From Bacteroidales bacterium (GTDB taxonomy: Bacteria > Bacteroidota > Bacteroidia > Bacteroidales > UBA932): a DNA stretch of 64,000 nucleotides. Below the pieces are notes generated by a model that was not told the DNA's origin, ran no database searches, and saw nothing but the letters and a program-made list of their open reading frames with translations. A program made the position numbers and the translations under genes. Positions 1-64,000 of the stretch are shown piece by piece; the first letter of the stretch is position 1, and each line of letters begins with the position of its first letter. The DNA lies in assembly GCA_017438975.1 (NCBI GenBank), contig JAFRUH010000021.1:1-64000 (forward strand). Direction: 5' to 3'.

Positions 1-1178
1 GAAAGCGGAGTGACGTCGAGCAGGAGGACATCCTTGACGTCGCCTGCGAGGACGCCGCCCTGGATCGAAGCGCCGATAGCGACGACTTCGTCCGGATTGA
101 CGCTCTTGTTCGGTTCCTTGCCGAAGAAGTTCTTGACGAGTTCCTGGACGTAAGGGATACGGGTCGAACCGCCGACGAGGAGAACCTCGTCAATGTCGGA
201 CGGCTGCAGGCCGGCATCCTTGAGCGCCTGGCGGCACGGGCCGATGGTGCGCTGGAAGAGAGCGTCGGAAAGCTGCTCGAACTTGGCCCGGGTGAGGGTC
301 TTGACGAGGTGCTTCGGAACACCGTCGACCGGCATGATATACGGCAGGTTGATGTCCGCGGAGGTCTGGTTGGAGAGTTCGATCTTCGCCTTCTCGGCCG
401 CTTCCTTCAGTCTCTGGAGGGCCATTGGGTCCTTCCTGAGGTCGATTCCACCGTTCTCGGAGGCGAATTCCTGGGCCAGCCAGTCGATGATGACCTGGTC
501 GAAATCGTCACCGCCGAGGTGGGTGTCGCCGTTGGTTGACTTGACTTCGAAGACGCCGCTTCCGAGCTCGAGGATCGAGATATCGAAAGTACCGCCGCCG
601 AGGTCATAGACAGCGACCTTCATATCCTTGTCTTTCTTGTCGAGACCATAGGCGAGGGCGGCTGCGGTCGGCTCATTGATGATACGCTTGACGTCGAGTC
701 CGGCGATCTTGCCGGCTTCCTTGGTCGCCTGGCGCTGGGAGTCGGAGAAGTAAGCCGGGACGGTGATGACAGCTTCGGTAACTTCTTGACGGAGATAGTC
801 TTCGGCGGTCTTCTTCATTTTCTGGAGAATCATGGCGGAGATCTCCTGCGGGGTATAGAGCTTGCCGTTGATGTCCACTCTCGGGGTATTGTTGTCCCCG
901 CGGGTCACCTTGTACGGCATACGGCTGACCTCAGTGTTGACCTGGTCGTACGTTTCGCCCATGAAACGCTTGATGGAGAAAACGGTGTTGTTCGGATTGG
1001 TGATCGCCTGACGCTTGGCCGGGTTACCGATCTTCCTTTCACCGCCGTCAGTGAACGCGACGACCGAAGGTGTCGTGCGCTGACCTTCGTTATTGATGAT
1101 GACGGTAGGCTGGTTGCCTTCCATGACTGCGACACACGAATTGGTTGTGCCGAGGTCGATTCCGATGATTTTACCCAT
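1..1178 (-). CDS. dnaK: Molecular chaperone DnaK (Hsp70), N-terminal 392 codons, cut by the window edge
   Basis: The reverse strand encodes a protein starting [15 protein letters not shown], the phosphate-1 loop of the Hsp70 actin-like ATPase domain. It reads in one frame to the left edge, where it ends at [20 protein letters not shown], the linker between the nucleotide-binding and substrate-binding domains. About 392 of the usual ~640 residues are therefore present, and the peptide-binding domain and lid lie outside. DnaK is a cytosolic ATP-dependent folding chaperone working with DnaJ and GrpE; neither partner is in the window. The ATG at 1178 is the only start giving the canonical N-terminus. 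Upstream there is no TAnnTTTG element; two palindromes occupy that region (1227-1261). Identification is essentially certain. Confidence 0.97.
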
Positions 1179-1221
1179 AATATCTTTTGTTTTTATTGTC
1201 CGTTTGACGTTTCCCCTTTTA

Positions 1222-1261
1222 TCGAACTTTGTGCCAAAGGGCCCTTCCTGCCAAATTGTCA
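1222..1261 (-). promoter_or_regulatory. Probable dnaK control region with two palindromes
   Basis: Between dnaK and the divergent S15 gene are two short inverted repeats. The first is CTTTG-TGC-CAAAG at 1227-1239. The second is TGCCAAATTGTCA at 1249-1261, with arms TGnCAA/TTGnCA. Read toward dnaK, the stretch at 1222-1238 is TTTGGCACAAAGTTCGA. This resembles a GG-N10-GC sigma-54 type element but has a mismatch in the second doublet. The housekeeping TAnnTTTG box is absent on the dnaK side. A stress-specific promoter or repressor site is an inference. Confidence 0.35.
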
Positions 1262-1286
1262 TACATCAGAATCCGTCCCTTCCGCA

Positions 1287-1315
1287 TTGAATGACAGGAT
1301 TATTTTCTATATTTG
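1287..1315 (+). promoter_or_regulatory. Promoter of the S15-GH36-CotH operon
   Basis: TATATTTG at 1308-1315 matches the Bacteroidetes -7 box TAnnTTTG, with a weak TTG at 1287-1289 about 18 bases upstream. The start codon of the S15 gene is at 1321, only six bases after the box, so transcription should begin at or next to the ATG. Confidence 0.6.
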
Positions 1316-1320
1316 TATGT

Positions 1321-3156
1321 ATGAACCCGGTAAAGAAATTTCTGCTCGTCTTTCCGCTCCTGCTCGTTGGAGCAGCGGCCTTCGCGCGGGAAATCACGCG
1401 AGAGTGGCTCGAAGAAAACTATGTCAAGACTGAGACCTATATTACCATGCGCGACGGGATCCGCCTGCATACGGCCGTCTATGAACCGAAGGACGCGGAT
1501 CCGCATCCCCTTATCCTCCTCCGGACCCCGTACGGGCTTGCCCCTTACGGAGAGAAGATCAGCGGAACCCTGACCTCCTGGATGTCCGTTTTCGCCGCAA
1601 ACCTGTATATCATCGTCTTCCAGAGCGTCCGCGGGACCTACCTGAGCGAGGGAAAGTTCGTCAACATCCGTCCCCTGAAGAGTCCGGAGGCTCCATGGAG
1701 CGATACCGACGAGGCGACCGACACCTATGATACGGCCGAATGGCTGATGGACCATACCCGCTGCAGCGGGTCCATCGGGGTCAAAGGCGTCTCCTATCCG
1801 GGGTTCTACGCGACCATGGCCGCCTTCTCGGGCCATCCCGCCGTCAAGGCCGTTTCCCCCCAGGCCCCCGTCACGGACTGGTGGAAGGGGGATGACATCC
1901 ACCATAACGGCATCCCGATGCTCGACATCTACGGTTTTGCCGCCTCCTTCTTCCGCGAGCGCGGGGAACCGGCGCCCCACGGGAACCCTTCCCTGATCCA
2001 TTATGACAAGAACATCTACTCCTATTTCATGGAAAGGCCTGATTTTCTTGTTCTTACGGAGAATTTCGGGGAACGGGTCCCGTATTGGGAGACCATCCTT
2101 TCCCACCCCGACTATGACGAGTACTGGAAGAGCGTCAGCGTGACGGGCCAGATCCGGGACATCGTGCCGGCCGTGATGGTCGTCGGAGGAAGTTACGATG
2201 CGGAGGATTGCTACGGCGCCATTGAAACCTACCGGGCGATCCGGGAGCGCTCGCCCCGCACCGAGGCGTATTTCGTCTATGGCCCCTGGTCCCACGGCGG
2301 CTGGCGGGATCTCCGGTACAACGGGCTCGGAGACTCCTATTTCGGTGAAGGTATGACGGATTATTTCCTGGAAGAAATTGAATATCCGTTCTTTGCATGG
2401 TATCTCGAAGGGAAGGGCGTCCGTCCCCCTGCCGTCCGGATCCTCCCTTCCCGTGCGATGAACGGCTCCACCCCGTACCGGACGGAATCCGATTGGGAAT
2501 CGCCCGCCGCCTGGCCTCCGGCCGGGGCTTTTCCGCAGCGGTACCGTCTCGACGGCGGATCCCTGGTCGGCCCTTCCGTTTCCGCGATGGTTCTCCGCTT
2601 CCGGAAATATGTCTCCGATCCGTCTTCGCCGGTTCCCTATCTCAATCCGGCCAAGATTACGGACGGGAACAACAAGAATTACATGGCGGCGGACCAGCGT
2701 TTCGCTTCGAAGCGGAAGGATGTCCTGACCTATGTGTCGAATCCGCTCAAGACCGGCATGCTTGCCGAAGGACCCGTCCGGGTCAGTCTCGAGGTATCCG
2801 TCTCGACGACGGATGCGGACTTCTTCGTCAAGGTGATCGACGTCCGGCCTGACGGCTATCAGATGATGGTCCGGGGCGATGGGATGCGCGCCCGCTACCG
2901 GAAGGGGGGGGATGCTCCCGAGCCGCTCGTCCCCGGGGAGAAGACCCGCATCGAATTCACCCTCAATGATATCGCCCATTACTTCGGGGAGGGCCACAAG
3001 ATCATGGTCCAGGTCCAGTCCAGCTGTTTCCCCCTGATGGCCATGTCCCCGCAGTTCTTCCAGGAAAATCCCTACCGGGTTCCCTTCTCGGAGTACCGGA
3101 AGGCCGAAATCAAAGTCTACAACGATTCATGGATCGAAATACCGATAATTCAATAA
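1321..3156 (+). CDS. Exported CocE/NonD-type alpha/beta hydrolase (peptidase S15 family)
   Basis: A 611-residue protein with a signal peptide (MNPVKKFLLVF... cleaved near AFA). It is followed by the S15/CocE alpha/beta-hydrolase domain (about residues 40-330) and a C-terminal jelly-roll domain typical of X-Pro dipeptidyl-peptidase and CocE esterases. The nucleophile motif GVSYPG matches GxSYxG, VGGSYDAEDCY holds the likely acid Asp, and GPWSHGG the His. Family members cleave acyl or amide bonds in small esters and Xaa-Pro peptides; the substrate here cannot be predicted. An in-frame ATG ten codons upstream exists, but the start at 1321 gives a clean signal peptide and follows the promoter. 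It is the first gene of an operon with GH36 four bases downstream. Confidence 0.88.
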   Translation: MNPVKKFLLVFPLLLVGAAAFAREITREWLEENYVKTETYITMRDGIRLHTAVYEPKDADPHPLILLRTPYGLAPYGEKISGTLTSWMSVFAANLYIIVFQSVRGTYLSEGKFVNIRPLKSPEAPWSDTDEATDTYDTAEWLMDHTRCSGSIGVKGVSYPGFYATMAAFSGHPAVKAVSPQAPVTDWWKGDDIHHNGIPMLDIYGFAASFFRERGEPAPHGNPSLIHYDKNIYSYFMERPDFLVLTENFGERVPYWETILSHPDYDEYWKSVSVTGQIRDIVPAVMVVGGSYDAEDCYGAIETYRAIRERSPRTEAYFVYGPWSHGGWRDLRYNGLGDSYFGEGMTDYFLEEIEYPFFAWYLEGKGVRPPAVRILPSRAMNGSTPYRTESDWESPAAWPPAGAFPQRYRLDGGSLVGPSVSAMVLRFRKYVSDPSSPVPYLNPAKITDGNNKNYMAADQRFASKRKDVLTYVSNPLKTGMLAEGPVRVSLEVSVSTTDADFFVKVIDVRPDGYQMMVRGDGMRARYRKGGDAPEPLVPGEKTRIEFTLNDIAHYFGEGHKIMVQVQSSCFPLMAMSPQFFQENPYRVPFSEYRKAEIKVYNDSWIEIPIIQ

Positions 3157-3160
3157 CACG

Positions 3161-5404
3161 ATGAAAAGAATCCTTCTCCTGGCGGCGGCCGTCCTTCTTG
3201 CCGTCGTTCCCTCCGCAGCGCGGAAAACCAAGAAAGCGGCTCCGAAAGAGCATCAGGTCGTCGAAATCCCGAAGATCGCCCCGCAGGTGATCGCCATCGA
3301 GACCGACCACAGCCAGCTGGTGCTGCTCGCCCGCCCGAACGGTGTCCTCCATACCTGCCATTACGGAGCGAAAATCGCGGATCCCGGCCAGTTCCTGGAC
3401 TATGATGTCCGCAAGGGAAGCGAATACGGGAAGGGTCCCATGACCTATCCCGCCCAGGGAGGCGCCTATGCCAACGAACCGGCGCTGAGCGTCCGCTATG
3501 CCGACGGATCCCGGAATACCGAACTCTATTACGTCTCCCACGAGGTCCGGAACAAAGGGAATGTCGTGACGACGACGGTCAGGATGAAAGATTACGTGAC
3601 CCTCCTCGAAGTCAGCCTGGTCTACGACGCCTGCCGGAAAGAGGATGTCATCCTTTCCCACGCGGAGATCACCAATGCCGGGAAAGAGCCCGTCGAACTG
3701 ATCGATTACGCTTCCTCCTCGCTGTACCTCAATGCAGACAACTATCTGCTGACCAGCACCTACGGCGACTGGGCGGCGGAAATGCAGGTCGAACGGGAAG
3801 TACTCCGCCACAACATCAAGGTCATCGAGACGAAGCGCGGTACCCAGGCGACCCAGTGGAACAATCCATCCTTCATGCTGAGCCTCAATACGGATTCCTT
3901 CAGCGAGACGGACGGGGAAGTGATCGCCGGATCGCTTGCCTGGAGCGGCAATTTCCGCCTCAGTTTCGAGAAGGATGTCGCCCATTGCCTGAACATCGTG
4001 GCGGGAATCAATCCCTATTCCTCCGAGTATCCGCTCGCTCCCGGGGCGACCTTCGTGACCCCCGACATGATCTGGACCTGGTCCGGAAAGGGCGCTGGAC
4101 AGGCGACGCGGAATCTTCACGCCTGGGCCCGTAATTACGGGGTCTATGCCGGCGGACAGATTACCCCGACCCTTCTGAACAGCTGGGAGGGAGCCTATTT
4201 CACTTTCACGACCGAAACCCTCCTGAAGATGATCGACGATGCGGCCGCGATGGGTCTCGAGATGTTCGTCCTGGATGACGGATGGTTCGCGATGGACTAT
4301 CCGCGGAACAGTGACAAGCAGGGCCTCGGAGACTGGGAGGTCAATACCAGGAAGATTCCCGAGGGAATCGATTATCTTGCCTCCTATGCCCATTCCAAGG
4401 GCCTCAAGTTCGGAATCTGGATCGAACCGGAGATGGTCAATCCCAAGAGCAACCTGGCCCAGGCCCATCCGGACTGGGTGGTCCGTTCCGAGGGAAGGGC
4501 GATCCTCCAGGCCCGGAACCAGTGGCTCCTCGACCTGACCAATCCCGAAGTCCAGGACTTTGTGTACGGGATTTTCGACAATACGATGAGCCTTGCGCCG
4601 AACATCGATTACATCAAGTTCGACAGCAACCGCTCGGTCATGAGCATGGGCTCCGATTACCTCGGGAAGGAGCAGAGCCGATTCTATGTGGACTATGTCC
4701 AGGGCCTGTACAATGTCATGCGTCGCGTCCGTGAAAAGTATCCGGATACGATCGTCCAGTGCTGCTCTTCGGGCGGAAGCCGGGTCGACTACGGCTCGCT
4801 GAAGTATTTCAACGAGTACTGGACGAGCGATGATACAGACGCGATGGAGCGGGTCAAGATTCAGTACGGCACCTCGCTATTCTATCCGGCCTGCACGATG
4901 GGATCCCACGTCTCCGACGTGCCGAACCACCAGACCGGCAACGTGACGCCGCTGAAGTTCCGCTTCGACATCGCCGCCGCCGGCCGGCTCGGGATGGAAC
5001 TCCAGCCGAAGAACCTTTCCGAAGCGGACCGCGCCCTCGCCGACCGCTGCATCCGCTCCTACAAGTCCTACCGCGACCTGGTGTTCAAGGGAGACCTGTA
5101 CCGCCTGGCTTCGCCGTACGACAGTGATTATTATGCATTCATGTATGTTGCTGAGGACCGCTCCCGTGCCGTCGTATATCTCTATTCGACGAATTACCTG
5201 AACCGGCAGGTCACGACGAAGACCTTCCGTCTCCAGGGTCTCGACCCCGCCCGGAAGTACCGGGTGACGGAACTGAACGTCGACAAATCCTGCTTCACCG
5301 GGAACGGGAAGGCCTATTCGGGAGACTACCTCATGGGAGGCGGATTCACCCCTCAGATTTTCAAGACCTTCGCCAGCGCCATTTTCTATCTTGAGGCTCA
5401 ATAA
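3161..5404 (+). CDS. Exported GH36 alpha-galactosidase
   Basis: A 747-residue protein with a signal peptide (MKRILLLAAAVLLAVV) and the full GH36 layout: N-terminal beta-supersandwich, central TIM barrel (about residues 335-650), C-terminal beta domain. Landmarks are FVLDDGWF, GIWIEPEMVNP, nucleophile Asp488 in YIKFDSNR, CCSSGGSR, and the acid/base Asp near 557 in WTSDDTDA. The usual family nucleophile motif is KWDMNR, so the Trp and Met here are replaced by Phe and Ser. It should release terminal alpha-1,6-galactose from raffinose-type oligosaccharides or galactomannan in the periplasm. The start lies four bases after the S15 stop and the CotH gene starts three bases after its end, implying one transcript. 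Confidence 0.93.
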   Translation: MKRILLLAAAVLLAVVPSAARKTKKAAPKEHQVVEIPKIAPQVIAIETDHSQLVLLARPNGVLHTCHYGAKIADPGQFLDYDVRKGSEYGKGPMTYPAQGGAYANEPALSVRYADGSRNTELYYVSHEVRNKGNVVTTTVRMKDYVTLLEVSLVYDACRKEDVILSHAEITNAGKEPVELIDYASSSLYLNADNYLLTSTYGDWAAEMQVEREVLRHNIKVIETKRGTQATQWNNPSFMLSLNTDSFSETDGEVIAGSLAWSGNFRLSFEKDVAHCLNIVAGINPYSSEYPLAPGATFVTPDMIWTWSGKGAGQATRNLHAWARNYGVYAGGQITPTLLNSWEGAYFTFTTETLLKMIDDAAAMGLEMFVLDDGWFAMDYPRNSDKQGLGDWEVNTRKIPEGIDYLASYAHSKGLKFGIWIEPEMVNPKSNLAQAHPDWVVRSEGRAILQARNQWLLDLTNPEVQDFVYGIFDNTMSLAPNIDYIKFDSNRSVMSMGSDYLGKEQSRFYVDYVQGLYNVMRRVREKYPDTIVQCCSSGGSRVDYGSLKYFNEYWTSDDTDAMERVKIQYGTSLFYPACTMGSHVSDVPNHQTGNVTPLKFRFDIAAAGRLGMELQPKNLSEADRALADRCIRSYKSYRDLVFKGDLYRLASPYDSDYYAFMYVAEDRSRAVVYLYSTNYLNRQVTTKTFRLQGLDPARKYRVTELNVDKSCFTGNGKAYSGDYLMGGGFTPQIFKTFASAIFYLEAQ

Positions 5405-5407
5405 GGG

Positions 5408-7633
5408 ATGAAACGCGCGTCAGGGCTCTTGGTATTGTGGGCGGGAATCCTGCTCCTCTCCTGCAGCCGGGATGAAATCTCGGTTCGGGAGGGCTTTCCC
5501 ATGCCCGGGTCTTTCACCGCCGGTTACGGCGATATGACCGACTACCACGGCCCCTGGCAGCAGGGAGACGCCATCTCCGTCTTCGGGTTGTCGACGCCCG
5601 TGACCTATCTTTTCGACGCCGGAAAATATGAATTCGTGGCAGGAGAAGTCTCCGTTCCGGGAGAAGGGATTCCCGACCGTTATTATGCACTCTCCCCTAA
5701 GGCACCAGGGGCCTATTCCGGACCGGGCTCCTTCCACGTCACCATCCCCGGCCGACAGATCTACTGCGGTAAACTTGTGGATCCGAACGCCAACATCCTC
5801 GTCGCCGTGACGGAGTCCGCCAGGGATTCCCGCCTGGTATTCCATGCTGCCGTCGGCTATCTGAAAGTCCGGGTCTCCGGCAAGGACCGTATCACCTCGC
5901 TGACCCTGTCGGGCAACCGCGAGGAAGCCCTGTCCGGAGCGGCGGAACTGACCGCCCCCGGAGGCGGAACCCCGACCCTGACGCTGACGGGTACCGGCAA
6001 GCTCATCACCCTGGATGTCGGGGCGGGCGGAATCGTGCCGGAAGATGGGGGAAGCGATTTTGTCTTCTGCCTGCCTCCCATGACCTTCGCTGAAGGCTAT
6101 ACGGTCACCTGCCAGACGACGGGCGGACCGGTCATCATCCGGGAAACCTCTCCGGTTGCCATTACTGCCGGTCGGGTGGCAGAGGTGGCCCCGGCCGGGA
6201 GCGGAACCTCTTTCACGACTTTCGGCCTCCGTACGGAGAGCGGACAGATCTATCTTGCCGAGGATCTCCTCGGTCCCGATATCACCGTCTGTGTCCCGAG
6301 GGGAACGGACCTGAAGCGGCTCACCCCGGTCTTCTCCCACGACGGGATGGCCGTCACCCGGGACGATGCGGCGGTTGAAAGCGGTTCTTCCGCCTTCAAT
6401 TTCAACTCCGCGCTTTATTTCTCCGTCAAGTCCACCATGGGTACATCCAAGCCGTACCTGATCCATGTCGTCGATGTCGATCTGCCGGTCGTCTATGTCT
6501 CGACCCCCGGCCACAAGGAGATCGCAGACCGGGAAACCTGGATCCCGAGCACGACCTTCATCATCAGGGACACCGACCAGACCCGGATCGACTACGGGGC
6601 CGCTTCCGTCAAGGGCCGTGGGAACGCGTCGTGGAGCCGGCCCAAGAAATCGTACGGGATCAAGCTCGGCGTAAAGCCGAAGGACCAGGGGGTCCTGGGC
6701 CTGCCCGGACACAAGCGCTGGTGCCTGATCGCCGTCCAGTGGGGTTATCTCGGAAACAGCGTCGGATACGAGTTGGCACGGAGGACCCTCTCGTTCGACT
6801 GGCAGCCCCACGGACGCCACGTCGAACTCGTCCTGAACGGCAAACACGTGGGAACCTACGTTCTCGCGGAGCAGATCCGCATCGACAAGAACCGGGTCAA
6901 CATCAAGTCGATGGGACCGGAAGACATCACGGAGCCGAAGATCAGCGGCGGCTACCTCCTTACCTACGACCGGACGTTCAACGATCCCGTCCGTTTCCGG
7001 TCCAAGTATTTCAACATGCCGGTCATGGTCAAGGATCCGGACGATGACGACATCGTTCCGCAGCAGATTGCATGGATCGAGAACTACATCAACGAGATGG
7101 AAGCGTCCATGAAGGACGACGCCCGCTTTGCGAAGAGGGAGTACGCGAACTACCTGGATGTCGATACCTATATCGATATGTGGTTCGTCTGGGAATTGGC
7201 CGGGGCGACGGGCTCGAAGCCGAACGGAACGCCCGACTTCGCTGGCCCGAACAGCATCTGGTTCCACAAGGACCGCAACGGGAAGCTGAAGGCCGGGCCC
7301 TGCTGGGATTTCGATTCCTATCTCTTCTCGAACCAGAAAATAATCTGCACCACCGCCCAATATTACGGGCGCCTGTTCGAGGACCCGGCGTTCCGGGCCC
7401 GTGTCAAGGAAAAATGGCCTGAATTCAGGGCCTCGGTGGAGGGAAACGGCCGCTATGCCACGCCCATCACGACCTTCATCGACTCCTGCGAAACTGTCGT
7501 CCGCTATTCAGCCGAGCGGAACCGTAAGATGTGGACCTGGACGTTCTACGAACTGGCGTCGGAATACAAGACCATCCGCACCGGGTTGCCGGCGAAGATG
7601 GACTTCCTTGAGAAATATATCAATTCCCTGTAA
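5408..7633 (+). CDS. CotH-domain surface lipoprotein with N-terminal fimbrillin-like region
   Basis: A 741-residue protein with a lipoprotein signal (lipobox LLSC). Residues about 25-265 are beta-rich and resemble fimbrillin/Mfa-like domains. Residues about 275-355 look like a small Ig-like (DUF5018-type) domain. Residues about 360-741 form a CotH kinase-like domain with KGRGNASWSR, VLNGKHVGTYVLAEQIRIDKN and GPCWDFDSY. CotH proteins are atypical kinases that phosphorylate proteins in Bacillus spores; in Bacteroidetes they occur as exported proteins of unknown substrate, often beside glycan-degradation genes. It is the last gene of the S15-GH36 operon and converges on DUF975 with 10 bases between stops. 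The domain call is good; the function is open. Confidence 0.82.
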   Translation: MKRASGLLVLWAGILLLSCSRDEISVREGFPMPGSFTAGYGDMTDYHGPWQQGDAISVFGLSTPVTYLFDAGKYEFVAGEVSVPGEGIPDRYYALSPKAPGAYSGPGSFHVTIPGRQIYCGKLVDPNANILVAVTESARDSRLVFHAAVGYLKVRVSGKDRITSLTLSGNREEALSGAAELTAPGGGTPTLTLTGTGKLITLDVGAGGIVPEDGGSDFVFCLPPMTFAEGYTVTCQTTGGPVIIRETSPVAITAGRVAEVAPAGSGTSFTTFGLRTESGQIYLAEDLLGPDITVCVPRGTDLKRLTPVFSHDGMAVTRDDAAVESGSSAFNFNSALYFSVKSTMGTSKPYLIHVVDVDLPVVYVSTPGHKEIADRETWIPSTTFIIRDTDQTRIDYGAASVKGRGNASWSRPKKSYGIKLGVKPKDQGVLGLPGHKRWCLIAVQWGYLGNSVGYELARRTLSFDWQPHGRHVELVLNGKHVGTYVLAEQIRIDKNRVNIKSMGPEDITEPKISGGYLLTYDRTFNDPVRFRSKYFNMPVMVKDPDDDDIVPQQIAWIENYINEMEASMKDDARFAKREYANYLDVDTYIDMWFVWELAGATGSKPNGTPDFAGPNSIWFHKDRNGKLKAGPCWDFDSYLFSNQKIICTTAQYYGRLFEDPAFRARVKEKWPEFRASVEGNGRYATPITTFIDSCETVVRYSAERNRKMWTWTFYELASEYKTIRTGLPAKMDFLEKYINSL

Positions 7634-7643
7634 GACGGACGGA

Positions 7644-8336
7644 TCAGAAACCGTCGTATTCGGCCTTGACGTCTTCGTAGAAGGCGGCCGTCGCCGTGGA
7701 CATATACGGCGTCAGCCAGAGGAAACCGATCCCGAGGGTCAGGAGGCAGAGGATTCCCCATCCGATGAAACTCAGGTACAGGTAGAAGAGGTCGAACTTA
7801 TGGCCCTTCATCATAGCCCGGCTGCGGTCGATCGCGTCGTTGGCGGACAGTTCCGGATTCTCCTCGAGGATATACGGGGTCATGGCGTAGGAGAAGGCCT
7901 TGACGATACCCGGGATGATGAAAAGGAACGACCAGAGGATGATGAAGATGTACATCAGGAGATAACCCCAGACCTTGTGCAGATAATTCTTGAAAGTGAT
8001 GGAGAACATATTTTCCGTCAAGTTGTTCTCCCCGTTGACGAGGAGGCGGCGGAACGCGTTCAGGAATCCGATGATGAGCGGGAACAGCAGGAAGACGCCG
8101 GCGAGGGTCGTGATGCCTGAATAGCCGGCCATCTGGCGATACAGGTCCATCACTCCGGCCAGATCGGAAGGATCCATGGACTGCAGCGTACTGCCCATCG
8201 AGATCTGGGAGTAGACGGTCGGGGAGTAGAAGACAAGTTCGATCAGGAGGAAGACGACCGTCACGAGGACGGCAGGCGCCCAGTTGCCCTTCAGGGCTCC
8301 GAGAGCCGCATTTTTGTAATCTTGGTTCGTTTTCAT
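7644..8336 (-). CDS. DUF975 family integral membrane protein
   Basis: A 230-residue polytopic membrane protein starting MKTNQDYKNAALGALKGNW, the typical DUF975 opening. Hydrophobic segments lie near residues 20-40, 80-105, 130-155 and 185-215. DUF975 proteins have no established biochemical role. It starts six bases after the glsB stop and so probably belongs to the glsA-glsB transcript, suggesting a membrane- or lipid-related job (inference). The C-terminus DVKAEYDGF is cytosolic-looking. Confidence 0.8.
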   Translation of the reverse strand: MKTNQDYKNAALGALKGNWAPAVLVTVVFLLIELVFYSPTVYSQISMGSTLQSMDPSDLAGVMDLYRQMAGYSGITTLAGVFLLFPLIIGFLNAFRRLLVNGENNLTENMFSITFKNYLHKVWGYLLMYIFIILWSFLFIIPGIVKAFSYAMTPYILEENPELSANDAIDRSRAMMKGHKFDLFYLYLSFIGWGILCLLTLGIGFLWLTPYMSTATAAFYEDVKAEYDGF

Positions 8337-8342
8337 ATCGTA

Positions 8343-9329
8343 TCAGCGTTTTTTCCAGAGTGCGATCCGTCTCTTGAGCCCCTCGATATGGGACGTGTGT
8401 GATTCGGGAATCTTTAGGTGACGGTTGATCTTTTCCGGATGGAGCTCGTCAAAGGCGAGCAGGATGCCGGAGTCGATGATATCCCCGAAGTCGTAGTTGA
8501 TTCCGGTCCCGAAATAGAGCATGGTCGGGGACATGTTCATGTACGTGTTGACGAGCGGGGGAATGTTGACCCCGTATTTCTGGATTTCCCTCTTGAGGAT
8601 CTTGTAGTCCTCCTTGAAGTCCTTTTCGGTGAAGACGTCCTTGAACTTCTTGGAATCCCCGATCTTGACCGGATTCTTGGTTACGATCCATTTCTCCTTG
8701 CGGGTCCCGAAATGCTTCCGGAGGAAGAAGAGCAGCATCTGGAGGGCTTCCTTCGGGAAAGAGGGGTAGATTGTCATCTTTCCGAAGAAGTATTTCATCC
8801 GGTCGCCGTAGAGGAGGATCAGGGACGCCACCCCGTCAAAGAGATTGTCCAGCGCATAGAGGCTCTTGCTGTCCTCCCGGGTGCTCTGGTATTCGAGAGC
8901 GACGAAGGATCGGCTGAGTTCGATCGTCTGCAGAATCTTCTCTTTCAGGAATTTATGGGTGAAAGTAAACATATGGGAAGACGGGGTGATCGGCTGCCCG
9001 TCATGGTCATACATGAAATCGTCGCCCAGGACGAAACGGTAGCCGCCGACGATGCATTCCGCATCCGGATCCCACAGGACCATCTGTTTGTAGCGGAAAG
9101 CGGGGTCGAGGTCGAATTCATCCAGGTCCGTCGGCTTTCCGGAGCCGCCGCCGTATTCGCGGAATGCCATTTCACGGAGCCGCCCGACCTCGAGGAGGAC
9201 GTTCGGGGCCGTCTGGTTGTCGACGATGTAGATTTTGTTGCCGGCCCGGTTGGTGTCGCGGAAAAACACCTCCTGTGTCAGTTCGGCTTTCAACAATTCT
9301 TTGTCAACCGGAGCAATCAGTTCTTCCAT
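8343..9329 (-). CDS. glsB: GNAT-type N-acyltransferase, probable glycine N-acyltransferase for glycine lipids
   Basis: A 328-residue protein of the OlsB/hemolysin-like acyltransferase family (PlsC partner type) found across Bacteroidetes. It starts MEELIAPVDKELLKAELTQE; longer upstream reading extends into glsA and is rejected. Visible segments include LLEVGRLREMAFREYGGGSGK, a substrate-region signature of the family, and IELSRSFVALEYQ. In Bacteroides thetaiotaomicron the homologous GlsB transfers a 3-hydroxy acyl chain to glycine, the first step to N-acyloxyacyl glycine lipids; activity here is inferred from family and context. It follows glsA by seven bases, the same pairing as in Bacteroides. 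Cytosolic or membrane-associated, using acyl-ACP. Confidence 0.8.
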   Translation of the reverse strand: MEELIAPVDKELLKAELTQEVFFRDTNRAGNKIYIVDNQTAPNVLLEVGRLREMAFREYGGGSGKPTDLDEFDLDPAFRYKQMVLWDPDAECIVGGYRFVLGDDFMYDHDGQPITPSSHMFTFTHKFLKEKILQTIELSRSFVALEYQSTREDSKSLYALDNLFDGVASLILLYGDRMKYFFGKMTIYPSFPKEALQMLLFFLRKHFGTRKEKWIVTKNPVKIGDSKKFKDVFTEKDFKEDYKILKREIQKYGVNIPPLVNTYMNMSPTMLYFGTGINYDFGDIIDSGILLAFDELHPEKINRHLKIPESHTSHIEGLKRRIALWKKR

Positions 9330-9336
9330 AATGCTG

Positions 9337-10149
9337 TCATTTACTGAGTTCGTAAACTTTCTCCCGCACATATGCCGCCCATTCGATATCTTTTTTGTCC
9401 GGGGTGAAGGTCTCCCGGGGAATCGGTTTTCCAAAACGCAGGGTAAAATGCTTCCCGCGGCTGCGGTACATCTCGTCCGGCAGACAGAGCATTGCAAGGT
9501 TCAACTTGACTTTCAGAAAATTCCGCAGCGCGTCGACCCGGTAGAAGCGGGGCGAGTTCCGGCCGGAGAACCACATCGGGATGATGTCCCTTCCGGAGGC
9601 CCGGCTCTTGGTGATGAAGGTTTTCCGCCACGGCAGGTCCTGGACGACGCCGTCGATCTTCCGGGAGCAGCTCCCGGCCGGGAAGAAGACGACCTGGCGG
9701 TCCGAAGCGAAGGCCTTGTCCAGTTCTTCCCCCAGTCCCCGGGCCTGTCCGCCCATCTTGTTGACCGGGACCAGATATTCGCCGACCTGTTTGATGTTCA
9801 TCAGGAAATCGTTGGCGGGGATGACGATCTTCCCGTCATACTTCCGGCCCAGGAACCCCACGATGGCAAGCGCGTCGGCTCCGCCGAGAGGATGGTTCCC
9901 GGCAAAGGTGAAAAGTCCGTCTTCCGGGATATTCTCCTCGCCTTCGACGGTGACGGTTATGTCCATATAGGAGAGGGCTCCTTCGGCGAATTCATATCCG
10001 AGTTTCCCTTGCCGCAGATAGTCGTTGATATAGTCCTGATGGACGAAACGCTTGATTCCGTTCACCAGGAAGCGGGGGATCTTCTTTCCGCCGGCCTTGG
10101 AGGCAACGATCTTGTCGATGTCAATGGTAATGACTTCGTTCTGCGGCAT
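9337..10149 (-). CDS. glsA: PlsC-like O-acyltransferase, probable glycine-lipid O-acyltransferase
   Basis: A 270-residue 1-acylglycerol-3-phosphate acyltransferase-like protein. The catalytic motif is NHPLGGAD, the His/Asp block used by this Bacteroidetes branch. FPAGSCSRK matches the phosphate/acyl-acceptor block (EG-R type in PlsC), and IPMWFSGRNSPRFY follows. Paired with a GNAT N-acyltransferase it is best read as GlsA, which adds the second fatty acid to the 3-hydroxyl of N-acyl glycine. A generic lysophosphatidic acid acyltransferase is the alternative. The start at 10149 (MPQNEVITIDIDKIV) is preceded by a weak TATATTTA promoter box. Confidence 0.78.
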   Translation of the reverse strand: MPQNEVITIDIDKIVASKAGGKKIPRFLVNGIKRFVHQDYINDYLRQGKLGYEFAEGALSYMDITVTVEGEENIPEDGLFTFAGNHPLGGADALAIVGFLGRKYDGKIVIPANDFLMNIKQVGEYLVPVNKMGGQARGLGEELDKAFASDRQVVFFPAGSCSRKIDGVVQDLPWRKTFITKSRASGRDIIPMWFSGRNSPRFYRVDALRNFLKVKLNLAMLCLPDEMYRSRGKHFTLRFGKPIPRETFTPDKKDIEWAAYVREKVYELSK

Positions 10150-10170
10150 GAGGTTAAGATTTCAGTACCG

Positions 10171-10178
10171 TAAATATA
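10171..10178 (-). promoter_or_regulatory. Candidate -7 box for the glsA-glsB-DUF975 operon
   Basis: Read on the reverse strand the sequence is TATATTTA, one base off TAnnTTTG, 22 bases upstream of the glsA ATG. No convincing TTTG lies 19-21 bases further upstream. Confidence 0.35.
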
Positions 10179-10227
10179 CGATTTTTTGAAATAATTATGA
10201 AAAATCCGGAATTATTCCACCTCCGGG

Positions 10228-13200
10228 TCAGGGCTGTTCCGTCAGGACGGGGAGCGGGAAAGAAAAGTCCCAGACCGTCCGGGACCATCCGAGGTCCGCT
10301 GCCAGGGAGGATACCGTTGCCCCCGCCGGGGCGGCCTTGCCGTTGTACGGACAGTGGTAAAGATCCTGGGACGGTTTCACCAGAGGGCTCGTCGGGGATA
10401 CGTTATCATTGTCTTTCAACTTGTTGTATTCCGTATTGGCGTAGACGTTGAAGACCATGTCGGGCTTCCGCCAGCAGTTCTGCAGCGTGTTGCGGTAGAC
10501 CGAGAATCCGACGACGGCGCCGCTGCTGTAGTGGCTGGCGGGTTTCTCTCCGGAACCGCTTGTCCGGATCGATCCGTTCCAGGCGATACAATCGCTGACT
10601 GTGATATTGAGGAGCGATTCAAAGGTTCCGGTCGTGTTCGGATTCGCCAGGTTCGAAGCCCGTCCGACGATGCCTCCGTGGTTGTATCCGCCGGTGAGGT
10701 CCATCGTGCTGTAGCAGCGGAGGACGGTCGTTCCGGAGACCACGTCGCCGATGATTCCGCCCATATAGCTGCATTTCCCGGTGATGGCTCCGGTCGTATA
10801 GCAGTCGGTGATAAGCACGGAACAGCCGGTATAGCAGCTGCCGACCAGTCCGCCGACCTTGGATCCGCCGGTTCCCTTGATCTGCACGTCCGCGTGACAG
10901 CGGGAGATCTTAACGCCGGCGAGCGCGATTTTCCCGACGAGACCGCCCAGGTAGAGGGACCCGGAAGACGCCTTGCAGGTTACCGTTCCCTGGAAGGAGC
11001 TGTCCAGCAGGGTGAGGTCGCAGGCATTGGCGATCAGTCCTCCGACCGGGACCGCCGTTGTCGAGGTCATGGTGACCGAGCCGTTCACGGCATGGACCCC
11101 TTTGACACGGGTCGGTATCACGCTGGTGGCGGTCCCTCCCCAGGCGGCCAGCAGGGCGCAGGCCTCGGAGCTGCTGACCGAACAGTCCTTCAGGGTGAGG
11201 TCGTGGACCTCCCCGTAGATCACGCCGAACAGGGATGCGAAGGGCTTGTCCTTGCAGGTGAAATTGCTGATGATGTGCCGGTTTCCGTCGAAATGGATCC
11301 CGTACGCCTTGTTCTCGGCAACTACCGGCGTCCAGTCGGTGATGGACCCCATGTCGATATCCGCGGTCATCCTGAAATGGCGGGTTTTTCCCAGTTCGAG
11401 GGCGGAAGAGATTCCCTGCATATCCTCGGCTTTTTCGATCAGGAAGGGATCCGCTTCCGTCCCGGAACCCTTGAAGGGATAGGCCGTTCCGCCCCCGCCC
11501 TGGCCGCCTTCACCGTTCATGTCGGTTACGTCATAGGGCTTTTCGAGGGCGTACCGGGCCGCTTTCCGGCAGACGGGCGCCGTCTCGTCGGTGACCGGTG
11601 ACGTATAATTGCCTAGGGAGAAATCCGATTTGTTGAAGCGGTAGGAGTTGTTGTCCAGGGAGATATGGGTGATGGGCTCGACCAGTTTGCCGTAGACCGT
11701 GCAGGCCGCCGCATACCGGGCCGTTCCGTAGTCCATGTGATACCCGTCCCGGGTCAGGTTCAGCGGAGTGTCGAGGCCGGAGGTCCTCAGGTTCTGGAGT
11801 GCGCCGCCCGTGGAAATGACATCCTTCATTTCCGTTTGGTCGATCACTTTCCGGGCCTGTTCCGTCAGGACGTTCCACATCCCCGCCTGGTCGGTCCAGG
11901 TGATGTATCCCTTCGATGCGGAGGCGATCTTGTTCATGTCGTAGTAGGCCTGGGAGAGGATGTAGTAGAAAACGGGAGGGGTCTTCTGGGTCGCTTTCAG
12001 CTTGCTGACCAGTCCCTCGATGGCTTGTTTCTCCTCCGCGGACCAGGACCAGGCGAGGTAGTTGCCGGTATGTTCCTGGATCGTGATGATATCCCAGCGG
12101 CCGCCCGAGGCGACCTGGTCGATGGCGACCTGGGTGCCGTGGGAGGTCCAGGAAGACGCCCCCTTTTCAGCCTTGTACAAGGTATAGTCCGCCAGGGTCC
12201 AGTCGTTGTATGCCGGGATCGTACGGCCCCCGTGGTAGAGGTGGGCGAGGGTGATGTCCTTGTAGCCGGAAGCTGCAATGATGCCCGGGAGGTGTTCGAC
12301 GGCGTCTTTCGTGAAGCTGTTGCCGATGAAAAGGATCCTGGTCCCGGCATCGGCGAGCTGGATCTTATCCCCGGTGGGTTGGCCTCCCGATCCTTCCCGT
12401 TCCAGACAGATGTCGACGTACCGCGGGCAATGGTCCGTGAGGCAAAGGGTGAACTGCGCTGTTATAATCCGGTGGGAGAGGACTTTCGCCTTGTTCGTCC
12501 CGTTGTACTCGAAGATATGGTCGATGGCGGTGGCGCAGTTGTCATTCGCCTGCGGTGTCCAGGAGAACCCTGCGGTTTCCGAGCAGGTGTGGTGCCCCTT
12601 GAAACTGTCCTTGTAGACCGTCGCGGAAAGACCGCAGTCCTTGTAACCCCGGCTCGTGAAAATCCGCATTGCATCGCTGTCCAGCTTGCAGTTCATGTCT
12701 CCCATCACGTAGACAGGGCAGTCGTACTCGATCAGAAGGTTTTCGACCTTGTTTGCGATCAGGAGCGCCTGGGCCGTCCGGGCGTCGTTGCTTCCCGGCT
12801 TGGCGGATTCGGTCTGATACCAGAGATGGGTCCCCACGACGATGAAACGGGCGGAGGTCGCCTTGTGGCGGAAAACGGCGGCCGTATAGGACTTGCTGGC
12901 GCTGTTGTTGAATTCTCCCGGGAAGAGCAGGTAGTCGGCTTCCAGCAGTTCGACGGTTTCCTTGTTGTAGAAGAGCGGGGTGGCGTTTCGGATTCCTTCC
13001 TTTCCGTACGGGAGGACTTCCGTATACTTGTCTGCGATCAGGGGCTCGACCCGGTCCTGCATGGCCTGGGCATATTCCTGCCAGGCGAAGACGTCGGGAA
13101 GGAGGGCCTTGACCATCGCCGCGTACTGTTTGCTCCGGAAGGAGTTGCGGGGATCCGCTTTCAGGGCTGCCCAGGCGGCGGGGATGACCTCTTCGTTGTA

Positions 13201-13785
13201 GGACCAGATATTGTTGTCGAGAAGGCGCAGGTTGGCGCCGGATTCCAGGGGGAACAGGTACTGCCCCCGGCAGTTGCCCGTGACCTTCAGGTCGGAGGGG
13301 ATGGCTTTCCCGGGCAGGATGTACTCTGAGAGAAGTTTTTGCGTCGCCGCCTTCAGGCTCCATCCGCTCGCCCCCGTGACGATCAGCCGGCGTCCGGAAG
13401 CGCAGACCAGATAATCGAACGTGTCATGTTCGGAGGCCAGGTAGTCGGTAACGGCCTTCCGGGAGGTCGTCCCGACGGAAATCTCATATTCGGAGGTAGA
13501 GGTATCCGTCTTGTCCGAAACGACCTTGAGGGTGGTTTTCCGTGCCGAGCGCAGGGCGTCAGCGATCTCGTTCGCACAGGTGTACGCCAGGTTGTCGTCT
13601 TCCCCGTCATGGTAGACGATCCGGTACTTGGATCCGCTTTCCCAGACGGGGAGGATGGAGGTGTCTTCCGGTTTCGTCGTATTGCCGCCGCCCGGGGGCG
13701 TTTCGGGTTCTGTGACGGGCTCCGGCCGGGAGCATGCGGCAAGCACCAGCACCAGGCAGAGCAGGAGATGGACTAGTTTTTTCAT
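10228..13785 (-). CDS. Large lipoprotein: EEP phosphatase/nuclease + DUF4886 SGNH-like + GLUG repeats
   Basis: A 1185-residue lipoprotein (lipobox LAAC, then a Pro/Gly-rich linker). Residues about 50-160 form a small alpha/beta domain like the N-terminal domains that precede some glycosidases. Residues about 185-460 are an endonuclease/exonuclease/phosphatase (EEP) domain with LDNNIW, WQE (Glu237), GTHLW (His320), GDMN (Asp363/Asn365), IDHIF and TDH (Asp451/His452). Residues about 480-700 are DUF4886 with GNSFT (Ser490) and DGYHMD. After a Gly-rich linker, residues about 790-1120 hold GLUG-type repeats (GGLVGK, GGLVGS, GGIIGD, GGIVGR). It starts nine bases after the aldehyde dehydrogenase stop. 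It is probably an extracytoplasmic phosphodiesterase/esterase acting on a modified glycan or lipid; the substrate is unknown. Confidence 0.78.
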   Translation of the reverse strand: MKKLVHLLLCLVLVLAACSRPEPVTEPETPPGGGNTTKPEDTSILPVWESGSKYRIVYHDGEDDNLAYTCANEIADALRSARKTTLKVVSDKTDTSTSEYEISVGTTSRKAVTDYLASEHDTFDYLVCASGRRLIVTGASGWSLKAATQKLLSEYILPGKAIPSDLKVTGNCRGQYLFPLESGANLRLLDNNIWSYNEEVIPAAWAALKADPRNSFRSKQYAAMVKALLPDVFAWQEYAQAMQDRVEPLIADKYTEVLPYGKEGIRNATPLFYNKETVELLEADYLLFPGEFNNSASKSYTAAVFRHKATSARFIVVGTHLWYQTESAKPGSNDARTAQALLIANKVENLLIEYDCPVYVMGDMNCKLDSDAMRIFTSRGYKDCGLSATVYKDSFKGHHTCSETAGFSWTPQANDNCATAIDHIFEYNGTNKAKVLSHRIITAQFTLCLTDHCPRYVDICLEREGSGGQPTGDKIQLADAGTRILFIGNSFTKDAVEHLPGIIAASGYKDITLAHLYHGGRTIPAYNDWTLADYTLYKAEKGASSWTSHGTQVAIDQVASGGRWDIITIQEHTGNYLAWSWSAEEKQAIEGLVSKLKATQKTPPVFYYILSQAYYDMNKIASASKGYITWTDQAGMWNVLTEQARKVIDQTEMKDVISTGGALQNLRTSGLDTPLNLTRDGYHMDYGTARYAAACTVYGKLVEPITHISLDNNSYRFNKSDFSLGNYTSPVTDETAPVCRKAARYALEKPYDVTDMNGEGGQGGGGTAYPFKGSGTEADPFLIEKAEDMQGISSALELGKTRHFRMTADIDMGSITDWTPVVAENKAYGIHFDGNRHIISNFTCKDKPFASLFGVIYGEVHDLTLKDCSVSSSEACALLAAWGGTATSVIPTRVKGVHAVNGSVTMTSTTAVPVGGLIANACDLTLLDSSFQGTVTCKASSGSLYLGGLVGKIALAGVKISRCHADVQIKGTGGSKVGGLVGSCYTGCSVLITDCYTTGAITGKCSYMGGIIGDVVSGTTVLRCYSTMDLTGGYNHGGIVGRASNLANPNTTGTFESLLNITVSDCIAWNGSIRTSGSGEKPASHYSSGAVVGFSVYRNTLQNCWRKPDMVFNVYANTEYNKLKDNDNVSPTSPLVKPSQDLYHCPYNGKAAPAGATVSSLAADLGWSRTVWDFSFPLPVLTEQP

Positions 13786-13794
13786 AGAACTGGA

Positions 13795-15192
13795 TTATTT
13801 CGCTCCGAGGAGGAGCATCCTTTTGATGGACTTGAAAAGGCGGTAAGGCATATAACGGAAGGGGACGTCAACCTTCCCGGGGGAACGCAGGACGGAGCGT
13901 TCATGGCTGAAAGCGAGGAAGCTGCGTTCCCCGTGATAGCTGCCCATCCCGGAATTCCCGACGCCGCCGAAGGGGGCGTTCCCGTTGGCGACGTGCATGA
14001 TCGTATCGTTGATGCAGGCCCCTCCGGAAGTGGTTTTCCCGAGGAGGTCCCATCCGTCAGCCTCCTTTCCGAAATAGTAGAAGGCGAGGGGTTTCTCCCG
14101 GGAGTTGACGAAGCGGGCGACTTCGTCCAGGTCACGGAAGGTCATCATGGGGAAGACGGGACCGAAGATTTCCTCCTGCATCACAGGCGCATCCGGAGAC
14201 ACGTCGCCGAGGAGGGTCGGTTCGATCCAGCGGCGGCTGCGGTCGCTCCGGCCGCCGCTGATGATCTTTCCGTCAGAGAGGTATGAAACGATACGGTCGA
14301 AAGCGGCGTCCCTGACGATATGGACATAGTAATCAGATTGTTCAGTCCCTTCCGGATAGAGACCGTCGAGGGCCTTCCGGAATGCTTCGACGAAGGCGTC
14401 CCGGACATCCTCATGGACAAAGAGATAGTCCGGGGCGATGCAGGTCTGGCCGGAGTTGAGGCATTTCCCCCAGACGATCCGCTTGGCGGCGGTCGCGAGG
14501 TCCGCGTCCCGGTCGACGATGCAGGGGCTCTTCCCGCCGAGTTCGAGGACGAGGGGCGTCAGGTACCGTGCCTGGGCTTCCATGGCGATCTTTCCGAGGG
14601 AAGGGCTTCCCGTCAGGAAGACGAGGTCGAACCGGTGGGAGAACAGTTCCGCATTGACGGTCCGGTTCCCCTGGACCAGGGCGACATATTCTTCCGGGAA
14701 AAGGTCCCCGATCAAATCGCCGAGGACGGAAGATACCGTGGGAACATAGGGGGAGGGTTTCAGGATGGCCGTACAACCCGAGGCGATCGCCCCGACAAGG
14801 GGGCTGAGAAGGAGCTGGACGGGATAGTTCCAGGGAGCGACGATCAGGGTGCATCCGAGGGGCTCCCGGATCAGGAAACTCCGCGAAGGGAAGACCGTAA
14901 GCGGGGTGCGGACCCTCTTTCTTCGGGTCCATTTCCCGAGATTCCGCCAGGCCTCCCCGATCTCACCGTAGATGAGACCGAGTTCGGTCATGAAGGCTTC
15001 TTCGTAAGATTTGTGGAGGTCGGTCCACAGGGCGTCGCAAAGGGATTTCTCCCATTTGCGGAGGCCTTGGTCAAAGCGGGAGAGCATTTCCTTCCGGAAA
15101 GCGATGTCGCGGGTTTTTCCGGTCGCGAAGAAGGCCCGCTGCTTTTCGACGAGTTCCTGGATCCGTTCCGGGGCGGTATTCGTGAGTTCCAT
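13795..15192 (-). CDS. NAD(P)-dependent aldehyde dehydrogenase (class 3-like)
   Basis: A 465-residue cytosolic aldehyde dehydrogenase. It has the cofactor/active-site block VAPWNYPVQL, general base Glu217 in LELGGKSP and catalytic Cys251 in SGQTCIAPDY. FGPVFPM occurs in the C-terminal half and the tail is typical of class 3 (ALDH3/ConiferylDH-type) enzymes. It oxidises aldehydes to acids; the substrate is probably a fatty or aromatic aldehyde but this is not determined by sequence. It lies 28 bases downstream of asd and nine bases upstream of the EEP-DUF4886 gene, so it sits inside the metX-thrA-asd transcription unit although it has no known role in aspartate-family synthesis. Confidence 0.9.
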   Translation of the reverse strand: MELTNTAPERIQELVEKQRAFFATGKTRDIAFRKEMLSRFDQGLRKWEKSLCDALWTDLHKSYEEAFMTELGLIYGEIGEAWRNLGKWTRRKRVRTPLTVFPSRSFLIREPLGCTLIVAPWNYPVQLLLSPLVGAIASGCTAILKPSPYVPTVSSVLGDLIGDLFPEEYVALVQGNRTVNAELFSHRFDLVFLTGSPSLGKIAMEAQARYLTPLVLELGGKSPCIVDRDADLATAAKRIVWGKCLNSGQTCIAPDYLFVHEDVRDAFVEAFRKALDGLYPEGTEQSDYYVHIVRDAAFDRIVSYLSDGKIISGGRSDRSRRWIEPTLLGDVSPDAPVMQEEIFGPVFPMMTFRDLDEVARFVNSREKPLAFYYFGKEADGWDLLGKTTSGGACINDTIMHVANGNAPFGGVGNSGMGSYHGERSFLAFSHERSVLRSPGKVDVPFRYMPYRLFKSIKRMLLLGAK

Positions 15193-15220
15193 GTCCTGAA
15201 GTGGTTACAGGACAAAGATA

Positions 15221-16213
15221 CTATTTTCTTCTTAAAAATCCGAGAAGGACTTCGGCGATCTGGACGGCGTTGGTGGCGGCCCCTTTCCGGAGATTGTCGG
15301 CGACGCACCAGAGGTTGAGGCCGTTTTCGACGGAGAAGTCCCGGCGGATCCGTCCGACGAAGACTTCATCCTTGTCGGCGGCGTAAAGGGGCATCGGGTA
15401 GACAAGGTTTGCGGGATCATCCTGCACCACGACTCCCGGCGTTTCCGAGAGGATTTCACGGACCTTTTCGAGGGTGAATTCCCGGGCGAATTCGACGTTG
15501 ACCGATTCGCTGTGCCCGCCCGTTACGGGGACCCGCACCGTCGTCGCGCTGACCCCGATCGAATCGTCCGAGAGAATCTTGTGGGTCTCGTTGACCATCT
15601 TCATCTCTTCCTTCGTGTAGCCGTTTTCGAGGAAGGAGTCGATATGGGGGAGGATGTTCCTGTCGATGGGGTAGGGATAGACCTTCTGGCAGGGTTCCCC
15701 TTTCCGTTCCGCCTCCATCTGGGCGAGCGCCTTGTAGCCGGTACCGCTTACGGACTGGTAGGTAGAGACGACGATCCGCTTGATGGTGAAAGCCTTGTGG
15801 AGCGGGGCCAGGGGGAGGAGCATCTGGATCGTCGAGCAGTTCGGGTTCGCGATGATGTAGTCCTCCGGGCCCAGGACGCTGCCGTTGATTTCCGGGATGA
15901 CAAGTTTCTTTGTGGGGTCCATCCGCCAGCAGGAGCTGTTGTCCACGACACGGCAGCCCACCTCGGCGAAGCGCGGTGCGTATTCGCGGGAAGGACCGGC
16001 TCCGGCGGAGAAGATGGCGATTTCAGGGCGTTTTGCAATGGCGTCCTCGACGCTGACGACCGTCCACGGTTTCCCTTTGAAGGTCACCGTCCGTCCGACC
16101 GACCGCTCGGAAGCGGCGGGGATGAGTTCCGTTACGGGGAAATTCCTTTCTTCAAGGACCTTGATCATTTTCGAGCCGACCAGACCGGTGGCTCCTACGA
16201 CTGCAACTTTCAT
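15221..16213 (-). CDS. asd: Aspartate-semialdehyde dehydrogenase
   Basis: A 330-residue enzyme that reduces aspartyl-4-phosphate to aspartate-4-semialdehyde with NADPH, the branch step to lysine/diaminopimelate, threonine and methionine. It has the Rossmann motif VAVVGATGLVGSKM, catalytic Cys126 in NPNCSTIQ, and the His in TGGHSESVNVEF. Length is normal for the Bacteroidetes/Gram-positive type. It starts eight bases after the thrA stop, placing the second aspartate-pathway enzyme directly after aspartokinase. Confidence 0.96.
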   Translation of the reverse strand: MKVAVVGATGLVGSKMIKVLEERNFPVTELIPAASERSVGRTVTFKGKPWTVVSVEDAIAKRPEIAIFSAGAGPSREYAPRFAEVGCRVVDNSSCWRMDPTKKLVIPEINGSVLGPEDYIIANPNCSTIQMLLPLAPLHKAFTIKRIVVSTYQSVSGTGYKALAQMEAERKGEPCQKVYPYPIDRNILPHIDSFLENGYTKEEMKMVNETHKILSDDSIGVSATTVRVPVTGGHSESVNVEFAREFTLEKVREILSETPGVVVQDDPANLVYPMPLYAADKDEVFVGRIRRDFSVENGLNLWCVADNLRKGAATNAVQIAEVLLGFLRRK

Positions 16214-16221
16214 GGCGGGAA

Positions 16222-18582
16222 TTATTTGATGGACAGGATATCGTGAAGGATGCCTCCGGCGGTCTGGAAGGGACCGGCTCCGGAGCCGCTGACGGTAATG
16301 CCGGACGGGTAGGCGTCCGAGAGGATCCGGACCATATTGTCCGTCCCTCCGAGGCGGTAGAACGGGGATTCTTCCCCGACAGCCTGGAGACCGACCGTGG
16401 CGCTGGTCTCGGAGACAGAGGCGATGTATCTGAGTTTCAGACCCTTCGAGGCGGCGTCGGCGTACCGGACCGCCATCTCTTCAGCGGAGGGGACCGCCTC
16501 GAGGCGGACATCTTTCTCTTCGAGCGGCCAGCCGGCTTCCCGGCCGAGGATGAGGACTTTCCGGAGGACATCCCGGCCGCTGAGGTCGGTCCTGGGATCC
16601 GGTTCCGTGTATCCTTTCTGCCGGGCGTCTTCCACCAGCTCGTCGAATCCGCTCCCCTCGTATCCGTTCATCAGGTATGCCAGGGTTCCGGAGAGGATGG
16701 CCTCGATGGACGTGACCCTGTCGCCTTCGTCGAGGAGTCCCTGGACGGTTCCGACGACGGGAAGGGCCGCTCCCGCCGTCGTTTCGAAGCGGAGGGCCCT
16801 TCCGGCGCGGAGGGCACTCTCTTTCAGGGCCTTGTACGTTTCATACGGTCCGGCGAACGGGTTCTTGTTGCAGGAGACGATGGAATATCCGGCCTTGAAA
16901 AGTCCGGGATAGCGGAAGACGATGTCCTCCGACGAGGTACAGTCGACGAAGATCGAATTTTTCAGGGAGATTCCCGTCAGGGCGTCGAAGAAGGCGTCGC
17001 CGGATGCGTCCTGACCGGTCGAAAGGTCGAATTCCGAGATTCCCTCCGGGTTGAGGAGGAATTTCCGGCTGTTGGAGAGACCGCAGATCCGCAGGCGCTT
17101 CCCCGTCCTTTCCGCGATCCGTGCGTTCCCTTCCCGGATGATGCGGACGAGTTCCTTCCCGACCTTTCCGTAGCCAGCGATGAACAGGTTGACGTTCCGC
17201 TGCGAGGAGTTGTCGAAGAAACTCTCGTGGATATGCCGGATAGCGTCTCCCACGCGGTCGGAAGGGAGGATGACGGAGATGTTCCGTTCCGAGGAACCCT
17301 GGGCGGTCGCCCGGACGGGGATGCCGTGCGAGCCGAGGGCCGCTAGCATCCGCCCCGTGATGCCGACCTGGCCGAGGATGTCGTCCCCGACAAGGCAGAC
17401 GATCGAGAAGCCGGTCTCAACCTTGAGCGGGTTGAGTTTTCCGAGCGAAATCTCATAGGCGAAACACTCGTCGGAAGCCGCCCGGGCCTTCTCGGCGTCT
17501 TTTTCCGCGATGGCGATGCACATCGTATGGACCGAGGAAGCCTGGGTAATGAGGATGATGTTGACCCCGCTCCGGGTCAGGGCGTCGAATAGGCGGGATG
17601 AGAATCCGGGGATGCCGACCATTCCGCTTCCCTCCAGGGAAATCAGGGCGATGTTGTCGGAGTTGGAGATGCCGATGAGCCCGCTTCCGACGCGCGGAGG
17701 GTTCTTTTCCACGAGGGTCGAAGGACCGTCCGGATGGAAGGTGTTGCGGACATAGATCGGAATCCCTTCCTCGACGACCGGCTGGATGGTCGGAGGGTAG
17801 ATGACCTTTGCGCCGAAGTGGGAGAGTTCCTGGGCGGCGCGGTAGGAAATGTTCCGGATGGTTCGGGCCGTCGGGACGACCTTCGGATTGGCAGTCATCA
17901 TTCCGTCGACGTCGGTCCATATCTCGACGAGCCGCGCGTTGATGCCGACGGCGTAGAGGGAGGCGGTATAATCCGAGCCGCCGCGCCCCAGGGTCGAGAT
18001 CCTGCCGAGGGAATCGGTGGCGATGAAACCCGGAACGATGAACAGCGGGGTATGGGGACAGGCGTCCACGGCTTTGCGGACGTTCGCGTAGGTCGTTTCC
18101 GTATCGACGGCGCCCTTGACGGTGCGGACGATTTCCCGGGAATCGAGCCATACGGCCGGGATTCCGAGGGATGCGAACTTCGCGGCGATGATTTTCGTCG
18201 AGAAAAGTTCCCCGTAGCTCTGGATGGCGTCCAGGCTCGTATCGCTGAGTTCCCCGAGGAGGAAGACGCCGCGGGTGATGCCTTCGAGCGAACGGAACAG
18301 TCCGTCGACCGTCTCGCGGACGGCGTCGCGGTGGCGCTTCGGAAGGAGTTTTTCAATGATGGTGAAGTGCCGCTCCTTGAGGGCGGCGATGTCGTCCTGG
18401 TAGGACTCGTCCCTGAGGGCCGCTTTCTTTCCAGTTTCGATGAGCCGGTCCGTGCAGCCGCTCACCGCCGAGCAGACGACGATGGTACGGTCCCTTTCCA
18501 GGGCTGCGGACACGATGTCCGTTACGGTAGAGATGGCGGAAGCGTCGGCGACCGAGGTTCCGCCGAATTTCATTACCTGCAT
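16222..18582 (-). CDS. thrA: Bifunctional aspartokinase I / homoserine dehydrogenase
   Basis: A 786-residue fusion. The N-terminal aspartokinase (about 1-290) has MKFGGTSVADASAI and GRGGSDYTASL. Two ACT-type regulatory repeats follow (about 310-455, GMVGIPGFSSRLFDAL and VGITGRMLAALG). The C-terminal homoserine dehydrogenase (about 465-786) has LFIAGYGKVGKEL and LSGTLAYLMNGYEGSGF. It supplies aspartyl-phosphate to Asd and reduces the semialdehyde to homoserine. The ACT domains suggest allosteric feedback, probably by threonine, by analogy with E. coli ThrA. It overlaps metX by 10 bases, indicating translational coupling. Confidence 0.96.
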   Translation of the reverse strand: MQVMKFGGTSVADASAISTVTDIVSAALERDRTIVVCSAVSGCTDRLIETGKKAALRDESYQDDIAALKERHFTIIEKLLPKRHRDAVRETVDGLFRSLEGITRGVFLLGELSDTSLDAIQSYGELFSTKIIAAKFASLGIPAVWLDSREIVRTVKGAVDTETTYANVRKAVDACPHTPLFIVPGFIATDSLGRISTLGRGGSDYTASLYAVGINARLVEIWTDVDGMMTANPKVVPTARTIRNISYRAAQELSHFGAKVIYPPTIQPVVEEGIPIYVRNTFHPDGPSTLVEKNPPRVGSGLIGISNSDNIALISLEGSGMVGIPGFSSRLFDALTRSGVNIILITQASSVHTMCIAIAEKDAEKARAASDECFAYEISLGKLNPLKVETGFSIVCLVGDDILGQVGITGRMLAALGSHGIPVRATAQGSSERNISVILPSDRVGDAIRHIHESFFDNSSQRNVNLFIAGYGKVGKELVRIIREGNARIAERTGKRLRICGLSNSRKFLLNPEGISEFDLSTGQDASGDAFFDALTGISLKNSIFVDCTSSEDIVFRYPGLFKAGYSIVSCNKNPFAGPYETYKALKESALRAGRALRFETTAGAALPVVGTVQGLLDEGDRVTSIEAILSGTLAYLMNGYEGSGFDELVEDARQKGYTEPDPRTDLSGRDVLRKVLILGREAGWPLEEKDVRLEAVPSAEEMAVRYADAASKGLKLRYIASVSETSATVGLQAVGEESPFYRLGGTDNMVRILSDAYPSGITVSGSGAGPFQTAGGILHDILSIK

Positions 18583-19589
18583 AGCAGAGGTTTCAAATAA
18601 TTTGTCAACTGGTCATATTCAAGGAGGAACCCGTCGTGTCCGAAGTCGGAGGAGATGTGTCCGAGGGTGACGTTCGGGATGGACCGGTACCATGACCTTA
18701 CTTCTTCCGGAGGGAAGATCATATCCGTATCCACCTCGATGACAAGGGTTTCCGCTTTTATCAGGGAAAGGGCTGCGTCCACTCCGCCGCGACCGCGGCC
18801 GAGGTTGTGGCTGTCCAGCGCATTGCAGAGATAGTAATAGGAGTAGGCGTCGAATCCGCGGCGGAGGAGTTTCTCTCCCTGATAGCGTTCGTACGAAGCG
18901 GCCCTTCCCGCGAAGAGGGTGTCGGGATCCGCTTCCGACTGGGTCTTCCCGTAGCCGCGGAAACAGCGGTAGGAGATGAGAGCCTGGGCCCGCGCACACC
19001 GCAGTCCGGCGGCACCCCCGTCTAGGCTTCCGCAGGCGCGGAAAGAGGGGTCCGCTTCCAGGGCCATCCGCTGGGCTTCCGCCGTGGCCGAGAGCCAGGG
19101 GGAAATCCGGGGGGCCGTGGCGATGAAAGCCGCCTTGGCGAAACTGTCGGGGCGGATCGTGGCCATTTCGATGGCCTGGAACCCGCCGATGGAGCTTCCG
19201 ATGAGCAGGTCGACCTTCCCGATGCCGAGAAAATCGAGGACGGCCAGGTTTGTCGCCGCCATATCCCTGACCGTAACCTCCGGGAAAGAGAAGTAATACG
19301 GCTTCCCGGTCTTCGGATCGATGGTCCGGGGGCCGGAGGATCCGTAGGCGGAACCGGGGACATTGGCGCAGATGATGAACATCCGCTCCGTGTCGAAGAG
19401 TTTCCCGGGACCGACCAGCGAGGGCCACCAGTCTTCCGGATCGCTGTTGGCCGTCAGGGCGTGGCAGATCCACACGACGGGCTCTCCCGGGACGGGGGCC
19501 GGTTTTGATGTGTGGAAGACAATGTCGATGGCTTCCAGCGTCGGACCGGTCTCAAAAGTGAAGGGTATGGTGATGCAACGCTTTATCAT
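18573..19589 (-). CDS. metX: Homoserine O-acyltransferase (MetX type)
   Basis: A 338-residue alpha/beta hydrolase-fold acyltransferase with nucleophile Ser133 in GSSIGGFQA, Asp in EVDTDMIFPP and His in DFGHDGFLLEY. MetX-family enzymes activate homoserine with acetyl-CoA (some use succinyl-CoA) to start methionine synthesis; donor specificity cannot be read by eye here. It is the first gene of the metX-thrA-asd operon and is driven by a strong divergent promoter facing an Lrp-type regulator. The 5' untranslated region is very short (about 9 bases), leaving no room for a SAM riboswitch. Confidence 0.93.
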   Translation of the reverse strand: MIKRCITIPFTFETGPTLEAIDIVFHTSKPAPVPGEPVVWICHALTANSDPEDWWPSLVGPGKLFDTERMFIICANVPGSAYGSSGPRTIDPKTGKPYYFSFPEVTVRDMAATNLAVLDFLGIGKVDLLIGSSIGGFQAIEMATIRPDSFAKAAFIATAPRISPWLSATAEAQRMALEADPSFRACGSLDGGAAGLRCARAQALISYRCFRGYGKTQSEADPDTLFAGRAASYERYQGEKLLRRGFDAYSYYYLCNALDSHNLGRGRGGVDAALSLIKAETLVIEVDTDMIFPPEEVRSWYRSIPNVTLGHISSDFGHDGFLLEYDQLTNYLKPLLCR

Positions 19590-19603
19590 GGCGGAAATTT
19601 ATG

Positions 19604-19635
19604 CAAAGGTAGAAAATGGCGAAATATTTTTCAAA
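19604..19635 (-). promoter_or_regulatory. Strong consensus promoter of metX-thrA-asd
   Basis: On the reverse strand TTTG (19632-19635) and TACCTTTG (19604-19611) are separated by 20 bases, a full match to the Bacteroidetes -33/-7 consensus. Transcription should start near 19598, about nine bases before the metX ATG. Confidence 0.75.
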
Positions 19636-19636
19636 C

Positions 19637-19670
19637 TTTATTAAAAAAATGGAATAATATTCTAAATTTG
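19637..19670 (+). promoter_or_regulatory. Promoter of the lrp-GH78 unit
   Basis: TAAATTTG at 19663-19670 matches the -7 box, with TTTA at 19637-19640 as a poor -33 element 22 bases upstream. It overlaps the divergent metX promoter region within about 60 bp, a suitable place for Lrp binding (inference). Confidence 0.5.
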
Positions 19671-19740
19671 TGGAGAAATAGTGAAAAATGAAAAAAGGAT
19701 GGCCGCCCGGTGCGGCGTTCTTTGGAAAAACATTCTTGCC

Positions 19741-20217
19741 ATGATAGCCAATACCGCCCGGTTGGATCCGGTGGATCTCAAGATCCTCAAGGCGCTGCAG
19801 GAGAACGCCCGGATCACCACGAAAGAACTGGCCGCCAAGGTCAATCTCTCCACGACTCCCGTCTTCGAACGCCTCAAGAGGCTCGAGAAGGAAGGATATA
19901 TCAAAAAGTACGTCGCCGTGCTGGATGCGGAGAAACTCAACCTGGGTTTCGAAGTCTACTGCATGGTCAAGCTCAAGCAGATGAGCCGCGACGTCGCCCG
20001 GGACTTCACCTCGGTCATCAAGGACGTCCCCCAGGTCGTCGAGTGCTACAATATCTCCGGCGAGTTCGATTACCTGCTGAAGATCATGGCTCCGGACATG
20101 AAATCATATAATGAATTCATTATCAACGTCCTAGGAACGATTGACGCAATCGGAAGCATCCAATCCACCTTTGTCATGAACGAAATCAAGCACGGCTATG
20201 GAATCTGGATCGAATAA
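19741..20217 (+). CDS. Lrp/AsnC family transcriptional regulator
   Basis: A 158-residue protein starting MIANTARLDPVDLKILKALQ. It has an N-terminal winged helix-turn-helix (about 8-65, ELAAKVNLSTTPVFERLKRLEKEGYI) and a C-terminal RAM/AsnC ligand-binding domain (about 70-155). A GTG 60 bases upstream is in frame, but the ATG at 19741 gives the conserved family N-terminus. Lrp-type proteins sense amino acids and act on adjacent promoters. Divergence from metX-thrA-asd suggests control of methionine/aspartate-family synthesis. The end of the gene overlaps the GH78 start by 20 bases. Confidence 0.93.
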   Translation: MIANTARLDPVDLKILKALQENARITTKELAAKVNLSTTPVFERLKRLEKEGYIKKYVAVLDAEKLNLGFEVYCMVKLKQMSRDVARDFTSVIKDVPQVVECYNISGEFDYLLKIMAPDMKSYNEFIINVLGTIDAIGSIQSTFVMNEIKHGYGIWIE

Positions 20218-22873
20218 GATTGTCGCGGCAGTCCTTACGGTGCTGCTCGCGGCTGCCTGTACCGGGAATGCCCCCTCCGGTCTCAGATGCGAATACCGGG
20301 AAGGCGAAGTACTGGTCGGCTGCACCGACGCCCCCCGTCTCAGCTGGATCAATTCGACGGACCAGACCGCTTACCGGATCCTGGTCTGCTCCTCAAGGAA
20401 GATGGACCCGGAAACCGTCCTCTGGGATTCCGGAAAAACCCTTTCGGGAGAATCCCATCTCGTCCGCTACGGCGGTCCCGGCATGGAACCGATGCAGGAA
20501 TACTGGTGGTCCGTCCGGATCTGGGACGGAAACGGAAAGCCCACTCCGTGGAGCAAGCCCGCGCATTGGGTCACGGGCCCTCCTGAGGACGGTTGGGAGG
20601 CCGGATGGATCGGAGCGTCCTGGCAGTCCGACGAAAGGGGCAACTGGTATACCCGCTATCCGAGACTGCGGAAGGAATTCGAAGTGGGTCCCGGTCTCAG
20701 GGATGCCCGGATATTCATCAGCGGACTCGGCTATTTCGAGGCCCGGGTCAACGGAAAGAAAGTCGGCGACGACTTCCTCGCGCCGGGGTTCACGGACTAT
20801 ACCCGCAGGCCTTACCTTGCCGAGAACCCCCGGATTCCCCTGGATCCGGAGGTCACCGCTTACCGTACCCTCTATCTGAGCTACGACATCACGTCCCTGC
20901 TGGGCAAGGGCCGGAATGCCATCGGGATCACGCTCGGGAACGGCTATTTCCATACCCGGCCGACCCGTCGGAGCGCCCAGTGCGAGCCCTACGGGGTTCC
21001 CCGGCTGATCGCGCGGATCGAGTTGACGTATAAAGATGGGCATACGGAGCACGTCTGTACCGATACCACCTGGAAGGCGGCGGAATCCCCCTTCGTTTTC
21101 GGGGATATCTGGGCGGGGGAGGTTTTCGACGCCCGGGAGGAGCAGCCCGGTTGGGACAAGGCCGGATTCGACGATGCTTCCTGGACCCCGGCGGTCATGC
21201 GCACGGCACCCGACGGGCCGCTGACCGCCAACAACGGCCCGACGGACAAGGTTACCGAAGTCTTCAGGCCGGTGTCGTTCGAGAAACAGGAAGACGGATC
21301 CTACAGGATTGATTTTGGTACCGTCATCTCCGGATGGATCCGTTTCAAGGGCATCCGGGGGAACGAAGGAGACACCCTTCGCGTCGAGTATTCCGGCGAA
21401 TACGCCAGCCCGAAGTGCGAATACATCTTCGCCGGGAATTCCCCCGTGGATTTCGCGCCCCGCTTTACCTGGTTCGTCTTCCGGGAGGCGGTGGTCACGG
21501 GAATCAAGGATCTTTCTCCCGGTCAGGTCACGGCGGAAGCCGTCAACACGGATGTCCCCGTGAACGCCTCCTTCAGTTGCTCGAATCCCCTTTTCGCCCG
21601 GATCCTGGGCATTTTCCGCCGCTCCCAGATGGACAATATGCACAGCGCCGTGGCGACCGACTGTCCGCACCGCGAGAGGCTCCCGTACACCGGAGACGGA
21701 GAAATTGCTATGGCTTCCGTCCTCTCCTCCTTCGACGCTGCGTCGTTCTACAACAAATGGATCGGGGATATCATAGGGAGTCAGAACCCCGGAACGGGCT
21801 ATGTCCCCAACGGCGTCCCCTGGGAACCGATGTGCGGAGGAGGCCCGGGCTGGGGTGCGGCGATCTGCGTGATGCCCTGGGAATTCTACCTCTGCTACGG
21901 GGACCGCGCCATTCTCGAGAACAGCCTGGAAGGCATGGACAAGTATCTCGGCTACCTCGGGAACTGGGAAAGGCCGGACGGGACCATCCTGGTGGCCCGG
22001 ATGACCCCGGACGGGAAACCCTGCCGATGGTACAACCTCGGGGACTGGCTGCCGCCGGAGAACAACGCCCTCCCGGAAGATGCCCTGGTCCATACCTTCA
22101 TCTACTGGCTATGCGCGAGGAATGCCGCCCTGTCCGCCAGGGCGCTGGGAAGGGAAGAAGCAGCCGTAGCGTACCGGGCCTTGCAGGAACGCATCGCGGA
22201 GGCGTTCAACCGGACCTTCTATGATCCCGGAACCAAATCCTACGGCGACAATGGAAGCAATGTGCTCGCGCTCTACCTGGGAGTGCCCGGGGAAAGGCTT
22301 GCCGACGTCCGTTCGACCTTGAGGGAGGAACTGGAGGTCAGGAACGGCAGCCACCTCAATACCGGCATCATCGGTACGCGCTATCTTTTCGAGACCCTCG
22401 CGATGAACGGCATGAACGACCTCGCCTGCACCATCATGGGACAGAAGGACTTCCCGAGTTTCGGCTGGTGGATCGAACAGGGCGCCACCACCTCATGGGA
22501 ACAATGGAACGGGAAGGACTCCCGCAACCACCCCATGTTCGGCGGGGGACTGACCTGGTTCTCGAGGATCCTCGCCGGTGTCGATACCGATCCCACCGCT
22601 CCCGGGTTCAGGCACATCATCATCCGCCCGATTCCCGCCCGGGAACTGGATGACGTGCGCTATTCGACGATGACCCCTTACGGGGAGGTCTCGTCCCATG
22701 TCCGGCACGACGGAACGTCCGTCAGCCTGGAAGTCACCGTTCCCTTCGGGTCGACGGCGACCGTCTATGTCCCGAAAAGCGTGGAAGGCACCTGCCTCGA
22801 TCCGATGTCGGACGACAGTTACGTCGTCTTCGAAGCCGGCCCTGGGGTCCATACCTTTCAATCGCCCCGTTAA
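20198..22873 (+). CDS. GH78 alpha-L-rhamnosidase lipoprotein
   Basis: An 891-residue lipoprotein (lipobox LAAAC near residue 21) with the GH78 arrangement: N-terminal beta domains (Ig-like, then the carbohydrate-binding Bac_rhamnosid_N region, about 130-330), (alpha/alpha)6 catalytic domain (about 440-800) and C-terminal beta domain. DCPHRERLPYTGD near residue 487 corresponds to the conserved catalytic-acid block, and QGATTSWEQWNG to the +1 site motif. It removes terminal alpha-L-rhamnose, e.g. from rhamnogalacturonan side chains or flavonoid glycosides. Its start codon lies inside the end of the Lrp gene, an unusual coupling of a regulator with a surface glycosidase. Confidence 0.92.
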   Translation: MESGSNKIVAAVLTVLLAAACTGNAPSGLRCEYREGEVLVGCTDAPRLSWINSTDQTAYRILVCSSRKMDPETVLWDSGKTLSGESHLVRYGGPGMEPMQEYWWSVRIWDGNGKPTPWSKPAHWVTGPPEDGWEAGWIGASWQSDERGNWYTRYPRLRKEFEVGPGLRDARIFISGLGYFEARVNGKKVGDDFLAPGFTDYTRRPYLAENPRIPLDPEVTAYRTLYLSYDITSLLGKGRNAIGITLGNGYFHTRPTRRSAQCEPYGVPRLIARIELTYKDGHTEHVCTDTTWKAAESPFVFGDIWAGEVFDAREEQPGWDKAGFDDASWTPAVMRTAPDGPLTANNGPTDKVTEVFRPVSFEKQEDGSYRIDFGTVISGWIRFKGIRGNEGDTLRVEYSGEYASPKCEYIFAGNSPVDFAPRFTWFVFREAVVTGIKDLSPGQVTAEAVNTDVPVNASFSCSNPLFARILGIFRRSQMDNMHSAVATDCPHRERLPYTGDGEIAMASVLSSFDAASFYNKWIGDIIGSQNPGTGYVPNGVPWEPMCGGGPGWGAAICVMPWEFYLCYGDRAILENSLEGMDKYLGYLGNWERPDGTILVARMTPDGKPCRWYNLGDWLPPENNALPEDALVHTFIYWLCARNAALSARALGREEAAVAYRALQERIAEAFNRTFYDPGTKSYGDNGSNVLALYLGVPGERLADVRSTLREELEVRNGSHLNTGIIGTRYLFETLAMNGMNDLACTIMGQKDFPSFGWWIEQGATTSWEQWNGKDSRNHPMFGGGLTWFSRILAGVDTDPTAPGFRHIIIRPIPARELDDVRYSTMTPYGEVSSHVRHDGTSVSLEVTVPFGSTATVYVPKSVEGTCLDPMSDDSYVVFEAGPGVHTFQSPR

Positions 22874-22881
22874 AATGATTT

Positions 22882-22915
22882 TTTGTCATCTACTTTGCTA
22901 AAATTGTTATATTTG
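22882..22915 (+). promoter_or_regulatory. Promoter of lemA-DUF2207
   Basis: TTTG at 22882-22885 and TATATTTG at 22908-22915, 22 bases apart. The lemA ATG is at 22951, giving a leader of about 29 bases. Confidence 0.65.
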
Positions 22916-22950
22916 TAGATAGGAAATTTTAATTCAAACATTTAATAGTT

Positions 22951-23502
22951 ATGGGAACAACAGCCATTATCATCATTGCGGTCGTCGTACTGCTCGTCCT
23001 TTGGGTCATCTCCATCCAGAACAAGCTTGTCAAGAGCGATGAGCTTTGCAAGAATGCGCTCAAGCAGATCAATGTCCAGCAGGTCACCCGTTACGACGCC
23101 ATCAAGGCGCTCGTCAAGCTGACCCGGGAGTATGCTTCCTATGAGAGCGAAACGCTCCAGAAAGTGATCGAGGCCCGCAGGATCACGACCTCCGCAGCGC
23201 CGACCGTCGCGGAAATCAACGCCAACGAGGCTGCCCTGAACAGCGCTCTCAGCCGTCTCATCGCCGTCGCCGAGCAGTATCCTGAACTCAAGGCCAACAC
23301 CAGCTATCAGGAGACGATGCAGAGCATCAAGGGCTATGAGGAGAACGTACGTCTGAGCCGAATGACCTTCAACGACACCGTGACCCGGTACAACAACGAA
23401 GTCCGTGTCTTCCCGGCCAGCCTGGTGGCTTCCCTGCTCGGATTCCCGCAGCGCGAGTATCTTGCCGAAGATACCTCCAAGACCGAGTATCCGGAAATCT
23501 AA
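22951..23502 (+). CDS. lemA: LemA family membrane protein
   Basis: A 183-residue protein with one N-terminal transmembrane helix (residues about 4-22, TAIIIIAVVVLLVLWVISI). It is followed by a helical, coiled-coil-like LemA domain with NALKQINVQQVTRYDAIKAL and LNSALSRLIAVAEQYPELKA. LemA proteins are single-pass, largely helical proteins of unclear function, commonly next to DUF2207 or TPM-domain proteins. The next gene starts 12 bases downstream and is DUF2207, the usual partner. Confidence 0.93.
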   Translation: MGTTAIIIIAVVVLLVLWVISIQNKLVKSDELCKNALKQINVQQVTRYDAIKALVKLTREYASYESETLQKVIEARRITTSAAPTVAEINANEAALNSALSRLIAVAEQYPELKANTSYQETMQSIKGYEENVRLSRMTFNDTVTRYNNEVRVFPASLVASLLGFPQREYLAEDTSKTEYPEI

Positions 23503-23514
23503 ACGGACGGCGCC

Positions 23515-25182
23515 ATGCGTTTGCGCTCGTTTACCCTTATGTTTTTCCTGCTGCTGGGTACCCTCGCCGGTGCCCAGCAGATCCGGGATCTTGACATCAA
23601 GGCCGTCCTGCTGAAGGACGGTTCTGCCGAGATCACCCAGGTCTGGGATGTCCTGGTCACCGACGGAACGGAATGGTATGTTCCCGTCGAGAATCTCGGA
23701 AAGATGCAGATCACGGACTTTTCCGTTTCCGAAAACGGCAGGCCTTTCTATTACGAGGGCGATTCGTGGGACATCCACCGGAGCCTCGAAGAAAAGGCCG
23801 GTCGCTGCGGTATCGTCCGCAAACGCTCCGATGCCGTCGAACTCTGCTGGGGGCAGGGGAGTATCGGGAACCACCAATGGACCGCGTCTTTTACGGTTAC
23901 GGGTCTTGTACAGTCCCTTCAGGATAAGGATGCGTTCAATTTCATGTTCGTCAATCCCGGTCTCGTCGCTCCGCCCCGGCATGTCAAGGTGACGATCCGG
24001 AATGCGACCGGCGGTCCCGAGTGGACGACGGACAATACCTTGGTCTGGGGATTCGGGTGTCCCGGAGAGATCAATGTCATCGACGGCGAAATCATCGCCG
24101 AGTCCACGGAACCCCTTGCCTATGACAACAGCCTGATTGCCATGGTCGCCTTCGACAAGGGACTGTTCGAGCCGGCTGTCAGCCGTGACATCTCTTTTTC
24201 CGAGATGCAGGACAGGGCTCTGGAAGGCAGTTCCTATGGAGAAGGGGATAAGTCCTTCAAGCATTTCCTGTGGCTGATGCTGGCCTGTCTCCTGTCCGGA
24301 GGCGCTCTGATCCTCTGGGTTGCAATCGCCTATGCCACCGGAAACAAGTACAAAAAATCCCTTTTCGGGACCCGGAAGATCACCGAATGGTTCCGCGAGG
24401 CGCCCCTCGAAGGGAATCTGTTCGCTTCGGACTATGTCCTCGAGAACAGTTCCCGGTTCGGGATCACCACCCCCAATTCGCAGAATCTCATCGGGGCTTT
24501 CTTCCTCCGGTGGATCCTGGAAGGGACGGTCCGGGTCGAGCCCGATCCGAAGAAGCCGAAACGGGTGAATCTCGCTTTTGGTGACGCTCCGGAGATTACG
24601 GACGATGTCGAGCGGTCGCTCTATGAGATGGCCCGGGAGGCCAGCGGGGCTAACCTGCTGTTGGAGTCCGGCGAGTTCGAGAAGTGGTCCGAGAAGAATT
24701 TCCGCAAGTTCACGGCCTGGCCGGAAAGGGCCAAGGCCCGCGGTCGCAACATCCTTCATACCAAGGGTTACCTGACCGGACTGCCTGCAAAAGAAGAAGG
24801 GGCCCGGGAGATGCGTCACGTCATCGAATTTAAGAATTTCCTCAATGACTTCACCCTCTCCAAGGAGAGGGGAGCCGTCGAAGTGAAACTCTGGAAGGAT
24901 TACCTTGTCTTCGCGCAGCTCTTCGGCATCGCCGACAAGGTCGCGGCCCAGTTCGAGAGGCTCTATCCTACCGAATTCAAGGAGTACGCCCAGCAGACCG
25001 TCGGCATGGATATCCCGTACATGATGCGGACTATCCGGATGACCAACAACATGTCCTCCTCGGCGGTCAACCGCGCGGTCCAGCGCTACCAGACCGGCAG
25101 CATCAAGGGTCTTGGCGGCGGCATGTCCATCGGAGGCGGCGGAGGCTTCTCCGGCGGCGGTTTCGGCGGCGGCAGCCGATGA
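23515..25182 (+). CDS. DUF2207 domain membrane protein with Gly-rich tail
   Basis: A 555-residue protein with a signal peptide (ending near AGAQ) and an extracytoplasmic beta-rich DUF2207 domain (about 20-235). A transmembrane helix follows near residues 248-272 (WLMLACLLSGGALILWVAIAY), then a cytosolic region of about 280 residues and a C-terminal Gly/Ser-rich tail (GGGGGFSGGGFGGGSR). DUF2207 proteins are membrane proteins of unknown function that co-occur with LemA; the pair probably forms one membrane complex. The Gly-rich tail is a recurring family feature. Confidence 0.88.
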   Translation: MRLRSFTLMFFLLLGTLAGAQQIRDLDIKAVLLKDGSAEITQVWDVLVTDGTEWYVPVENLGKMQITDFSVSENGRPFYYEGDSWDIHRSLEEKAGRCGIVRKRSDAVELCWGQGSIGNHQWTASFTVTGLVQSLQDKDAFNFMFVNPGLVAPPRHVKVTIRNATGGPEWTTDNTLVWGFGCPGEINVIDGEIIAESTEPLAYDNSLIAMVAFDKGLFEPAVSRDISFSEMQDRALEGSSYGEGDKSFKHFLWLMLACLLSGGALILWVAIAYATGNKYKKSLFGTRKITEWFREAPLEGNLFASDYVLENSSRFGITTPNSQNLIGAFFLRWILEGTVRVEPDPKKPKRVNLAFGDAPEITDDVERSLYEMAREASGANLLLESGEFEKWSEKNFRKFTAWPERAKARGRNILHTKGYLTGLPAKEEGAREMRHVIEFKNFLNDFTLSKERGAVEVKLWKDYLVFAQLFGIADKVAAQFERLYPTEFKEYAQQTVGMDIPYMMRTIRMTNNMSSSAVNRAVQRYQTGSIKGLGGGMSIGGGGGFSGGGFGGGSR

Positions 25183-25190
25183 TTTTTCGG

Positions 25191-25218
25191 GAGCGCCCGG
25201 CGGAAAGGCCAGGCGCTC
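25191..25218 (+). terminator. Stem-loop after DUF2207
   Basis: GAGCGCC (25191-25197) pairs with GGCGCTC (25212-25218), seven base pairs, followed by TTATAAT rather than a clean T run. It lies eight bases after the DUF2207 stop and before the GDPD-SGNH gene, so it could end or attenuate transcription. No TAnnTTTG box follows before the next gene. Confidence 0.5.
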
Positions 25219-25249
25219 TTATAATAAAACCATATAACATAACGAACTG

Positions 25250-27058
25250 ATGAAAAAAATTTTGCAAAAACTGATAGCCCTGGTTCTCTTCACAGCCCTT
25301 TTCCAGGTTTCCGTCCAGGCGGATCCGGTCCATATCGTCGCCCACAGGGGCTTTTGGAAGTCCGAGGCGGCCCGGGGAGCACAGAATTCGAAGGCTTCTT
25401 TCCGGGAAGCCATGAACCACAATCTGTGGGGCAGTGAGTTTGATGTCAAACTGACCAAGGACCTGGTTCCCGTCGTTTTCCACGATCGGGAAATCAACGG
25501 CAAGAGCATAGCCGGAAGCACCTATGCCGAACTGAAGAACGAAGTGCTCCCCAATGGAGAGAAACTTCCGACCCTGGATGAATTCCTCTCGAGCATTCCC
25601 AAGGATACGTTCACCCGCCTCGTCTTCGAACTCAAGGCTCCGATCCCGTTTACGACGGAGCTGGCCGACATCCTGATAGACAAGTCCGTCGCCTCCCTGC
25701 GAAAGTTCGGGCTCCTTGCTCCGGAAAAGACCCTTTTCATCGCCGGCAGCGCCTACATCTGCAAGCAGGTTGCAGCGAAACTCCCCGGTTTTACGGTTCA
25801 ATCCCTTGCGAAGGACCGGACGCCGGAGGAGGTGTATGCGGATGGGGTCAACGGAATCGATTTCGAGCAAAAGATTTTCCTCGAGCACCCCGATTACTTA
25901 AAGCGGGCCCATGACCTCGGCATGAGCGTCAATGTCTGGACCGTGAACGATCCGGAAATGATCGGGAAGATGATCGACCTGGGGGTCGACCAGATCACGA
26001 CGAACGAACCGCTGCTCGTCAAGGAGATTCTCGAGAAGAGAGGGGAATATTTCACGGAAGCCTCGGACTTGAATCTGATCGGGAAACTTTGTCCCGATAC
26101 CCCCAATCCTTACAACCGGGTCGACTCGCTCGTTTACGGGGGATTCACGAAAAGTGAGCTCAAGCGCGCCCTGATGGCCTCCGGCATCGCCGTGGCGTTC
26201 AAGACCGACTCGAAACGGATCTCCGTCAAGACGGAATACTATGAACGCGGGGATAACGTGAAGTTTTCCACGCTCGAGTACAGCGGATACGACCTTTATA
26301 TCAAGAAAGACGGGAAATGGCTCTGGGCGGGGGCCGGCGTCAGTCCGAATGACAAACCCGAGGATCCGGCGGAAATCATCAAAGCCATGGACGGGACCAT
26401 GCATGAGTGTCTCCTGTACCTCCCGCTCTACAGTATCCTCAAGAGCGTAAAGATCGGAGTCGACGGCGGTTCCGAAATCGCTTTGATTCCGGATCCTTTC
26501 CGCTACCGGATCGGCATGTTCGGATCCAGTTTCACCCACGGCGCGGGGGCTTCCCGTCCCGGACTGGCCTATCCTGCCGTTTTCACCCGGGATACCGGGC
26601 TGCAGATGCTCAGCCTCGGTGTCAGCGGCCAGTCGAAACTGCAGCAGAGCTTCGCCCGCGTGATCGCGGGGGCGGATATCGACGCCCTGGTCCTGGACGC
26701 CTTCTCCAACCCCTCGGTCGAGATCATCGAAAAGGATCTTTTCCCGTTCATCGAAACCATCCAGGCCGCCCATCCGGATATCCCCATCATCTTCCAGCGG
26801 ACCATCTACCGGGAGTGGAGGAATTTCAATACCCGGTTCATCAACTTCGAGGAAGAGAGGATCGAGCGCAGCGTAGCCCTGGTCAAAGAGGCGCAGAAGA
26901 GATACAAGAACATCTATCTCATCTATCCTGACGCGACCTCACCCGACCATGAAACCACCGCCGACGGAACGCACCCGAACGCCTATGGATACCTGCTCTG
27001 GGCGCATTCCATCGAGAAACCGATCCTTAAGATCCTGAAGAAATACGGAATCAAATAG
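25250..27058 (+). CDS. Exported glycerophosphodiester phosphodiesterase fused to SGNH hydrolase
   Basis: A 602-residue protein with a signal peptide (ending near QADP). Residues about 28-265 are a GDPD TIM barrel: HIVAHRGFWKSE, GSEFDVKLTKD, VVFHD, FELK and VNVWTVNDPEM. Residues about 285-602 are an SGNH/GDSL domain with its own N-terminal beta module: MFGSSFTHGAG (nucleophile block), DAFSNPS and the Asp/His block ADGTHPNAYGY. GDPD domains hydrolyse glycerophosphodiesters to glycerol-3-phosphate; SGNH domains are esterases or deacetylases. The second half is paralogous to the SGNH protein at 35193-36272. A role in stripping glycerophosphate and acyl decorations from polymers such as teichoic acids is a hypothesis. 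It converges on GH27 with three bases between stops. Confidence 0.88.
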   Translation: MKKILQKLIALVLFTALFQVSVQADPVHIVAHRGFWKSEAARGAQNSKASFREAMNHNLWGSEFDVKLTKDLVPVVFHDREINGKSIAGSTYAELKNEVLPNGEKLPTLDEFLSSIPKDTFTRLVFELKAPIPFTTELADILIDKSVASLRKFGLLAPEKTLFIAGSAYICKQVAAKLPGFTVQSLAKDRTPEEVYADGVNGIDFEQKIFLEHPDYLKRAHDLGMSVNVWTVNDPEMIGKMIDLGVDQITTNEPLLVKEILEKRGEYFTEASDLNLIGKLCPDTPNPYNRVDSLVYGGFTKSELKRALMASGIAVAFKTDSKRISVKTEYYERGDNVKFSTLEYSGYDLYIKKDGKWLWAGAGVSPNDKPEDPAEIIKAMDGTMHECLLYLPLYSILKSVKIGVDGGSEIALIPDPFRYRIGMFGSSFTHGAGASRPGLAYPAVFTRDTGLQMLSLGVSGQSKLQQSFARVIAGADIDALVLDAFSNPSVEIIEKDLFPFIETIQAAHPDIPIIFQRTIYREWRNFNTRFINFEEERIERSVALVKEAQKRYKNIYLIYPDATSPDHETTADGTHPNAYGYLLWAHSIEKPILKILKKYGIK

Positions 27059-27061
27059 GGC

Positions 27062-28669
27062 CTACCGGAAGAATCCGTGGAGCTTTTCCCCGGTGTTGCC
27101 GGGGTACAGTTTCAGGAAGACGGTCCCATGCGGGGCGACTTCGGTTTCCCAGCGGTCTTTCTGTCCGACCTTCCCGAGTTCCTGCTGGCGCCAGAGGTCG
27201 CGGAGGGACTGTTCCCCGATCAGGCCGAGGGCATGCGGCACGAAGCCGATCGTTTTCGTTTCTTCCGAGAGATTGAACAGCGCGACGGCGAGGGATCCGT
27301 CCTCAAGCGGTTTGACGTAGATCGCATACGAATCGTCCCCCTCCTGCCGGACGCCCTGGACGCCGAGCGGATCCTGGTTGATGTCAATGACTTCATTGTT
27401 GCAGAGGAGGCTGATCGTGAAATCGTCCATATCCGCCATATCGCAGCCGATCAGCAGCGGGGAGGAGAGAATGGACCAGAGGGTAATGTGCGTAAACTGC
27501 TCGTCGGGGGTCAGGTTGGACCAGTGCGTCTTGGGTCCCCAGCCGACCTTTCCGACGACCAGCATGTCCGCGTCCGGCCAGTTGCCCGGAGCCTTGAATC
27601 CGGCCCAGCGGTCCTGGCCGTTGAATCCGATGTTCGACATGTTCTTCCAGTTGTCCCGGATATCGCCGGTCGTCCGCCAGCATTCGGCGTTTTCGCGGAG
27701 GACGGGGCCCATGATCACTTTGGAGGAATTGGAGATGGAATAGACGATGTCCCGGCCGGTCTCGAGAAGGGCCTGCCTCATGTCCTTGAGCCACCAGGGA
27801 TCGTTGTTGTTCCAGTCGTATTTCAGATAGTCGACCCCCCAGTCGGCCCACTGCCTGGCATCCGCCTTGGCAAAGGAATAGGTCCCGAAGGTCCATACGG
27901 AATCCCGTTTCATCCGGCTCCGGTCGACTTTCCAGAATTCGTCCACGAGACCGTCTTCGATCCATTTGTAAGTTCCGTCCGGCCGGTCGCAGGAGGATCC
28001 GATATGGCCGGCGTAGGTGCCGACCCATGGACCGGAATAGATCCCGAGCTTGAGCCCGTTCTCATGCAGGAAGTCGGCGAGGGCCTTCATGTCCGGGAAT
28101 TTGCTGTTCGGCTGGATCGCATTGTACTTGCCGCCGCGGAGTCCCTGCCAGCCGTCGTCGATGTTGATATAGGCCCATCCGTAATCGGCGAGGCCTTTAT
28201 CGAGCAGGGCCTGCGCCGAGCTCATGACCTTTTCCTGGCTGACGGAGTTTCCCCAGCAGTTCCAGGAATTCCAGCCCATCGGCGGAGTCAGGGCGATCTT
28301 GTCGCCGATGACGATGCGGAGGTTCCGGGTAGTCTCCCCGAGGGCGTTGGTGGCTTTCAGGACGACGTCGTAAGTTCCTTTTCTCCGGGCCTTTCCAGAG
28401 ATAATGCCGGTGGATTTATTCAGTTTCAGGCCTCTCGGAAGCCCTTTTGCGGACCAGGTCATGGGCCTTGCCCCGGTCGTCGGGATGCGGAAGAGGAAAT
28501 CGGCCTTCCGCCGGGCACCGTAGACCTTGGGTCCATTGATGCGCGGGGTCTCGGGGGCCTTCGGGGTCAGGATGTACCGGCTGTTGTCCGGGGTCTCATC
28601 CTGGGCGGTCACACCCTGCGGAACTGCCAGGGCGAGGCAGGCGAGGGCGATGAGGAAATACTTTTTCAT
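27062..28669 (-). CDS. Exported GH27 alpha-galactosidase
   Basis: A 535-residue protein with a signal peptide (MKKYFLIALACLALAV), an Ig-like putative binding domain (about 35-122, RGLKLNKSTGIISGKARRKG) and a GH27 TIM barrel (about 125-430) with a short C-terminal beta domain. Landmarks are TPPMGWNSWNCWG, INIDDGWQG, nucleophile Asp285 in YLKYDWNN, and acid/base Asp336 in WRTTGDI. It cleaves terminal alpha-galactosyl residues and complements the GH36 enzyme at 3161-5404, which belongs to an unrelated operon. It is the last gene of PHP-M64-GH27; six bases separate it from M64. Confidence 0.95.
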   Translation of the reverse strand: MKKYFLIALACLALAVPQGVTAQDETPDNSRYILTPKAPETPRINGPKVYGARRKADFLFRIPTTGARPMTWSAKGLPRGLKLNKSTGIISGKARRKGTYDVVLKATNALGETTRNLRIVIGDKIALTPPMGWNSWNCWGNSVSQEKVMSSAQALLDKGLADYGWAYINIDDGWQGLRGGKYNAIQPNSKFPDMKALADFLHENGLKLGIYSGPWVGTYAGHIGSSCDRPDGTYKWIEDGLVDEFWKVDRSRMKRDSVWTFGTYSFAKADARQWADWGVDYLKYDWNNNDPWWLKDMRQALLETGRDIVYSISNSSKVIMGPVLRENAECWRTTGDIRDNWKNMSNIGFNGQDRWAGFKAPGNWPDADMLVVGKVGWGPKTHWSNLTPDEQFTHITLWSILSSPLLIGCDMADMDDFTISLLCNNEVIDINQDPLGVQGVRQEGDDSYAIYVKPLEDGSLAVALFNLSEETKTIGFVPHALGLIGEQSLRDLWRQQELGKVGQKDRWETEVAPHGTVFLKLYPGNTGEKLHGFFR

Positions 28670-28675
28670 GGCTGA

Positions 28676-30049
28676 TTATCTTATTAGGGTTACTTTTCCA
28701 TCTTTGGTGACGCGGATCTCCTTGACGGAGTCGTCGTCGAGGTAGATCGGGGGCAGGCCGGGTTCCGTATCATTCCCGGCAGCGACGGAGGACCGGGTCA
28801 TGGCCGCATATTCCACGGCCTGTTTCCGGCCCGCCTCGTCCGCCTTGACAAACTCTTCATAGTCGTAGGTCCAGTCCGGTCCGGCGCTCCAGTGCATGAT
28901 GTTCTTATAGATGGCTTCCCGGCTGGGGGCGTTGAATACCGCTCCTTTTCTGCCGTGGCTGTTCATCAGGCTGTTCATACTTGGACGATAGACTCCGAAT
29001 GCGTACAGCGCTCCGCCTTCAAAGACTCCGAGCCCTTCCTCCGCATACCGGGGATCCTTGAGGAAATGCGCCCAGCGGACTTTCTCCGGATCGCTCTCCA
29101 GGTCCAGGTTGCTGTAAGCGCCCCATTCGGCCATGCCCGCAATACTCGTAGTATTTGTAATGTACTGCTGGTTCTCGACATATTCATCGCCCAGGTATCC
29201 CAGCCCGTGTCCGCCCAATTCATGATTGATGAGAGGTCGATCCGGCGTCAGGATAAGCGCCAGGCAGTAATCCGGAGCGTATGAACAGAAACTTCGTCCC
29301 AAACTGGCCCTGGCATTTGTGAAAACACATATCTTGAGACCCTGTTTCCTTGGATTCGGGACCCGGTTCGCATAGGTGTGGCAGACGTCCCTGCGGACGG
29401 ACAGGGCATTGCCGAAATCGGCTGTCGTCCCGTCGGTGAGGTCTTCGGTAAGGCGCCGGTCGGAACCGGGTATTTTGAAAGAGGCGTTCCGGCTCACCAC
29501 TTTGACGGTGAAGACATTGAACCGGTTCCGGAAACTTCTGTAGGGTTCATAAATGAAAAACTGCTCCATCCAATCCTGCATGATCCTTTCATATCTTCCT
29601 CCCGGCTCCATGTCCCGGTCCGTGAAACCGTCTCCGAGGAAGATGATATTGATTCCCGGCCCTTCCGCAGCCTCCTGCAGGCAGATGACTTCTCCATCCC
29701 GCGAGTAATCAGACGACTGGTAATAGGATACGGAAACCCGGCAGGTCGCCCGGAAATCTCCGTCCTGGGACGTGACGCTGATTTCGGCCTCTCCGGGAGC
29801 GATCGCGGCGATGGCTCCGCCCGAGACCGAGACGACAGAGAAATCGGAACTGGACCAGAATAGGGTGGTGTCCGTCGCATCCGCCGGGATGACCGATGCC
29901 TTGACGGCAGTGCTGTCCCCGACGAACAGGTCCAGCCGCTCCGGTGTCAGCGTGACGCCGGTCACGGGAATGACCGGAACCGGCTCGGGCTCCCGCTCGC
30001 ATGAAAGGAACAGGTTCAGTATCAGGAGGATGGGGAGGGCTCGTTTCAT
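28676..30049 (-). CDS. M64 family zinc metallopeptidase lipoprotein with BIG2 domain
   Basis: A 457-residue lipoprotein (lipobox LFLSC). Residues about 28-108 form a bacterial Ig-like group 2 domain (VTGVTLTPERLDLFVGDS, IAAIAPGEAEISV). Residues about 120-430 form the M64 catalytic domain, with NIIFLGDGFT and the zinc site HELGGHGLGYLGDEY (His276, Glu277, His281, Asp288). M64 includes the Clostridium ramosum IgA peptidase; Bacteroidetes members are widespread and their substrates are mostly unknown. Neighbours are a PHP phosphoesterase (upstream, six bases) and GH27 (downstream, six bases). Confidence 0.92.
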   Translation of the reverse strand: MKRALPILLILNLFLSCEREPEPVPVIPVTGVTLTPERLDLFVGDSTAVKASVIPADATDTTLFWSSSDFSVVSVSGGAIAAIAPGEAEISVTSQDGDFRATCRVSVSYYQSSDYSRDGEVICLQEAAEGPGINIIFLGDGFTDRDMEPGGRYERIMQDWMEQFFIYEPYRSFRNRFNVFTVKVVSRNASFKIPGSDRRLTEDLTDGTTADFGNALSVRRDVCHTYANRVPNPRKQGLKICVFTNARASLGRSFCSYAPDYCLALILTPDRPLINHELGGHGLGYLGDEYVENQQYITNTTSIAGMAEWGAYSNLDLESDPEKVRWAHFLKDPRYAEEGLGVFEGGALYAFGVYRPSMNSLMNSHGRKGAVFNAPSREAIYKNIMHWSAGPDWTYDYEEFVKADEAGRKQAVEYAAMTRSSVAAGNDTEPGLPPIYLDDDSVKEIRVTKDGKVTLIR

Positions 30050-30055
30050 CCGAGT

Positions 30056-31225
30056 CTATTTCAGGTCGATGTGCAGGCGCCAGGGGAGGCGGACGCCGGC
30101 GTCGGTGAAGAAGTTGTCGACCGTGTAGTTCAGGTCGGCGGCATCGGCTTCGATGGGCTGGTTCTTGTCGAGACGGTAGACCAGAATCGTATAATGCTCG
30201 AACGGATGGATGGTGAGGTGTCGGGTCATCTGCCATTCCTCGCTGCCCGGAGCCTTGTCGAGAGTGACCGGGATGGAACTGTCGTTGAAGATCTCGATGG
30301 AGAGTTTCGTCCTTGTCTTCACGATCCTTTCGATTTTCAGGCAGGATTCGAGCAGGGGACGGATCAGTTCTCCGGCTCCGTAGACCTTCCCGTCCGCGAA
30401 GACCGCGGTCCGATGGTCGTCCAGGGCCTCCCGGATGCTTTCAAGGGAGCGTTCCTTGGCGAAGATCAGGGTGACGGGACGCAGTTCTCCGGCCATGAAA
30501 TCGATGTCCATGAACATCGGCGCGTGGCTGTCGGTGCCGCTGATGAGGGTGAGGCCTTTCTCGACGGCCCAGTGATGGGCTTCAGGGGAGTATCCCTCCC
30601 ACCAGTTGTAGATCTCGACGCCGTTGAGGAGCCCTTCCTTGCAGTATTTCTCATGCTCCTCGTAGATGACGGTCTTGTTCGGGGCCTGGCGGCACCAGTG
30701 GGGATGGTTCCAGGTCATGAAAGCGCCCTGGGACTTGGCCGTGCGGATGGCATCGTCGGCTCCCTTGGGCTGGTTGTCGGATCCGGCTGCGTCCATGGCC
30801 TTCCCGATCGGATTGTTGTCGGAGGTGAAAAGGGCGTTGAAGTGGCCCGGAGGCATGATCTGGCTGGTGATTTCGCAGCCGTGGACGATCAGGACGCCGG
30901 TCTCCTTGGCGGCCTTGGCGGCCAGTTCATAGGCGGTGTTCCGGTCGACCCTTTCCTTGCTGAAGGTCCCGTTGTTGGTGTATTTCTGGAGCCGGCCGTC
31001 GACATGGTCCGTGATGCAAAGCACGTCGAGGCCCTCCCAGACGCATTCCTGGACACGGGTGGTCGGCCAGACGGTGCCGTCGGAGAAGATGGTATGGATG
31101 TGCATGTCCCCCTTGAGGGTAAGGTACCCCGGGATATCGGGGACTCTCATTTCATGACGGACCTGGGCGGGTGCCTGCACCGCGAGAAGGGCGGCGCCGA
31201 AGAGCAAAGCGAGAAGACGTTTCAT
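30056..31225 (-). CDS. Exported PHP-domain phosphoesterase
   Basis: A 389-residue protein with a signal peptide (cleaved near APAQ) and a PHP metal-dependent phosphoesterase domain (about 35-290). It has GDMHIHTIFSDGT, ITDHVDGR, HGCEIT, WNHPHW and ISGTDSHAP, which supply the His/Asp/Glu metal ligands. A C-terminal beta domain of about 90 residues follows. PHP proteins hydrolyse phosphomonoesters or diesters using a trinuclear metal site; exported Bacteroidetes members probably act on sugar or nucleoside phosphates. It is the first gene of PHP-M64-GH27 and is divergent from polA. Confidence 0.9.
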   Translation of the reverse strand: MKRLLALLFGAALLAVQAPAQVRHEMRVPDIPGYLTLKGDMHIHTIFSDGTVWPTTRVQECVWEGLDVLCITDHVDGRLQKYTNNGTFSKERVDRNTAYELAAKAAKETGVLIVHGCEITSQIMPPGHFNALFTSDNNPIGKAMDAAGSDNQPKGADDAIRTAKSQGAFMTWNHPHWCRQAPNKTVIYEEHEKYCKEGLLNGVEIYNWWEGYSPEAHHWAVEKGLTLISGTDSHAPMFMDIDFMAGELRPVTLIFAKERSLESIREALDDHRTAVFADGKVYGAGELIRPLLESCLKIERIVKTRTKLSIEIFNDSSIPVTLDKAPGSEEWQMTRHLTIHPFEHYTILVYRLDKNQPIEADAADLNYTVDNFFTDAGVRLPWRLHIDLK

Positions 31226-31254
31226 TGGTTTACGATGGTTTGGTTGTTATCATA

Positions 31255-31262
31255 CAAATTTA
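31255..31262 (-). promoter_or_regulatory. -7 box of PHP-M64-GH27
   Basis: Reverse-strand TAAATTTG matches TAnnTTTG, about 30 bases upstream of the PHP gene start. No clear TTTG lies 19-21 bases upstream. Confidence 0.55.
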
Positions 31263-31295
31263 TAAAAAGAAATCCGTTTTCGGCAGAATTATTCT

Positions 31296-31303
31296 TACCT
31301 TTG
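31296..31303 (+). promoter_or_regulatory. -7 box of polA-ECF-rsmG
   Basis: TACCTTTG is a consensus TAnnTTTG box ending only seven bases before the polA ATG at 31310. The expected transcription start therefore coincides with the start codon. Confidence 0.55.
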
Positions 31304-31309
31304 GACCGT

Positions 31310-33937
31310 ATGACTCCAAAATTATACCTGATTGACGGCCATGCGCTTGTCTTCAAGATGTATTATGCGCTGCTCCGGCGCCCGATGATCAATTCCAAAG
31401 GGGCCGACATGTCGGTCCTCTACGGTTTTACCAAGTATCTGGTCGAATTGGTGGAACGGGAACGCCCGGCCTATCTCGCCGTCTCCTTCGACCCGCCGGG
31501 AGGGACTTTCCGGAACGAAATGTACCCTGCCTACAAGGGCACCCGTCCGCCGACTCCCCAGCTTATCATCGATTCGCTCCAACCCCTCATCGGGATCGTC
31601 CGGGCGATGGACATCCCCGTCCTGATGATGCCCGGATTCGAGGCGGATGACGTGATCGGCTCGATGGCGGTCCGTTTCGCCGGCGAAGGGGTCGATGTCT
31701 ATATGGTCACTCCGGACAAGGACTACGGCCAGCTCGTCGCGGACCACATCTACCAGTACAAGCCCGGAAAGAGCGGTTCGGATGCGGAAATCCTCGACAA
31801 GGCCGCCCTGTGCGCCAAATGGGGGATCGCCGATCCGTCCCAGGTCATCGACATGCTCGCGATCTGCGGGGATACGGCGGACAACGTGCCCGGCGTCAAA
31901 GGCGTCGGCGAAGTCGGAGCCGCGAAGCTGATCGCCAAGTACGGTTCCCTCGAGAGCATTTACGCCAGTCTCGATGAACTGACCCCGAAGCTGCGGGCGA
32001 TGTTCGAGGAGGCCGCCCCCCATATGCCGCTGAGCAAGCAGCTCGTCACGATCAAGACCGACATCCCGGTGCCCGTCACCCTGGAAGAGATGGTCGTGGA
32101 GCTCCGGATGACCCAGGATCTATCGAACCTTTTTACGGAGTATGAGTTCGGTTCCCTCCGGAAGTATTTCCAAACTTCGGAAGAGCCGGCAATGGCGGAG
32201 GAGCCTGAGCGGACATTCGCCTTTACTCCCGCCGGACCGGATGAATTCCTCCGGATGGCGTCCGGGGCGGGGATCGTGTCCATAGTGACGGATGCGGACG
32301 GGACCGGTTTCGGGGCGAAGGCGACACGGATGACCCTTGCCCTGTCGCAGGACGGAGCCATCCGGGTCACGGAAGGGCCTGCGGAAGCGTTCCGCGCCCT
32401 CCTCGAAAATCCGGCCGTCGCCAAGACCGGAGATGACCTGAAGCGGCAGATGAACCTCCTCGCCGCCGTCGGAATCCCGCTGGAAGGGCGTCTTTACGAC
32501 ATCGCGCTGATGCACTACCTGATCTGGTCCGAGCGGAGCCATAAAATGGAAAACCTCGCCCAGAGCTATCTGGGAATCGACCTCGAGGCCGGGAAAGAGG
32601 CCAGGCCCCTGTCCCTTTTCGACGAGCCGGAAGAGACGGCCGGGGAGCGCTATCCCGAAGCGGCCGCCGTTCTTCTTCTCCAGGAAAGGATCCATTCGGA
32701 GATGGGCCCGCTCTCGAAACTCTACGATACGATGGAGGAGCCCCTGATGAAGGTCCTCGCCAAGATGGAGCGGGACGGTGTCAAGGTCGATCCGGGCAAA
32801 CTGGACGATTTCGCGGCGGGACTCCGGAAAGAGTTGAAAGAGAGGGAAGAACGGATCCGGACGATTGCGGCGGACCCGCTTCTCAACGTATCTTCCCCGA
32901 AGCAGGTGGGCGACCTGCTCTTCGACAAGCTGAAACTCGACCCCAAGGCGAAAAAGAGCGCCAGGGGCCAGTATACCACAGACGAAACGACCCTCCTGGA
33001 AATCGCCGACCGGCATCCCGTCGTGGATGAAATCCTGGAGTTCCGGGCCGTCAAGAAACTGCTGTCGACCTATATCGAGCCCTTCCCGACCTTCGTTTCC
33101 CCGGGGGACGGACGGATCCATACCACCTTCAACCAGGCCCTGACGGCGACCGGCCGGCTCAGCAGTTCCAATCCGAACCTGCAGAACATCCCGGTCCGCA
33201 CAGACCGGGGCCGGGAGATCCGCAAGGCCTTCGTCCCCGGTACGCCGGACGGACTGGTGATGAGCGCGGACTATTCCCAGATCGAACTGAGGATCATGGC
33301 CCATCTGAGCTGCGATTCGCATTTGATCAAGGCCTTCCGGGACGGGGTCGACGTCCATGCCGCGACGGCCGCGAAGATCTTCGGCATCCCGTACGAGGAG
33401 GTTACCGCGGACCAGCGCCGGATCGCCAAGACGGCCAATTTCGGGATTATGTACGGCATCTCCGCCTTCGGTCTCTCGCAGCGCCTGAAAATCGGCAGGA
33501 AGGAGGCGAAACAGCTGATAGACGACTACTTCGCCGGATTCCCCGCGATCCGGTCCTTCATCAACGATACGATCGAGAACGCCCGTGAGAACGGCTATGT
33601 GGAGACCCTCTTCGGACGGCGCCGCTACCTTCCGGACATCTCCGCCCGAAACGCGACGGTACGCTCCCTTGCAGAACGGAACGCCGTGAACGCCCCGATC
33701 CAGGGGACGGCCGCGGACATCATCAAACTGGCCATGATCCGCGTCGCGGACAGGATCAAGGGGATGAAGAGCCGGATGGTCCTCCAGATCCACGACGAAT
33801 TGCTTTTCGATGTCGTGCCGGGCGAAGCGGAAGCCCTCCGGCAGATCGTCGTCTCGGAAATGGAAAACGTGATGGAACTGTCCGTCCCGCTGACCGTGGA
33901 GTGCAATCTGGGAAACAATTGGTTGGAAGCACATTGA
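31310..33937 (+). CDS. polA: DNA polymerase I with degenerate proofreading domain
   Basis: An 875-residue family A polymerase. The 5'-3' exonuclease domain (about 1-290) is intact: YLIDGHALVFKMYYAL, FEADDVIGSMAVRF, TPDKDYGQLV and GDTADNVPGVKGVG. The polymerase domain (about 480-875) is intact: SADYSQIELRIMAHL, RRIAKTANFGIMYG and QIHDELLFDV. In the middle 3'-5' exonuclease domain the DTET motif is replaced by VTDADG, the NLKYD motif by DLKRQM, and the YAAED motif by YPEAA, so at least two of the metal-binding acids seem to be lost. It repairs and removes primers, probably without proofreading. The ATG at 31310 gives MTPKLYLIDGH, the family N-terminus. Confidence 0.95.
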   Translation: MTPKLYLIDGHALVFKMYYALLRRPMINSKGADMSVLYGFTKYLVELVERERPAYLAVSFDPPGGTFRNEMYPAYKGTRPPTPQLIIDSLQPLIGIVRAMDIPVLMMPGFEADDVIGSMAVRFAGEGVDVYMVTPDKDYGQLVADHIYQYKPGKSGSDAEILDKAALCAKWGIADPSQVIDMLAICGDTADNVPGVKGVGEVGAAKLIAKYGSLESIYASLDELTPKLRAMFEEAAPHMPLSKQLVTIKTDIPVPVTLEEMVVELRMTQDLSNLFTEYEFGSLRKYFQTSEEPAMAEEPERTFAFTPAGPDEFLRMASGAGIVSIVTDADGTGFGAKATRMTLALSQDGAIRVTEGPAEAFRALLENPAVAKTGDDLKRQMNLLAAVGIPLEGRLYDIALMHYLIWSERSHKMENLAQSYLGIDLEAGKEARPLSLFDEPEETAGERYPEAAAVLLLQERIHSEMGPLSKLYDTMEEPLMKVLAKMERDGVKVDPGKLDDFAAGLRKELKEREERIRTIAADPLLNVSSPKQVGDLLFDKLKLDPKAKKSARGQYTTDETTLLEIADRHPVVDEILEFRAVKKLLSTYIEPFPTFVSPGDGRIHTTFNQALTATGRLSSSNPNLQNIPVRTDRGREIRKAFVPGTPDGLVMSADYSQIELRIMAHLSCDSHLIKAFRDGVDVHAATAAKIFGIPYEEVTADQRRIAKTANFGIMYGISAFGLSQRLKIGRKEAKQLIDDYFAGFPAIRSFINDTIENARENGYVETLFGRRRYLPDISARNATVRSLAERNAVNAPIQGTAADIIKLAMIRVADRIKGMKSRMVLQIHDELLFDVVPGEAEALRQIVVSEMENVMELSVPLTVECNLGNNWLEAH

Positions 33938-33940
33938 CCT

Positions 33941-34531
33941 ATGGAATACGATTATAAGCGCCTCTCCGACAAGGAACTTGTCCTGAAGGCCAAGGAAGGA
34001 GACCAGCTCGCTTTCCGGATCATCTACGAACGGCACAGCGCAGCGGTCCGCTCCCGGATTTCCTCCTATTTCAATTGGAGCGCGGATATCGACGATGTCG
34101 TTTCCGTGACCTTCCAGAAATTTTTCTCGAAACTTGATTCCTTCGATACGGAGCGGGACCTGATGCCCTGGCTCATCACGATCGCGACGCGGACCGCCCT
34201 GGACCATCTCCAGTCGATCAAGCGGGAGGAGGAGAAAAAGGAAGGGATCAAGCACAAGAGTTCGGAATCCTCGGAGGACGGCCTCGAAATCCTGACTGAG
34301 GTCAATCCGGAGGACGAAATCATCAACGGAGAGGAGCACGAGCGCCTGATGGGATTCATCGAGGAGCTGCCGTCGAAGTACAAGGAGGTCATGAAGAAGT
34401 ATATGATCGAAGAACTGGAGTATGAGCGGATCGCCCAGGAACTGGAACTGGAGCTCAATACCGTGCGTACCCGGATCCGCCGGGGGAAAGAGAAACTGGC
34501 GGAAATGATGTTGAGAGGGGAGGTGGAATGA
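33941..34531 (+). CDS. ECF-type RNA polymerase sigma factor
   Basis: A 196-residue sigma-70 family protein. Region 2 is near residues 20-95 (LAFRIIYERHSAAVR, DDVVSVTFQKFFSKL, RDLMPWLITIATRTALDHL). An acidic/Lys-rich linker spans about 96-130, and region 4 about 135-190 (ELEYERIAQELELELNTVRTRI). It starts three bases after polA and overlaps rsmG by four bases (ATGA). No anti-sigma (FecR- or zinc finger-type) gene is adjacent, so control must be elsewhere, transcriptional or through the linker. Confidence 0.9.
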   Translation: MEYDYKRLSDKELVLKAKEGDQLAFRIIYERHSAAVRSRISSYFNWSADIDDVVSVTFQKFFSKLDSFDTERDLMPWLITIATRTALDHLQSIKREEEKKEGIKHKSSESSEDGLEILTEVNPEDEIINGEEHERLMGFIEELPSKYKEVMKKYMIEELEYERIAQELELELNTVRTRIRRGKEKLAEMMLRGEVE

Positions 34532-35187
34532 TGGATTATCAGGCTTTTATCGAATTTGTCAGGGCGGCATTTTCGGACCTGACCCCGGACCAGGAGGAGC
34601 GTTTCAAGGCGATGGCCCCCCTGTATGAAGAGTGGAACGCGCGGATCAATGTCATTTCCCGGAAGGATATCGGGAATCTCTATGACCATCATATCCTCCA
34701 CAGCCTCGCCGTCGCCCGGTACCTGCAGTTGCGGCCCGACCTTCTGGAATCGTTCCGGGGGGCTTCCGTCCTCGATCTCGGAACGGGCGGGGGATTCCCG
34801 GGAATCCCTCTCGCCGTGCTTTTCCCCTCGGCTTCGTTCGTTCTCTGCGACTCCGTCGGGAAAAAGACGATCGTGGCTTCCGAGGTCGCGAAAGGGCTCG
34901 GACTCGGGAATGTCCGGATTGTGAATGCCCGGGCGGAATCGCTCGGGGAGACCTTCGATTTCGTCGTTTCCCGCGCCGTGGCCTCCCTGACGGACTTCTA
35001 CCCCTGGGTCAAGGGACGCTTCCGGAGGAGCATCCTGTATCTCAAAGGAGGCGACCTCGTCGAAGAGATCGCCTCGATGATGGGACGGTTCCGGCTTCCC
35101 GCCGGTTCCGTTTCGACCTGGGCCGTATCCTCCTGGCTTACGAACCCTTACTTCGACGGAAAGATGATTGTCGAAATCCGCCGCTGA
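34528..35187 (+). CDS. rsmG: 16S rRNA (guanine-527-N7)-methyltransferase
   Basis: A 219-residue SAM-dependent methyltransferase of the RsmG/GidB family: EEWNARINVISRKD, HHILHSLAVAR, the SAM-binding loop VLDLGTGGGFPGIPLA and VVSRAVASL. It methylates G527 of 16S rRNA in the 530 loop. Translation is coupled to the ECF sigma gene by an ATGA overlap. It converges on the SGNH gene with five bases between stops. Confidence 0.95.
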   Translation: MMDYQAFIEFVRAAFSDLTPDQEERFKAMAPLYEEWNARINVISRKDIGNLYDHHILHSLAVARYLQLRPDLLESFRGASVLDLGTGGGFPGIPLAVLFPSASFVLCDSVGKKTIVASEVAKGLGLGNVRIVNARAESLGETFDFVVSRAVASLTDFYPWVKGRFRRSILYLKGGDLVEEIASMMGRFRLPAGSVSTWAVSSWLTNPYFDGKMIVEIRR

Positions 35188-35192
35188 TCCCG

Positions 35193-36272
35193 CTACAGCT
35201 TGTATTTTGAAAGGATTTCGACGACGGGATCCCTGACGGATTCCATCCAGAGGGTATAGCCGTAGGCATCGGGATGGGAGCCGTCTGCCGTCGTTTCATG
35301 CAGGGGAGAAGTCGCGTTCGTCGTTGTGATCCAGTAGACATCCTCATACTTTTCCACCATCTGTTTCATCATCTCGTCTGCCGCTTCCTGCTTGGCCTTT
35401 TCGAAATTCTCGGTTCCCGTACTGAAATTCCGCTTTTCCCGGTGCAGGGTCTGCAGGAAGATCAGCGGAACCCCGGGGCGCTTTTCCTTGAAGATCCGGA
35501 TGAAGGGTTCCAGCCGCTCCCGGATCAGCGTCGCATTCGGATTGGAGAAGCCGTCGAAAAGATAAGCGTCCACGTCTTCCGCCTTCGCGAGCGCTTCGGC
35601 GAAATAGGGCTGCAGCTTGCAATTCCCGCTGAATCCCAGATTGATGAAATTGTACCCCGTCGCGCGGGCGAGCTGGGAGGTCCATATCATGGCGCAGCGT
35701 CCTGCTCCCGACCCCTGGGTGTACGAGGACCCGAAGACCGCGATCCTGCCCTTGAAGGGATAGGGTGCGGGCTCGATCAGGGAAGAGGCGTCCGTCACGA
35801 TCTCCAGGGAATCGATCTCCGAGTAGGTCGGCAGATAGACAAGGCACTCCTTGACTCCTTCTATGCAGTCTTTCAGGAACATCACTTCGTGGGGGACTCC
35901 CGGGGTGTCGTCTTTTTGAGGGTATCCGTTTCCCGCCCAGAGCCAGCGCCCGTCCTGCTTGATATACAGGTCGAAGCCGCGGAGGGAAATCAGGCCGATG
36001 TTCCCGCCGGTTCCCGCTTGGCGCCATACGACGCGGACCCCGATTCCCCGGGAGTCCGTCCGGAAGGCGACGGCGAGGCCGCTGCACTGGCGGGCCTGTT
36101 TCAGCTCCCCTTTCGTCATTCCCTCCACCGGGTCCATCCGGTCCCAGGGATGGGCGGTCGGGAGGAATTTCCCGACGACGGTCAGTTCCAGTGCGTCCGT
36201 GTACTGGTTTTTTCCGAACATCGGCAGTGCGAGGAGCAGCAGGCCGAGAAGAATGTTTTTTCTGATATTCAT
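35193..36272 (-). CDS. Exported SGNH/GDSL-type hydrolase
   Basis: A 359-residue protein with a signal peptide (MNIRKNILLGLLLLALPMFG), an N-terminal beta module (about 25-165, RGFDLYIKQDGRWLWAGNG) and a C-terminal SGNH hydrolase domain (about 170-359). The latter shows VFGSSYTQGSG (Ser block), LGFSGNCKL, FDGFSNPN and TADGSHPDAYGY (Asp/His). It closely matches the second half of the GDPD-SGNH fusion at 25250-27058. Probably an extracytoplasmic carbohydrate esterase. It is the last gene of the GH127-type operon, 12 bases after the ABC ATPase. Confidence 0.87.
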   Translation of the reverse strand: MNIRKNILLGLLLLALPMFGKNQYTDALELTVVGKFLPTAHPWDRMDPVEGMTKGELKQARQCSGLAVAFRTDSRGIGVRVVWRQAGTGGNIGLISLRGFDLYIKQDGRWLWAGNGYPQKDDTPGVPHEVMFLKDCIEGVKECLVYLPTYSEIDSLEIVTDASSLIEPAPYPFKGRIAVFGSSYTQGSGAGRCAMIWTSQLARATGYNFINLGFSGNCKLQPYFAEALAKAEDVDAYLFDGFSNPNATLIRERLEPFIRIFKEKRPGVPLIFLQTLHREKRNFSTGTENFEKAKQEAADEMMKQMVEKYEDVYWITTTNATSPLHETTADGSHPDAYGYTLWMESVRDPVVEILSKYKL

Positions 36273-36284
36273 GGCAATAAACGG

Positions 36285-36953
36285 TTAAAAACTATGGAAT
36301 GCGCGGCGGAGGACGGCTTCCTTGGAGGAAGGGTCCGTGTCGGAGATTTCGAGGGTTCCCCCGGGCGTGACGGCGAAAATCCGGTCGGCGAGCGGGGCCG
36401 CGTCCCGGATGTCATGACTCGAAAACAACACCGGAGTCTCCGAAGCAGCCCGCTTGAGGGCCCGGAGGACCATGATCCGGTTGTCCACGTCCAGGAATGC
36501 CGTCGGTTCGTCGAGGAGGAGCAGGTCACAGGTCCGGGTCAGCCCCGTCGCGATGCAGGCAAGCTGGAATTCACCGTCGCTGAGCGTAGAAATATCCCTT
36601 TCGGCCAGGTCTCCGATTCCCAGCAGTTCCGTCGCCTTTTCCAGGCGCGACCGCATGGACGGGGAAAACGCCCCCTTCCAGTCCGTTTCCGTGTAGCAGC
36701 CGGTCCGGATGAACTCCTCCGTGGAGAAGCCCCGGACTTTCGGGATGCCGGTCGGGACCAGTGCTGCGTGGAACGGCTCCAGGGTCCCTTCTATCGGAGG
36801 AAGGACCCCCGCCAGGGTTTTCAGGAGGGTGGATTTTCCGCACCCGTTCGCGCCGGCGAGGAGGACGCACTCTCCCGGCTCCATCCCGAAAGAGATGTCG
36901 CGAAGGAGAGGGGAGTCTCCGTAACCGATGGACAGGTGTCGGACCCGGATCAT
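36285..36953 (-). CDS. ABC transporter ATP-binding protein (FecE/BtuD-like), orphan
   Basis: A 222-residue ATPase: Walker A GANGCGKST, signature LSDGEFQLACIATGL, Walker B LLLLDEPTAFLDVDNR, H-loop FSSHDI. The form resembles iron-siderophore and cobalamin importer ATPases. Its ATG at 36953 overlaps the stop of the upstream EEP gene (ATGA), so an apparent N-terminal extension of 68 codons into that gene is rejected. No FecCD-type permease or binding protein is nearby, which is unusual for this family. Confidence 0.88.
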   Translation of the reverse strand: MIRVRHLSIGYGDSPLLRDISFGMEPGECVLLAGANGCGKSTLLKTLAGVLPPIEGTLEPFHAALVPTGIPKVRGFSTEEFIRTGCYTETDWKGAFSPSMRSRLEKATELLGIGDLAERDISTLSDGEFQLACIATGLTRTCDLLLLDEPTAFLDVDNRIMVLRALKRAASETPVLFSSHDIRDAAPLADRIFAVTPGGTLEISDTDPSSKEAVLRRAFHSF

Positions 36954-38245
36954 TGCAGGCGGATGTCGGCGTAGTTGGGATAATGGTCGGTCAGTTCGAT
37001 GGTGAAATAGGCGTATATCCGCTGGAACACAAGTATTTCCGTATCGCTTGCGCCCCAGATTCCGCCTTTCCCGTTGTAAACGAAGAACTGGTCGATCGCC
37101 CCCATCCCGTTTTCGCTGGATTTGTTCTCGGTCCGGGAAAATCCCGATGCGTTGCATGGATGGTGGCCGCTGCGCGGGTCTCCATAGACGGTCGCTTCCC
37201 AGACGAGGGGTTTGTAGCCTGCCTCGAGGAGCTGTTTCATCGCTTTCGAAGAGAGGTTGCAGTTCATGTCACCCATCATGAAGACCGGGCATCCGTAGGC
37301 GAAGACGGCATCGTCGACGGCGGTCATCATCTTCCGGACCTGGGCCGTACGGGCTTCGTCGCTGCCGGGCTGGGCCTTTTCGCCCTTCCACCACAGGTGG
37401 GTGTTGATGAGACAGAACTGTTTCCCGTTCTCCTTCAGGGTGAACCGGCAGAAGTTGTAGGACTTGGTCCCGTGGTTGCTCCAGTCGGAGGGCTCGTATT
37501 TGTGGAAGGAGGTCTCCTCGAGGGTGACGGTCTTCGGATTATAGAAGACGGGCGTGTAGTTCCAGTCCTTCCCGGGATCGTACGCCCTGACATACCCCCG
37601 TTCTTTCAGCAAGGGGTAGAGGTATTTGTCCATATGGGCGGAGTATTCCTGGAGCGTGACGATGTCCGGGGTCGTAGCCCAGACCAGTTCGGCGAAGCCG
37701 CGGCAGCGGACCGCATCGGTGCAGTTCAGGCCCATCTTTTCCCAGGCCGGGGCGTTCTTGTCGCTGTCGTACTGCCAGATATTGTCGTCCAGGATCCGGA
37801 GGTTCGTCCCCTTGGCGCGGTCGAAGACGGGCTCGCCGTAGATATTCCCGGTGACAGGTTTTTTCGGTACGCCGGACTCCAGGGCGCGGACGGCTTTCAT
37901 CAGGGCCCAGCACCCGCCCCCCTGGACCAGGATCTTGTTCCCGCGGACGGAAAGGGCATAGTCGAAGGTGTCCGGCTTGACGGCGTAGAAAGCGGCGGAT
38001 TCCTTGCGGGAGGTCTTTCCGATGAGGATTTCTCTCCGGACCTCGGAGGTCTCGTCGCTGACGACCGGGAGGCGGACGCCGGTCGAGGTTTCGACGACTG
38101 AGGCGACCGCTTCGGCGATGTCAAGCCCTTCTTCCGCCTCTGCGGAGGCGGGATACACGATCACATATTTGGACAAGTCCGTTTTGGCCGCGGCCATGAG
38201 GGAAACGGACACCGCGGCGAGCAGGGTCAACAGGATTCGCTTCAT
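36950..38245 (-). CDS. Exported endonuclease/exonuclease/phosphatase (EEP) family protein
   Basis: A 431-residue protein with a signal peptide (MKRILLTLLAAVSVSLMAAA). A small alpha/beta N-terminal domain (about 25-135) is followed by an EEP domain (about 150-431) with ILDDNIWQ, TLQEYSAHM, NTHLWW, GDMNCN, AIDQFF and TDHYP. It has the same architecture as the first 460 residues of the 1185-residue lipoprotein at 10228-13785. EEP enzymes cleave phosphate esters (nucleic acids, inositol phosphates, sphingomyelin). Located between the OM barrel (12 bases upstream) and the overlapping ABC ATPase. Confidence 0.86.
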   Translation of the reverse strand: MKRILLTLLAAVSVSLMAAAKTDLSKYVIVYPASAEAEEGLDIAEAVASVVETSTGVRLPVVSDETSEVRREILIGKTSRKESAAFYAVKPDTFDYALSVRGNKILVQGGGCWALMKAVRALESGVPKKPVTGNIYGEPVFDRAKGTNLRILDDNIWQYDSDKNAPAWEKMGLNCTDAVRCRGFAELVWATTPDIVTLQEYSAHMDKYLYPLLKERGYVRAYDPGKDWNYTPVFYNPKTVTLEETSFHKYEPSDWSNHGTKSYNFCRFTLKENGKQFCLINTHLWWKGEKAQPGSDEARTAQVRKMMTAVDDAVFAYGCPVFMMGDMNCNLSSKAMKQLLEAGYKPLVWEATVYGDPRSGHHPCNASGFSRTENKSSENGMGAIDQFFVYNGKGGIWGASDTEILVFQRIYAYFTIELTDHYPNYADIRLQ

Positions 38246-38257
38246 CGCAGGAAGGAT

Positions 38258-38893
38258 TTAGAAAGCGAAACCGACGGCGAAATTGATCCGTCCGACGACG
38301 GTGTCGGGCATCAGGGCGGTCAGCGAGCGCTCGTAGCCGATGCCGAAGAAGATATTCTCGTAGCAGGCCTTCGCTCCGACCTGGGCGCCGAGGAGGAAAC
38401 GCTTGTAGGCACCCGTCCACATGTCATCTTCGCTGAAAACGTTGACGGAGGAGCTGTAGCCGGCTGCGGAAGCCGACGCCCTGCCGTAGAGATAACCCGA
38501 AACGTGGAGACCGACATAGGGGAAGAAGGAGATTTCGTCGTTGAGGTCGTACTTGTAGACGAGGCTGAAGGGAACCTTCACGCCAATCAGGTTCTGGTTG
38601 TAGGAAAGGTATTCGCGGCCGTTCTTGCCGGTATACATCATCCATTCCAGGTCGGCTCCGTACGCGAGGTTGAGGCTGGTCGAAGCCTGGATCGGAATCA
38701 GCTGGCGAACGCCGGCGGCGAGGGTCAGGAAGTTGTCATTGGTCGATCCGTCGCTGTGGCAGTAGGTCGGGGAAAGGGTGATGAATCCTGCTGTCAGGGA
38801 CGGTGCAGGCCTGGAACTCCGACGCTGTGCGGAAGCGGAGGTGCCGAGCGCGAGCAGCGCTGCGGTCGCAAGGAGGAAAAGGATCTTTTTCAT
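38258..38893 (-). CDS. Small outer-membrane beta-barrel protein
   Basis: A 211-residue protein with a signal peptide (cleaved near SASAQ) and alternating hydrophobic/aromatic strands ending in Phe (NFAVGFAF), as expected for an 8-stranded PorT/OmpW-like barrel. No specific family was recognised. It lies 18 bases after the GH127-type gene and 12 bases before the EEP gene. Confidence 0.72.
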   Translation of the reverse strand: MKKILFLLATAALLALGTSASAQRRSSRPAPSLTAGFITLSPTYCHSDGSTNDNFLTLAAGVRQLIPIQASTSLNLAYGADLEWMMYTGKNGREYLSYNQNLIGVKVPFSLVYKYDLNDEISFFPYVGLHVSGYLYGRASASAAGYSSSVNVFSEDDMWTGAYKRFLLGAQVGAKACYENIFFGIGYERSLTALMPDTVVGRINFAVGFAF

Positions 38894-38911
38894 ATCAGTT
38901 TGTTTAAAGGA

Positions 38912-40942
38912 TTATCGTTGCGGGAAAGCGGAGATCCGGAGGCGGGCGGCCCCCATCGGGACAAGCGTAACCGTTTCGCTCTCAGGGGAGCGCGGGGCGC
39001 TCTCTTCGGGAAGGACTTCGGTGAAACCGGTGTCGTCCAGTCCCCAGGAGGGAACCCGGGCCGCCGTCGCGGTGAAGCGGAGCGGGACGCTTTCAAGGGT
39101 AAATGGATTGTCGTCGGCGGGCCAGGGACGGCGCTCCTTGAATCGGACCGGGACGCTCATGTCAAGGGCATAGTTCCAGGGGGTTGTCGCCTTGATGGTC
39201 CAGGAAGGCCAGGCGGAGGCGTCCGCCCCTTCCTGCCAGCGGGAGCTTCCGGTCGCGGTTTCCCGGCTGTCCATCCGGATATATTCTTCGCCGATTTCGA
39301 GGGAAAGGGTAAGCGGGCCGTAATCGACGCTGACGCTGTGCTGGTTGACCGCCCATTCGCGGAAGGAAATCTCCATGGGGAGTTCCAGTTCGACGGTGTC
39401 TCCCTCTTTCCATTTCCTTTCGATCCGGGCATACTGTCCGCCCGGGACGGAAACCTGCTTTCCATCGACCCTGACGCCGGCTTTCCCGCACCAGGAAGGA
39501 ATCCGGAGGTAGAGCGGGAAAACGACTTCCGAAGGGGTGGAGACGGTGAACCGGACGGTTTCTTCGAAGGGATAATGCGTCTCTTCCTTCAGGGTGACCT
39601 CGGTGCCGTCCCCGACCTTGACGCGGGCTTCGCATGCGTTGTACAGCAGGACGGCGGCCCCGTTGTCGGGCGTCGCAAAGACGAGATGGGCGGCATAATA
39701 GGGCCATCCGAACCCGTGGTTGTGCTGGCAGCAGCGGCTCGAGAAGGGGTTCATGGACAGGTAGGGCCCCCGGTTCTGGATGCTCGGACTGTGGTTCTCG
39801 GAGTCGCTGACGGTCATGTTCGGGGAGGTGATGTACCGGAGCGACCGGTTGTCCGGCATGAAGGCGGCGGGGAAGCTGTTGAAAGTCACGTCCTCGCAGT
39901 TCTCCGCCCAGAGAGGGTCGCCAGTGATCAGGAGGAGGATCTCGTCGGAAGCCATCTGCTCGGCGAAGCCGCAGGTCTCCGTTCCCTGGCGCGGATCGAT
40001 GTATCCGTTCCGGGCGTTCTCGTCAGCCCCGAACATGCCTCCGGGCACTTGTCCATAGGCTCTCCGGACGAGGTCATGGTCCCTGTAGGTCGCCCGCAGG
40101 AGGGCGCTGTCGCGCTTGAAAAGATAATAGGTCGCGGGTTCGCGGAAGCACTCCGCGATGTTGACATTGTGCCAGTTGGGAAGGCTGGACGGGGAGGTCC
40201 AGTCCGCCATGCAGCGGTGGATTTTGTCGGCGAACGCGAGGAGCCAGGGTTCAGGGCGGCGGGCGTAGAGCCAGGCGACGCTCCAGAGGTTGTCCCCGGC
40301 CCGGCTGTTCTCCCAATAGGTCGTATAGAGTTCGTCGTCCTTCAGGCTGTCGAGATAGCGGAAGTATCTCAGCATGAAGGGAAGCACCCGCTCGTCGGAA
40401 GTGAATTCATAATAGTCCTGGAGGATCCAGAGCGCGACCATGTTCGGCCAGTAGTCGGGGCAGCCGTCCTTCTTTCCGGGCATGAGCCGGGGATGCTTGT
40501 TCGGAGCCGGCCCGAAATACCCGTCCTCGCGCTGGGAGGAAAGGATGGCCTCGATCCAGATCCGGCTTTCTTCCAGCATGGCGGGATCGTTCAGCATCAT
40601 CCCCGTCGCGGCGTAACCGCGAAGCCAGTAGGGCACTTCTTCCCAGCCCCACTGGCCTCCTGACGAGAGCCAGGCGTTGTCCTCTTTTTGGAGCCAGGCG
40701 CTGATTTCGCCGAGATGGCCGCAGAGACCGTCTTTCTGCAGTTCCAGCTGACGGCGGATCCATCCTTCCGGACGGATGCTCCCATAGGGGAGCTTGACGA
40801 GCTGCTGGGGTTGGACGGGTGCGGAAACGGAAGGATAGTAAGCGTTGACGCCTTCCGGGAACCGCTCGACGGTCGTGACGCCCGCCGGCTTCGAACAGGC
40901 GGCAAGGAGCAGGACTCCCAGTGCACAAAGGATTCTTTTCAT
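38912..40942 (-). CDS. GH127/GH146-type beta-L-arabinofuranosidase lipoprotein (DUF1680)
   Basis: A 676-residue lipoprotein (lipobox LLAAC at residue 16). It has an (alpha/alpha)6 barrel (about 50-440) and C-terminal beta-sandwich domains. Cys/Glu zinc-site features of the family are present: GTETCGFAEQM, and SSRCCQHNHG, whose Cys is the nucleophile in characterised GH127 enzymes. It should release beta-L-arabinofuranose from plant arabinan or hydroxyproline-linked sugars. The start at 40942 gives the lipoprotein signal; the frame stays open upstream, but that part overlaps the divergent omega-amidase. First gene of a five-gene operon. Confidence 0.9.
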   Translation of the reverse strand: MKRILCALGVLLLAACSKPAGVTTVERFPEGVNAYYPSVSAPVQPQQLVKLPYGSIRPEGWIRRQLELQKDGLCGHLGEISAWLQKEDNAWLSSGGQWGWEEVPYWLRGYAATGMMLNDPAMLEESRIWIEAILSSQREDGYFGPAPNKHPRLMPGKKDGCPDYWPNMVALWILQDYYEFTSDERVLPFMLRYFRYLDSLKDDELYTTYWENSRAGDNLWSVAWLYARRPEPWLLAFADKIHRCMADWTSPSSLPNWHNVNIAECFREPATYYLFKRDSALLRATYRDHDLVRRAYGQVPGGMFGADENARNGYIDPRQGTETCGFAEQMASDEILLLITGDPLWAENCEDVTFNSFPAAFMPDNRSLRYITSPNMTVSDSENHSPSIQNRGPYLSMNPFSSRCCQHNHGFGWPYYAAHLVFATPDNGAAVLLYNACEARVKVGDGTEVTLKEETHYPFEETVRFTVSTPSEVVFPLYLRIPSWCGKAGVRVDGKQVSVPGGQYARIERKWKEGDTVELELPMEISFREWAVNQHSVSVDYGPLTLSLEIGEEYIRMDSRETATGSSRWQEGADASAWPSWTIKATTPWNYALDMSVPVRFKERRPWPADDNPFTLESVPLRFTATAARVPSWGLDDTGFTEVLPEESAPRSPESETVTLVPMGAARLRISAFPQR

Positions 40943-40978
40943 CGGAACGTATACTTTAACGGGTACGGGTGCTTTCCA

Positions 40979-40986
40979 CAAATTTA
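40979..40986 (-). promoter_or_regulatory. -7 box of the GH127-type operon
   Basis: Reverse-strand TAAATTTG, about 37 bases upstream of the lipoprotein start codon. The -33 region is weak. Confidence 0.5.
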
Positions 40987-41020
40987 AGCATTTTAATTGG
41001 AATCCGTCGGGAACTTTTTT

Positions 41021-41028
41021 TATATTTA
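41021..41028 (+). promoter_or_regulatory. Candidate -7 box of the omega-amidase gene
   Basis: TATATTTA, one base off TAnnTTTG, 25 bases before the ATG at 41054, divergent from the GH127-type promoter. Confidence 0.4.
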
Positions 41029-41053
41029 CACCGGAATCCTGAAAACCAAGTCC

Positions 41054-41833
41054 ATGAGAATCACTCTTGTCCAATCCGATCCGGTCTGGGGAGATCCCGC
41101 CGGAAGCCTTGCCCGCCTGGATGAGCAATTGAAAGAAGTCGGGGAAACCGACCTGATCGTCTTTCCCGAGATGTTCACGACCGGTTTCGTCGCATCTCCC
41201 GAAGGCCTTGCCGAAAAGGGTGCTGGCGAAGGGGAGCCGGAAAGCCTGCGATGGATGCGGAAAACGGCGGCCCTGAGAGGTTGCGCCATCGCCGGCAGCA
41301 TCGCGTTCGGAACCGGAGGCTGCTCCCATCGGAACCGCTTCTATTTCGTATTTCCGGACGGGAAAGAGGTCCATTATGACAAGCACCATCTCTTCACCTA
41401 TGCCGGGGAGCATCTCCGCTTTACGGCCGGACAGGAGCGGGTGGTCGTTCCGTATAGGGATTTCCGGATCATCCTGCAGGTCTGTTATGATCTCCGGTTC
41501 CCGGTCTATTCCCGGAACCGGATGACTCCGGAGGGTCCCGATTATGATCTCATCCTCTATGTAGCCAGCTGGCCGGAGCAGCGGATCGGGGCCTGGGATG
41601 CCCTCCTGAAGGCCCGTGCGATCGAGAATCTTGCCTTCGTAGCGGCTGTGAACCGGGTCGGGACAGATCCCGGGAACCGGTATCCGGGACATTCCGTTTT
41701 GCTGGGCCCCCGTGGAGAAATGCTTTCGAATTGTAAGGAGAATGTGGAAGATGCTGTCACTTTTGATATTTCAAAAGCGGATCTCACATCATTTAGAAAA
41801 TCCTTCCCGGCCTTGCTGGATGCTGATCTTTAG
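41054..41833 (+). CDS. Nitrilase-family omega-amidase (YafV-like)
   Basis: A 259-residue C-N hydrolase with the catalytic triad Glu39 (FPEMFTTGF), Lys110 (HYDKHHLF) and Cys144 (LQVCYDLRFP). The block YAGEHLRFTAG and the overall length match YafV/Nit2-type omega-amidases, which hydrolyse alpha-ketoglutaramate or alpha-ketosuccinamate and clear products of methionine salvage transamination. Cytosolic. The ATG at 41054 gives MRITLVQSDPVWG, the usual N-terminus. It stands alone between divergent GH127 and the branched-chain operon leader. Confidence 0.88.
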   Translation: MRITLVQSDPVWGDPAGSLARLDEQLKEVGETDLIVFPEMFTTGFVASPEGLAEKGAGEGEPESLRWMRKTAALRGCAIAGSIAFGTGGCSHRNRFYFVFPDGKEVHYDKHHLFTYAGEHLRFTAGQERVVVPYRDFRIILQVCYDLRFPVYSRNRMTPEGPDYDLILYVASWPEQRIGAWDALLKARAIENLAFVAAVNRVGTDPGNRYPGHSVLLGPRGEMLSNCKENVEDAVTFDISKADLTSFRKSFPALLDADL

Positions 41834-41851
41834 CAGTTTTTTAACTTTTTT

Positions 41852-41883
41852 CTTGCTTTTTTAGTTGGCATTTTGTTATTTTG
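41852..41883 (+). promoter_or_regulatory. Candidate promoter of the branched-chain amino acid operon
   Basis: CTTG at 41852-41855 and TTATTTTG at 41876-41883 are 20 bases apart, each one base off the TTTG / TAnnTTTG consensus. Transcription would start near 41890, about 18 bases before the leader-peptide ATG. Confidence 0.45.
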
Positions 41884-41907
41884 TATTCGGTTACAATTTA
41901 TAAGCAA

Positions 41908-41958
41908 ATGAACGTGCTCGTCCTTAGCCTCTCCATTATTCTTCTTGTGGTCGTATGA
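41908..41958 (+). CDS. Branched-chain amino acid leader peptide (attenuator), 16 codons
   Basis: An ATG-initiated reading frame encodes MNVLVLSLSIILLVVV and ends at TGA 41956-41958. Twelve of its 16 residues are Val (5), Leu (5) or Ile (2), which equals the product set of the operon beginning 94 bases downstream. It resembles IlvL/IvbL leader peptides of enterobacteria in design but not in sequence. The RNA right after the stop forms alternative hairpins (41963-42031). The predicted role is ribosome stalling when charged Val, Leu or Ile tRNA is scarce. Not an annotated protein family; the call rests on composition and position. Confidence 0.85.
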   Translation: MNVLVLSLSIILLVVV

Positions 41959-41962
41959 CTGC

Positions 41963-42012
41963 GGGCTGAAAAGGCGTAAGGTACAAGCAAGGTTACAACC
42001 CCTTTTCAGTCC
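41963..42012 (+). promoter_or_regulatory. Antiterminator hairpin of the ilv attenuator
   Basis: GGGCTGAAAAGG (41963-41974) pairs with CCTTTTCAGTCC (42001-42012), 12 pairs including one G-U. It starts four bases after the leader-peptide stop, so a ribosome that reaches the stop would cover the left arm. The right arm is the same segment that forms the left arm of the terminator, making the two structures mutually exclusive. Confidence 0.8.
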
Positions 42013-42031
42013 GATGAGCTGGAAAGGGGTT
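41997..42031 (+). terminator. Attenuator terminator upstream of ilvD
   Basis: AACCCCTTTTCAG (41997-42009) pairs with CTGGAAAGGGGTT (42019-42031), 13 pairs with one G-U and a nine-base loop. It is followed by GCTTTTAAT. It ends 21 bases before the ilvD ATG, so it can only act as a conditional terminator for the downstream operon. Confidence 0.82.
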
Positions 42032-42052
42032 GCTTTTAATAAAATGTAGTGT

Positions 42053-43885
42053 ATGAAACATCCGTTGAGAAGCAGCGTTACATTCGAAGGAAGGCGTATG
42101 GCCGGCGCCCGGGCCCTTTGGGCGGCCGCGGGCATGAAACCGGAACAGGCCGGCAGGCCCGTGATCGCCGTCGTCAATTCTTTCACGCAGTTCGTCCCTG
42201 GCCATACCCACCTGCATGAGGCCGGCCAGATCGTCAAGGAAGAAATCGCCCGTCTCGGCTGCTATGCGGCCGAATTCGATACCATCGCGGTCGACGACGG
42301 AATCGCGATGGGCCACGACGGCATGCTCTATTCCCTCCCTTCCCGCGAAATCATCGCCGACAGCGTCGAATACATGGTCAATGCCCACAAGGCCGACGCG
42401 ATGGTCTGCATCAGCAACTGCGACAAGATCACCCCGGGTATGCTCATGGCTGCGATGCGTCTGAACATCCCGGCCGTTTTCGTTTCCGGCGGCCCCATGG
42501 AGGCCGGCGTGATGGGCGCTGCGAAACTGGACCTCATCGATGCGATGGTCAAGTCCGCCGATCCATCCCTGAGCGACGGGGAGATTGCGGCGGTCGAAGC
42601 CGCCGCCTGTCCGGGCTGCGGTTGCTGCTCCGGCATGTTCACGGCCAATTCCATGAACTGCCTGACCGAGGCGATCGGGCTTTCCCTTCCCGGGAACGGC
42701 ACCGTTCTCGCCACGCACAAGGCCCGTACGGAACTTTTCCGGAAAGCGGCCCGGGTCATCGTCGCCAATGCGCGGAAGTATTATGAGGAAGGGGACGAGA
42801 GCGTCCTGCCCCGGTCCGTCGCGACCCGCCAGGCCTTTCTCAATGCCATGACCCTCGATATCGCGATGGGCGGCTCGACCAATACGGTCCTGCACCTTCT
42901 GGCCGTCGCGGACGAAGCCGGGGTCGATTTTACGATGGACGATATCGACGCCCTCTCCCGGAAGGTTCCCTGCATCTGCAAGGTCGCTCCGAATACGGCG
43001 AAATATCATATCCAGGACGTAGGCCGCGCCGGCGGCGTCCTGGGCATCCTCGGTTCCCTCGCGGCAGGCGGCCTGGTCGATACCTCAGCCGTCCGGGTCG
43101 ACGGAATGACCCTCGGCGAGGCGCTCCGGAGCTATGACCTGATGTCCCCCGGCTGTACGGACGAAGCCCGGAAACTTTATTTCTGCGCACCCGCGAACCG
43201 GTTCAGTACGCAGCTCGGTTCGCAGGAGACTTATTATGATACCCTCGATACCGACCGTACCGGGGGATGTATCCGGGATCTCGCCCACGCTTATACGCAG
43301 GACGGCGGACTCGCTGTCCTCAAGGGCAACATCGCCCGGTGCGGCTGTGTCGTCAAGACGGCCGGGGTAGACGCTTCGATCTGGAAGTTCAGGGGACCCG
43401 CCCGGGTCTTCGATTCCCAGGAAGCGGCCTGCGAGGGTATCCTCGGCGGAGCCGTCAAGGCGGGCGACGTCGTTGTCATCACGTACGAGGGCCCGAAAGG
43501 TGGGCCGGGCATGCAGGAAATGCTTTATCCGACCTCCTATCTGAAGTCCATGCACCTCGGAAAGGCCTGCGCCCTTCTGACGGACGGCCGTTTCAGCGGC
43601 GGGACTTCAGGCCTGAGCATCGGCCATGTCTCCCCGGAAGCCGCCGCCGGCGGTGAAATCGCCCTTGTCCGGGACGGGGACGTCATATCGATCGACATTC
43701 CCGCCCGGAGTATCGACGTGCTCGTCCCGGAGGAGGAACTCTCCCGGCGCCGGGAGGAAGAACTCCGCCGCGGGGACAAGGCTTTCACGGCTCCCAAACG
43801 AACGAGGAAGGTCTCCAAGAGTCTCAAGGCATATGCAAAAATGGTGAGCTCCGCAGACCGGGGCGCCGTCAGAATCATAGATTGA
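42053..43885 (+). CDS. ilvD: Dihydroxy-acid dehydratase
   Basis: A 610-residue IlvD/Edd-family dehydratase with iron-sulfur ligand regions [12 protein letters not shown] and [19 protein letters not shown], plus [14 protein letters not shown] in the C-terminal half. It converts 2,3-dihydroxy-isovalerate and 2,3-dihydroxy-3-methylvalerate to the 2-keto acids of valine/leucine and isoleucine. First structural gene after the attenuator, with ilvB starting two bases after its stop codon. Confidence 0.97.
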
Positions 43886-43886
43886 C

Positions 43887-45596
43887 ATGGAAGAGAAGAT
43901 TACGGGATCGGACGCCCTGTGGCGTTCACTTATCGAAGAAGGGGTGGATACGGTCTTCGGGTATCCCGGCGGCCAGATCATGCCCGTTTACGACCGCCAT
44001 TGCGACTATGCGGACAAGATCCGTCACATCCTGGTCCGCCACGAACAGGGCGCAATCCACGCCGCCCAGGGTTATGCGCGTATCAAGGGACGGCCGGGCG
44101 TCGTCCTGGTCACTTCCGGACCGGGCGCGACCAATGTCGTGACGGGTGTCGCAGATGCGATGACCGATTCGACCCCGATCGTGGTCATTTCCGGACAGGT
44201 TCCCTCCGGCGCCCTCGGAACCGATGCGTTCCAGGAAGCGGACGTCATCGGCCTGACGGCCCCGATCACCAAATGGAACTATCAGATCCGCCGGCCCGAA
44301 GAGGTCGGTTGGGCGATCGCCCGCGCGTTCTACATCGCCCGGACCGGCCGTCCCGGGCCCGTCGTCCTGGACTTCACCAAGGACGCCCAGGTCGGCCTGA
44401 CGGATTTCCGGTACGAGCCTTGCCAGTTCATCCGGAGCTATGTTCCCGATCCGTCCCCGTCCGAACAGATGGTCGAAAAGGCGGCGCACATGCTGGACGA
44501 AGCCGAGCGGCCGTTCTGCGTCTTCGGACAGGGCGTGACGATCAGCGGTGCGGAAAAGGAACTGGCGGAATTCCTCTCCAAGGGAGATATTCCCGCCGGC
44601 TCGACCCTCCTCGGCCTGAGCGCCCTCCCGTCCGGCTTCCCGCTGTACCGGGGAATGATCGGCATGCACGGAAACGTAGCCCCGAATATCCTTACCAATG
44701 AATGCGACGTACTCATCGCCGTCGGGATGCGGTTCGACGACCGGGTGACCGGCACCGTTTCGACCTATGCCAGGCAGGCGAAGGTCATCCATATCGATAT
44801 CGACAAGTCCGAACTCGGCAAGATCATCACTCCCGAGGTCGCCCTCCGCGGGGATGCACGAGAGGTCCTTGCCCGGCTGACCCGGAAGATGCAGCCCCGG
44901 AAGCGGAGCGAATGGACCCGGGCCCATCTCCGCTGCGAGAGCGTCGAGAAAGAGAAGGTGATCGACCCCGAGGTCCATCCCGGGAGCGGCTTCCTGAAAA
45001 TGGGAGAGGTCGTCGACAGGGTCGCGGAAGCGACTGGAGGGAAGGCGGTTATCGTAACCGATGTCGGGCAGAACCAGATGATGGCCGCCCGCTATTCCCG
45101 CTTCGCCAGGTCGCGGAGCTTCCTCTCTTCCGGAGGCCTCGGGACCATGGGCTTCGGCCTTCCCGCCGCCATCGGCGCCAAGGTCGCGGATCCCGGCCGG
45201 GAGGTCTGCCTCTTCGTTGGGGACGGCGGTATCCAGATGACCCTCCAGGAATTCGGGACGATCATGCAGGACGGCATCGGCGTCAAGATGATCCTCCTGA
45301 ACAACAACTGGCTCGGCAATGTCCGCCAGTGGCAGGAACTCTTCTTCAAGGAGCGCTATTCCCAGACCCGGATGCTCAATCCGGATTACGGGATGATCGC
45401 GTCAGCCTACGGGATTCCGTCCCGCATCGTGAAGGATCGTTCCGAACTCGACGGCGCCCTCCGGGAGATGCTGTCCACGGACCGGCCTTTCCTGCTCGAC
45501 GTCCATGTCGAGGAGGAGGGGATGGTCATGCCGATGATCCCGCCGGGAAAGGGAATCCACGAAATCATGCTTACGGAAAATGAATGGTTCAGCTGA
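43887..45596 (+). CDS. ilvB: Acetolactate synthase large (catalytic) subunit
   Basis: A 569-residue TPP/FAD enzyme: FGYPGGQIMPVYD, catalytic Glu in HEQGAIHAAQGYAR, and the TPP-Mg motif GDGGIQMTLQEFGT...NNNWLG. It forms 2-acetolactate from two pyruvates or 2-aceto-2-hydroxybutyrate from pyruvate and 2-oxobutyrate. The small subunit gene starts one base after its stop, as expected for a two-subunit enzyme. Confidence 0.97.
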   Translation: MEEKITGSDALWRSLIEEGVDTVFGYPGGQIMPVYDRHCDYADKIRHILVRHEQGAIHAAQGYARIKGRPGVVLVTSGPGATNVVTGVADAMTDSTPIVVISGQVPSGALGTDAFQEADVIGLTAPITKWNYQIRRPEEVGWAIARAFYIARTGRPGPVVLDFTKDAQVGLTDFRYEPCQFIRSYVPDPSPSEQMVEKAAHMLDEAERPFCVFGQGVTISGAEKELAEFLSKGDIPAGSTLLGLSALPSGFPLYRGMIGMHGNVAPNILTNECDVLIAVGMRFDDRVTGTVSTYARQAKVIHIDIDKSELGKIITPEVALRGDAREVLARLTRKMQPRKRSEWTRAHLRCESVEKEKVIDPEVHPGSGFLKMGEVVDRVAEATGGKAVIVTDVGQNQMMAARYSRFARSRSFLSSGGLGTMGFGLPAAIGAKVADPGREVCLFVGDGGIQMTLQEFGTIMQDGIGVKMILLNNNWLGNVRQWQELFFKERYSQTRMLNPDYGMIASAYGIPSRIVKDRSELDGALREMLSTDRPFLLDVHVEEEGMVMPMIPPGKGIHEIMLTENEWFS

Positions 45597-45597
45597 T

Positions 45598-46155
45598 ATG
45601 GAAAACGAAGAAATAAAGGAATATACGGTTCTTATCTATACCGAGAACGAAATCGGCCTCCTCTCCCAGATATCCAATGTCTTCACGAGGCGGAGCCTGA
45701 GCATCTGGAGCATGTCGGCGGGAGCGACCGCCCACGAGGGCGTGCACAATATCACCATCGTGACCGAAGGCACCGAACGGAAGGTCCGGCAGGCCGCCGA
45801 GCAGATCGAAAAGAGGGTCGACGTCATCAAGGTCTTCTTCTACACCGATGACAAGATCGTCTACCGCGAGCTGGCGCTCTACAAGATATCGACGGAACGC
45901 TTCCTCGGCTGCAACGACATCGAAGGGCTCCTCTCCCGCTACGGGGCGAGGATCGTCGAGATGAACCGGAAGTTCACGGTCATCCAGAAGACCGGCTATA
46001 CCGAGGAAACCCAGGCCCTCTACGATGAACTCGAGCCTTTCGGCATCCTCCAGTTCATCCGTTCCGGCCGGATCGCCGTCTCGCGGGCTGTCCAGGAGCC
46101 CGTCTTCAAATTCCTGGAAAAACGGGAAAAAGCAAGGAAACAACTAAACAAATAA
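45598..46155 (+). CDS. ilvN: Acetolactate synthase small (regulatory) subunit
   Basis: A 185-residue protein with an N-terminal ACT domain (about 8-80: YTVLIYTENEIGLLSQISNV, SAGATAHEGVHNITIV) and a C-terminal ALS-small domain. It activates IlvB and confers valine feedback in homologues. An in-frame ATG six codons upstream, inside ilvB, is less likely; the start at 45598 gives MENEEIKEYTVLIY one base after the ilvB stop. Confidence 0.94.
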   Translation: MENEEIKEYTVLIYTENEIGLLSQISNVFTRRSLSIWSMSAGATAHEGVHNITIVTEGTERKVRQAAEQIEKRVDVIKVFFYTDDKIVYRELALYKISTERFLGCNDIEGLLSRYGARIVEMNRKFTVIQKTGYTEETQALYDELEPFGILQFIRSGRIAVSRAVQEPVFKFLEKREKARKQLNK

Positions 46156-46163
46156 TTATCATT

Positions 46164-47204
46164 ATGGCAATCATCAATTTCGGCGGAGTGGACGAGAACG
46201 TCGTCACCCGTGATGAATTCCCCCTCGAGAAAGCACGCGAGGTACTCAAGAATGAAACCATCGCCGTCATCGGTTACGGTGTTCAGGGACCCGGACAGTC
46301 CCTCAATCTGAGGGACAACGGTTTCAAGGTCATCGTAGGCCAGCGGAAAGGCAAGACCTATGACAAGGCGGTCGCGGACGGCTGGGTCCCCGGCGAGACC
46401 CTTTTCGAGATCGAAGAGGCCTGCAAGCGGGGCACCATCATCCAGTATCTGGTTTCAGACGCGGCCCAGATCGAGGTCTGGCCGACCGTCAAAAAGCACC
46501 TGACCCCGGGAAAGGCCCTCTATTTCTCCCACGGGTTCGGCATTACCTACAATGACCGGACGGGCATCGTCCCGCCGAAGGACGTGGATGTCATCATGGT
46601 CGCACCGAAGGGCTCGGGCACCTCTCTCCGGAGGCTCTTCCTGCAGGGCCGCGGCGTCAACTCCTCCTATGCGGTCTGGCAGGATGCGACGGGACGCGCC
46701 CTCGAGCGCACCCTCGCCCTCGGAATCGGCGTCGGCTCGGGCTACCTCTTCGAGACGGATTTCAAGCGGGAGGTCTATTCGGACCTGACCGGCGAGCGCG
46801 GAACCCTGATGGGAGCCATCCAGGGCATCCTCCTGGCCCAGTATGAGGTCCTTCGGGCCCATGGCCATTCGCCGTCCGAGGCCTTCAACGAGACCGTCGA
46901 GGAACTGACCCAGTCCCTGATGCCGCTCTTCGCAGAGAAAGGTATGGACTGGATGTACGCCAACTGCTCGACGACCGCCCAGCGGGGCGCCCTCGACTGG
47001 ATGGGACCTTTCCACGATGCGACGAAACCCGTGTTCGAGAAACTCTACGAGAGTGTCGCCAGCGGCAAGGAAGCCCAGATTTCTATCGACTCCAACTCCA
47101 AGCCCAACTACCGGGAAGGCCTTGAAAAGGAACTGAAGGCCCTTCGCGACAGCGAACTCTGGCGTACCGGCGCGGCCGTCCGTGAACTCCGTCCGGAAAA
47201 GTAG
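46164..47204 (+). CDS. ilvC: Ketol-acid reductoisomerase
   Basis: A 346-residue class I-length KARI: NAD(P) fold [20 protein letters not shown], phosphate-binding loop [12 protein letters not shown] (Arg/Lys suggest NADPH), [15 protein letters not shown] and the Mg-binding region with [16 protein letters not shown]. It isomerises and reduces acetolactate or acetohydroxybutyrate. Located eight bases after ilvN and four before leuA. Confidence 0.97.
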
Positions 47205-47208
47205 CGGT

Positions 47209-48699
47209 ATGGCGGACAAGGTCTATATTTTCGACACGACGCTCCGCGACGGGGAACAGGTGCCCGGATGCCAGCTCAACACGGTTGAGAAAATCCAGGT
47301 GGCCAAATCGCTGGAGCTGCTCGGCGTCGATGTGCTCGAGGCGGGATTCCCCGTTTCGAGTCCCGGCGACTTCAACTCGGTCGTCGAGATATCGAAGGCT
47401 GTGACCTGGCCGGTCATCTGTGCGCTGACCCGTGCGGTGGAAAAGGATATCGACGTCGCCGCCGATGCCCTGAAATATGCCCGCCGCAAGCGGATCCATA
47501 CGGGGATCGGGACGTCCGACTACCATATCCGGTACAAGTTCTCTTCGACCCGCGAGGAAATCCTCGAGCGGGCGGTGAGGGCCGTCAAGTATGCCAAGCG
47601 GTACGTGGAGGATGTGGAATTCTACGCCGAGGACGCCGGACGGACCGAAAACGAGTACCTTGCCAGGGTCGTGGAAGCGGTCATCAAGGCGGGAGCCACG
47701 GTCGTCAACATCCCCGACACGACGGGCTACTGCCTCCCGGAAGAGTACGGTGCAAAGATCAAGTATCTCTGCGACCATGTCGACGGGATTGAGAACGCCA
47801 TTATTTCGACCCACTGCCACAACGACCTCGGGATGGCGACGGCCAACACCATGGCCGGTCTGCTGAACGGGGCACGGCAGTGCGAAGTGACGATCAACGG
47901 CATCGGTGAGCGGGCGGGAAATACGGCCCTCGAGGAGATTGCGATGATCCTTCGTTCCCATAAGGACATCGACCTCGAGACGACCATCAACACCCAGCGG
48001 ATCTATCCCCTGAGCCGGATGGTCTCCGGCCTGATGAACATGCCCGTCCAGCCGAACAAGGCGATCGTCGGAAAGAATGCCTTCGCCCATTCCTCGGGCA
48101 TCCACCAGGACGGTGTCCTGAAGGATACCAGCACCTATGAGATCATCGACCCGAAGGACGTCGGCATCGACGCCAATTCGATCGTCCTGACGGCCCGGAG
48201 CGGCCACGCGGCCCTCAAGTTCCGGCTCAAGAGCTTGGGCGTCAACCTCTCCGACGAGAAACTGGACCATGTCTACGAGGACTTCCTCCGGCTTGCCGAC
48301 AAGAAGAAGGTCCTGCACGACGACGACATCCTGATGCTGGCCGGGGCGGACCGGGCCCACGACCGCCATATCAAGGTCGACTGGCTGCAGGCGACGAGCG
48401 GCATCGGAATGAAACCGGTCGCCTCGATCGGGCTGGACATCTCCGGGGAGAAATTCGAGGCGGCGGCGACCGGAAACGGTCCCGTCGATGCGGCGATCAA
48501 CGCCCTCCGCCAGATTATCCGGCGTCATGTGACGATCAATGAATTCACCATCCAGGGGGTTACCAAGGGCTCTGACGACTGCTGCAAGGTCCATATGCAG
48601 GTCGAGAGCGAGGGACGCCTCTATTACGGCTTCGGCGCCAGCACGGATATCGTGACGGCCTCGATCGAAGCCTATGTGGACTGTATCAATAAAATGTAA
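47209..48699 (+). CDS. leuA: 2-Isopropylmalate synthase
   Basis: A 496-residue enzyme: [16 protein letters not shown] (metal/substrate site), [24 protein letters not shown] (His ligands), [13 protein letters not shown], and a C-terminal LeuA dimer/allosteric domain (about 385-496) expected to bind leucine. It condenses 2-ketoisovalerate with acetyl-CoA, the first leucine-specific step. The ATG at 47209 gives [15 protein letters not shown]; an earlier in-frame ATG lies within ilvC. Confidence 0.95.
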
Positions 48700-48701
48700 C
48701 G

Positions 48702-50096
48702 ATGAATACCCTGTTTGACAAGATCTGGGACGCCCATATCGTCCAGAAGGTGGAAGGAGGACCGGACCAGCTCTACATCGACCGGCTCTATTGCCACGAA
48801 GTGACGAGCCCGCAGGCCTTCGACGGCCTGCGGAAACGCGGGATCCGCTGCCTCCGTCCGGAGAAGATCTTCTGCATGCCGGACCACAACACCCCGACCC
48901 ACGACCAGGACAAGCCCATCGCGGATCCGGTCTCCCGGAAGCAGGTCGATACCCTGTCGGAGAATGTCGCCGAATTCGGCCTCACCCACTATGGGATGAA
49001 CGATCCCCGGAACGGGATCATCCATGTGGTCGGGCCCGAGCGCGGACTTTCCCTCCCGGGTATGACGATCGTCTGCGGCGATTCCCATACCTCGACCCAC
49101 GGGGCCGTCGGAGCCCTGGCTTTCGGAATCGGCACGAGCGAAGTGGAGATGGTCCTCGCCTCGCAGTGCATCCTGCAGGCGAAACCCAAATCGATGCGGA
49201 TCCGCATCGAAGGGGCTCTCGGAAAGGGTGTGACGGCCAAGGACGTCGCCCTCTTCCTGATGAGCCGCCTGACCACTTCCGGAGCGACAGGCTATTTCGT
49301 CGAATACGCCGGAGCAGTCGTCCGCGACCTCTCCATGGAAGGCCGCCTGACCCTCTGCAACCTGTCCATCGAGATGGGCGCCCGGGGCGGTTTCGTGGCG
49401 CCCGACGAGAAAACGTTCGCCTATCTGAAAGGACGTCCCCATGCCCCTGCGGGAGAAGAGTGGGAGCGCAGCGTCGCCTATTGGAAGACCCTCCGGAGCG
49501 GGGACGACGCGGTCTTTGACCGGGAAGTCGTCTTCGACGGGGCGGAGATCGAACCGATGATCACTTACGGCACGAATCCCGGCATGGGCGTTGCGATCAC
49601 CGGCACGGTCCCTTCCCTCGACCGGATTCCCGCGGAAGGGCAGCCTTCTTTCCTCAAGTCCCTCAGGTACATGGACTTCCATCCCGGAGAGGAACTGATC
49701 GGGAAGGCGGTGGACTATGTGTTCCTCGGCGCCTGTACGAACGGGCGGATCGAGGACTTCCGCGCTTTCGCATCCATCGCGGCCGGACGGCACAAGGCTC
49801 CCGGGATCACCGCCTGGCTCGTACCCGGCTCCTGGGAAGTCCGCCGGCAGATCGCGGAAGAGGGACTCGACCGGGTCCTGGAGGAGGCCGGCTTCGAAAT
49901 CCGGCAGCCCGGATGTTCCGCCTGCCTCGCCATGAACGATGATAAGATTCCGCCCGGAAAGTATTGCGTATCAACGAGCAACCGCAATTTCGAGGGTCGC
50001 CAGGGGCCACTGTCCCGGACCCTTCTCGCGAGCCCGCTCACCGCTGCTGCCGCGGCCGTCACCGGAGTCGTCACTGATCCAAGAACCTTGTTATGA
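48702..50096 (+). CDS. leuC: 3-Isopropylmalate dehydratase large subunit
   Basis: A 464-residue aconitase-family subunit: [33 protein letters not shown], and 4Fe-4S ligands in [11 protein letters not shown] and [11 protein letters not shown]. With LeuD it isomerises 2- to 3-isopropylmalate, and in citramalate routes also citramalate to beta-methylmalate. Two bases follow leuA; overlaps leuD by four bases. Confidence 0.97.
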
Positions 50097-50683
50097 AACA
50101 GAAATTCAATATCATCGAATCGACCTGCGTGCCCCTTCCCCTCGAGAATGTGGACACGGACCAGATCATACCCGCCCGCTTCCTGAAGGCGACGACCCGC
50201 GACGAGCGGTTTTTCGGCGAGAACCTGTTCCGCGACTGGCGTTACAACAGCGACGGAACCCCCAATCCCGGATTCGTCCTCAACGACCCCCGGTACGGCG
50301 GGGAAATCCTTGTCGCGGGGAAGAACTTCGGTTCTGGCTCCAGCCGTGAACATGCCGCCTGGGCCATCGCCGGCTACGGATTCAGGGTCGTGATCTCCAG
50401 CTTCTTCGCGGATATCCACAAGAATAACGAACTCAACAATTTCGTGCTGCCGGTCGTTGTTTCCGAGGATTTCCTGCAGGAGATCTTCGCCGCCGTCCGG
50501 GAAGACCCGTCCGTGAAGGTGAGGGTGGACGTCCCCGCCCAGACCGTGACCCTGCTCTCCACCGGGCGGAGCGAGTCCTTCGAACTGAACCCTTATAAGA
50601 AATACTGTCTGATGAACGCGCTGGACGATATCGATTATCTCCTCCTGCAGAAAGACAAGATCGAAGCCTACGAAAACCGATGA
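50093..50683 (+). CDS. leuD: 3-Isopropylmalate dehydratase small subunit
   Basis: A 196-residue swivel-domain subunit: [18 protein letters not shown] and [17 protein letters not shown]. Both ends overlap neighbours by ATGA (leuC upstream, the citramalate synthase-like gene downstream), indicating coupled translation. Confidence 0.97.
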
Positions 50684-52200
50684 TTGAAATCTTGGATACG
50701 ACCCTCCGGGACGGGGAACAGACCGCCGGCGTATCGTTCAATGCGGACGAGAAACTGGCCATCGCGCGCCTGCTCCTGGAGGAACTGAAAGTCGACCGGA
50801 TCGAGGTCGGTTCCGCCCGCGTGTCCGTCGGGGAGAAGGACGCCTTCGCGAAAATCTGCGCCTGGGCCTCCACCTGCGGCCATGCCGGACAGGTCGAAGC
50901 CCTGGGATTCGTGGACGGGGGAGCGTCGATCGAGTGGATCGCCTCTTCGGGCGGCAAGGTCATGAACCTGCTCGCGAAGGGCTCCCTCCGCCATCTCGAG
51001 GGTCAGCTCCGGAAGACCCCGCAGGAGCATCTGGACGATATCCTCCGGGATTTGAAAAAAGCCCGTTCCAAGGGCCTCGAGGTCAATGTCTACCTCGAAG
51101 ACTGGTCCAACGGGATGGCCGATTCCCCGGACTATGTCCATTTTCTCGTGGACGCCCTGAAAGAGACTTCCGTGAAACGGATCATGCTCCCGGATACCCT
51201 CGGGATCCTCAATCCCCGCCGGACTGCCGCCTTCTGCAGCGAAATGACCGGCCGCTACCCCGGGGTCCGTTTCGATTTCCACGCCCACAACGACTACGGC
51301 CTCGCCGTGGCGAATGTCTATGAGGCCGTCCTCGCCGGCGTGCAGGGGATCCATGTGACCGTCAACGGACTCGGTGAACGGACCGGGAACCTGTCGGTCG
51401 CCGGTGCGGTCGGCATCCTGAACGATCACCTTCATGCCCCCAACAACCTGGACGAGAGCAAGCTCATGCATGTCTGCCGCTATGTGGAGACGATTTCCGG
51501 GGTCCGGATTCCTGCGAACAGCCCCCTCGTCGGTGAGTTCGCCTTCACGCAGACGAGCGGAGTCCATGCCGACGGGGACAAGAAGGGAGGACTCTACCAG
51601 AGCGCCCTCCAGCCCGAACGCTTCGGCCGGCACCGGACTTACGCCCTCGGCAAGACCAGCGGGAAGGCCAATATCATGAAGAACCTGGAGGAACTCGGAA
51701 TCAGCCTGACGCCCGACCAGATGAAAATCGTGACTGCACGCGTCGTGGAACTCGGAGACAAGAAACAGAGCCTTTCCCCTGAAGACCTTCCGTTCATCAT
51801 CGCGGATGTGCTGAAGGGCGATTTCTCGGCGGCCCCCGACCGGATCAAGATCGTCAATTACGGTCTCCAGCTGACCCGGGGCATGCGCCCTGTGGCCAAC
51901 CTGAGGATCGATATCGAAGGAAAGGAATATGAGGAATCCGCCTCCGGAGACGGCCAGTACGACGCTTTCATGAAAGCCCTCTGGAAGATCTACGACCGCC
52001 TCGGGAAACATCATCCGAAACTGACCGACTATGCGGTCAAGATCCCGCCCGGAGGAAAGACCGACGCCCTTGTCGAAACGACGATCCAATGGGACCAGGA
52101 CAGCCGTTCCTTCAAGACCCGCGGAATTGACTCCGACCAGACGGAAGCGGCCATCAAAGCGACTCTCAAGATGTTGAATATCATAGAAAACCAGCAATAA
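50680..52200 (+). CDS. Second LeuA-like synthase, probable (R)-citramalate synthase
   Basis: A 506-residue DRE-TIM enzyme: [54 protein letters not shown], and a C-terminal LeuA-type allosteric domain (about 385-500). It differs clearly from the LeuA encoded earlier in the operon (e.g. [14 protein letters not shown]-like region and [12 protein letters not shown] instead of the LeuA equivalents). Similar second synthases sit in leu clusters of Bacteroides and are annotated only as isopropylmalate/homocitrate synthase family. The position between leuD and leuB, and the absence of ilvA, favour citramalate synthase (pyruvate + acetyl-CoA), feeding LeuCD and LeuB to 2-oxobutyrate. Substrate specificity remains unproven. 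Confidence 0.72.
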
Positions 52201-53264
52201 TGAAACTCAAAATCGCGAAACTCCCGGGAGACGGCATCGGACCGGAAGTCGTAGAGCAGGCCGTCAAGGCCGTCGATGCCGTATGCCGCCGGTTCGGCCA
52301 CGAAGCGACGTACTCTTTCGGATATGTGGGCGCCGTCGCCATCGACCATTGCGGGGATCCGTATCCCGACGAGACCCATGCCATCTGCATGGACAGCGAC
52401 GCGGTCCTTTTCGGGGCTGTCGGCGACCCCCGATTCGACAATGACCCGACGGCGAAGGTCCGTCCCGAACAGGGGCTCCTCGCCATCCGGAAGAAACTCG
52501 GCCTTTTCGCCAACCTCCGCCCGGTCGAAACCTTCAAGTCCCTGGTCGGGAAATCTCCCCTGAAGACCGAACTGGTCGACGGTGCAGACTTTCTCTGCGT
52601 CCGGGAACTGACGGGAGGCATGTATTTCGGCGACCGCGGCCGGAAAGACGGGGGAGATACGGCTTTCGACACCTGCATTTATTCCCGTTTTGAGATTGAG
52701 CGGATCCTTTCGCTGGCCTTCGACTATGCGATGCGCCGCCGCCGTCACCTGACCGTCGTCGACAAGGCCAACATCCTCGAGACCTCGCGCCTCTGGCGTC
52801 AGATCGCCCGGGAAATGGCCCCGAAATATCCGGAAGTCGAGGTGGATTACATGTACGTCGACAATGCGGCGATGCAGCTGATCCGCTGTCCGAAGGCCTT
52901 CGACGTCATCGTGACCGAAAACACCTTCGGGGATATCCTGACCGATGAGGCGAGCTGCATCTCCGGGTCCATGGGCCTTCTGGCCTCCGCTTCGGTCGGT
53001 GCCCATACCTCCCTTTTCGAGCCGATCCACGGATCCTACCCGCAGGCGGCCGGCAAGAATATCGCCAACCCTGTCGCCGCAATCCTGAGCGCAGCCATGA
53101 TGTTCGAGTATTCGTTCGGTCTCATGGAAGAAGGCGCCGCCATCCGGAAAGCCGTTTCCGCTTCGATCGACAAGGGAATCGTCACGGAGGACCTCGCCGC
53201 CGGCGGAAAGGCATACTCCACCTCCGAAGTCGGCGACTGGATCGCCGCAGCCATTGAGTCATAA
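52200..53264 (+). CDS. leuB: 3-Isopropylmalate dehydrogenase
   Basis: A 354-residue beta-decarboxylating dehydrogenase: [55 protein letters not shown] and [14 protein letters not shown]. It oxidises and decarboxylates 3-isopropylmalate (and in the citramalate route 3-methylmalate to 2-oxobutyrate). The start codon shares one base with the stop of the preceding gene (TAATG). Confidence 0.96.
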
Positions 53265-53275
53265 CCTGAAATTCC

Positions 53276-54325
53276 ATGCATATGTCAGCTTCCATCAACT
53301 GGGATACCCTGGGCTTCGATGCCTACAGGACTCGTACCGTCATCCTGTCCCATTACAAAGACGGCCAGTGGTCCCCGATCGAGAAGACCGAGACCTTTTC
53401 GTTCACATTCGATCCTTTCGCCCAGGTCTTCCACTACGCGATCTCCTGTTTTGAAGGACTGAAGGCTTTTCGCCAGAAAGACGGGCGCATCTCCCTTTTC
53501 CGGCCGGATCAGAACGCCGCCCGGATGGCCCGGACCGCCGATTATCTCGGTATGCCGTGCCCCTCGAAGGAAATGTTCGTCAAGATGTGCGAACTCTGCG
53601 TGGAGAATAACCTGGAGTTCCTGGCTCCTTATGGCCACAAGGCCTCCCTGTACATCCGGCCCCTCCTCGTCGGCATGCATCCCCAGATGCAGCTCGTTCC
53701 CTATCCGGAGGCTATTTTCGCGGTGATGTGCGCTCCTGCGGGTTCATACTACGGGGCCCATCTCCGTTCCTGCGCGGCGGTCATTCCGGGAGATTTCGAC
53801 CGGGCAGCCCCGAAAGGATCCGGAAGTTACAAGATCGGAGCCAATTATGCCGCCACGTTCAGGCCCTACAAGTATGCCCATGAGCAGGGATACGCGGAAC
53901 TGCTGTACCTGAATTCCTCGACCCGGGAGTTCGTCGACGAGTTCGGTTCCTCGAACTTCTTCGGAATCAAGGGAAACAAGTATGTCACCCCGCTTTCCGA
54001 CAGCGTCCTTCCTTCCATCACGAACCTGACGCTCCAGCAGGTGGCCAGGGATTTCGGGATGGAAGTGGAGAAGAGACCCGTCCCGCTTGAGGAACTTGCC
54101 GAATTCGAGGAAGCCGGCGGCTGCGGAACCGCCGTCGTGATTACGCCGATGTCCCATATCGACATCAAGCCGGTTCTTGCGGAACCGCTGGTTTCCAGAT
54201 CTTTCCGCTATGAACCGGACGGACAGGTCGGACCGGCTTGCACGAAACTCTACAACCGAATCGTGGGCATCCAGTTCGGAGAACTCGAGGATACCCACGG
54301 TTGGTGTCACTATTGGCTGGATTAA
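53276..54325 (+). CDS. ilvE: Branched-chain amino acid aminotransferase
   Basis: A 349-residue PLP fold-type IV transaminase: ISCFEGLKAFRQKDG, RPLLVGMHPQ, GSGSYKIGANYAAT (PLP Lys), EFVDEFGSSNFFGI and GCGTAVVITPMSHI. It transfers amino groups to the keto acids of Val, Leu and Ile, closing the pathway. Starts at 53276 or six bases later (second ATG). Last gene of the operon; only four bases separate it from the convergent PIG-L stop. Confidence 0.96.
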   Translation: MHMSASINWDTLGFDAYRTRTVILSHYKDGQWSPIEKTETFSFTFDPFAQVFHYAISCFEGLKAFRQKDGRISLFRPDQNAARMARTADYLGMPCPSKEMFVKMCELCVENNLEFLAPYGHKASLYIRPLLVGMHPQMQLVPYPEAIFAVMCAPAGSYYGAHLRSCAAVIPGDFDRAAPKGSGSYKIGANYAATFRPYKYAHEQGYAELLYLNSSTREFVDEFGSSNFFGIKGNKYVTPLSDSVLPSITNLTLQQVARDFGMEVEKRPVPLEELAEFEEAGGCGTAVVITPMSHIDIKPVLAEPLVSRSFRYEPDGQVGPACTKLYNRIVGIQFGELEDTHGWCHYWLD

Positions 54326-54329
54326 CGGC

Positions 54330-55073
54330 TCAGACGAGTCCGGACGGCTCTGCATGGCGGACGAACGCTTCGGCGGCCGTCCGCCTGCATTCTATTCCGC
54401 GGAACCGTTCCATGGGTTCATGCCAGTCCCTCATCACTTCTTCCAACTGCTGGCTCTCGTGGCAGTAGCAGGCCTTGTGTTTTTGCTCGAGGACGGACGT
54501 GATGTCGACCCAGTCCGTCGGATGGAACAGCTGGGTCTGCGTGCCGGTCATGACCTCGAAGTAATAGAGGTCGAAGCACCGGCCGAGTCGCCGCCAGGCA
54601 TCCACGACGAGCAGGCCGCAGACCGCATGGTCCCGGTGGCCATCGATCGGCCAGTGTGTCAGGACGACATCGGGCTTTTCCCGCTCCAGGAGTTCCCTCA
54701 TTTCCCGGTAGCGGTCGAGGTTGATTTCCGTGCTGCCGTCGATCTGGTCCATGAAAATATGCCGTGCGCCCGTGACTGCGCAGGCCCTTTCGCTTTCCGC
54801 GACCCGGATCGCAGCGGCTTCCGCGTGGGTCTTGCCCCGGATTCCGGCTTCGCCACGGGTCAGGTAGACGCAGACGACGTCATGTCCCGCCCGGGTCAGC
54901 AGGCAGATCGTACCGCCCGCTCCGGTTTCGGGATCGTCGGGATGGGCCCCGATGACCAGGATTTTTTTCTTTTCGGACGGAGCCGTGTTCTCTTTCGACG
55001 AGAGCGGAATCCCGCCGAGAATCGTCAGGGCGGCCGCGCTTCCGGCCGCTTTCAGTGCTTCTCTCCGGTTCAT
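54330..55073 (-). CDS. Exported PIG-L family N-deacetylase
   Basis: A 247-residue protein with a Tat-like N-terminus (MNRREALKAAGSAAAL) and the LmbE/PIG-L zinc-site motifs GAHPDDPETGAGGT and DGHRDHAVCG. Family members deacetylate GlcNAc-containing lipids, glycans or small molecules. It follows the DUF5009 acyltransferase by four bases, so an exported deacetylase and a membrane acetyltransferase-like protein share a transcript. Confidence 0.9.
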   Translation of the reverse strand: MNRREALKAAGSAAALTILGGIPLSSKENTAPSEKKKILVIGAHPDDPETGAGGTICLLTRAGHDVVCVYLTRGEAGIRGKTHAEAAAIRVAESERACAVTGARHIFMDQIDGSTEINLDRYREMRELLEREKPDVVLTHWPIDGHRDHAVCGLLVVDAWRRLGRCFDLYYFEVMTGTQTQLFHPTDWVDITSVLEQKHKACYCHESQQLEEVMRDWHEPMERFRGIECRRTAAEAFVRHAEPSGLV

Positions 55074-55077
55074 GGAC

Positions 55078-56166
55078 TTATACTTTCAGGAATACTTTTT
55101 TGCGATAGAGGAAAAGCAGAAAGAGCCAGCAGACCGCGACGTATCCCGCGGCGAGGATGACCTTTCCGACGGGTTCGGGGCAAAGGCCGGCGAGTCCGCC
55201 GAGGAAGAACTTGTTGACCGAGGAGAAGGGGATGATCCGCTGCGCCATATAGATCGTGATCGAGTTGAGACCGATCACCTCGAAGAAGAAGGTCCATTTC
55301 TTCCATCCCTTTACGTCGATGATCCAGTAGAAGAGGGCGAACATCGCGACGCTGTAAGCTCCGACAACGAGGACGAAGGTGCTGGTCCAGAGTTTCTTGT
55401 TGATCGGGAACCAGAGGCTCCAGACGAGGCCGACGGCTAGGAGGACGGCTGCGGCGAGCAGCATCTTCCCGGTCTTGTTCCGCTGGGAGGAGCGGACGAA
55501 TTCCCCGGTGAACTGGCCGAGCATCGCCGTCACGATCGCCGGCAGGGTCGACAGCAGTCCTTCCGGATCGAATTTTCCCTTGGAAAGGAGATGATCCGGC
55601 ATGATAAGCCGGTCGATGTATCCGACGATGTTTCCTTCATAGGTCAGGGGGCCGGCTCCGGCGGCGTCCGGGGCGGGAATCAGCAGCAGGAGCTGGTAGC
55701 CGACAAGGATGACGGCCGCGATGACGGCGCGCGTCTTCCACCGGAAAGCGAGGAAAAGCCAGGCCGCGAACATCCACGCGAGACCGATCCGGGCGAGGAC
55801 GCTCGGGAAGCGCAGCGTGGCGAGTTTCAGGTCGAAAAACTTGTTGTAGACAAGTCCGAGCGCGACGAGGACCAGTCCGCGGCGGAGGGCCTGCAGGAAG
55901 AGCTGTCCTTTTGTTGCCCCGCCCAGCTGCCGTTTTTCGGCTGAGAAGGGGAAGGTCATTCCGGAAATGAACAGGAACAGCGGGAAGATGGTGTCGTGAT
56001 GCCGGAGGCCGTCCCAGTCCACATGGCTCATCTGGCGGGCGAGCCAGCAGGAATCCCCGTCGGGGAAGAGTTGGCAGATCGCGACCAGGAGACCGGCGAA
56101 GCCCATGATAAACAGCATGTCGAAGCCCCGCAGGGCGTCGATGGAGAGCAATCGTTTCTTGTCCAT
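55078..56166 (-). CDS. DUF5009 / HGSNAT-NagX-like transmembrane acyltransferase
   Basis: A 362-residue polytopic membrane protein with about ten helices. It starts KRLLSIDALRGFDMLFIMG and contains HHDTIFPLFLFISGMTFPFS, the signature of heparan-alpha-glucosaminide N-acetyltransferase-like (NagX/DUF5009) proteins. Related proteins move an acetyl group across the membrane onto amino sugars. Common in Bacteroidetes glycan loci. First gene of the two-gene unit with PIG-L. Confidence 0.88.
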   Translation of the reverse strand: MDKKRLLSIDALRGFDMLFIMGFAGLLVAICQLFPDGDSCWLARQMSHVDWDGLRHHDTIFPLFLFISGMTFPFSAEKRQLGGATKGQLFLQALRRGLVLVALGLVYNKFFDLKLATLRFPSVLARIGLAWMFAAWLFLAFRWKTRAVIAAVILVGYQLLLLIPAPDAAGAGPLTYEGNIVGYIDRLIMPDHLLSKGKFDPEGLLSTLPAIVTAMLGQFTGEFVRSSQRNKTGKMLLAAAVLLAVGLVWSLWFPINKKLWTSTFVLVVGAYSVAMFALFYWIIDVKGWKKWTFFFEVIGLNSITIYMAQRIIPFSSVNKFFLGGLAGLCPEPVGKVILAAGYVAVCWLFLLFLYRKKVFLKV

Positions 56167-56188
56167 ACGCTTTGGGTTAGTAGTCCTA

Positions 56189-56219
56189 CGAAGATACTCT
56201 ATTCCAAGCGGAAATCAAA
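56189..56219 (-). promoter_or_regulatory. Promoter of DUF5009-PIG-L
   Basis: Reverse-strand TTTG (56216-56219) and TATCTTCG (56189-56196, one base off TAnnTTTG) are 19 bases apart, upstream of the start at 56166. Confidence 0.5.
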
Positions 56220-56241
56220 GGTCTTTCTCCGCAGATAAAAA

Positions 56242-56267
56242 GAAACCGGCCCGAAAGAGCCGGTTTC
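56242..56267 (-). terminator. Intrinsic terminator of susC-susD
   Basis: GAAACCGGC (56242-56250) pairs with GCCGGTTTC (56259-56267), nine perfect pairs with an eight-base loop. On the reverse strand it is followed by TTTTTATC and lies 25 bases after the susD stop. On the + strand it is followed by CTTTTG, so it may act both ways. Confidence 0.8.
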
Positions 56268-56292
56268 CTTTTGATTTTTTACGAACTGTCTC

Positions 56293-57774
56293 TTAGTCTT
56301 GATAGCCAGGATTCTGAGGACCCAGGCCGAGAATGATCTGGGCGTGCGGAATCGGGAGCAGATAGTGCGTGTCGGAATACATGGTGACATTGAGGCCGTG
56401 CATGATTTCCTTGATCTCGCTCTTGCTGTAACCCCGTTTCATGTCGCTCCAAGCCTTGCCTTCATAAGCGAACTCGCGGTTACGCTCGTGGTAGATGGCG
56501 TCGCGGAGAGCGGTACCGCTGGCCGTGCTGTTGGCGAGGCCGGCACGTTTGCGGACCATATTGAGCCAGGTCAGGGCTTCAGAAGCCTTGCCGGCATGGT
56601 AGTTCGCTTCGGCGAGCATCAAGGCGACGTCGGCATAGCGGAATACGATGAAGTTGCAACCATAGTATCCGCTTGCGTTCATATCCGCGTACTTGACCGT
56701 GTAATAGAACGGGATCTTGTTCCGCAGACCGTGTCCGATCAGTTTCTGGAAACGGAGGTCACCCGGCTCGTCATAGAGTGCTTCGCAGTAGTTTTCTCTC
56801 ATGAAGAAGCTGCCTGCGCTCTTCTTGGGGTTCACTTCCTTGGCCGGATCGTCGATATCCGTAGGACGGAACTGCGTGTTGAAGGAAGAGTTTGCCGTGG
56901 TGGATCCAGAGATGTAGACCATCTGGAAAATATTCTCCGGGGCCGAATCCTGATTCTCCAGATCAAAGGCATCTTCTACCGGAAGAGTCGTGAAATCGGA
57001 GAAGGGCTTCATGTTCCATGCCGCCTGCAACTGGGTAATGGCATTGCCGGAGAGGCTGGCTTTCTGTGCGCTGAAATCGGGATCGGTGGCCATCTGGAGG
57101 AGAGCCTTGCCCCAAAGGGTATAGGCAGCAGCCTTGGAGGCACGTCCGCAATTCGCCTTGTTCTGGAGGTTGGGAAGCGGACTTTCAGCCGCGGCCTTGC
57201 AGTCGTCGAAGATGGCCTGATAGACCTTCTCCTTGTCAGTCCTGACGTTGGCGGCCTTGATGGCATCGAGATTCTCAAGAGTCTCGAGTACGAGCGGAAC
57301 GGAGCCGAAATGGCAGACGAGACGATAGTAGCAGAAAGCACGGAGGAACCGCATTTCGGCCTCATAAATCGCTTTGGTGCTGGCATTGGCGTAAGTAACA
57401 TCATCCAGATGCTTGAGAACGATGTTCGCACGCTTGATGCAGACATAGTATGCATTCCAGGCGGAAGCGACGAACTGATTGGTGGAGACGACAGACGCAT
57501 TGTCGAAAGATGCGTTTTCGCCGGCATTTACACCCGTATCAGGATAGAAGAGCATATTAGCCTTGCACTCTTCAAGATACCACTGGCTGGTGCCGCAGAT
57601 GTATCCATTCTTGAGTTGGGCGTAAGCTCCGTAGACCGATTGCTCGATATCGGATTCCGTCTGGTAGAAATTACCAACGGTAACGGCATCGGGATCGCTC
57701 AGGTCCAGGAACTTATTGCAGGAGACGGAGGTCGCTGCGACCAGAAGGGCTGCAATAATGTATTTGAGTTTCAT
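56293..57774 (-). CDS. SusD-like nutrient-binding outer-membrane lipoprotein
   Basis: A 493-residue RagB/SusD-family lipoprotein (lipobox SVSC, then NKFLDLSDPDAVT). N-terminal TPR-like helices (MRFLRAFCYYRLVCHFGSVPLV, SKAAAYTLWGKALLQMA) and the C-terminal SusD signature (RYADVALMLAEANYHAGKA, ALTWLNMVRKRAGL, RDAIYHERNREFAYEGKAWSDMKR) are clear. It caps the SusC barrel and binds the oligosaccharide or peptide ligand. An ATG four codons upstream is possible; 57774 gives the cleaner signal. It follows susC by about 13 bases and ends at a strong terminator, so this is a two-gene unit without an attached glycosidase. Confidence 0.94.
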   Translation of the reverse strand: MKLKYIIAALLVAATSVSCNKFLDLSDPDAVTVGNFYQTESDIEQSVYGAYAQLKNGYICGTSQWYLEECKANMLFYPDTGVNAGENASFDNASVVSTNQFVASAWNAYYVCIKRANIVLKHLDDVTYANASTKAIYEAEMRFLRAFCYYRLVCHFGSVPLVLETLENLDAIKAANVRTDKEKVYQAIFDDCKAAAESPLPNLQNKANCGRASKAAAYTLWGKALLQMATDPDFSAQKASLSGNAITQLQAAWNMKPFSDFTTLPVEDAFDLENQDSAPENIFQMVYISGSTTANSSFNTQFRPTDIDDPAKEVNPKKSAGSFFMRENYCEALYDEPGDLRFQKLIGHGLRNKIPFYYTVKYADMNASGYYGCNFIVFRYADVALMLAEANYHAGKASEALTWLNMVRKRAGLANSTASGTALRDAIYHERNREFAYEGKAWSDMKRGYSKSEIKEIMHGLNVTMYSDTHYLLPIPHAQIILGLGPQNPGYQD

Positions 57775-57787
57775 AATGATCGTCATA

Positions 57788-60700
57788 TTAGAATGTTAAC
57801 TTAGCACCGACGGTGATGATCCGGGCAATCGGGTAGGATCCCCAGTCGAAACCGGGCATCATGTTGGTATTAGACTTCGTTTCGGTACTGGTCTTACCGA
57901 AGGAGTTGTTGATCTGGTCGACTTCCGGGTTGAATCCGCGGTAGTTGGTCAGGGTGAAGAGGTTGTCACCGTTGACGTAAACGCGGAGACCGGAGATGCG
58001 CATCTTCTCGCAGACAGTCCTCGGGAAGTTGTAACCGATGTTGGCGGTCGACAGACGGAGATAGTCTGCAGTGTCGAGGTAACGGTCGGAAACTTTCAGA
58101 CCGGTATTCTTGTTACCGTGGCGGAATGCTCTAGGAACAGTTCCGGTTCCCGGTTCAGCATCGCTCTTCCAGCGGTCGCGCATGACGCCGTATCCGCCGC
58201 CGGAACCCTCGAAGTTGTAAGCGTAGTAGTCGTTGAAGTTGACAAGCTTGGCACCCATGGAGTAGGTGAATCCGAGACCGATGTCGAAGCCTTTCCAGGA
58301 AAGACGGGTATTGAAACCGCCCGTGAAGTCAGGGTAAGCATCGCCAAGGATTTCGCGGTCGGCGGAGGAGATGAAGTTATCCCCGTTCACATCGTTATAA
58401 ATAACGTTACCCGGCGAGAGGTATTCCATCGAGTAGTCCGGAACGGCGGGTCCCTTGAGGGTATAGCCGGCCGGGAAGGAATTGTTGTTGGCGATGTAAA
58501 CCTCGCGGTCTTTCAGGACGTTCTGGTAGTCGGCGGTGCTCATGATACCGAGGGTCCGGTAGGCAAGGAAGGAACCGATCGGATAGCCGACCTTGGTGAT
58601 ATGGGTCTGGGAAGAACGCATGGTCGAATTGAGGATCTCGTCCATACCTTCAGAGAGGAAGAGAACCTTATTCCGGTTGAGCGAGAAGTTCGTTCCGATC
58701 GTCCAGGTAACGGGACCCTGCAGGATACGGGCGTCGAGCTGGATGTCGAAACCACGGTTCCGGATCTTGGAGTCGTTGAGGTTGGTCTTCGTAGACGTGG
58801 AACCCGAGATGGACGGGATATTCAGGTCATAGAGGACATCGGTAGAGATGGAATTGTAGTAGTTGGCGATGAGGTTGACGCGTCCGTTCCAGAAACCGAG
58901 GTCGAGACCGATGTTGGTCTGCTTGGTGGTCTCCCAGCTCAGACCGGCATCCACGAAGGAAGATTCGTAAGCGGTGGCTTCGATGGAAGAGCCGATGACT
59001 GCGGTCCCGGTGGCGATGGTCGCGATGGAGGCGTAGTTACCGATGTTGTTGTTACCGCTCATACCCCAGCTGGCGCGAAGACGTGCGCTCACGATTCCGT
59101 CGACGGCTTCCTTGAGGAACGGCTCGTTGGTGATCGTCCAACCGGCGGAAACGGACGGGAAGTAACCCCATTTGCTGTCTCTACCGAACCGGGAGGAACC
59201 ATCTGCACGGAAGCTTCCGGTGACGGTGTAGCGGTCGGCGTAAGCATAGCTGACACGGCCGAGATAGGAGACGAGGTTGTATTCGTAGCGGCCGACATTG
59301 TATTCCTGGACCTGGTTGCCGTCCACGGTAGCGACGATGTCCTGGATCCGGTTATCCGTGAAGGAGATGGCCTTGATACCGATCTTCTTGTAGGTGTGGT
59401 CCTGGACCGTGAAACCGGCGAGGGCGTCAATGTGGTGGTTTCCGAAAGCCTTCTTGTAGTTGGCGGTGAACTCACCGAGGGAGTCCTGCTCGCCGGTAGC
59501 CGTGGAGATGGCGTAATGCTGGCTCGTCTCCAGGTTCGGGCTGTAGGCGATCGTGCTGCCGGCACCGATGGAGGTCGGGCGGTACTTCGTCCAGGTCTGG
59601 TTGTACCAGAGACGGCCGAGCTGGGCCTTGAGTTTCAGTCCGGGGATCAACTCATACGTCGCGGCGACAGTCAAGTTGTTGCGGATCTTGGTGCTGTTGA
59701 TCGCCAGATCCTGGGCGATGACGACCGGGTTTTCAGCACCGTTGATGGACCAGTTGCCGCTGAAGAACTGCTGCCAGGAGCGGGCGATCATGCCGGGCTG
59801 GTTGTAGGACAGCCAGAGATCGGCGGTGTTGTTCCCATTGACATTGGCGTCAATCCAAGCGCCGCTCGGGGTAACCGTATTGTATGCCGGGAAGTTCGGA
59901 ATGGAGAGAATGCAAGCTTGAGTCGCACCGTCATATCCTTCAGAGTTCTCACCACCGCCGTTGGCACGGCCGTAAGTCTTGGCCTCACGGGTTTTGGTGT
60001 CGGTCATGGAGTAGTTGACCTGGAAACCGAGTTTCTTCGAGACCTGTGCATCGAGGTTGATACGGGCATTGACCTGCTTGTGGCCGGAAGGATGGATGAT
60101 ACCGTCCTGGTCGAGATAACCGACGGAGGCCATGTACTTGATGTTCTTGGAACCACCCGTGACGCTCACGTTGTGGCGCATCATGCCGGCGGGTTTGAAG
60201 TACTCGCTCTGCCAGTCGGTGTCATACATGAAGGCCGTGCTGGCATAGTCATTCTTGCTGAAGTCCCAGAAGAAAGGATGGAGACCGACCGTACCGAAGT
60301 TGGTGGAAACACCGCCGGCCTTCAGATTGGCGATACGGGTATCGTTGTCGTCTTTCGGGCTGTACGGGACACCTGCTTTCATACAGTAGGCCCAGTAGGA
60401 GTTGTTTCTTGCCTCGACATAGAGCTCGGCGAATTCCCTTGCGTTGAGGAGGTCGATCTTGTGACCGAGGGTCTGGATACCATAGGAGACATCGTAAGTG
60501 ACCTTGGCCTTTTCATCGTTTCCACCCCGTTTGGTCGTGATGAGGACGACGCCGGAGGCACCGCGGGATCCGTAGATGGCGGCCGAAGCGGCATCCTTCA
60601 GGATTTCGACGCTCTCGATATCGTTCGGGTTGATGTAATCATCGTCCGCGACGGGATATCCATCGACCACGTAGAGAGGCTTGACGCTGGCGGTCAGGGA

Positions 60701-61213
60701 GTTGACACCACGGACGCGGATATCGACACCTGCACCCGGGGAACCATTGGCCTGACGGACCTCGACACCGGCCACGCGGCCTACGAGGGCGGAACCGAGC
60801 GTAGCCGTGGACTTCTGAAGTTCCTCGGACTTGACGGAAGCGATGGAACCGGTAAAGTCGCTCTTACGCATCGGGGCGTAACCGACGACGATGGTTTCAT
60901 CGATGAGGCTGGTGTCTTCTTCAAGGACGACGTCGACACGGGTCGATCCCGTCAGAAGAACCTCTTTGGACGCGTAGCCGAGGCAGCTGACCACGAGGGT
61001 CTCGCCCTTGGCTGCGGGAATGGAATAATGACCACCGGCATCAGTGACAACGCCACGGGTGGGAGCACCCTTGACGACTACGCCGGCTCCGATGATGGGT
61101 TCGCCGTTCGCTGAAACGACGGAACCGCTGATCACGTTATTCTGTGCGGCCAGGGAGAAGCTCACGAGGGCCAGCAGGCAGAAAGACGCAATCGCTTTCA
61201 TGAATTTGGACAT
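57788..61213 (-). CDS. SusC/RagA-type TonB-dependent outer-membrane transporter
   Basis: An 1141-residue protein with a signal peptide (ending near LAAQ), a carboxypeptidase-regulatory-like domain (about 25-105, ISGSVVSANGEPIIGAGVVV), TonB box-like DETIVVGYAP, plug domain (about 115-225, VAGVEVRQANGSPGAGVDIRVRG split across the SusC signature; YVVDGYPV; SVEILKDAASAAIYGSRG) and a 22-strand barrel ending in Phe. It imports glycans or other ligands with SusD using TonB energy. The substrate cannot be inferred from neighbours because no CAZyme or regulator is adjacent. No STN domain is present, so anti-sigma signalling is not expected. Confidence 0.96.
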   Translation of the reverse strand: MSKFMKAIASFCLLALVSFSLAAQNNVISGSVVSANGEPIIGAGVVVKGAPTRGVVTDAGGHYSIPAAKGETLVVSCLGYASKEVLLTGSTRVDVVLEEDTSLIDETIVVGYAPMRKSDFTGSIASVKSEELQKSTATLGSALVGRVAGVEVRQANGSPGAGVDIRVRGVNSLTASVKPLYVVDGYPVADDDYINPNDIESVEILKDAASAAIYGSRGASGVVLITTKRGGNDEKAKVTYDVSYGIQTLGHKIDLLNAREFAELYVEARNNSYWAYCMKAGVPYSPKDDNDTRIANLKAGGVSTNFGTVGLHPFFWDFSKNDYASTAFMYDTDWQSEYFKPAGMMRHNVSVTGGSKNIKYMASVGYLDQDGIIHPSGHKQVNARINLDAQVSKKLGFQVNYSMTDTKTREAKTYGRANGGGENSEGYDGATQACILSIPNFPAYNTVTPSGAWIDANVNGNNTADLWLSYNQPGMIARSWQQFFSGNWSINGAENPVVIAQDLAINSTKIRNNLTVAATYELIPGLKLKAQLGRLWYNQTWTKYRPTSIGAGSTIAYSPNLETSQHYAISTATGEQDSLGEFTANYKKAFGNHHIDALAGFTVQDHTYKKIGIKAISFTDNRIQDIVATVDGNQVQEYNVGRYEYNLVSYLGRVSYAYADRYTVTGSFRADGSSRFGRDSKWGYFPSVSAGWTITNEPFLKEAVDGIVSARLRASWGMSGNNNIGNYASIATIATGTAVIGSSIEATAYESSFVDAGLSWETTKQTNIGLDLGFWNGRVNLIANYYNSISTDVLYDLNIPSISGSTSTKTNLNDSKIRNRGFDIQLDARILQGPVTWTIGTNFSLNRNKVLFLSEGMDEILNSTMRSSQTHITKVGYPIGSFLAYRTLGIMSTADYQNVLKDREVYIANNNSFPAGYTLKGPAVPDYSMEYLSPGNVIYNDVNGDNFISSADREILGDAYPDFTGGFNTRLSWKGFDIGLGFTYSMGAKLVNFNDYYAYNFEGSGGGYGVMRDRWKSDAEPGTGTVPRAFRHGNKNTGLKVSDRYLDTADYLRLSTANIGYNFPRTVCEKMRISGLRVYVNGDNLFTLTNYRGFNPEVDQINNSFGKTSTETKSNTNMMPGFDWGSYPIARIITVGAKLTF

Positions 61214-61268
61214 AGAAAGATTTAATTGGTTAGTTAAGTAATTGTAGTCTAATACTTATTTTAATGTG

Positions 61269-61276
61269 CAAAGATA
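61269..61276 (-). promoter_or_regulatory. -7 box of susC-susD
   Basis: Reverse-strand TATCTTTG matches TAnnTTTG, with an AT-rich TTTA about 18 bases upstream. The start codon at 61213 leaves a leader of about 50 bases. Confidence 0.65.
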
Positions 61277-61318
61277 CAATTTTATCTAATAAAATAAAGG
61301 TGTTTTAAATATTTTTTA

Positions 61319-62713
61319 TTATTCCGTCTCCTTCCGTCGCCCTTTTTTCCAAATCAGGATGGGCAAAAGGAAAGAAATGACGGCCGCACCCAGCCAGAAC
61401 CAGCTCGCGTAGGTGTAGTCGTGGACGCCTGCGTCCGTGATGTGATTGTCCAGCAGGAGACCCGTCACGACATTCTGGATGCCGGCGGCGGCATAGGATG
61501 CGATTCCGGTGATCCCGATGGCAGCCCCGCTCGCCTGTCGGGGGACGAGGTCGATCGCCATGAGACCGGGAAGGAAACTGATCAGGACCCCGATAGCGAT
61601 TCCGAAGAGAACCATGGACAGGATGTTCAGCCAGCGGTCCGTCCCTCCGAAAAGGAAAAGGGCGAGTGCGATTGTTTCCAGGATGCCTGCCAGGAAGGCG
61701 GTATACTTCCGGTCTCCCTGGAAGGCGGTGTCGGTCAGCCATCCGGAGACGACCGTTCCGATGACCCCGAAAATGGGGTTGATCGAGACGATGGCCGCGG
61801 CTCCGGCGAGGTCGTATCCCTTGGCTTCCTGGAGGAAGATCGTGCCCCATTCGTTGATGGCGTAGCGGCTCATGTACATAAAGGCGCTGGCGGCGGCAAG
61901 GATCCAGATCCCTGGATTCCGGATGACGGTTTTCTGCATCCTGGCGGTCAGGGCCCGCTTTTCCTCAGGCGAAAGCGTCTCTTTTTCTTCCGTTTCGCCG
62001 GAAAGGACCTCGATGGGCGGGAGTCCCTTGCTCTCCGGGGTGTCGTGCATCATCATGAGGATCAGGACGATGCCGAGGACGCCGGCGAGGGCGGCGCCGA
62101 AAAAGCCCCATTTCCATCCGGCCCCGGCCACGAGCATGCCTACGAAGAGGAAGGACAGGGCTTCCCCGATATTGTGCGAGGCGCTGAAGAACCCGTAGAA
62201 CGTGCCCCGGATCCGGAGCGGGAACCACCGCGAGAGACCGACGATGGCCGGCGGGCAGCCCATGGACTGGGCCCATCCGTTGATGCCCCAGCAAACGGCG
62301 AACGAGGCGAACAGGACGGCGTTGGTAATCGTCCCGTTGACCGCCCCGACGCCGAGGAGGCCCATAACGAAATTGGCGGCGGCGGACAGGAGCAGGCCCG
62401 TCGCCATGAACCGCTTGATGTTGGCCCCGTCTCCCAGGAACCCGTTGACGAGCTTCCCGACGGCGTAGGTCCAGTAGAGACAGGCTCCGATGATGCCGAG
62501 CTGGGTAGCCGTCAGAAGCCCTGCGTCGATGAGCGGCTGTTTCATCACGCCCATGGACAGGCGGCACACGTAATAAAGGGCGTATCCGAAGGTCCCGGAA
62601 AGGAAGGTCTCCATCCGCAGCCGCCGGTAGGTCTTCTGCTGTTTTTCCGGCGGGACCTTGACGGCGGACGGAGCGCTGATCTTGAAGAAATTCAGGACGT
62701 TGATCTTGTTCAC
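61319..62713 (-). CDS. MFS organophosphate/phosphate antiporter (UhpC/GlpT-like)
   Basis: A 464-residue 12-helix MFS protein: FGYALYYVCRLSMGVMKQPLID near residue 42, LGDGANIKRFMATGLL, GINGWAQSMGCPP, SRWFPLRIRGTFYGF and SASHNIGEALS, all typical of the OPA family (UhpT, UhpC, GlpT). It probably exchanges a sugar phosphate or glycerol-3-phosphate for phosphate across the inner membrane. The start is GTG at 62713, overlapping the stop of the phosphohexomutase by four bases (GTGA); the next in-frame ATG would remove the conserved N-terminal tail. Confidence 0.92.
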   Translation of the reverse strand: MNKINVLNFFKISAPSAVKVPPEKQQKTYRRLRMETFLSGTFGYALYYVCRLSMGVMKQPLIDAGLLTATQLGIIGACLYWTYAVGKLVNGFLGDGANIKRFMATGLLLSAAANFVMGLLGVGAVNGTITNAVLFASFAVCWGINGWAQSMGCPPAIVGLSRWFPLRIRGTFYGFFSASHNIGEALSFLFVGMLVAGAGWKWGFFGAALAGVLGIVLILMMMHDTPESKGLPPIEVLSGETEEKETLSPEEKRALTARMQKTVIRNPGIWILAAASAFMYMSRYAINEWGTIFLQEAKGYDLAGAAAIVSINPIFGVIGTVVSGWLTDTAFQGDRKYTAFLAGILETIALALFLFGGTDRWLNILSMVLFGIAIGVLISFLPGLMAIDLVPRQASGAAIGITGIASYAAAGIQNVVTGLLLDNHITDAGVHDYTYASWFWLGAAVISFLLPILIWKKGRRKETE

Positions 62714-64000
62714 AGGTTGAATTGTCTTTTGAGCATTTCGGTTTTTTCCGGGGCGTCCGGTCCTTTTACGCTGAAATAGAACCGGATCTTGGGCTCCGTC
62801 CCCGACGGGCGGATGGTGACGACATCGCCTTGGGCGGAGAAGAATTGGAGGACATCGGCGGCAGGAAGGCCGGTCTCTTCCGGTTTCAGATAATCCTTGA
62901 CCATGACGACCGGAATGCCTGCGAGGGCCTTGGGGGGCTCTTTTCGGAAGTTTTCCAGCAGACGCCGGATTTCCGCAGCTCCTTCCGCTCCTTTCCGGAC
63001 CAGGGAGAAACGGGATTCCTGCCGGTATCCGTATTTCTTATAGAGATCCTGCAGCAGGCAGTAGAGGGTTTCCTCCCTGTCGGCGGCCCAGGCGGCGCAT
63101 TCGGCGAGCAGGGAGCAGGCGAGCTGGCCGTCCTTGTCCCGGACGAATTCCCCGGCGTTGAATCCGCAGCTCTCCTCACCGCCGCAGACGAATTCCCCTC
63201 CTTCTTTGCGGTGCAGTTCGACCTGTTCGGCGAGATATTTCCATCCTGTCAGCACATTGTGGCATGGGACGCCGAAATCCCTGGCGACGGCCTCGATCAG
63301 GTCGGTCGTCACGATGGTCTTTACAACATAGCATCCCTTGTGCAGGGTCCCGAGTTCCCGCCGGCGGGTCAGGATGTACCAGGTCAGGAGGGCGGCCGTT
63401 TCATTGCCGGTGAGCCGGACGAGGCGCCCTTCACCATCCCGGACGGCGGCTCCCATGCGGTCGGCATCCGGGTCCGTTGCCAGGACGAGGTCCGCCCCTT
63501 CCCGCTCGGCCACGGCGAGAGCCATCTCCCAGGCGGGAGCTTCTTCCGGATTCGGAGAGGAAACGGTCGGGAAGTTCCCGTCCGTGACATCCTGCTCGGG
63601 GACATGGTATACATTCTTGAATCCCAGTCGTTTGAGACATTCGGGGACGAGCCGGACGCCGCAGCCGTGGAGGGGTGTATATACGATTTTCAGGTCAGCG
63701 TGCCGCCGGACCGATTCCGGCGAAAGGGTCAGCGACAGGATGTCCCTGAGGTAACATTCGTCTTCGGCATCGCCCATCATTTCGATCCGGCCGGCCACGG
63801 TGCCCGGAGCGGGTTCGCAGCGGACCTCGGAGCGGCTTTCCATCTTGTTGACCTCGGCCACGATGTCCTTGTCCACCGGGGCGGTGATCTGTCCGCCGTC
63901 CGACCAGGAAACCTTGTACCCGTTGTACTCGGGGGGATTGTGGGAAGCCGTGATCATGATGCCGGCGACCGCCTTTTTCAGCCGGATGGCATAGCTCATT
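62710..64000 (-). CDS. Phosphoglucomutase/phosphomannomutase family protein, N-terminus beyond the window
   Basis: The reverse strand is open from the right edge to TGA at 62710, about 430 codons of an alpha-D-phosphohexomutase (normally ~580). The active-site Ser loop GIMITASHNPPEYNGYK, the metal loop ATDPDADRMGAAV, the sugar loop CGGEESCGFNAGEF and the phosphate loop IRPSGTEPKIRFYF are all present, so only the first ~130 residues are missing. It interconverts hexose-1- and -6-phosphates. Coupled to the downstream OPA transporter, it may process imported or released sugar phosphates (inference). Confidence 0.95.
   Translation of the reverse strand, partial: MSYAIRLKKAVAGIMITASHNPPEYNGYKVSWSDGGQITAPVDKDIVAEVNKMESRSEVRCEPAPGTVAGRIEMMGDAEDECYLRDILSLTLSPESVRRHADLKIVYTPLHGCGVRLVPECLKRLGFKNVYHVPEQDVTDGNFPTVSSPNPEEAPAWEMALAVAEREGADLVLATDPDADRMGAAVRDGEGRLVRLTGNETAALLTWYILTRRRELGTLHKGCYVVKTIVTTDLIEAVARDFGVPCHNVLTGWKYLAEQVELHRKEGGEFVCGGEESCGFNAGEFVRDKDGQLACSLLAECAAWAADREETLYCLLQDLYKKYGYRQESRFSLVRKGAEGAAEIRRLLENFRKEPPKALAGIPVVMVKDYLKPEETGLPAADVLQFFSAQGDVVTIRPSGTEPKIRFYFSVKGPDAPEKTEMLKRQFNL

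Follow-up and report, generated by a model that had tools for sequence, protein, structure and literature searches.

A putative ribosome-mediated attenuator with a Val/Leu/Ile-rich leader peptide upstream of ilvD in Bacteroidales

Analysis of a 64,000-nt (64-kb) stretch of a Bacteroidales contig, hereafter the window, revealed an element upstream of ilvD that is very probably a ribosome-mediated transcription attenuator of the trp/his/ilv kind, judging from its sequence and those of its relatives. Leader-peptide attenuation is the classical mechanism of the trp, his, and ilv operons; the mechanism is thus not new, and the Bacteroidales ilvD element is well supported by the comparison of many sequences. 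A preliminary description of the window had proposed such an attenuator, and this reading gained support from the recurrence of leader and terminator at 52 of 106 ilvD loci, from covariation, and from a TAnnTTTG motif at 39 of those 52 loci. If the reading is correct, many Bacteroidales would have their entire branched-chain amino-acid pathway under one control point.

The element is intergenic, lying between a gene at 40997–41833, carbon–nitrogen hydrolase-like by eye, and the ilvD start codon (ATG) at 42053. It is followed by ten co-directional genes with identities assigned by NCBIfam, the eighth of which, LeuA/CimA-like, scored under the curated cut-offs. The ten genes presumably form one operon; on the plus strand of 41700–54600, the only terminator-like site was that of the element itself (41996–42032). 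The features are summarized in Table 1.

Table 1. Features of the ilvD leader region and the genes downstream (window positions)
Feature	Sequence	Positions	Strand	Basis
Probable -7 promoter box	TTATTTTG	41876..41883	+	One mismatch to TAnnTTTG
Leader peptide ORF	MNVLVLSLSIILLVVV	41908..41958	+	Read from sequence; leader class and terminator in 52/106 ilvD loci
Possible 1:2-type hairpin	CTTGTGGTC/GACTGCGGG	41944..41965	+	Present in MFE
Strand 2, antiterminator 5' arm	CGGGCTGAAAAGG	41962..41974	+	13 pairs with 42001–42013; covariation
Strand 3, terminator 5' arm	CAACCCCTTTTCAGT	41996..42010	+	Pairing, covariation
Antiterminator 3' arm		42001–42013	+	Overlaps strand 3 and terminator loop
Strand 4, terminator 3' arm	GCTGGAAAGGGGTTG	42018..42032	+	15 pairs with strand 3; covariation
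Short U-run CTTTT after terminator stem		42033..42037	+	Read from sequence
ilvD-ilvB-ilvN-ilvC-leuA-leuC-leuD-LeuA/CimA-like-leuB-ilvE		42053..54325	+	Coordinates, NCBIfam

The ilvD leader region

The leader ORF runs from its ATG at 41908 to a TGA at 41956–41958 and comprises 16 sense codons, of which 12 encode Val (5), Leu (5), or Ile (2), in agreement with the preliminary description. It is therefore enriched in codons for the amino acids made by the downstream genes, as an attenuator leader should be. Transcription is predicted to start near 41890, downstream of a probable -7 box related to TAnnTTTG, which we take to be the Bacteroidetes -7 box. At 39 of the 52 positive loci, the exact motif was found 14–60 nt 5' of the leader, compared with 4.6% of shuffles; the box in the window, with its one mismatch, is not counted among the 39.

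Strand 2 begins three bases past the leader stop and forms a 13-pair antiterminator stem with one G-U pair. The 12 pairs first described (41963–41974 with 42001–42012) were correct, and the stem grew by one pair on re-derivation. The 13-pair GC-rich hairpin noted previously likewise proved to be a portion of a longer terminator stem of 15 pairs with a 7-nt loop, followed by CTTTTAATAA; the folding energy of 41994–42034 was −23.8 kcal/mol. The U-run in the window consists of four residues and is shorter, by eye, than in many relatives. Since the two helices have a strand in common, they are mutually exclusive, and both the re-derived pairs and covariation agree with the original proposal of a shared middle segment.

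The possible 1:2-type hairpin (loop 41953–41956) overlaps Val codons, the stop codon, and the 5' end of strand 2. Among the 39 leaders used for the hairpin tests (defined below), the region from −30 to +8 around strand 2 folded better than shuffles (mean z −1.76), and the region from −45 to −1 did not (mean z 0.01). Over the full length of the leader, no conserved 1:2 hairpin was observed (median z −0.2).

A scan of both strands of the 64 kb for a leader, terminator, and antiterminator under loose criteria returned this site alone, and the same criteria were met by 1 of 3000 first-order shuffles of 41632–42052 (421 bases). The fold of 41880–42052 had a z-score of −4.1, with 1 of 200 shuffles equally stable. 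Terminator-like sites as such showed no excess on the two strands of 41700–54600 (10, versus a shuffle mean of 11.6), and those other than the ilvD terminator were short (5–8 pairs). At the gathering score, no Rfam family matched the 64-kb window, amino-acid leaders and T-box included, and a T-box and the other Rfam families were rejected. With E values up to 10, 13 matches were obtained in 41850–42060, all far under their gathering scores and none to an amino-acid leader or T-box.

In the proposed mechanism, transcription would begin at the predicted start, and a ribosome would enter the leader behind the polymerase. Under a shortage of Val-, Leu-, or Ile-tRNA, the ribosome would stall on codons about 12 nt or more 5' of strand 2; strand 2 would then pair with strand 3, no terminator would form, and the ten genes would be transcribed. 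When the tRNAs are charged, the ribosome at the stop codon would cover strand 2, strands 3 and 4 would pair, and transcription would stop just past 42032, leaving a truncated transcript of about 150 nt. In the cell, this choice between termination and readthrough would couple the ten genes to Val/Leu/Ile tRNA charging. At equilibrium, the full-length terminator form was ahead by about 15 kcal/mol (−52.5 versus −37.9 kcal/mol), so readthrough would need kinetic trapping. RNA up to 42017 with the leader untranslated was predicted to form the 2:3 stem, a weak hint that the default without translation may be readthrough.

Distribution among ilvD loci and covariation

The preliminary description had called for a comparison of related ilvD upstream regions; in this comparison, the Val/Leu/Ile-rich frame recurred together with the terminator and antiterminator, and each of the two exclusive helices covaried. 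We surveyed 106 ilvD loci, of which 61 genomes (the window's own included) contributed 26 and contigs of named genomes the other 80. At least one locus is shared between these sources, as L020 and L068 have identical upstream sequence, and L024 and L028 were excluded (contig end; distant relative). A Val/Leu/Ile-rich leader with a terminator preceded ilvD at 52 of the 106 loci, the window among them. A strict rule was passed by 50 loci and by 0 of 1000 shuffles (20 for each of the 50 positive regions); a looser second pass also took non-ATG starts and thereby admitted L055. For relatives, the search rule demanded a T-rich tail after the terminator.

Among the 80 named contigs, the 22 that are non-Bacteroidota by record title yielded no positive (three had less than 200 nt upstream), and 32 of the other 58 were positive. 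Positive records included Bacteroides, Phocaeicola, Alistipes, Odoribacter, Paludibacter, Prolixibacteraceae, and Tannerellaceae; of 10 records with Prevotella or Prevotellaceae in the title, 8 lacked the leader. In all, 54 of the 106 loci failed the leader-plus-terminator rule. Four of these (L010, L020, L023, and L068) have a leader and terminator visible by eye, and some of the others have ilvD within an operon (L060 and L066, by eye) or little upstream DNA. No such leader was found at L029 or at L009, L011, and L012, which belong to the window's own genus.

Covariation was evaluated on a structure-blind alignment (A1) of 46 of the 52 positive loci. Six divergent or weakly paired loci (L008, L021, L025, L075, L088, and L099) were left out by choice, so A1 leans toward the proposed structure, and kinship among the sequences inflates all covariation counts. 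Of the cells in the terminator helix, 94.3% were paired and 54 carried a double change; the corresponding values for the antiterminator helix were 83.6% and 28, and none of 500 shuffles attained any of the four. Sliding the partner strand by 1–3 columns left at most 67.5% of terminator cells and 56.8% of antiterminator cells paired. Antiterminator pairs with a double change numbered 7, a value that was not distinctive: 26 of 500 shuffles attained it, as did slides of −2 (8) and +3 (7), and a slide of +1 gave 23 double-change cells. RNAalifold on A1 predicted the terminator only, with no antiterminator. Taken over the alignment, compensatory change supports both the terminator and the antiterminator as mutually exclusive helices.

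Ribosome position and alternative explanations

Spacing and hairpin tests were performed on those 39 of the 52 leaders whose 2:3 stem measures 8 nt or more. Ile, Leu, or Val codons occupied 102 of 117 positions lying 12–20 nt 5' of strand 2 and 14 of 103 positions at 3–11 nt. By position, they accounted for 37/39, 36/39, and 29/39 codons at 18–20, 15–17, and 12–14 nt, then 8/39, 4/36, and 2/28 at 9–11, 6–8, and 3–5 nt. Such an edge about 12 nt from strand 2 is expected if a stalled ribosome must spare the antiterminator arm. The leading edge of the ribosome lies about 12 nt beyond the first nucleotide of its A-site codon; with this edge assumed, the 12-nt codon limit falls where a stalled ribosome would start to cover strand 2.

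With the same assumed edge, the RNA beyond a simulated ribosome was folded, and the structures switched in line with the attenuation model. Stalls at the Ile, Leu, and first of the three last Val codons left the full antiterminator (−22.7 kcal/mol at the first Val). A stall at the second Val left a nearly full 2:3 stem (−20.7 kcal/mol), one at the third a weaker stem (−12.3 kcal/mol), and a ribosome at the stop codon abolished the 2:3 stem (−5.1 kcal/mol). By both the codon profile and the simulated edges, a stall at a regulatory codon would free strand 2 and a ribosome at the stop codon would mask it.

The three last Val codons of the window lie 15, 12, and 9 nt from strand 2. The suggestion that stalling at all three would shield the arm and tune the response toward Leu and Ile was not borne out, as stalls at the first two keep a full or nearly full 2:3 stem. 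Among relatives, the residue found most often close to the arm was Val (20, 25, and 20 of 39 leaders at 18–20, 15–17, and 12–14 nt), so Val starvation should count, and the modeled switch should sense it. In 10 of the 39 measured leaders (L003, L007, L015, L033, L045, L065, L071, L073, L093, and L101), the stop codon lies 9–22 nt 3' of the 5' end of strand 2; a ribosome finishing such a leader would read on into, or all the way through, the antiterminator arm and not halt at its edge.

Three other explanations were weighed. Translational control, in which the leader and hairpins would set ribosome access to ilvD or reinitiation, appears improbable. Short leader genes close to the next gene have been proposed to boost its translation by reinitiation, but the 94 nt from leader stop to ilvD contrast with a peak at 11–14 bp for such pairs in Bacteroidetes and agree with the at least 40 bp expected for attenuation (PMC4833913). 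The 3:4 hairpin also ends 20 nt short of the ilvD ATG, and in relatives it is followed by a T-rich tail, a feature that the search rule demanded.

Still less probable is that the frame is the gene of a small hydrophobic membrane peptide, with the hairpin as its gene-end terminator and any effect on ilvD incidental. An Ile/Leu/Val-rich peptide of 16–27 residues would resemble a transmembrane segment, but such a gene leaves several features unaccounted for: the 5' arm of the terminator is also complementary, with covariation, to the segment at the leader stop; the Ile/Leu/Val codons end sharply about 12 nt before that segment; and in related genomes the leaders of hisG are poly-His, those of trpE are Trp-rich, and Val content depends on which gene lies downstream. 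A constitutive terminator of the gene at 40997–41833, after whose end a terminator is indeed expected, or a chance combination of frame and hairpin, has a negligible probability given the 52 positive ilvD loci, the 39 with TAnnTTTG 5' of the leader, the single passing shuffle in 3000, and the lack of any other site in the 64 kb under loose criteria.

Known attenuators and leaders of other amino-acid operons

The ilvGMEDA and ilvBN attenuators of Escherichia coli and its relatives combine a Val/Leu/Ile-rich leader with an exclusive antiterminator and terminator and control genes of branched-chain amino-acid synthesis. The attenuator proposed here resembles them in its Val/Leu/Ile-rich leader peptide, its exclusive helices, and the branched-chain amino-acid genes under its putative control. 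It differs in that ilvD comes first in a series of genes that includes leuA, leuC, leuD, and leuB, in that Val codons lie nearest the switch, in the weakly supported 1:2 hairpin, and in having no Rfam leader match. Actinobacterial ilvB leaders (PMC1262725) and that of Corynebacterium ilvBNC (PMC11857589) likewise combine an Ile/Leu/Val-rich leader ORF with a terminator, in another gene order and phylum; in Streptomyces coelicolor, substitution of leader codons was reported to leave regulation unaffected (PMC1262725).

In 2010, before presenting their own Firmicutes case, the authors of one study stated that they knew of no leader peptide system outside Proteobacteria and Actinobacteria, ermC aside (PMC2965389). 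Strong clues for leader peptide attenuation 5' of amino-acid biosynthesis operons have been reported for Flavobacterium psychrophilum, of the same phylum, in one sentence that gives no ilvD element, codon rule, or covariation; "ilv" is absent from the main text of that transcriptome paper (PMC9723704). In B. thetaiotaomicron, short frames within long 5' UTRs have been noted as reminiscent of such leaders (PMC7366714). Our literature search, in which subscription journals were thinly covered, found, among the papers listed, no recognised description of this ilvD leader in Bacteroidales, and prior publication is possible. Two genome surveys of attenuation, by Vitreschak et al. in 2004 and Lopatovskaya et al. 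in 2010, are said to have predicted amino-acid leaders comparatively in a wide range of bacteria and may already include Bacteroidetes.

Leader composition tracks the pathway, as leader classes matched the genes downstream. Before ilvD, 51 of 106 loci had Ile/Leu/Val (ILV) leaders, none His, and one Trp (by the loose rule); before hisG, 21 of 30 had His leaders (the window's own genome included), one ILV, and one Trp (loose rule). Trp leaders preceded trpE at 8 of 23 loci, with no ILV or His leaders, and ILV leaders preceded leuA at 7 of 26, with no His or Trp leaders. The hisG leaders were poly-His and the trpE leaders Trp-rich, and the leuA leaders contained Leu and Ile with little Val: Val made up 6 of 70 ILV codons there versus 223 of 595 in ilvD leaders (Fisher p 2e-7). 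Of 34 hisG matches, 30 had loci, all of which were scanned; the 21 of 30 is a lower bound because the gene start was misplaced in several. None of the trpE matches reached the family cut-off (0 of 61 genomes exceeded it), and PabB-like genes may be among them; the family search gave no trpE match in the window's own genome.

A spacing rule was also observed before hisG and leuA. In the 18 of 21 hisG leaders measured, His codons were present in 16/17, 15/17, and 11/16 at 21, 18, and 15 nt, then in 1/16, 2/15, and 0/12 closer in, giving an edge of about 15 nt. In the seven leuA leaders, regulatory codons were present in 7/7, 6/7, 6/7, and 3/7 at 21, 18, 15, and 12 nt, then in 0/7, 0/5, and 0/5, giving an edge of about 12 nt. 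No spacing rule emerged for trpE leaders: a 2:3 stem of 7 nt or more was present in 4 of 8, and these four scattered.

A covariance model built from A1 (R1), which matches its own sequences by construction, revealed this architecture upstream of leuA as well, both in five other families and in one member of the window's genus. R1 matched 28 of 61 relatives at E 0.01 and, across the phylum, 16 of 198 at E 1e-4; these tallies are not counts of ilv attenuators because R1 also matches plain terminators, and matches without a sensible leader occurred, e.g., at L145, L147, L151, L155–L158, L243, and L247.

We consider it reasonably likely that the ilvD switch belongs to a phylum-wide set of ribosome-mediated attenuators in Bacteroidota that also precede leuA, hisG, and trpE, together with candidates identified by eye before ilvA and ilvE and perhaps before phe, Asn, and Cys genes. 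In several of these attenuators, a common spacing of about 12–15 nt separates the final regulatory codon from the antiterminator arm. Such a set would imply that ribosomes track RNA polymerase closely in Bacteroidota, where most translation starts lack Shine–Dalgarno pairing.

Several individual loci deserve mention. The window's own genome carries a second likely attenuator before hisG (L195, G000:C23), with leader MTLSLAYLHHHRIFPIW, terminator GGGAGACTTGCC...GGTAAGTCTCCC, and antiterminator TCTGGTAAG/CTTGCCAGA. Leu/Ile-rich, Val-poor leaders with the same architecture precede leuA at L139, L140, L142, L143, L144, and L154, and an Ile-rich leader with this architecture precedes an IlvA-like gene (by eye) at L146. 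Among the 17 R1 matches listed from the phylum search, 10 precede TrpE-like genes (by eye) and have Trp-rich leaders (L238, L240, L242, L245, L246, L248, L249, L250, L251, and L253). R1-matched terminators at L141 and L152 lie before GltB-like glutamate synthase genes (by eye), with no clear amino-acid-rich leader. At L239 and L244, an Ile-rich leader and terminator precede branched-chain aminotransferase-like genes (by eye). Possible Phe and Asn attenuators were observed at L129, where a Phe/Tyr-rich leader precedes a prephenate dehydratase-like gene (by eye), and at L135, where an Asn-rich leader precedes an AsnA-like gene (by eye). Short frames with CCCC before an ABC transporter ATPase (L252, by eye) and with CTCC before a carbonic-anhydrase-like gene (L241, by eye) may represent Cys-sensing leaders.
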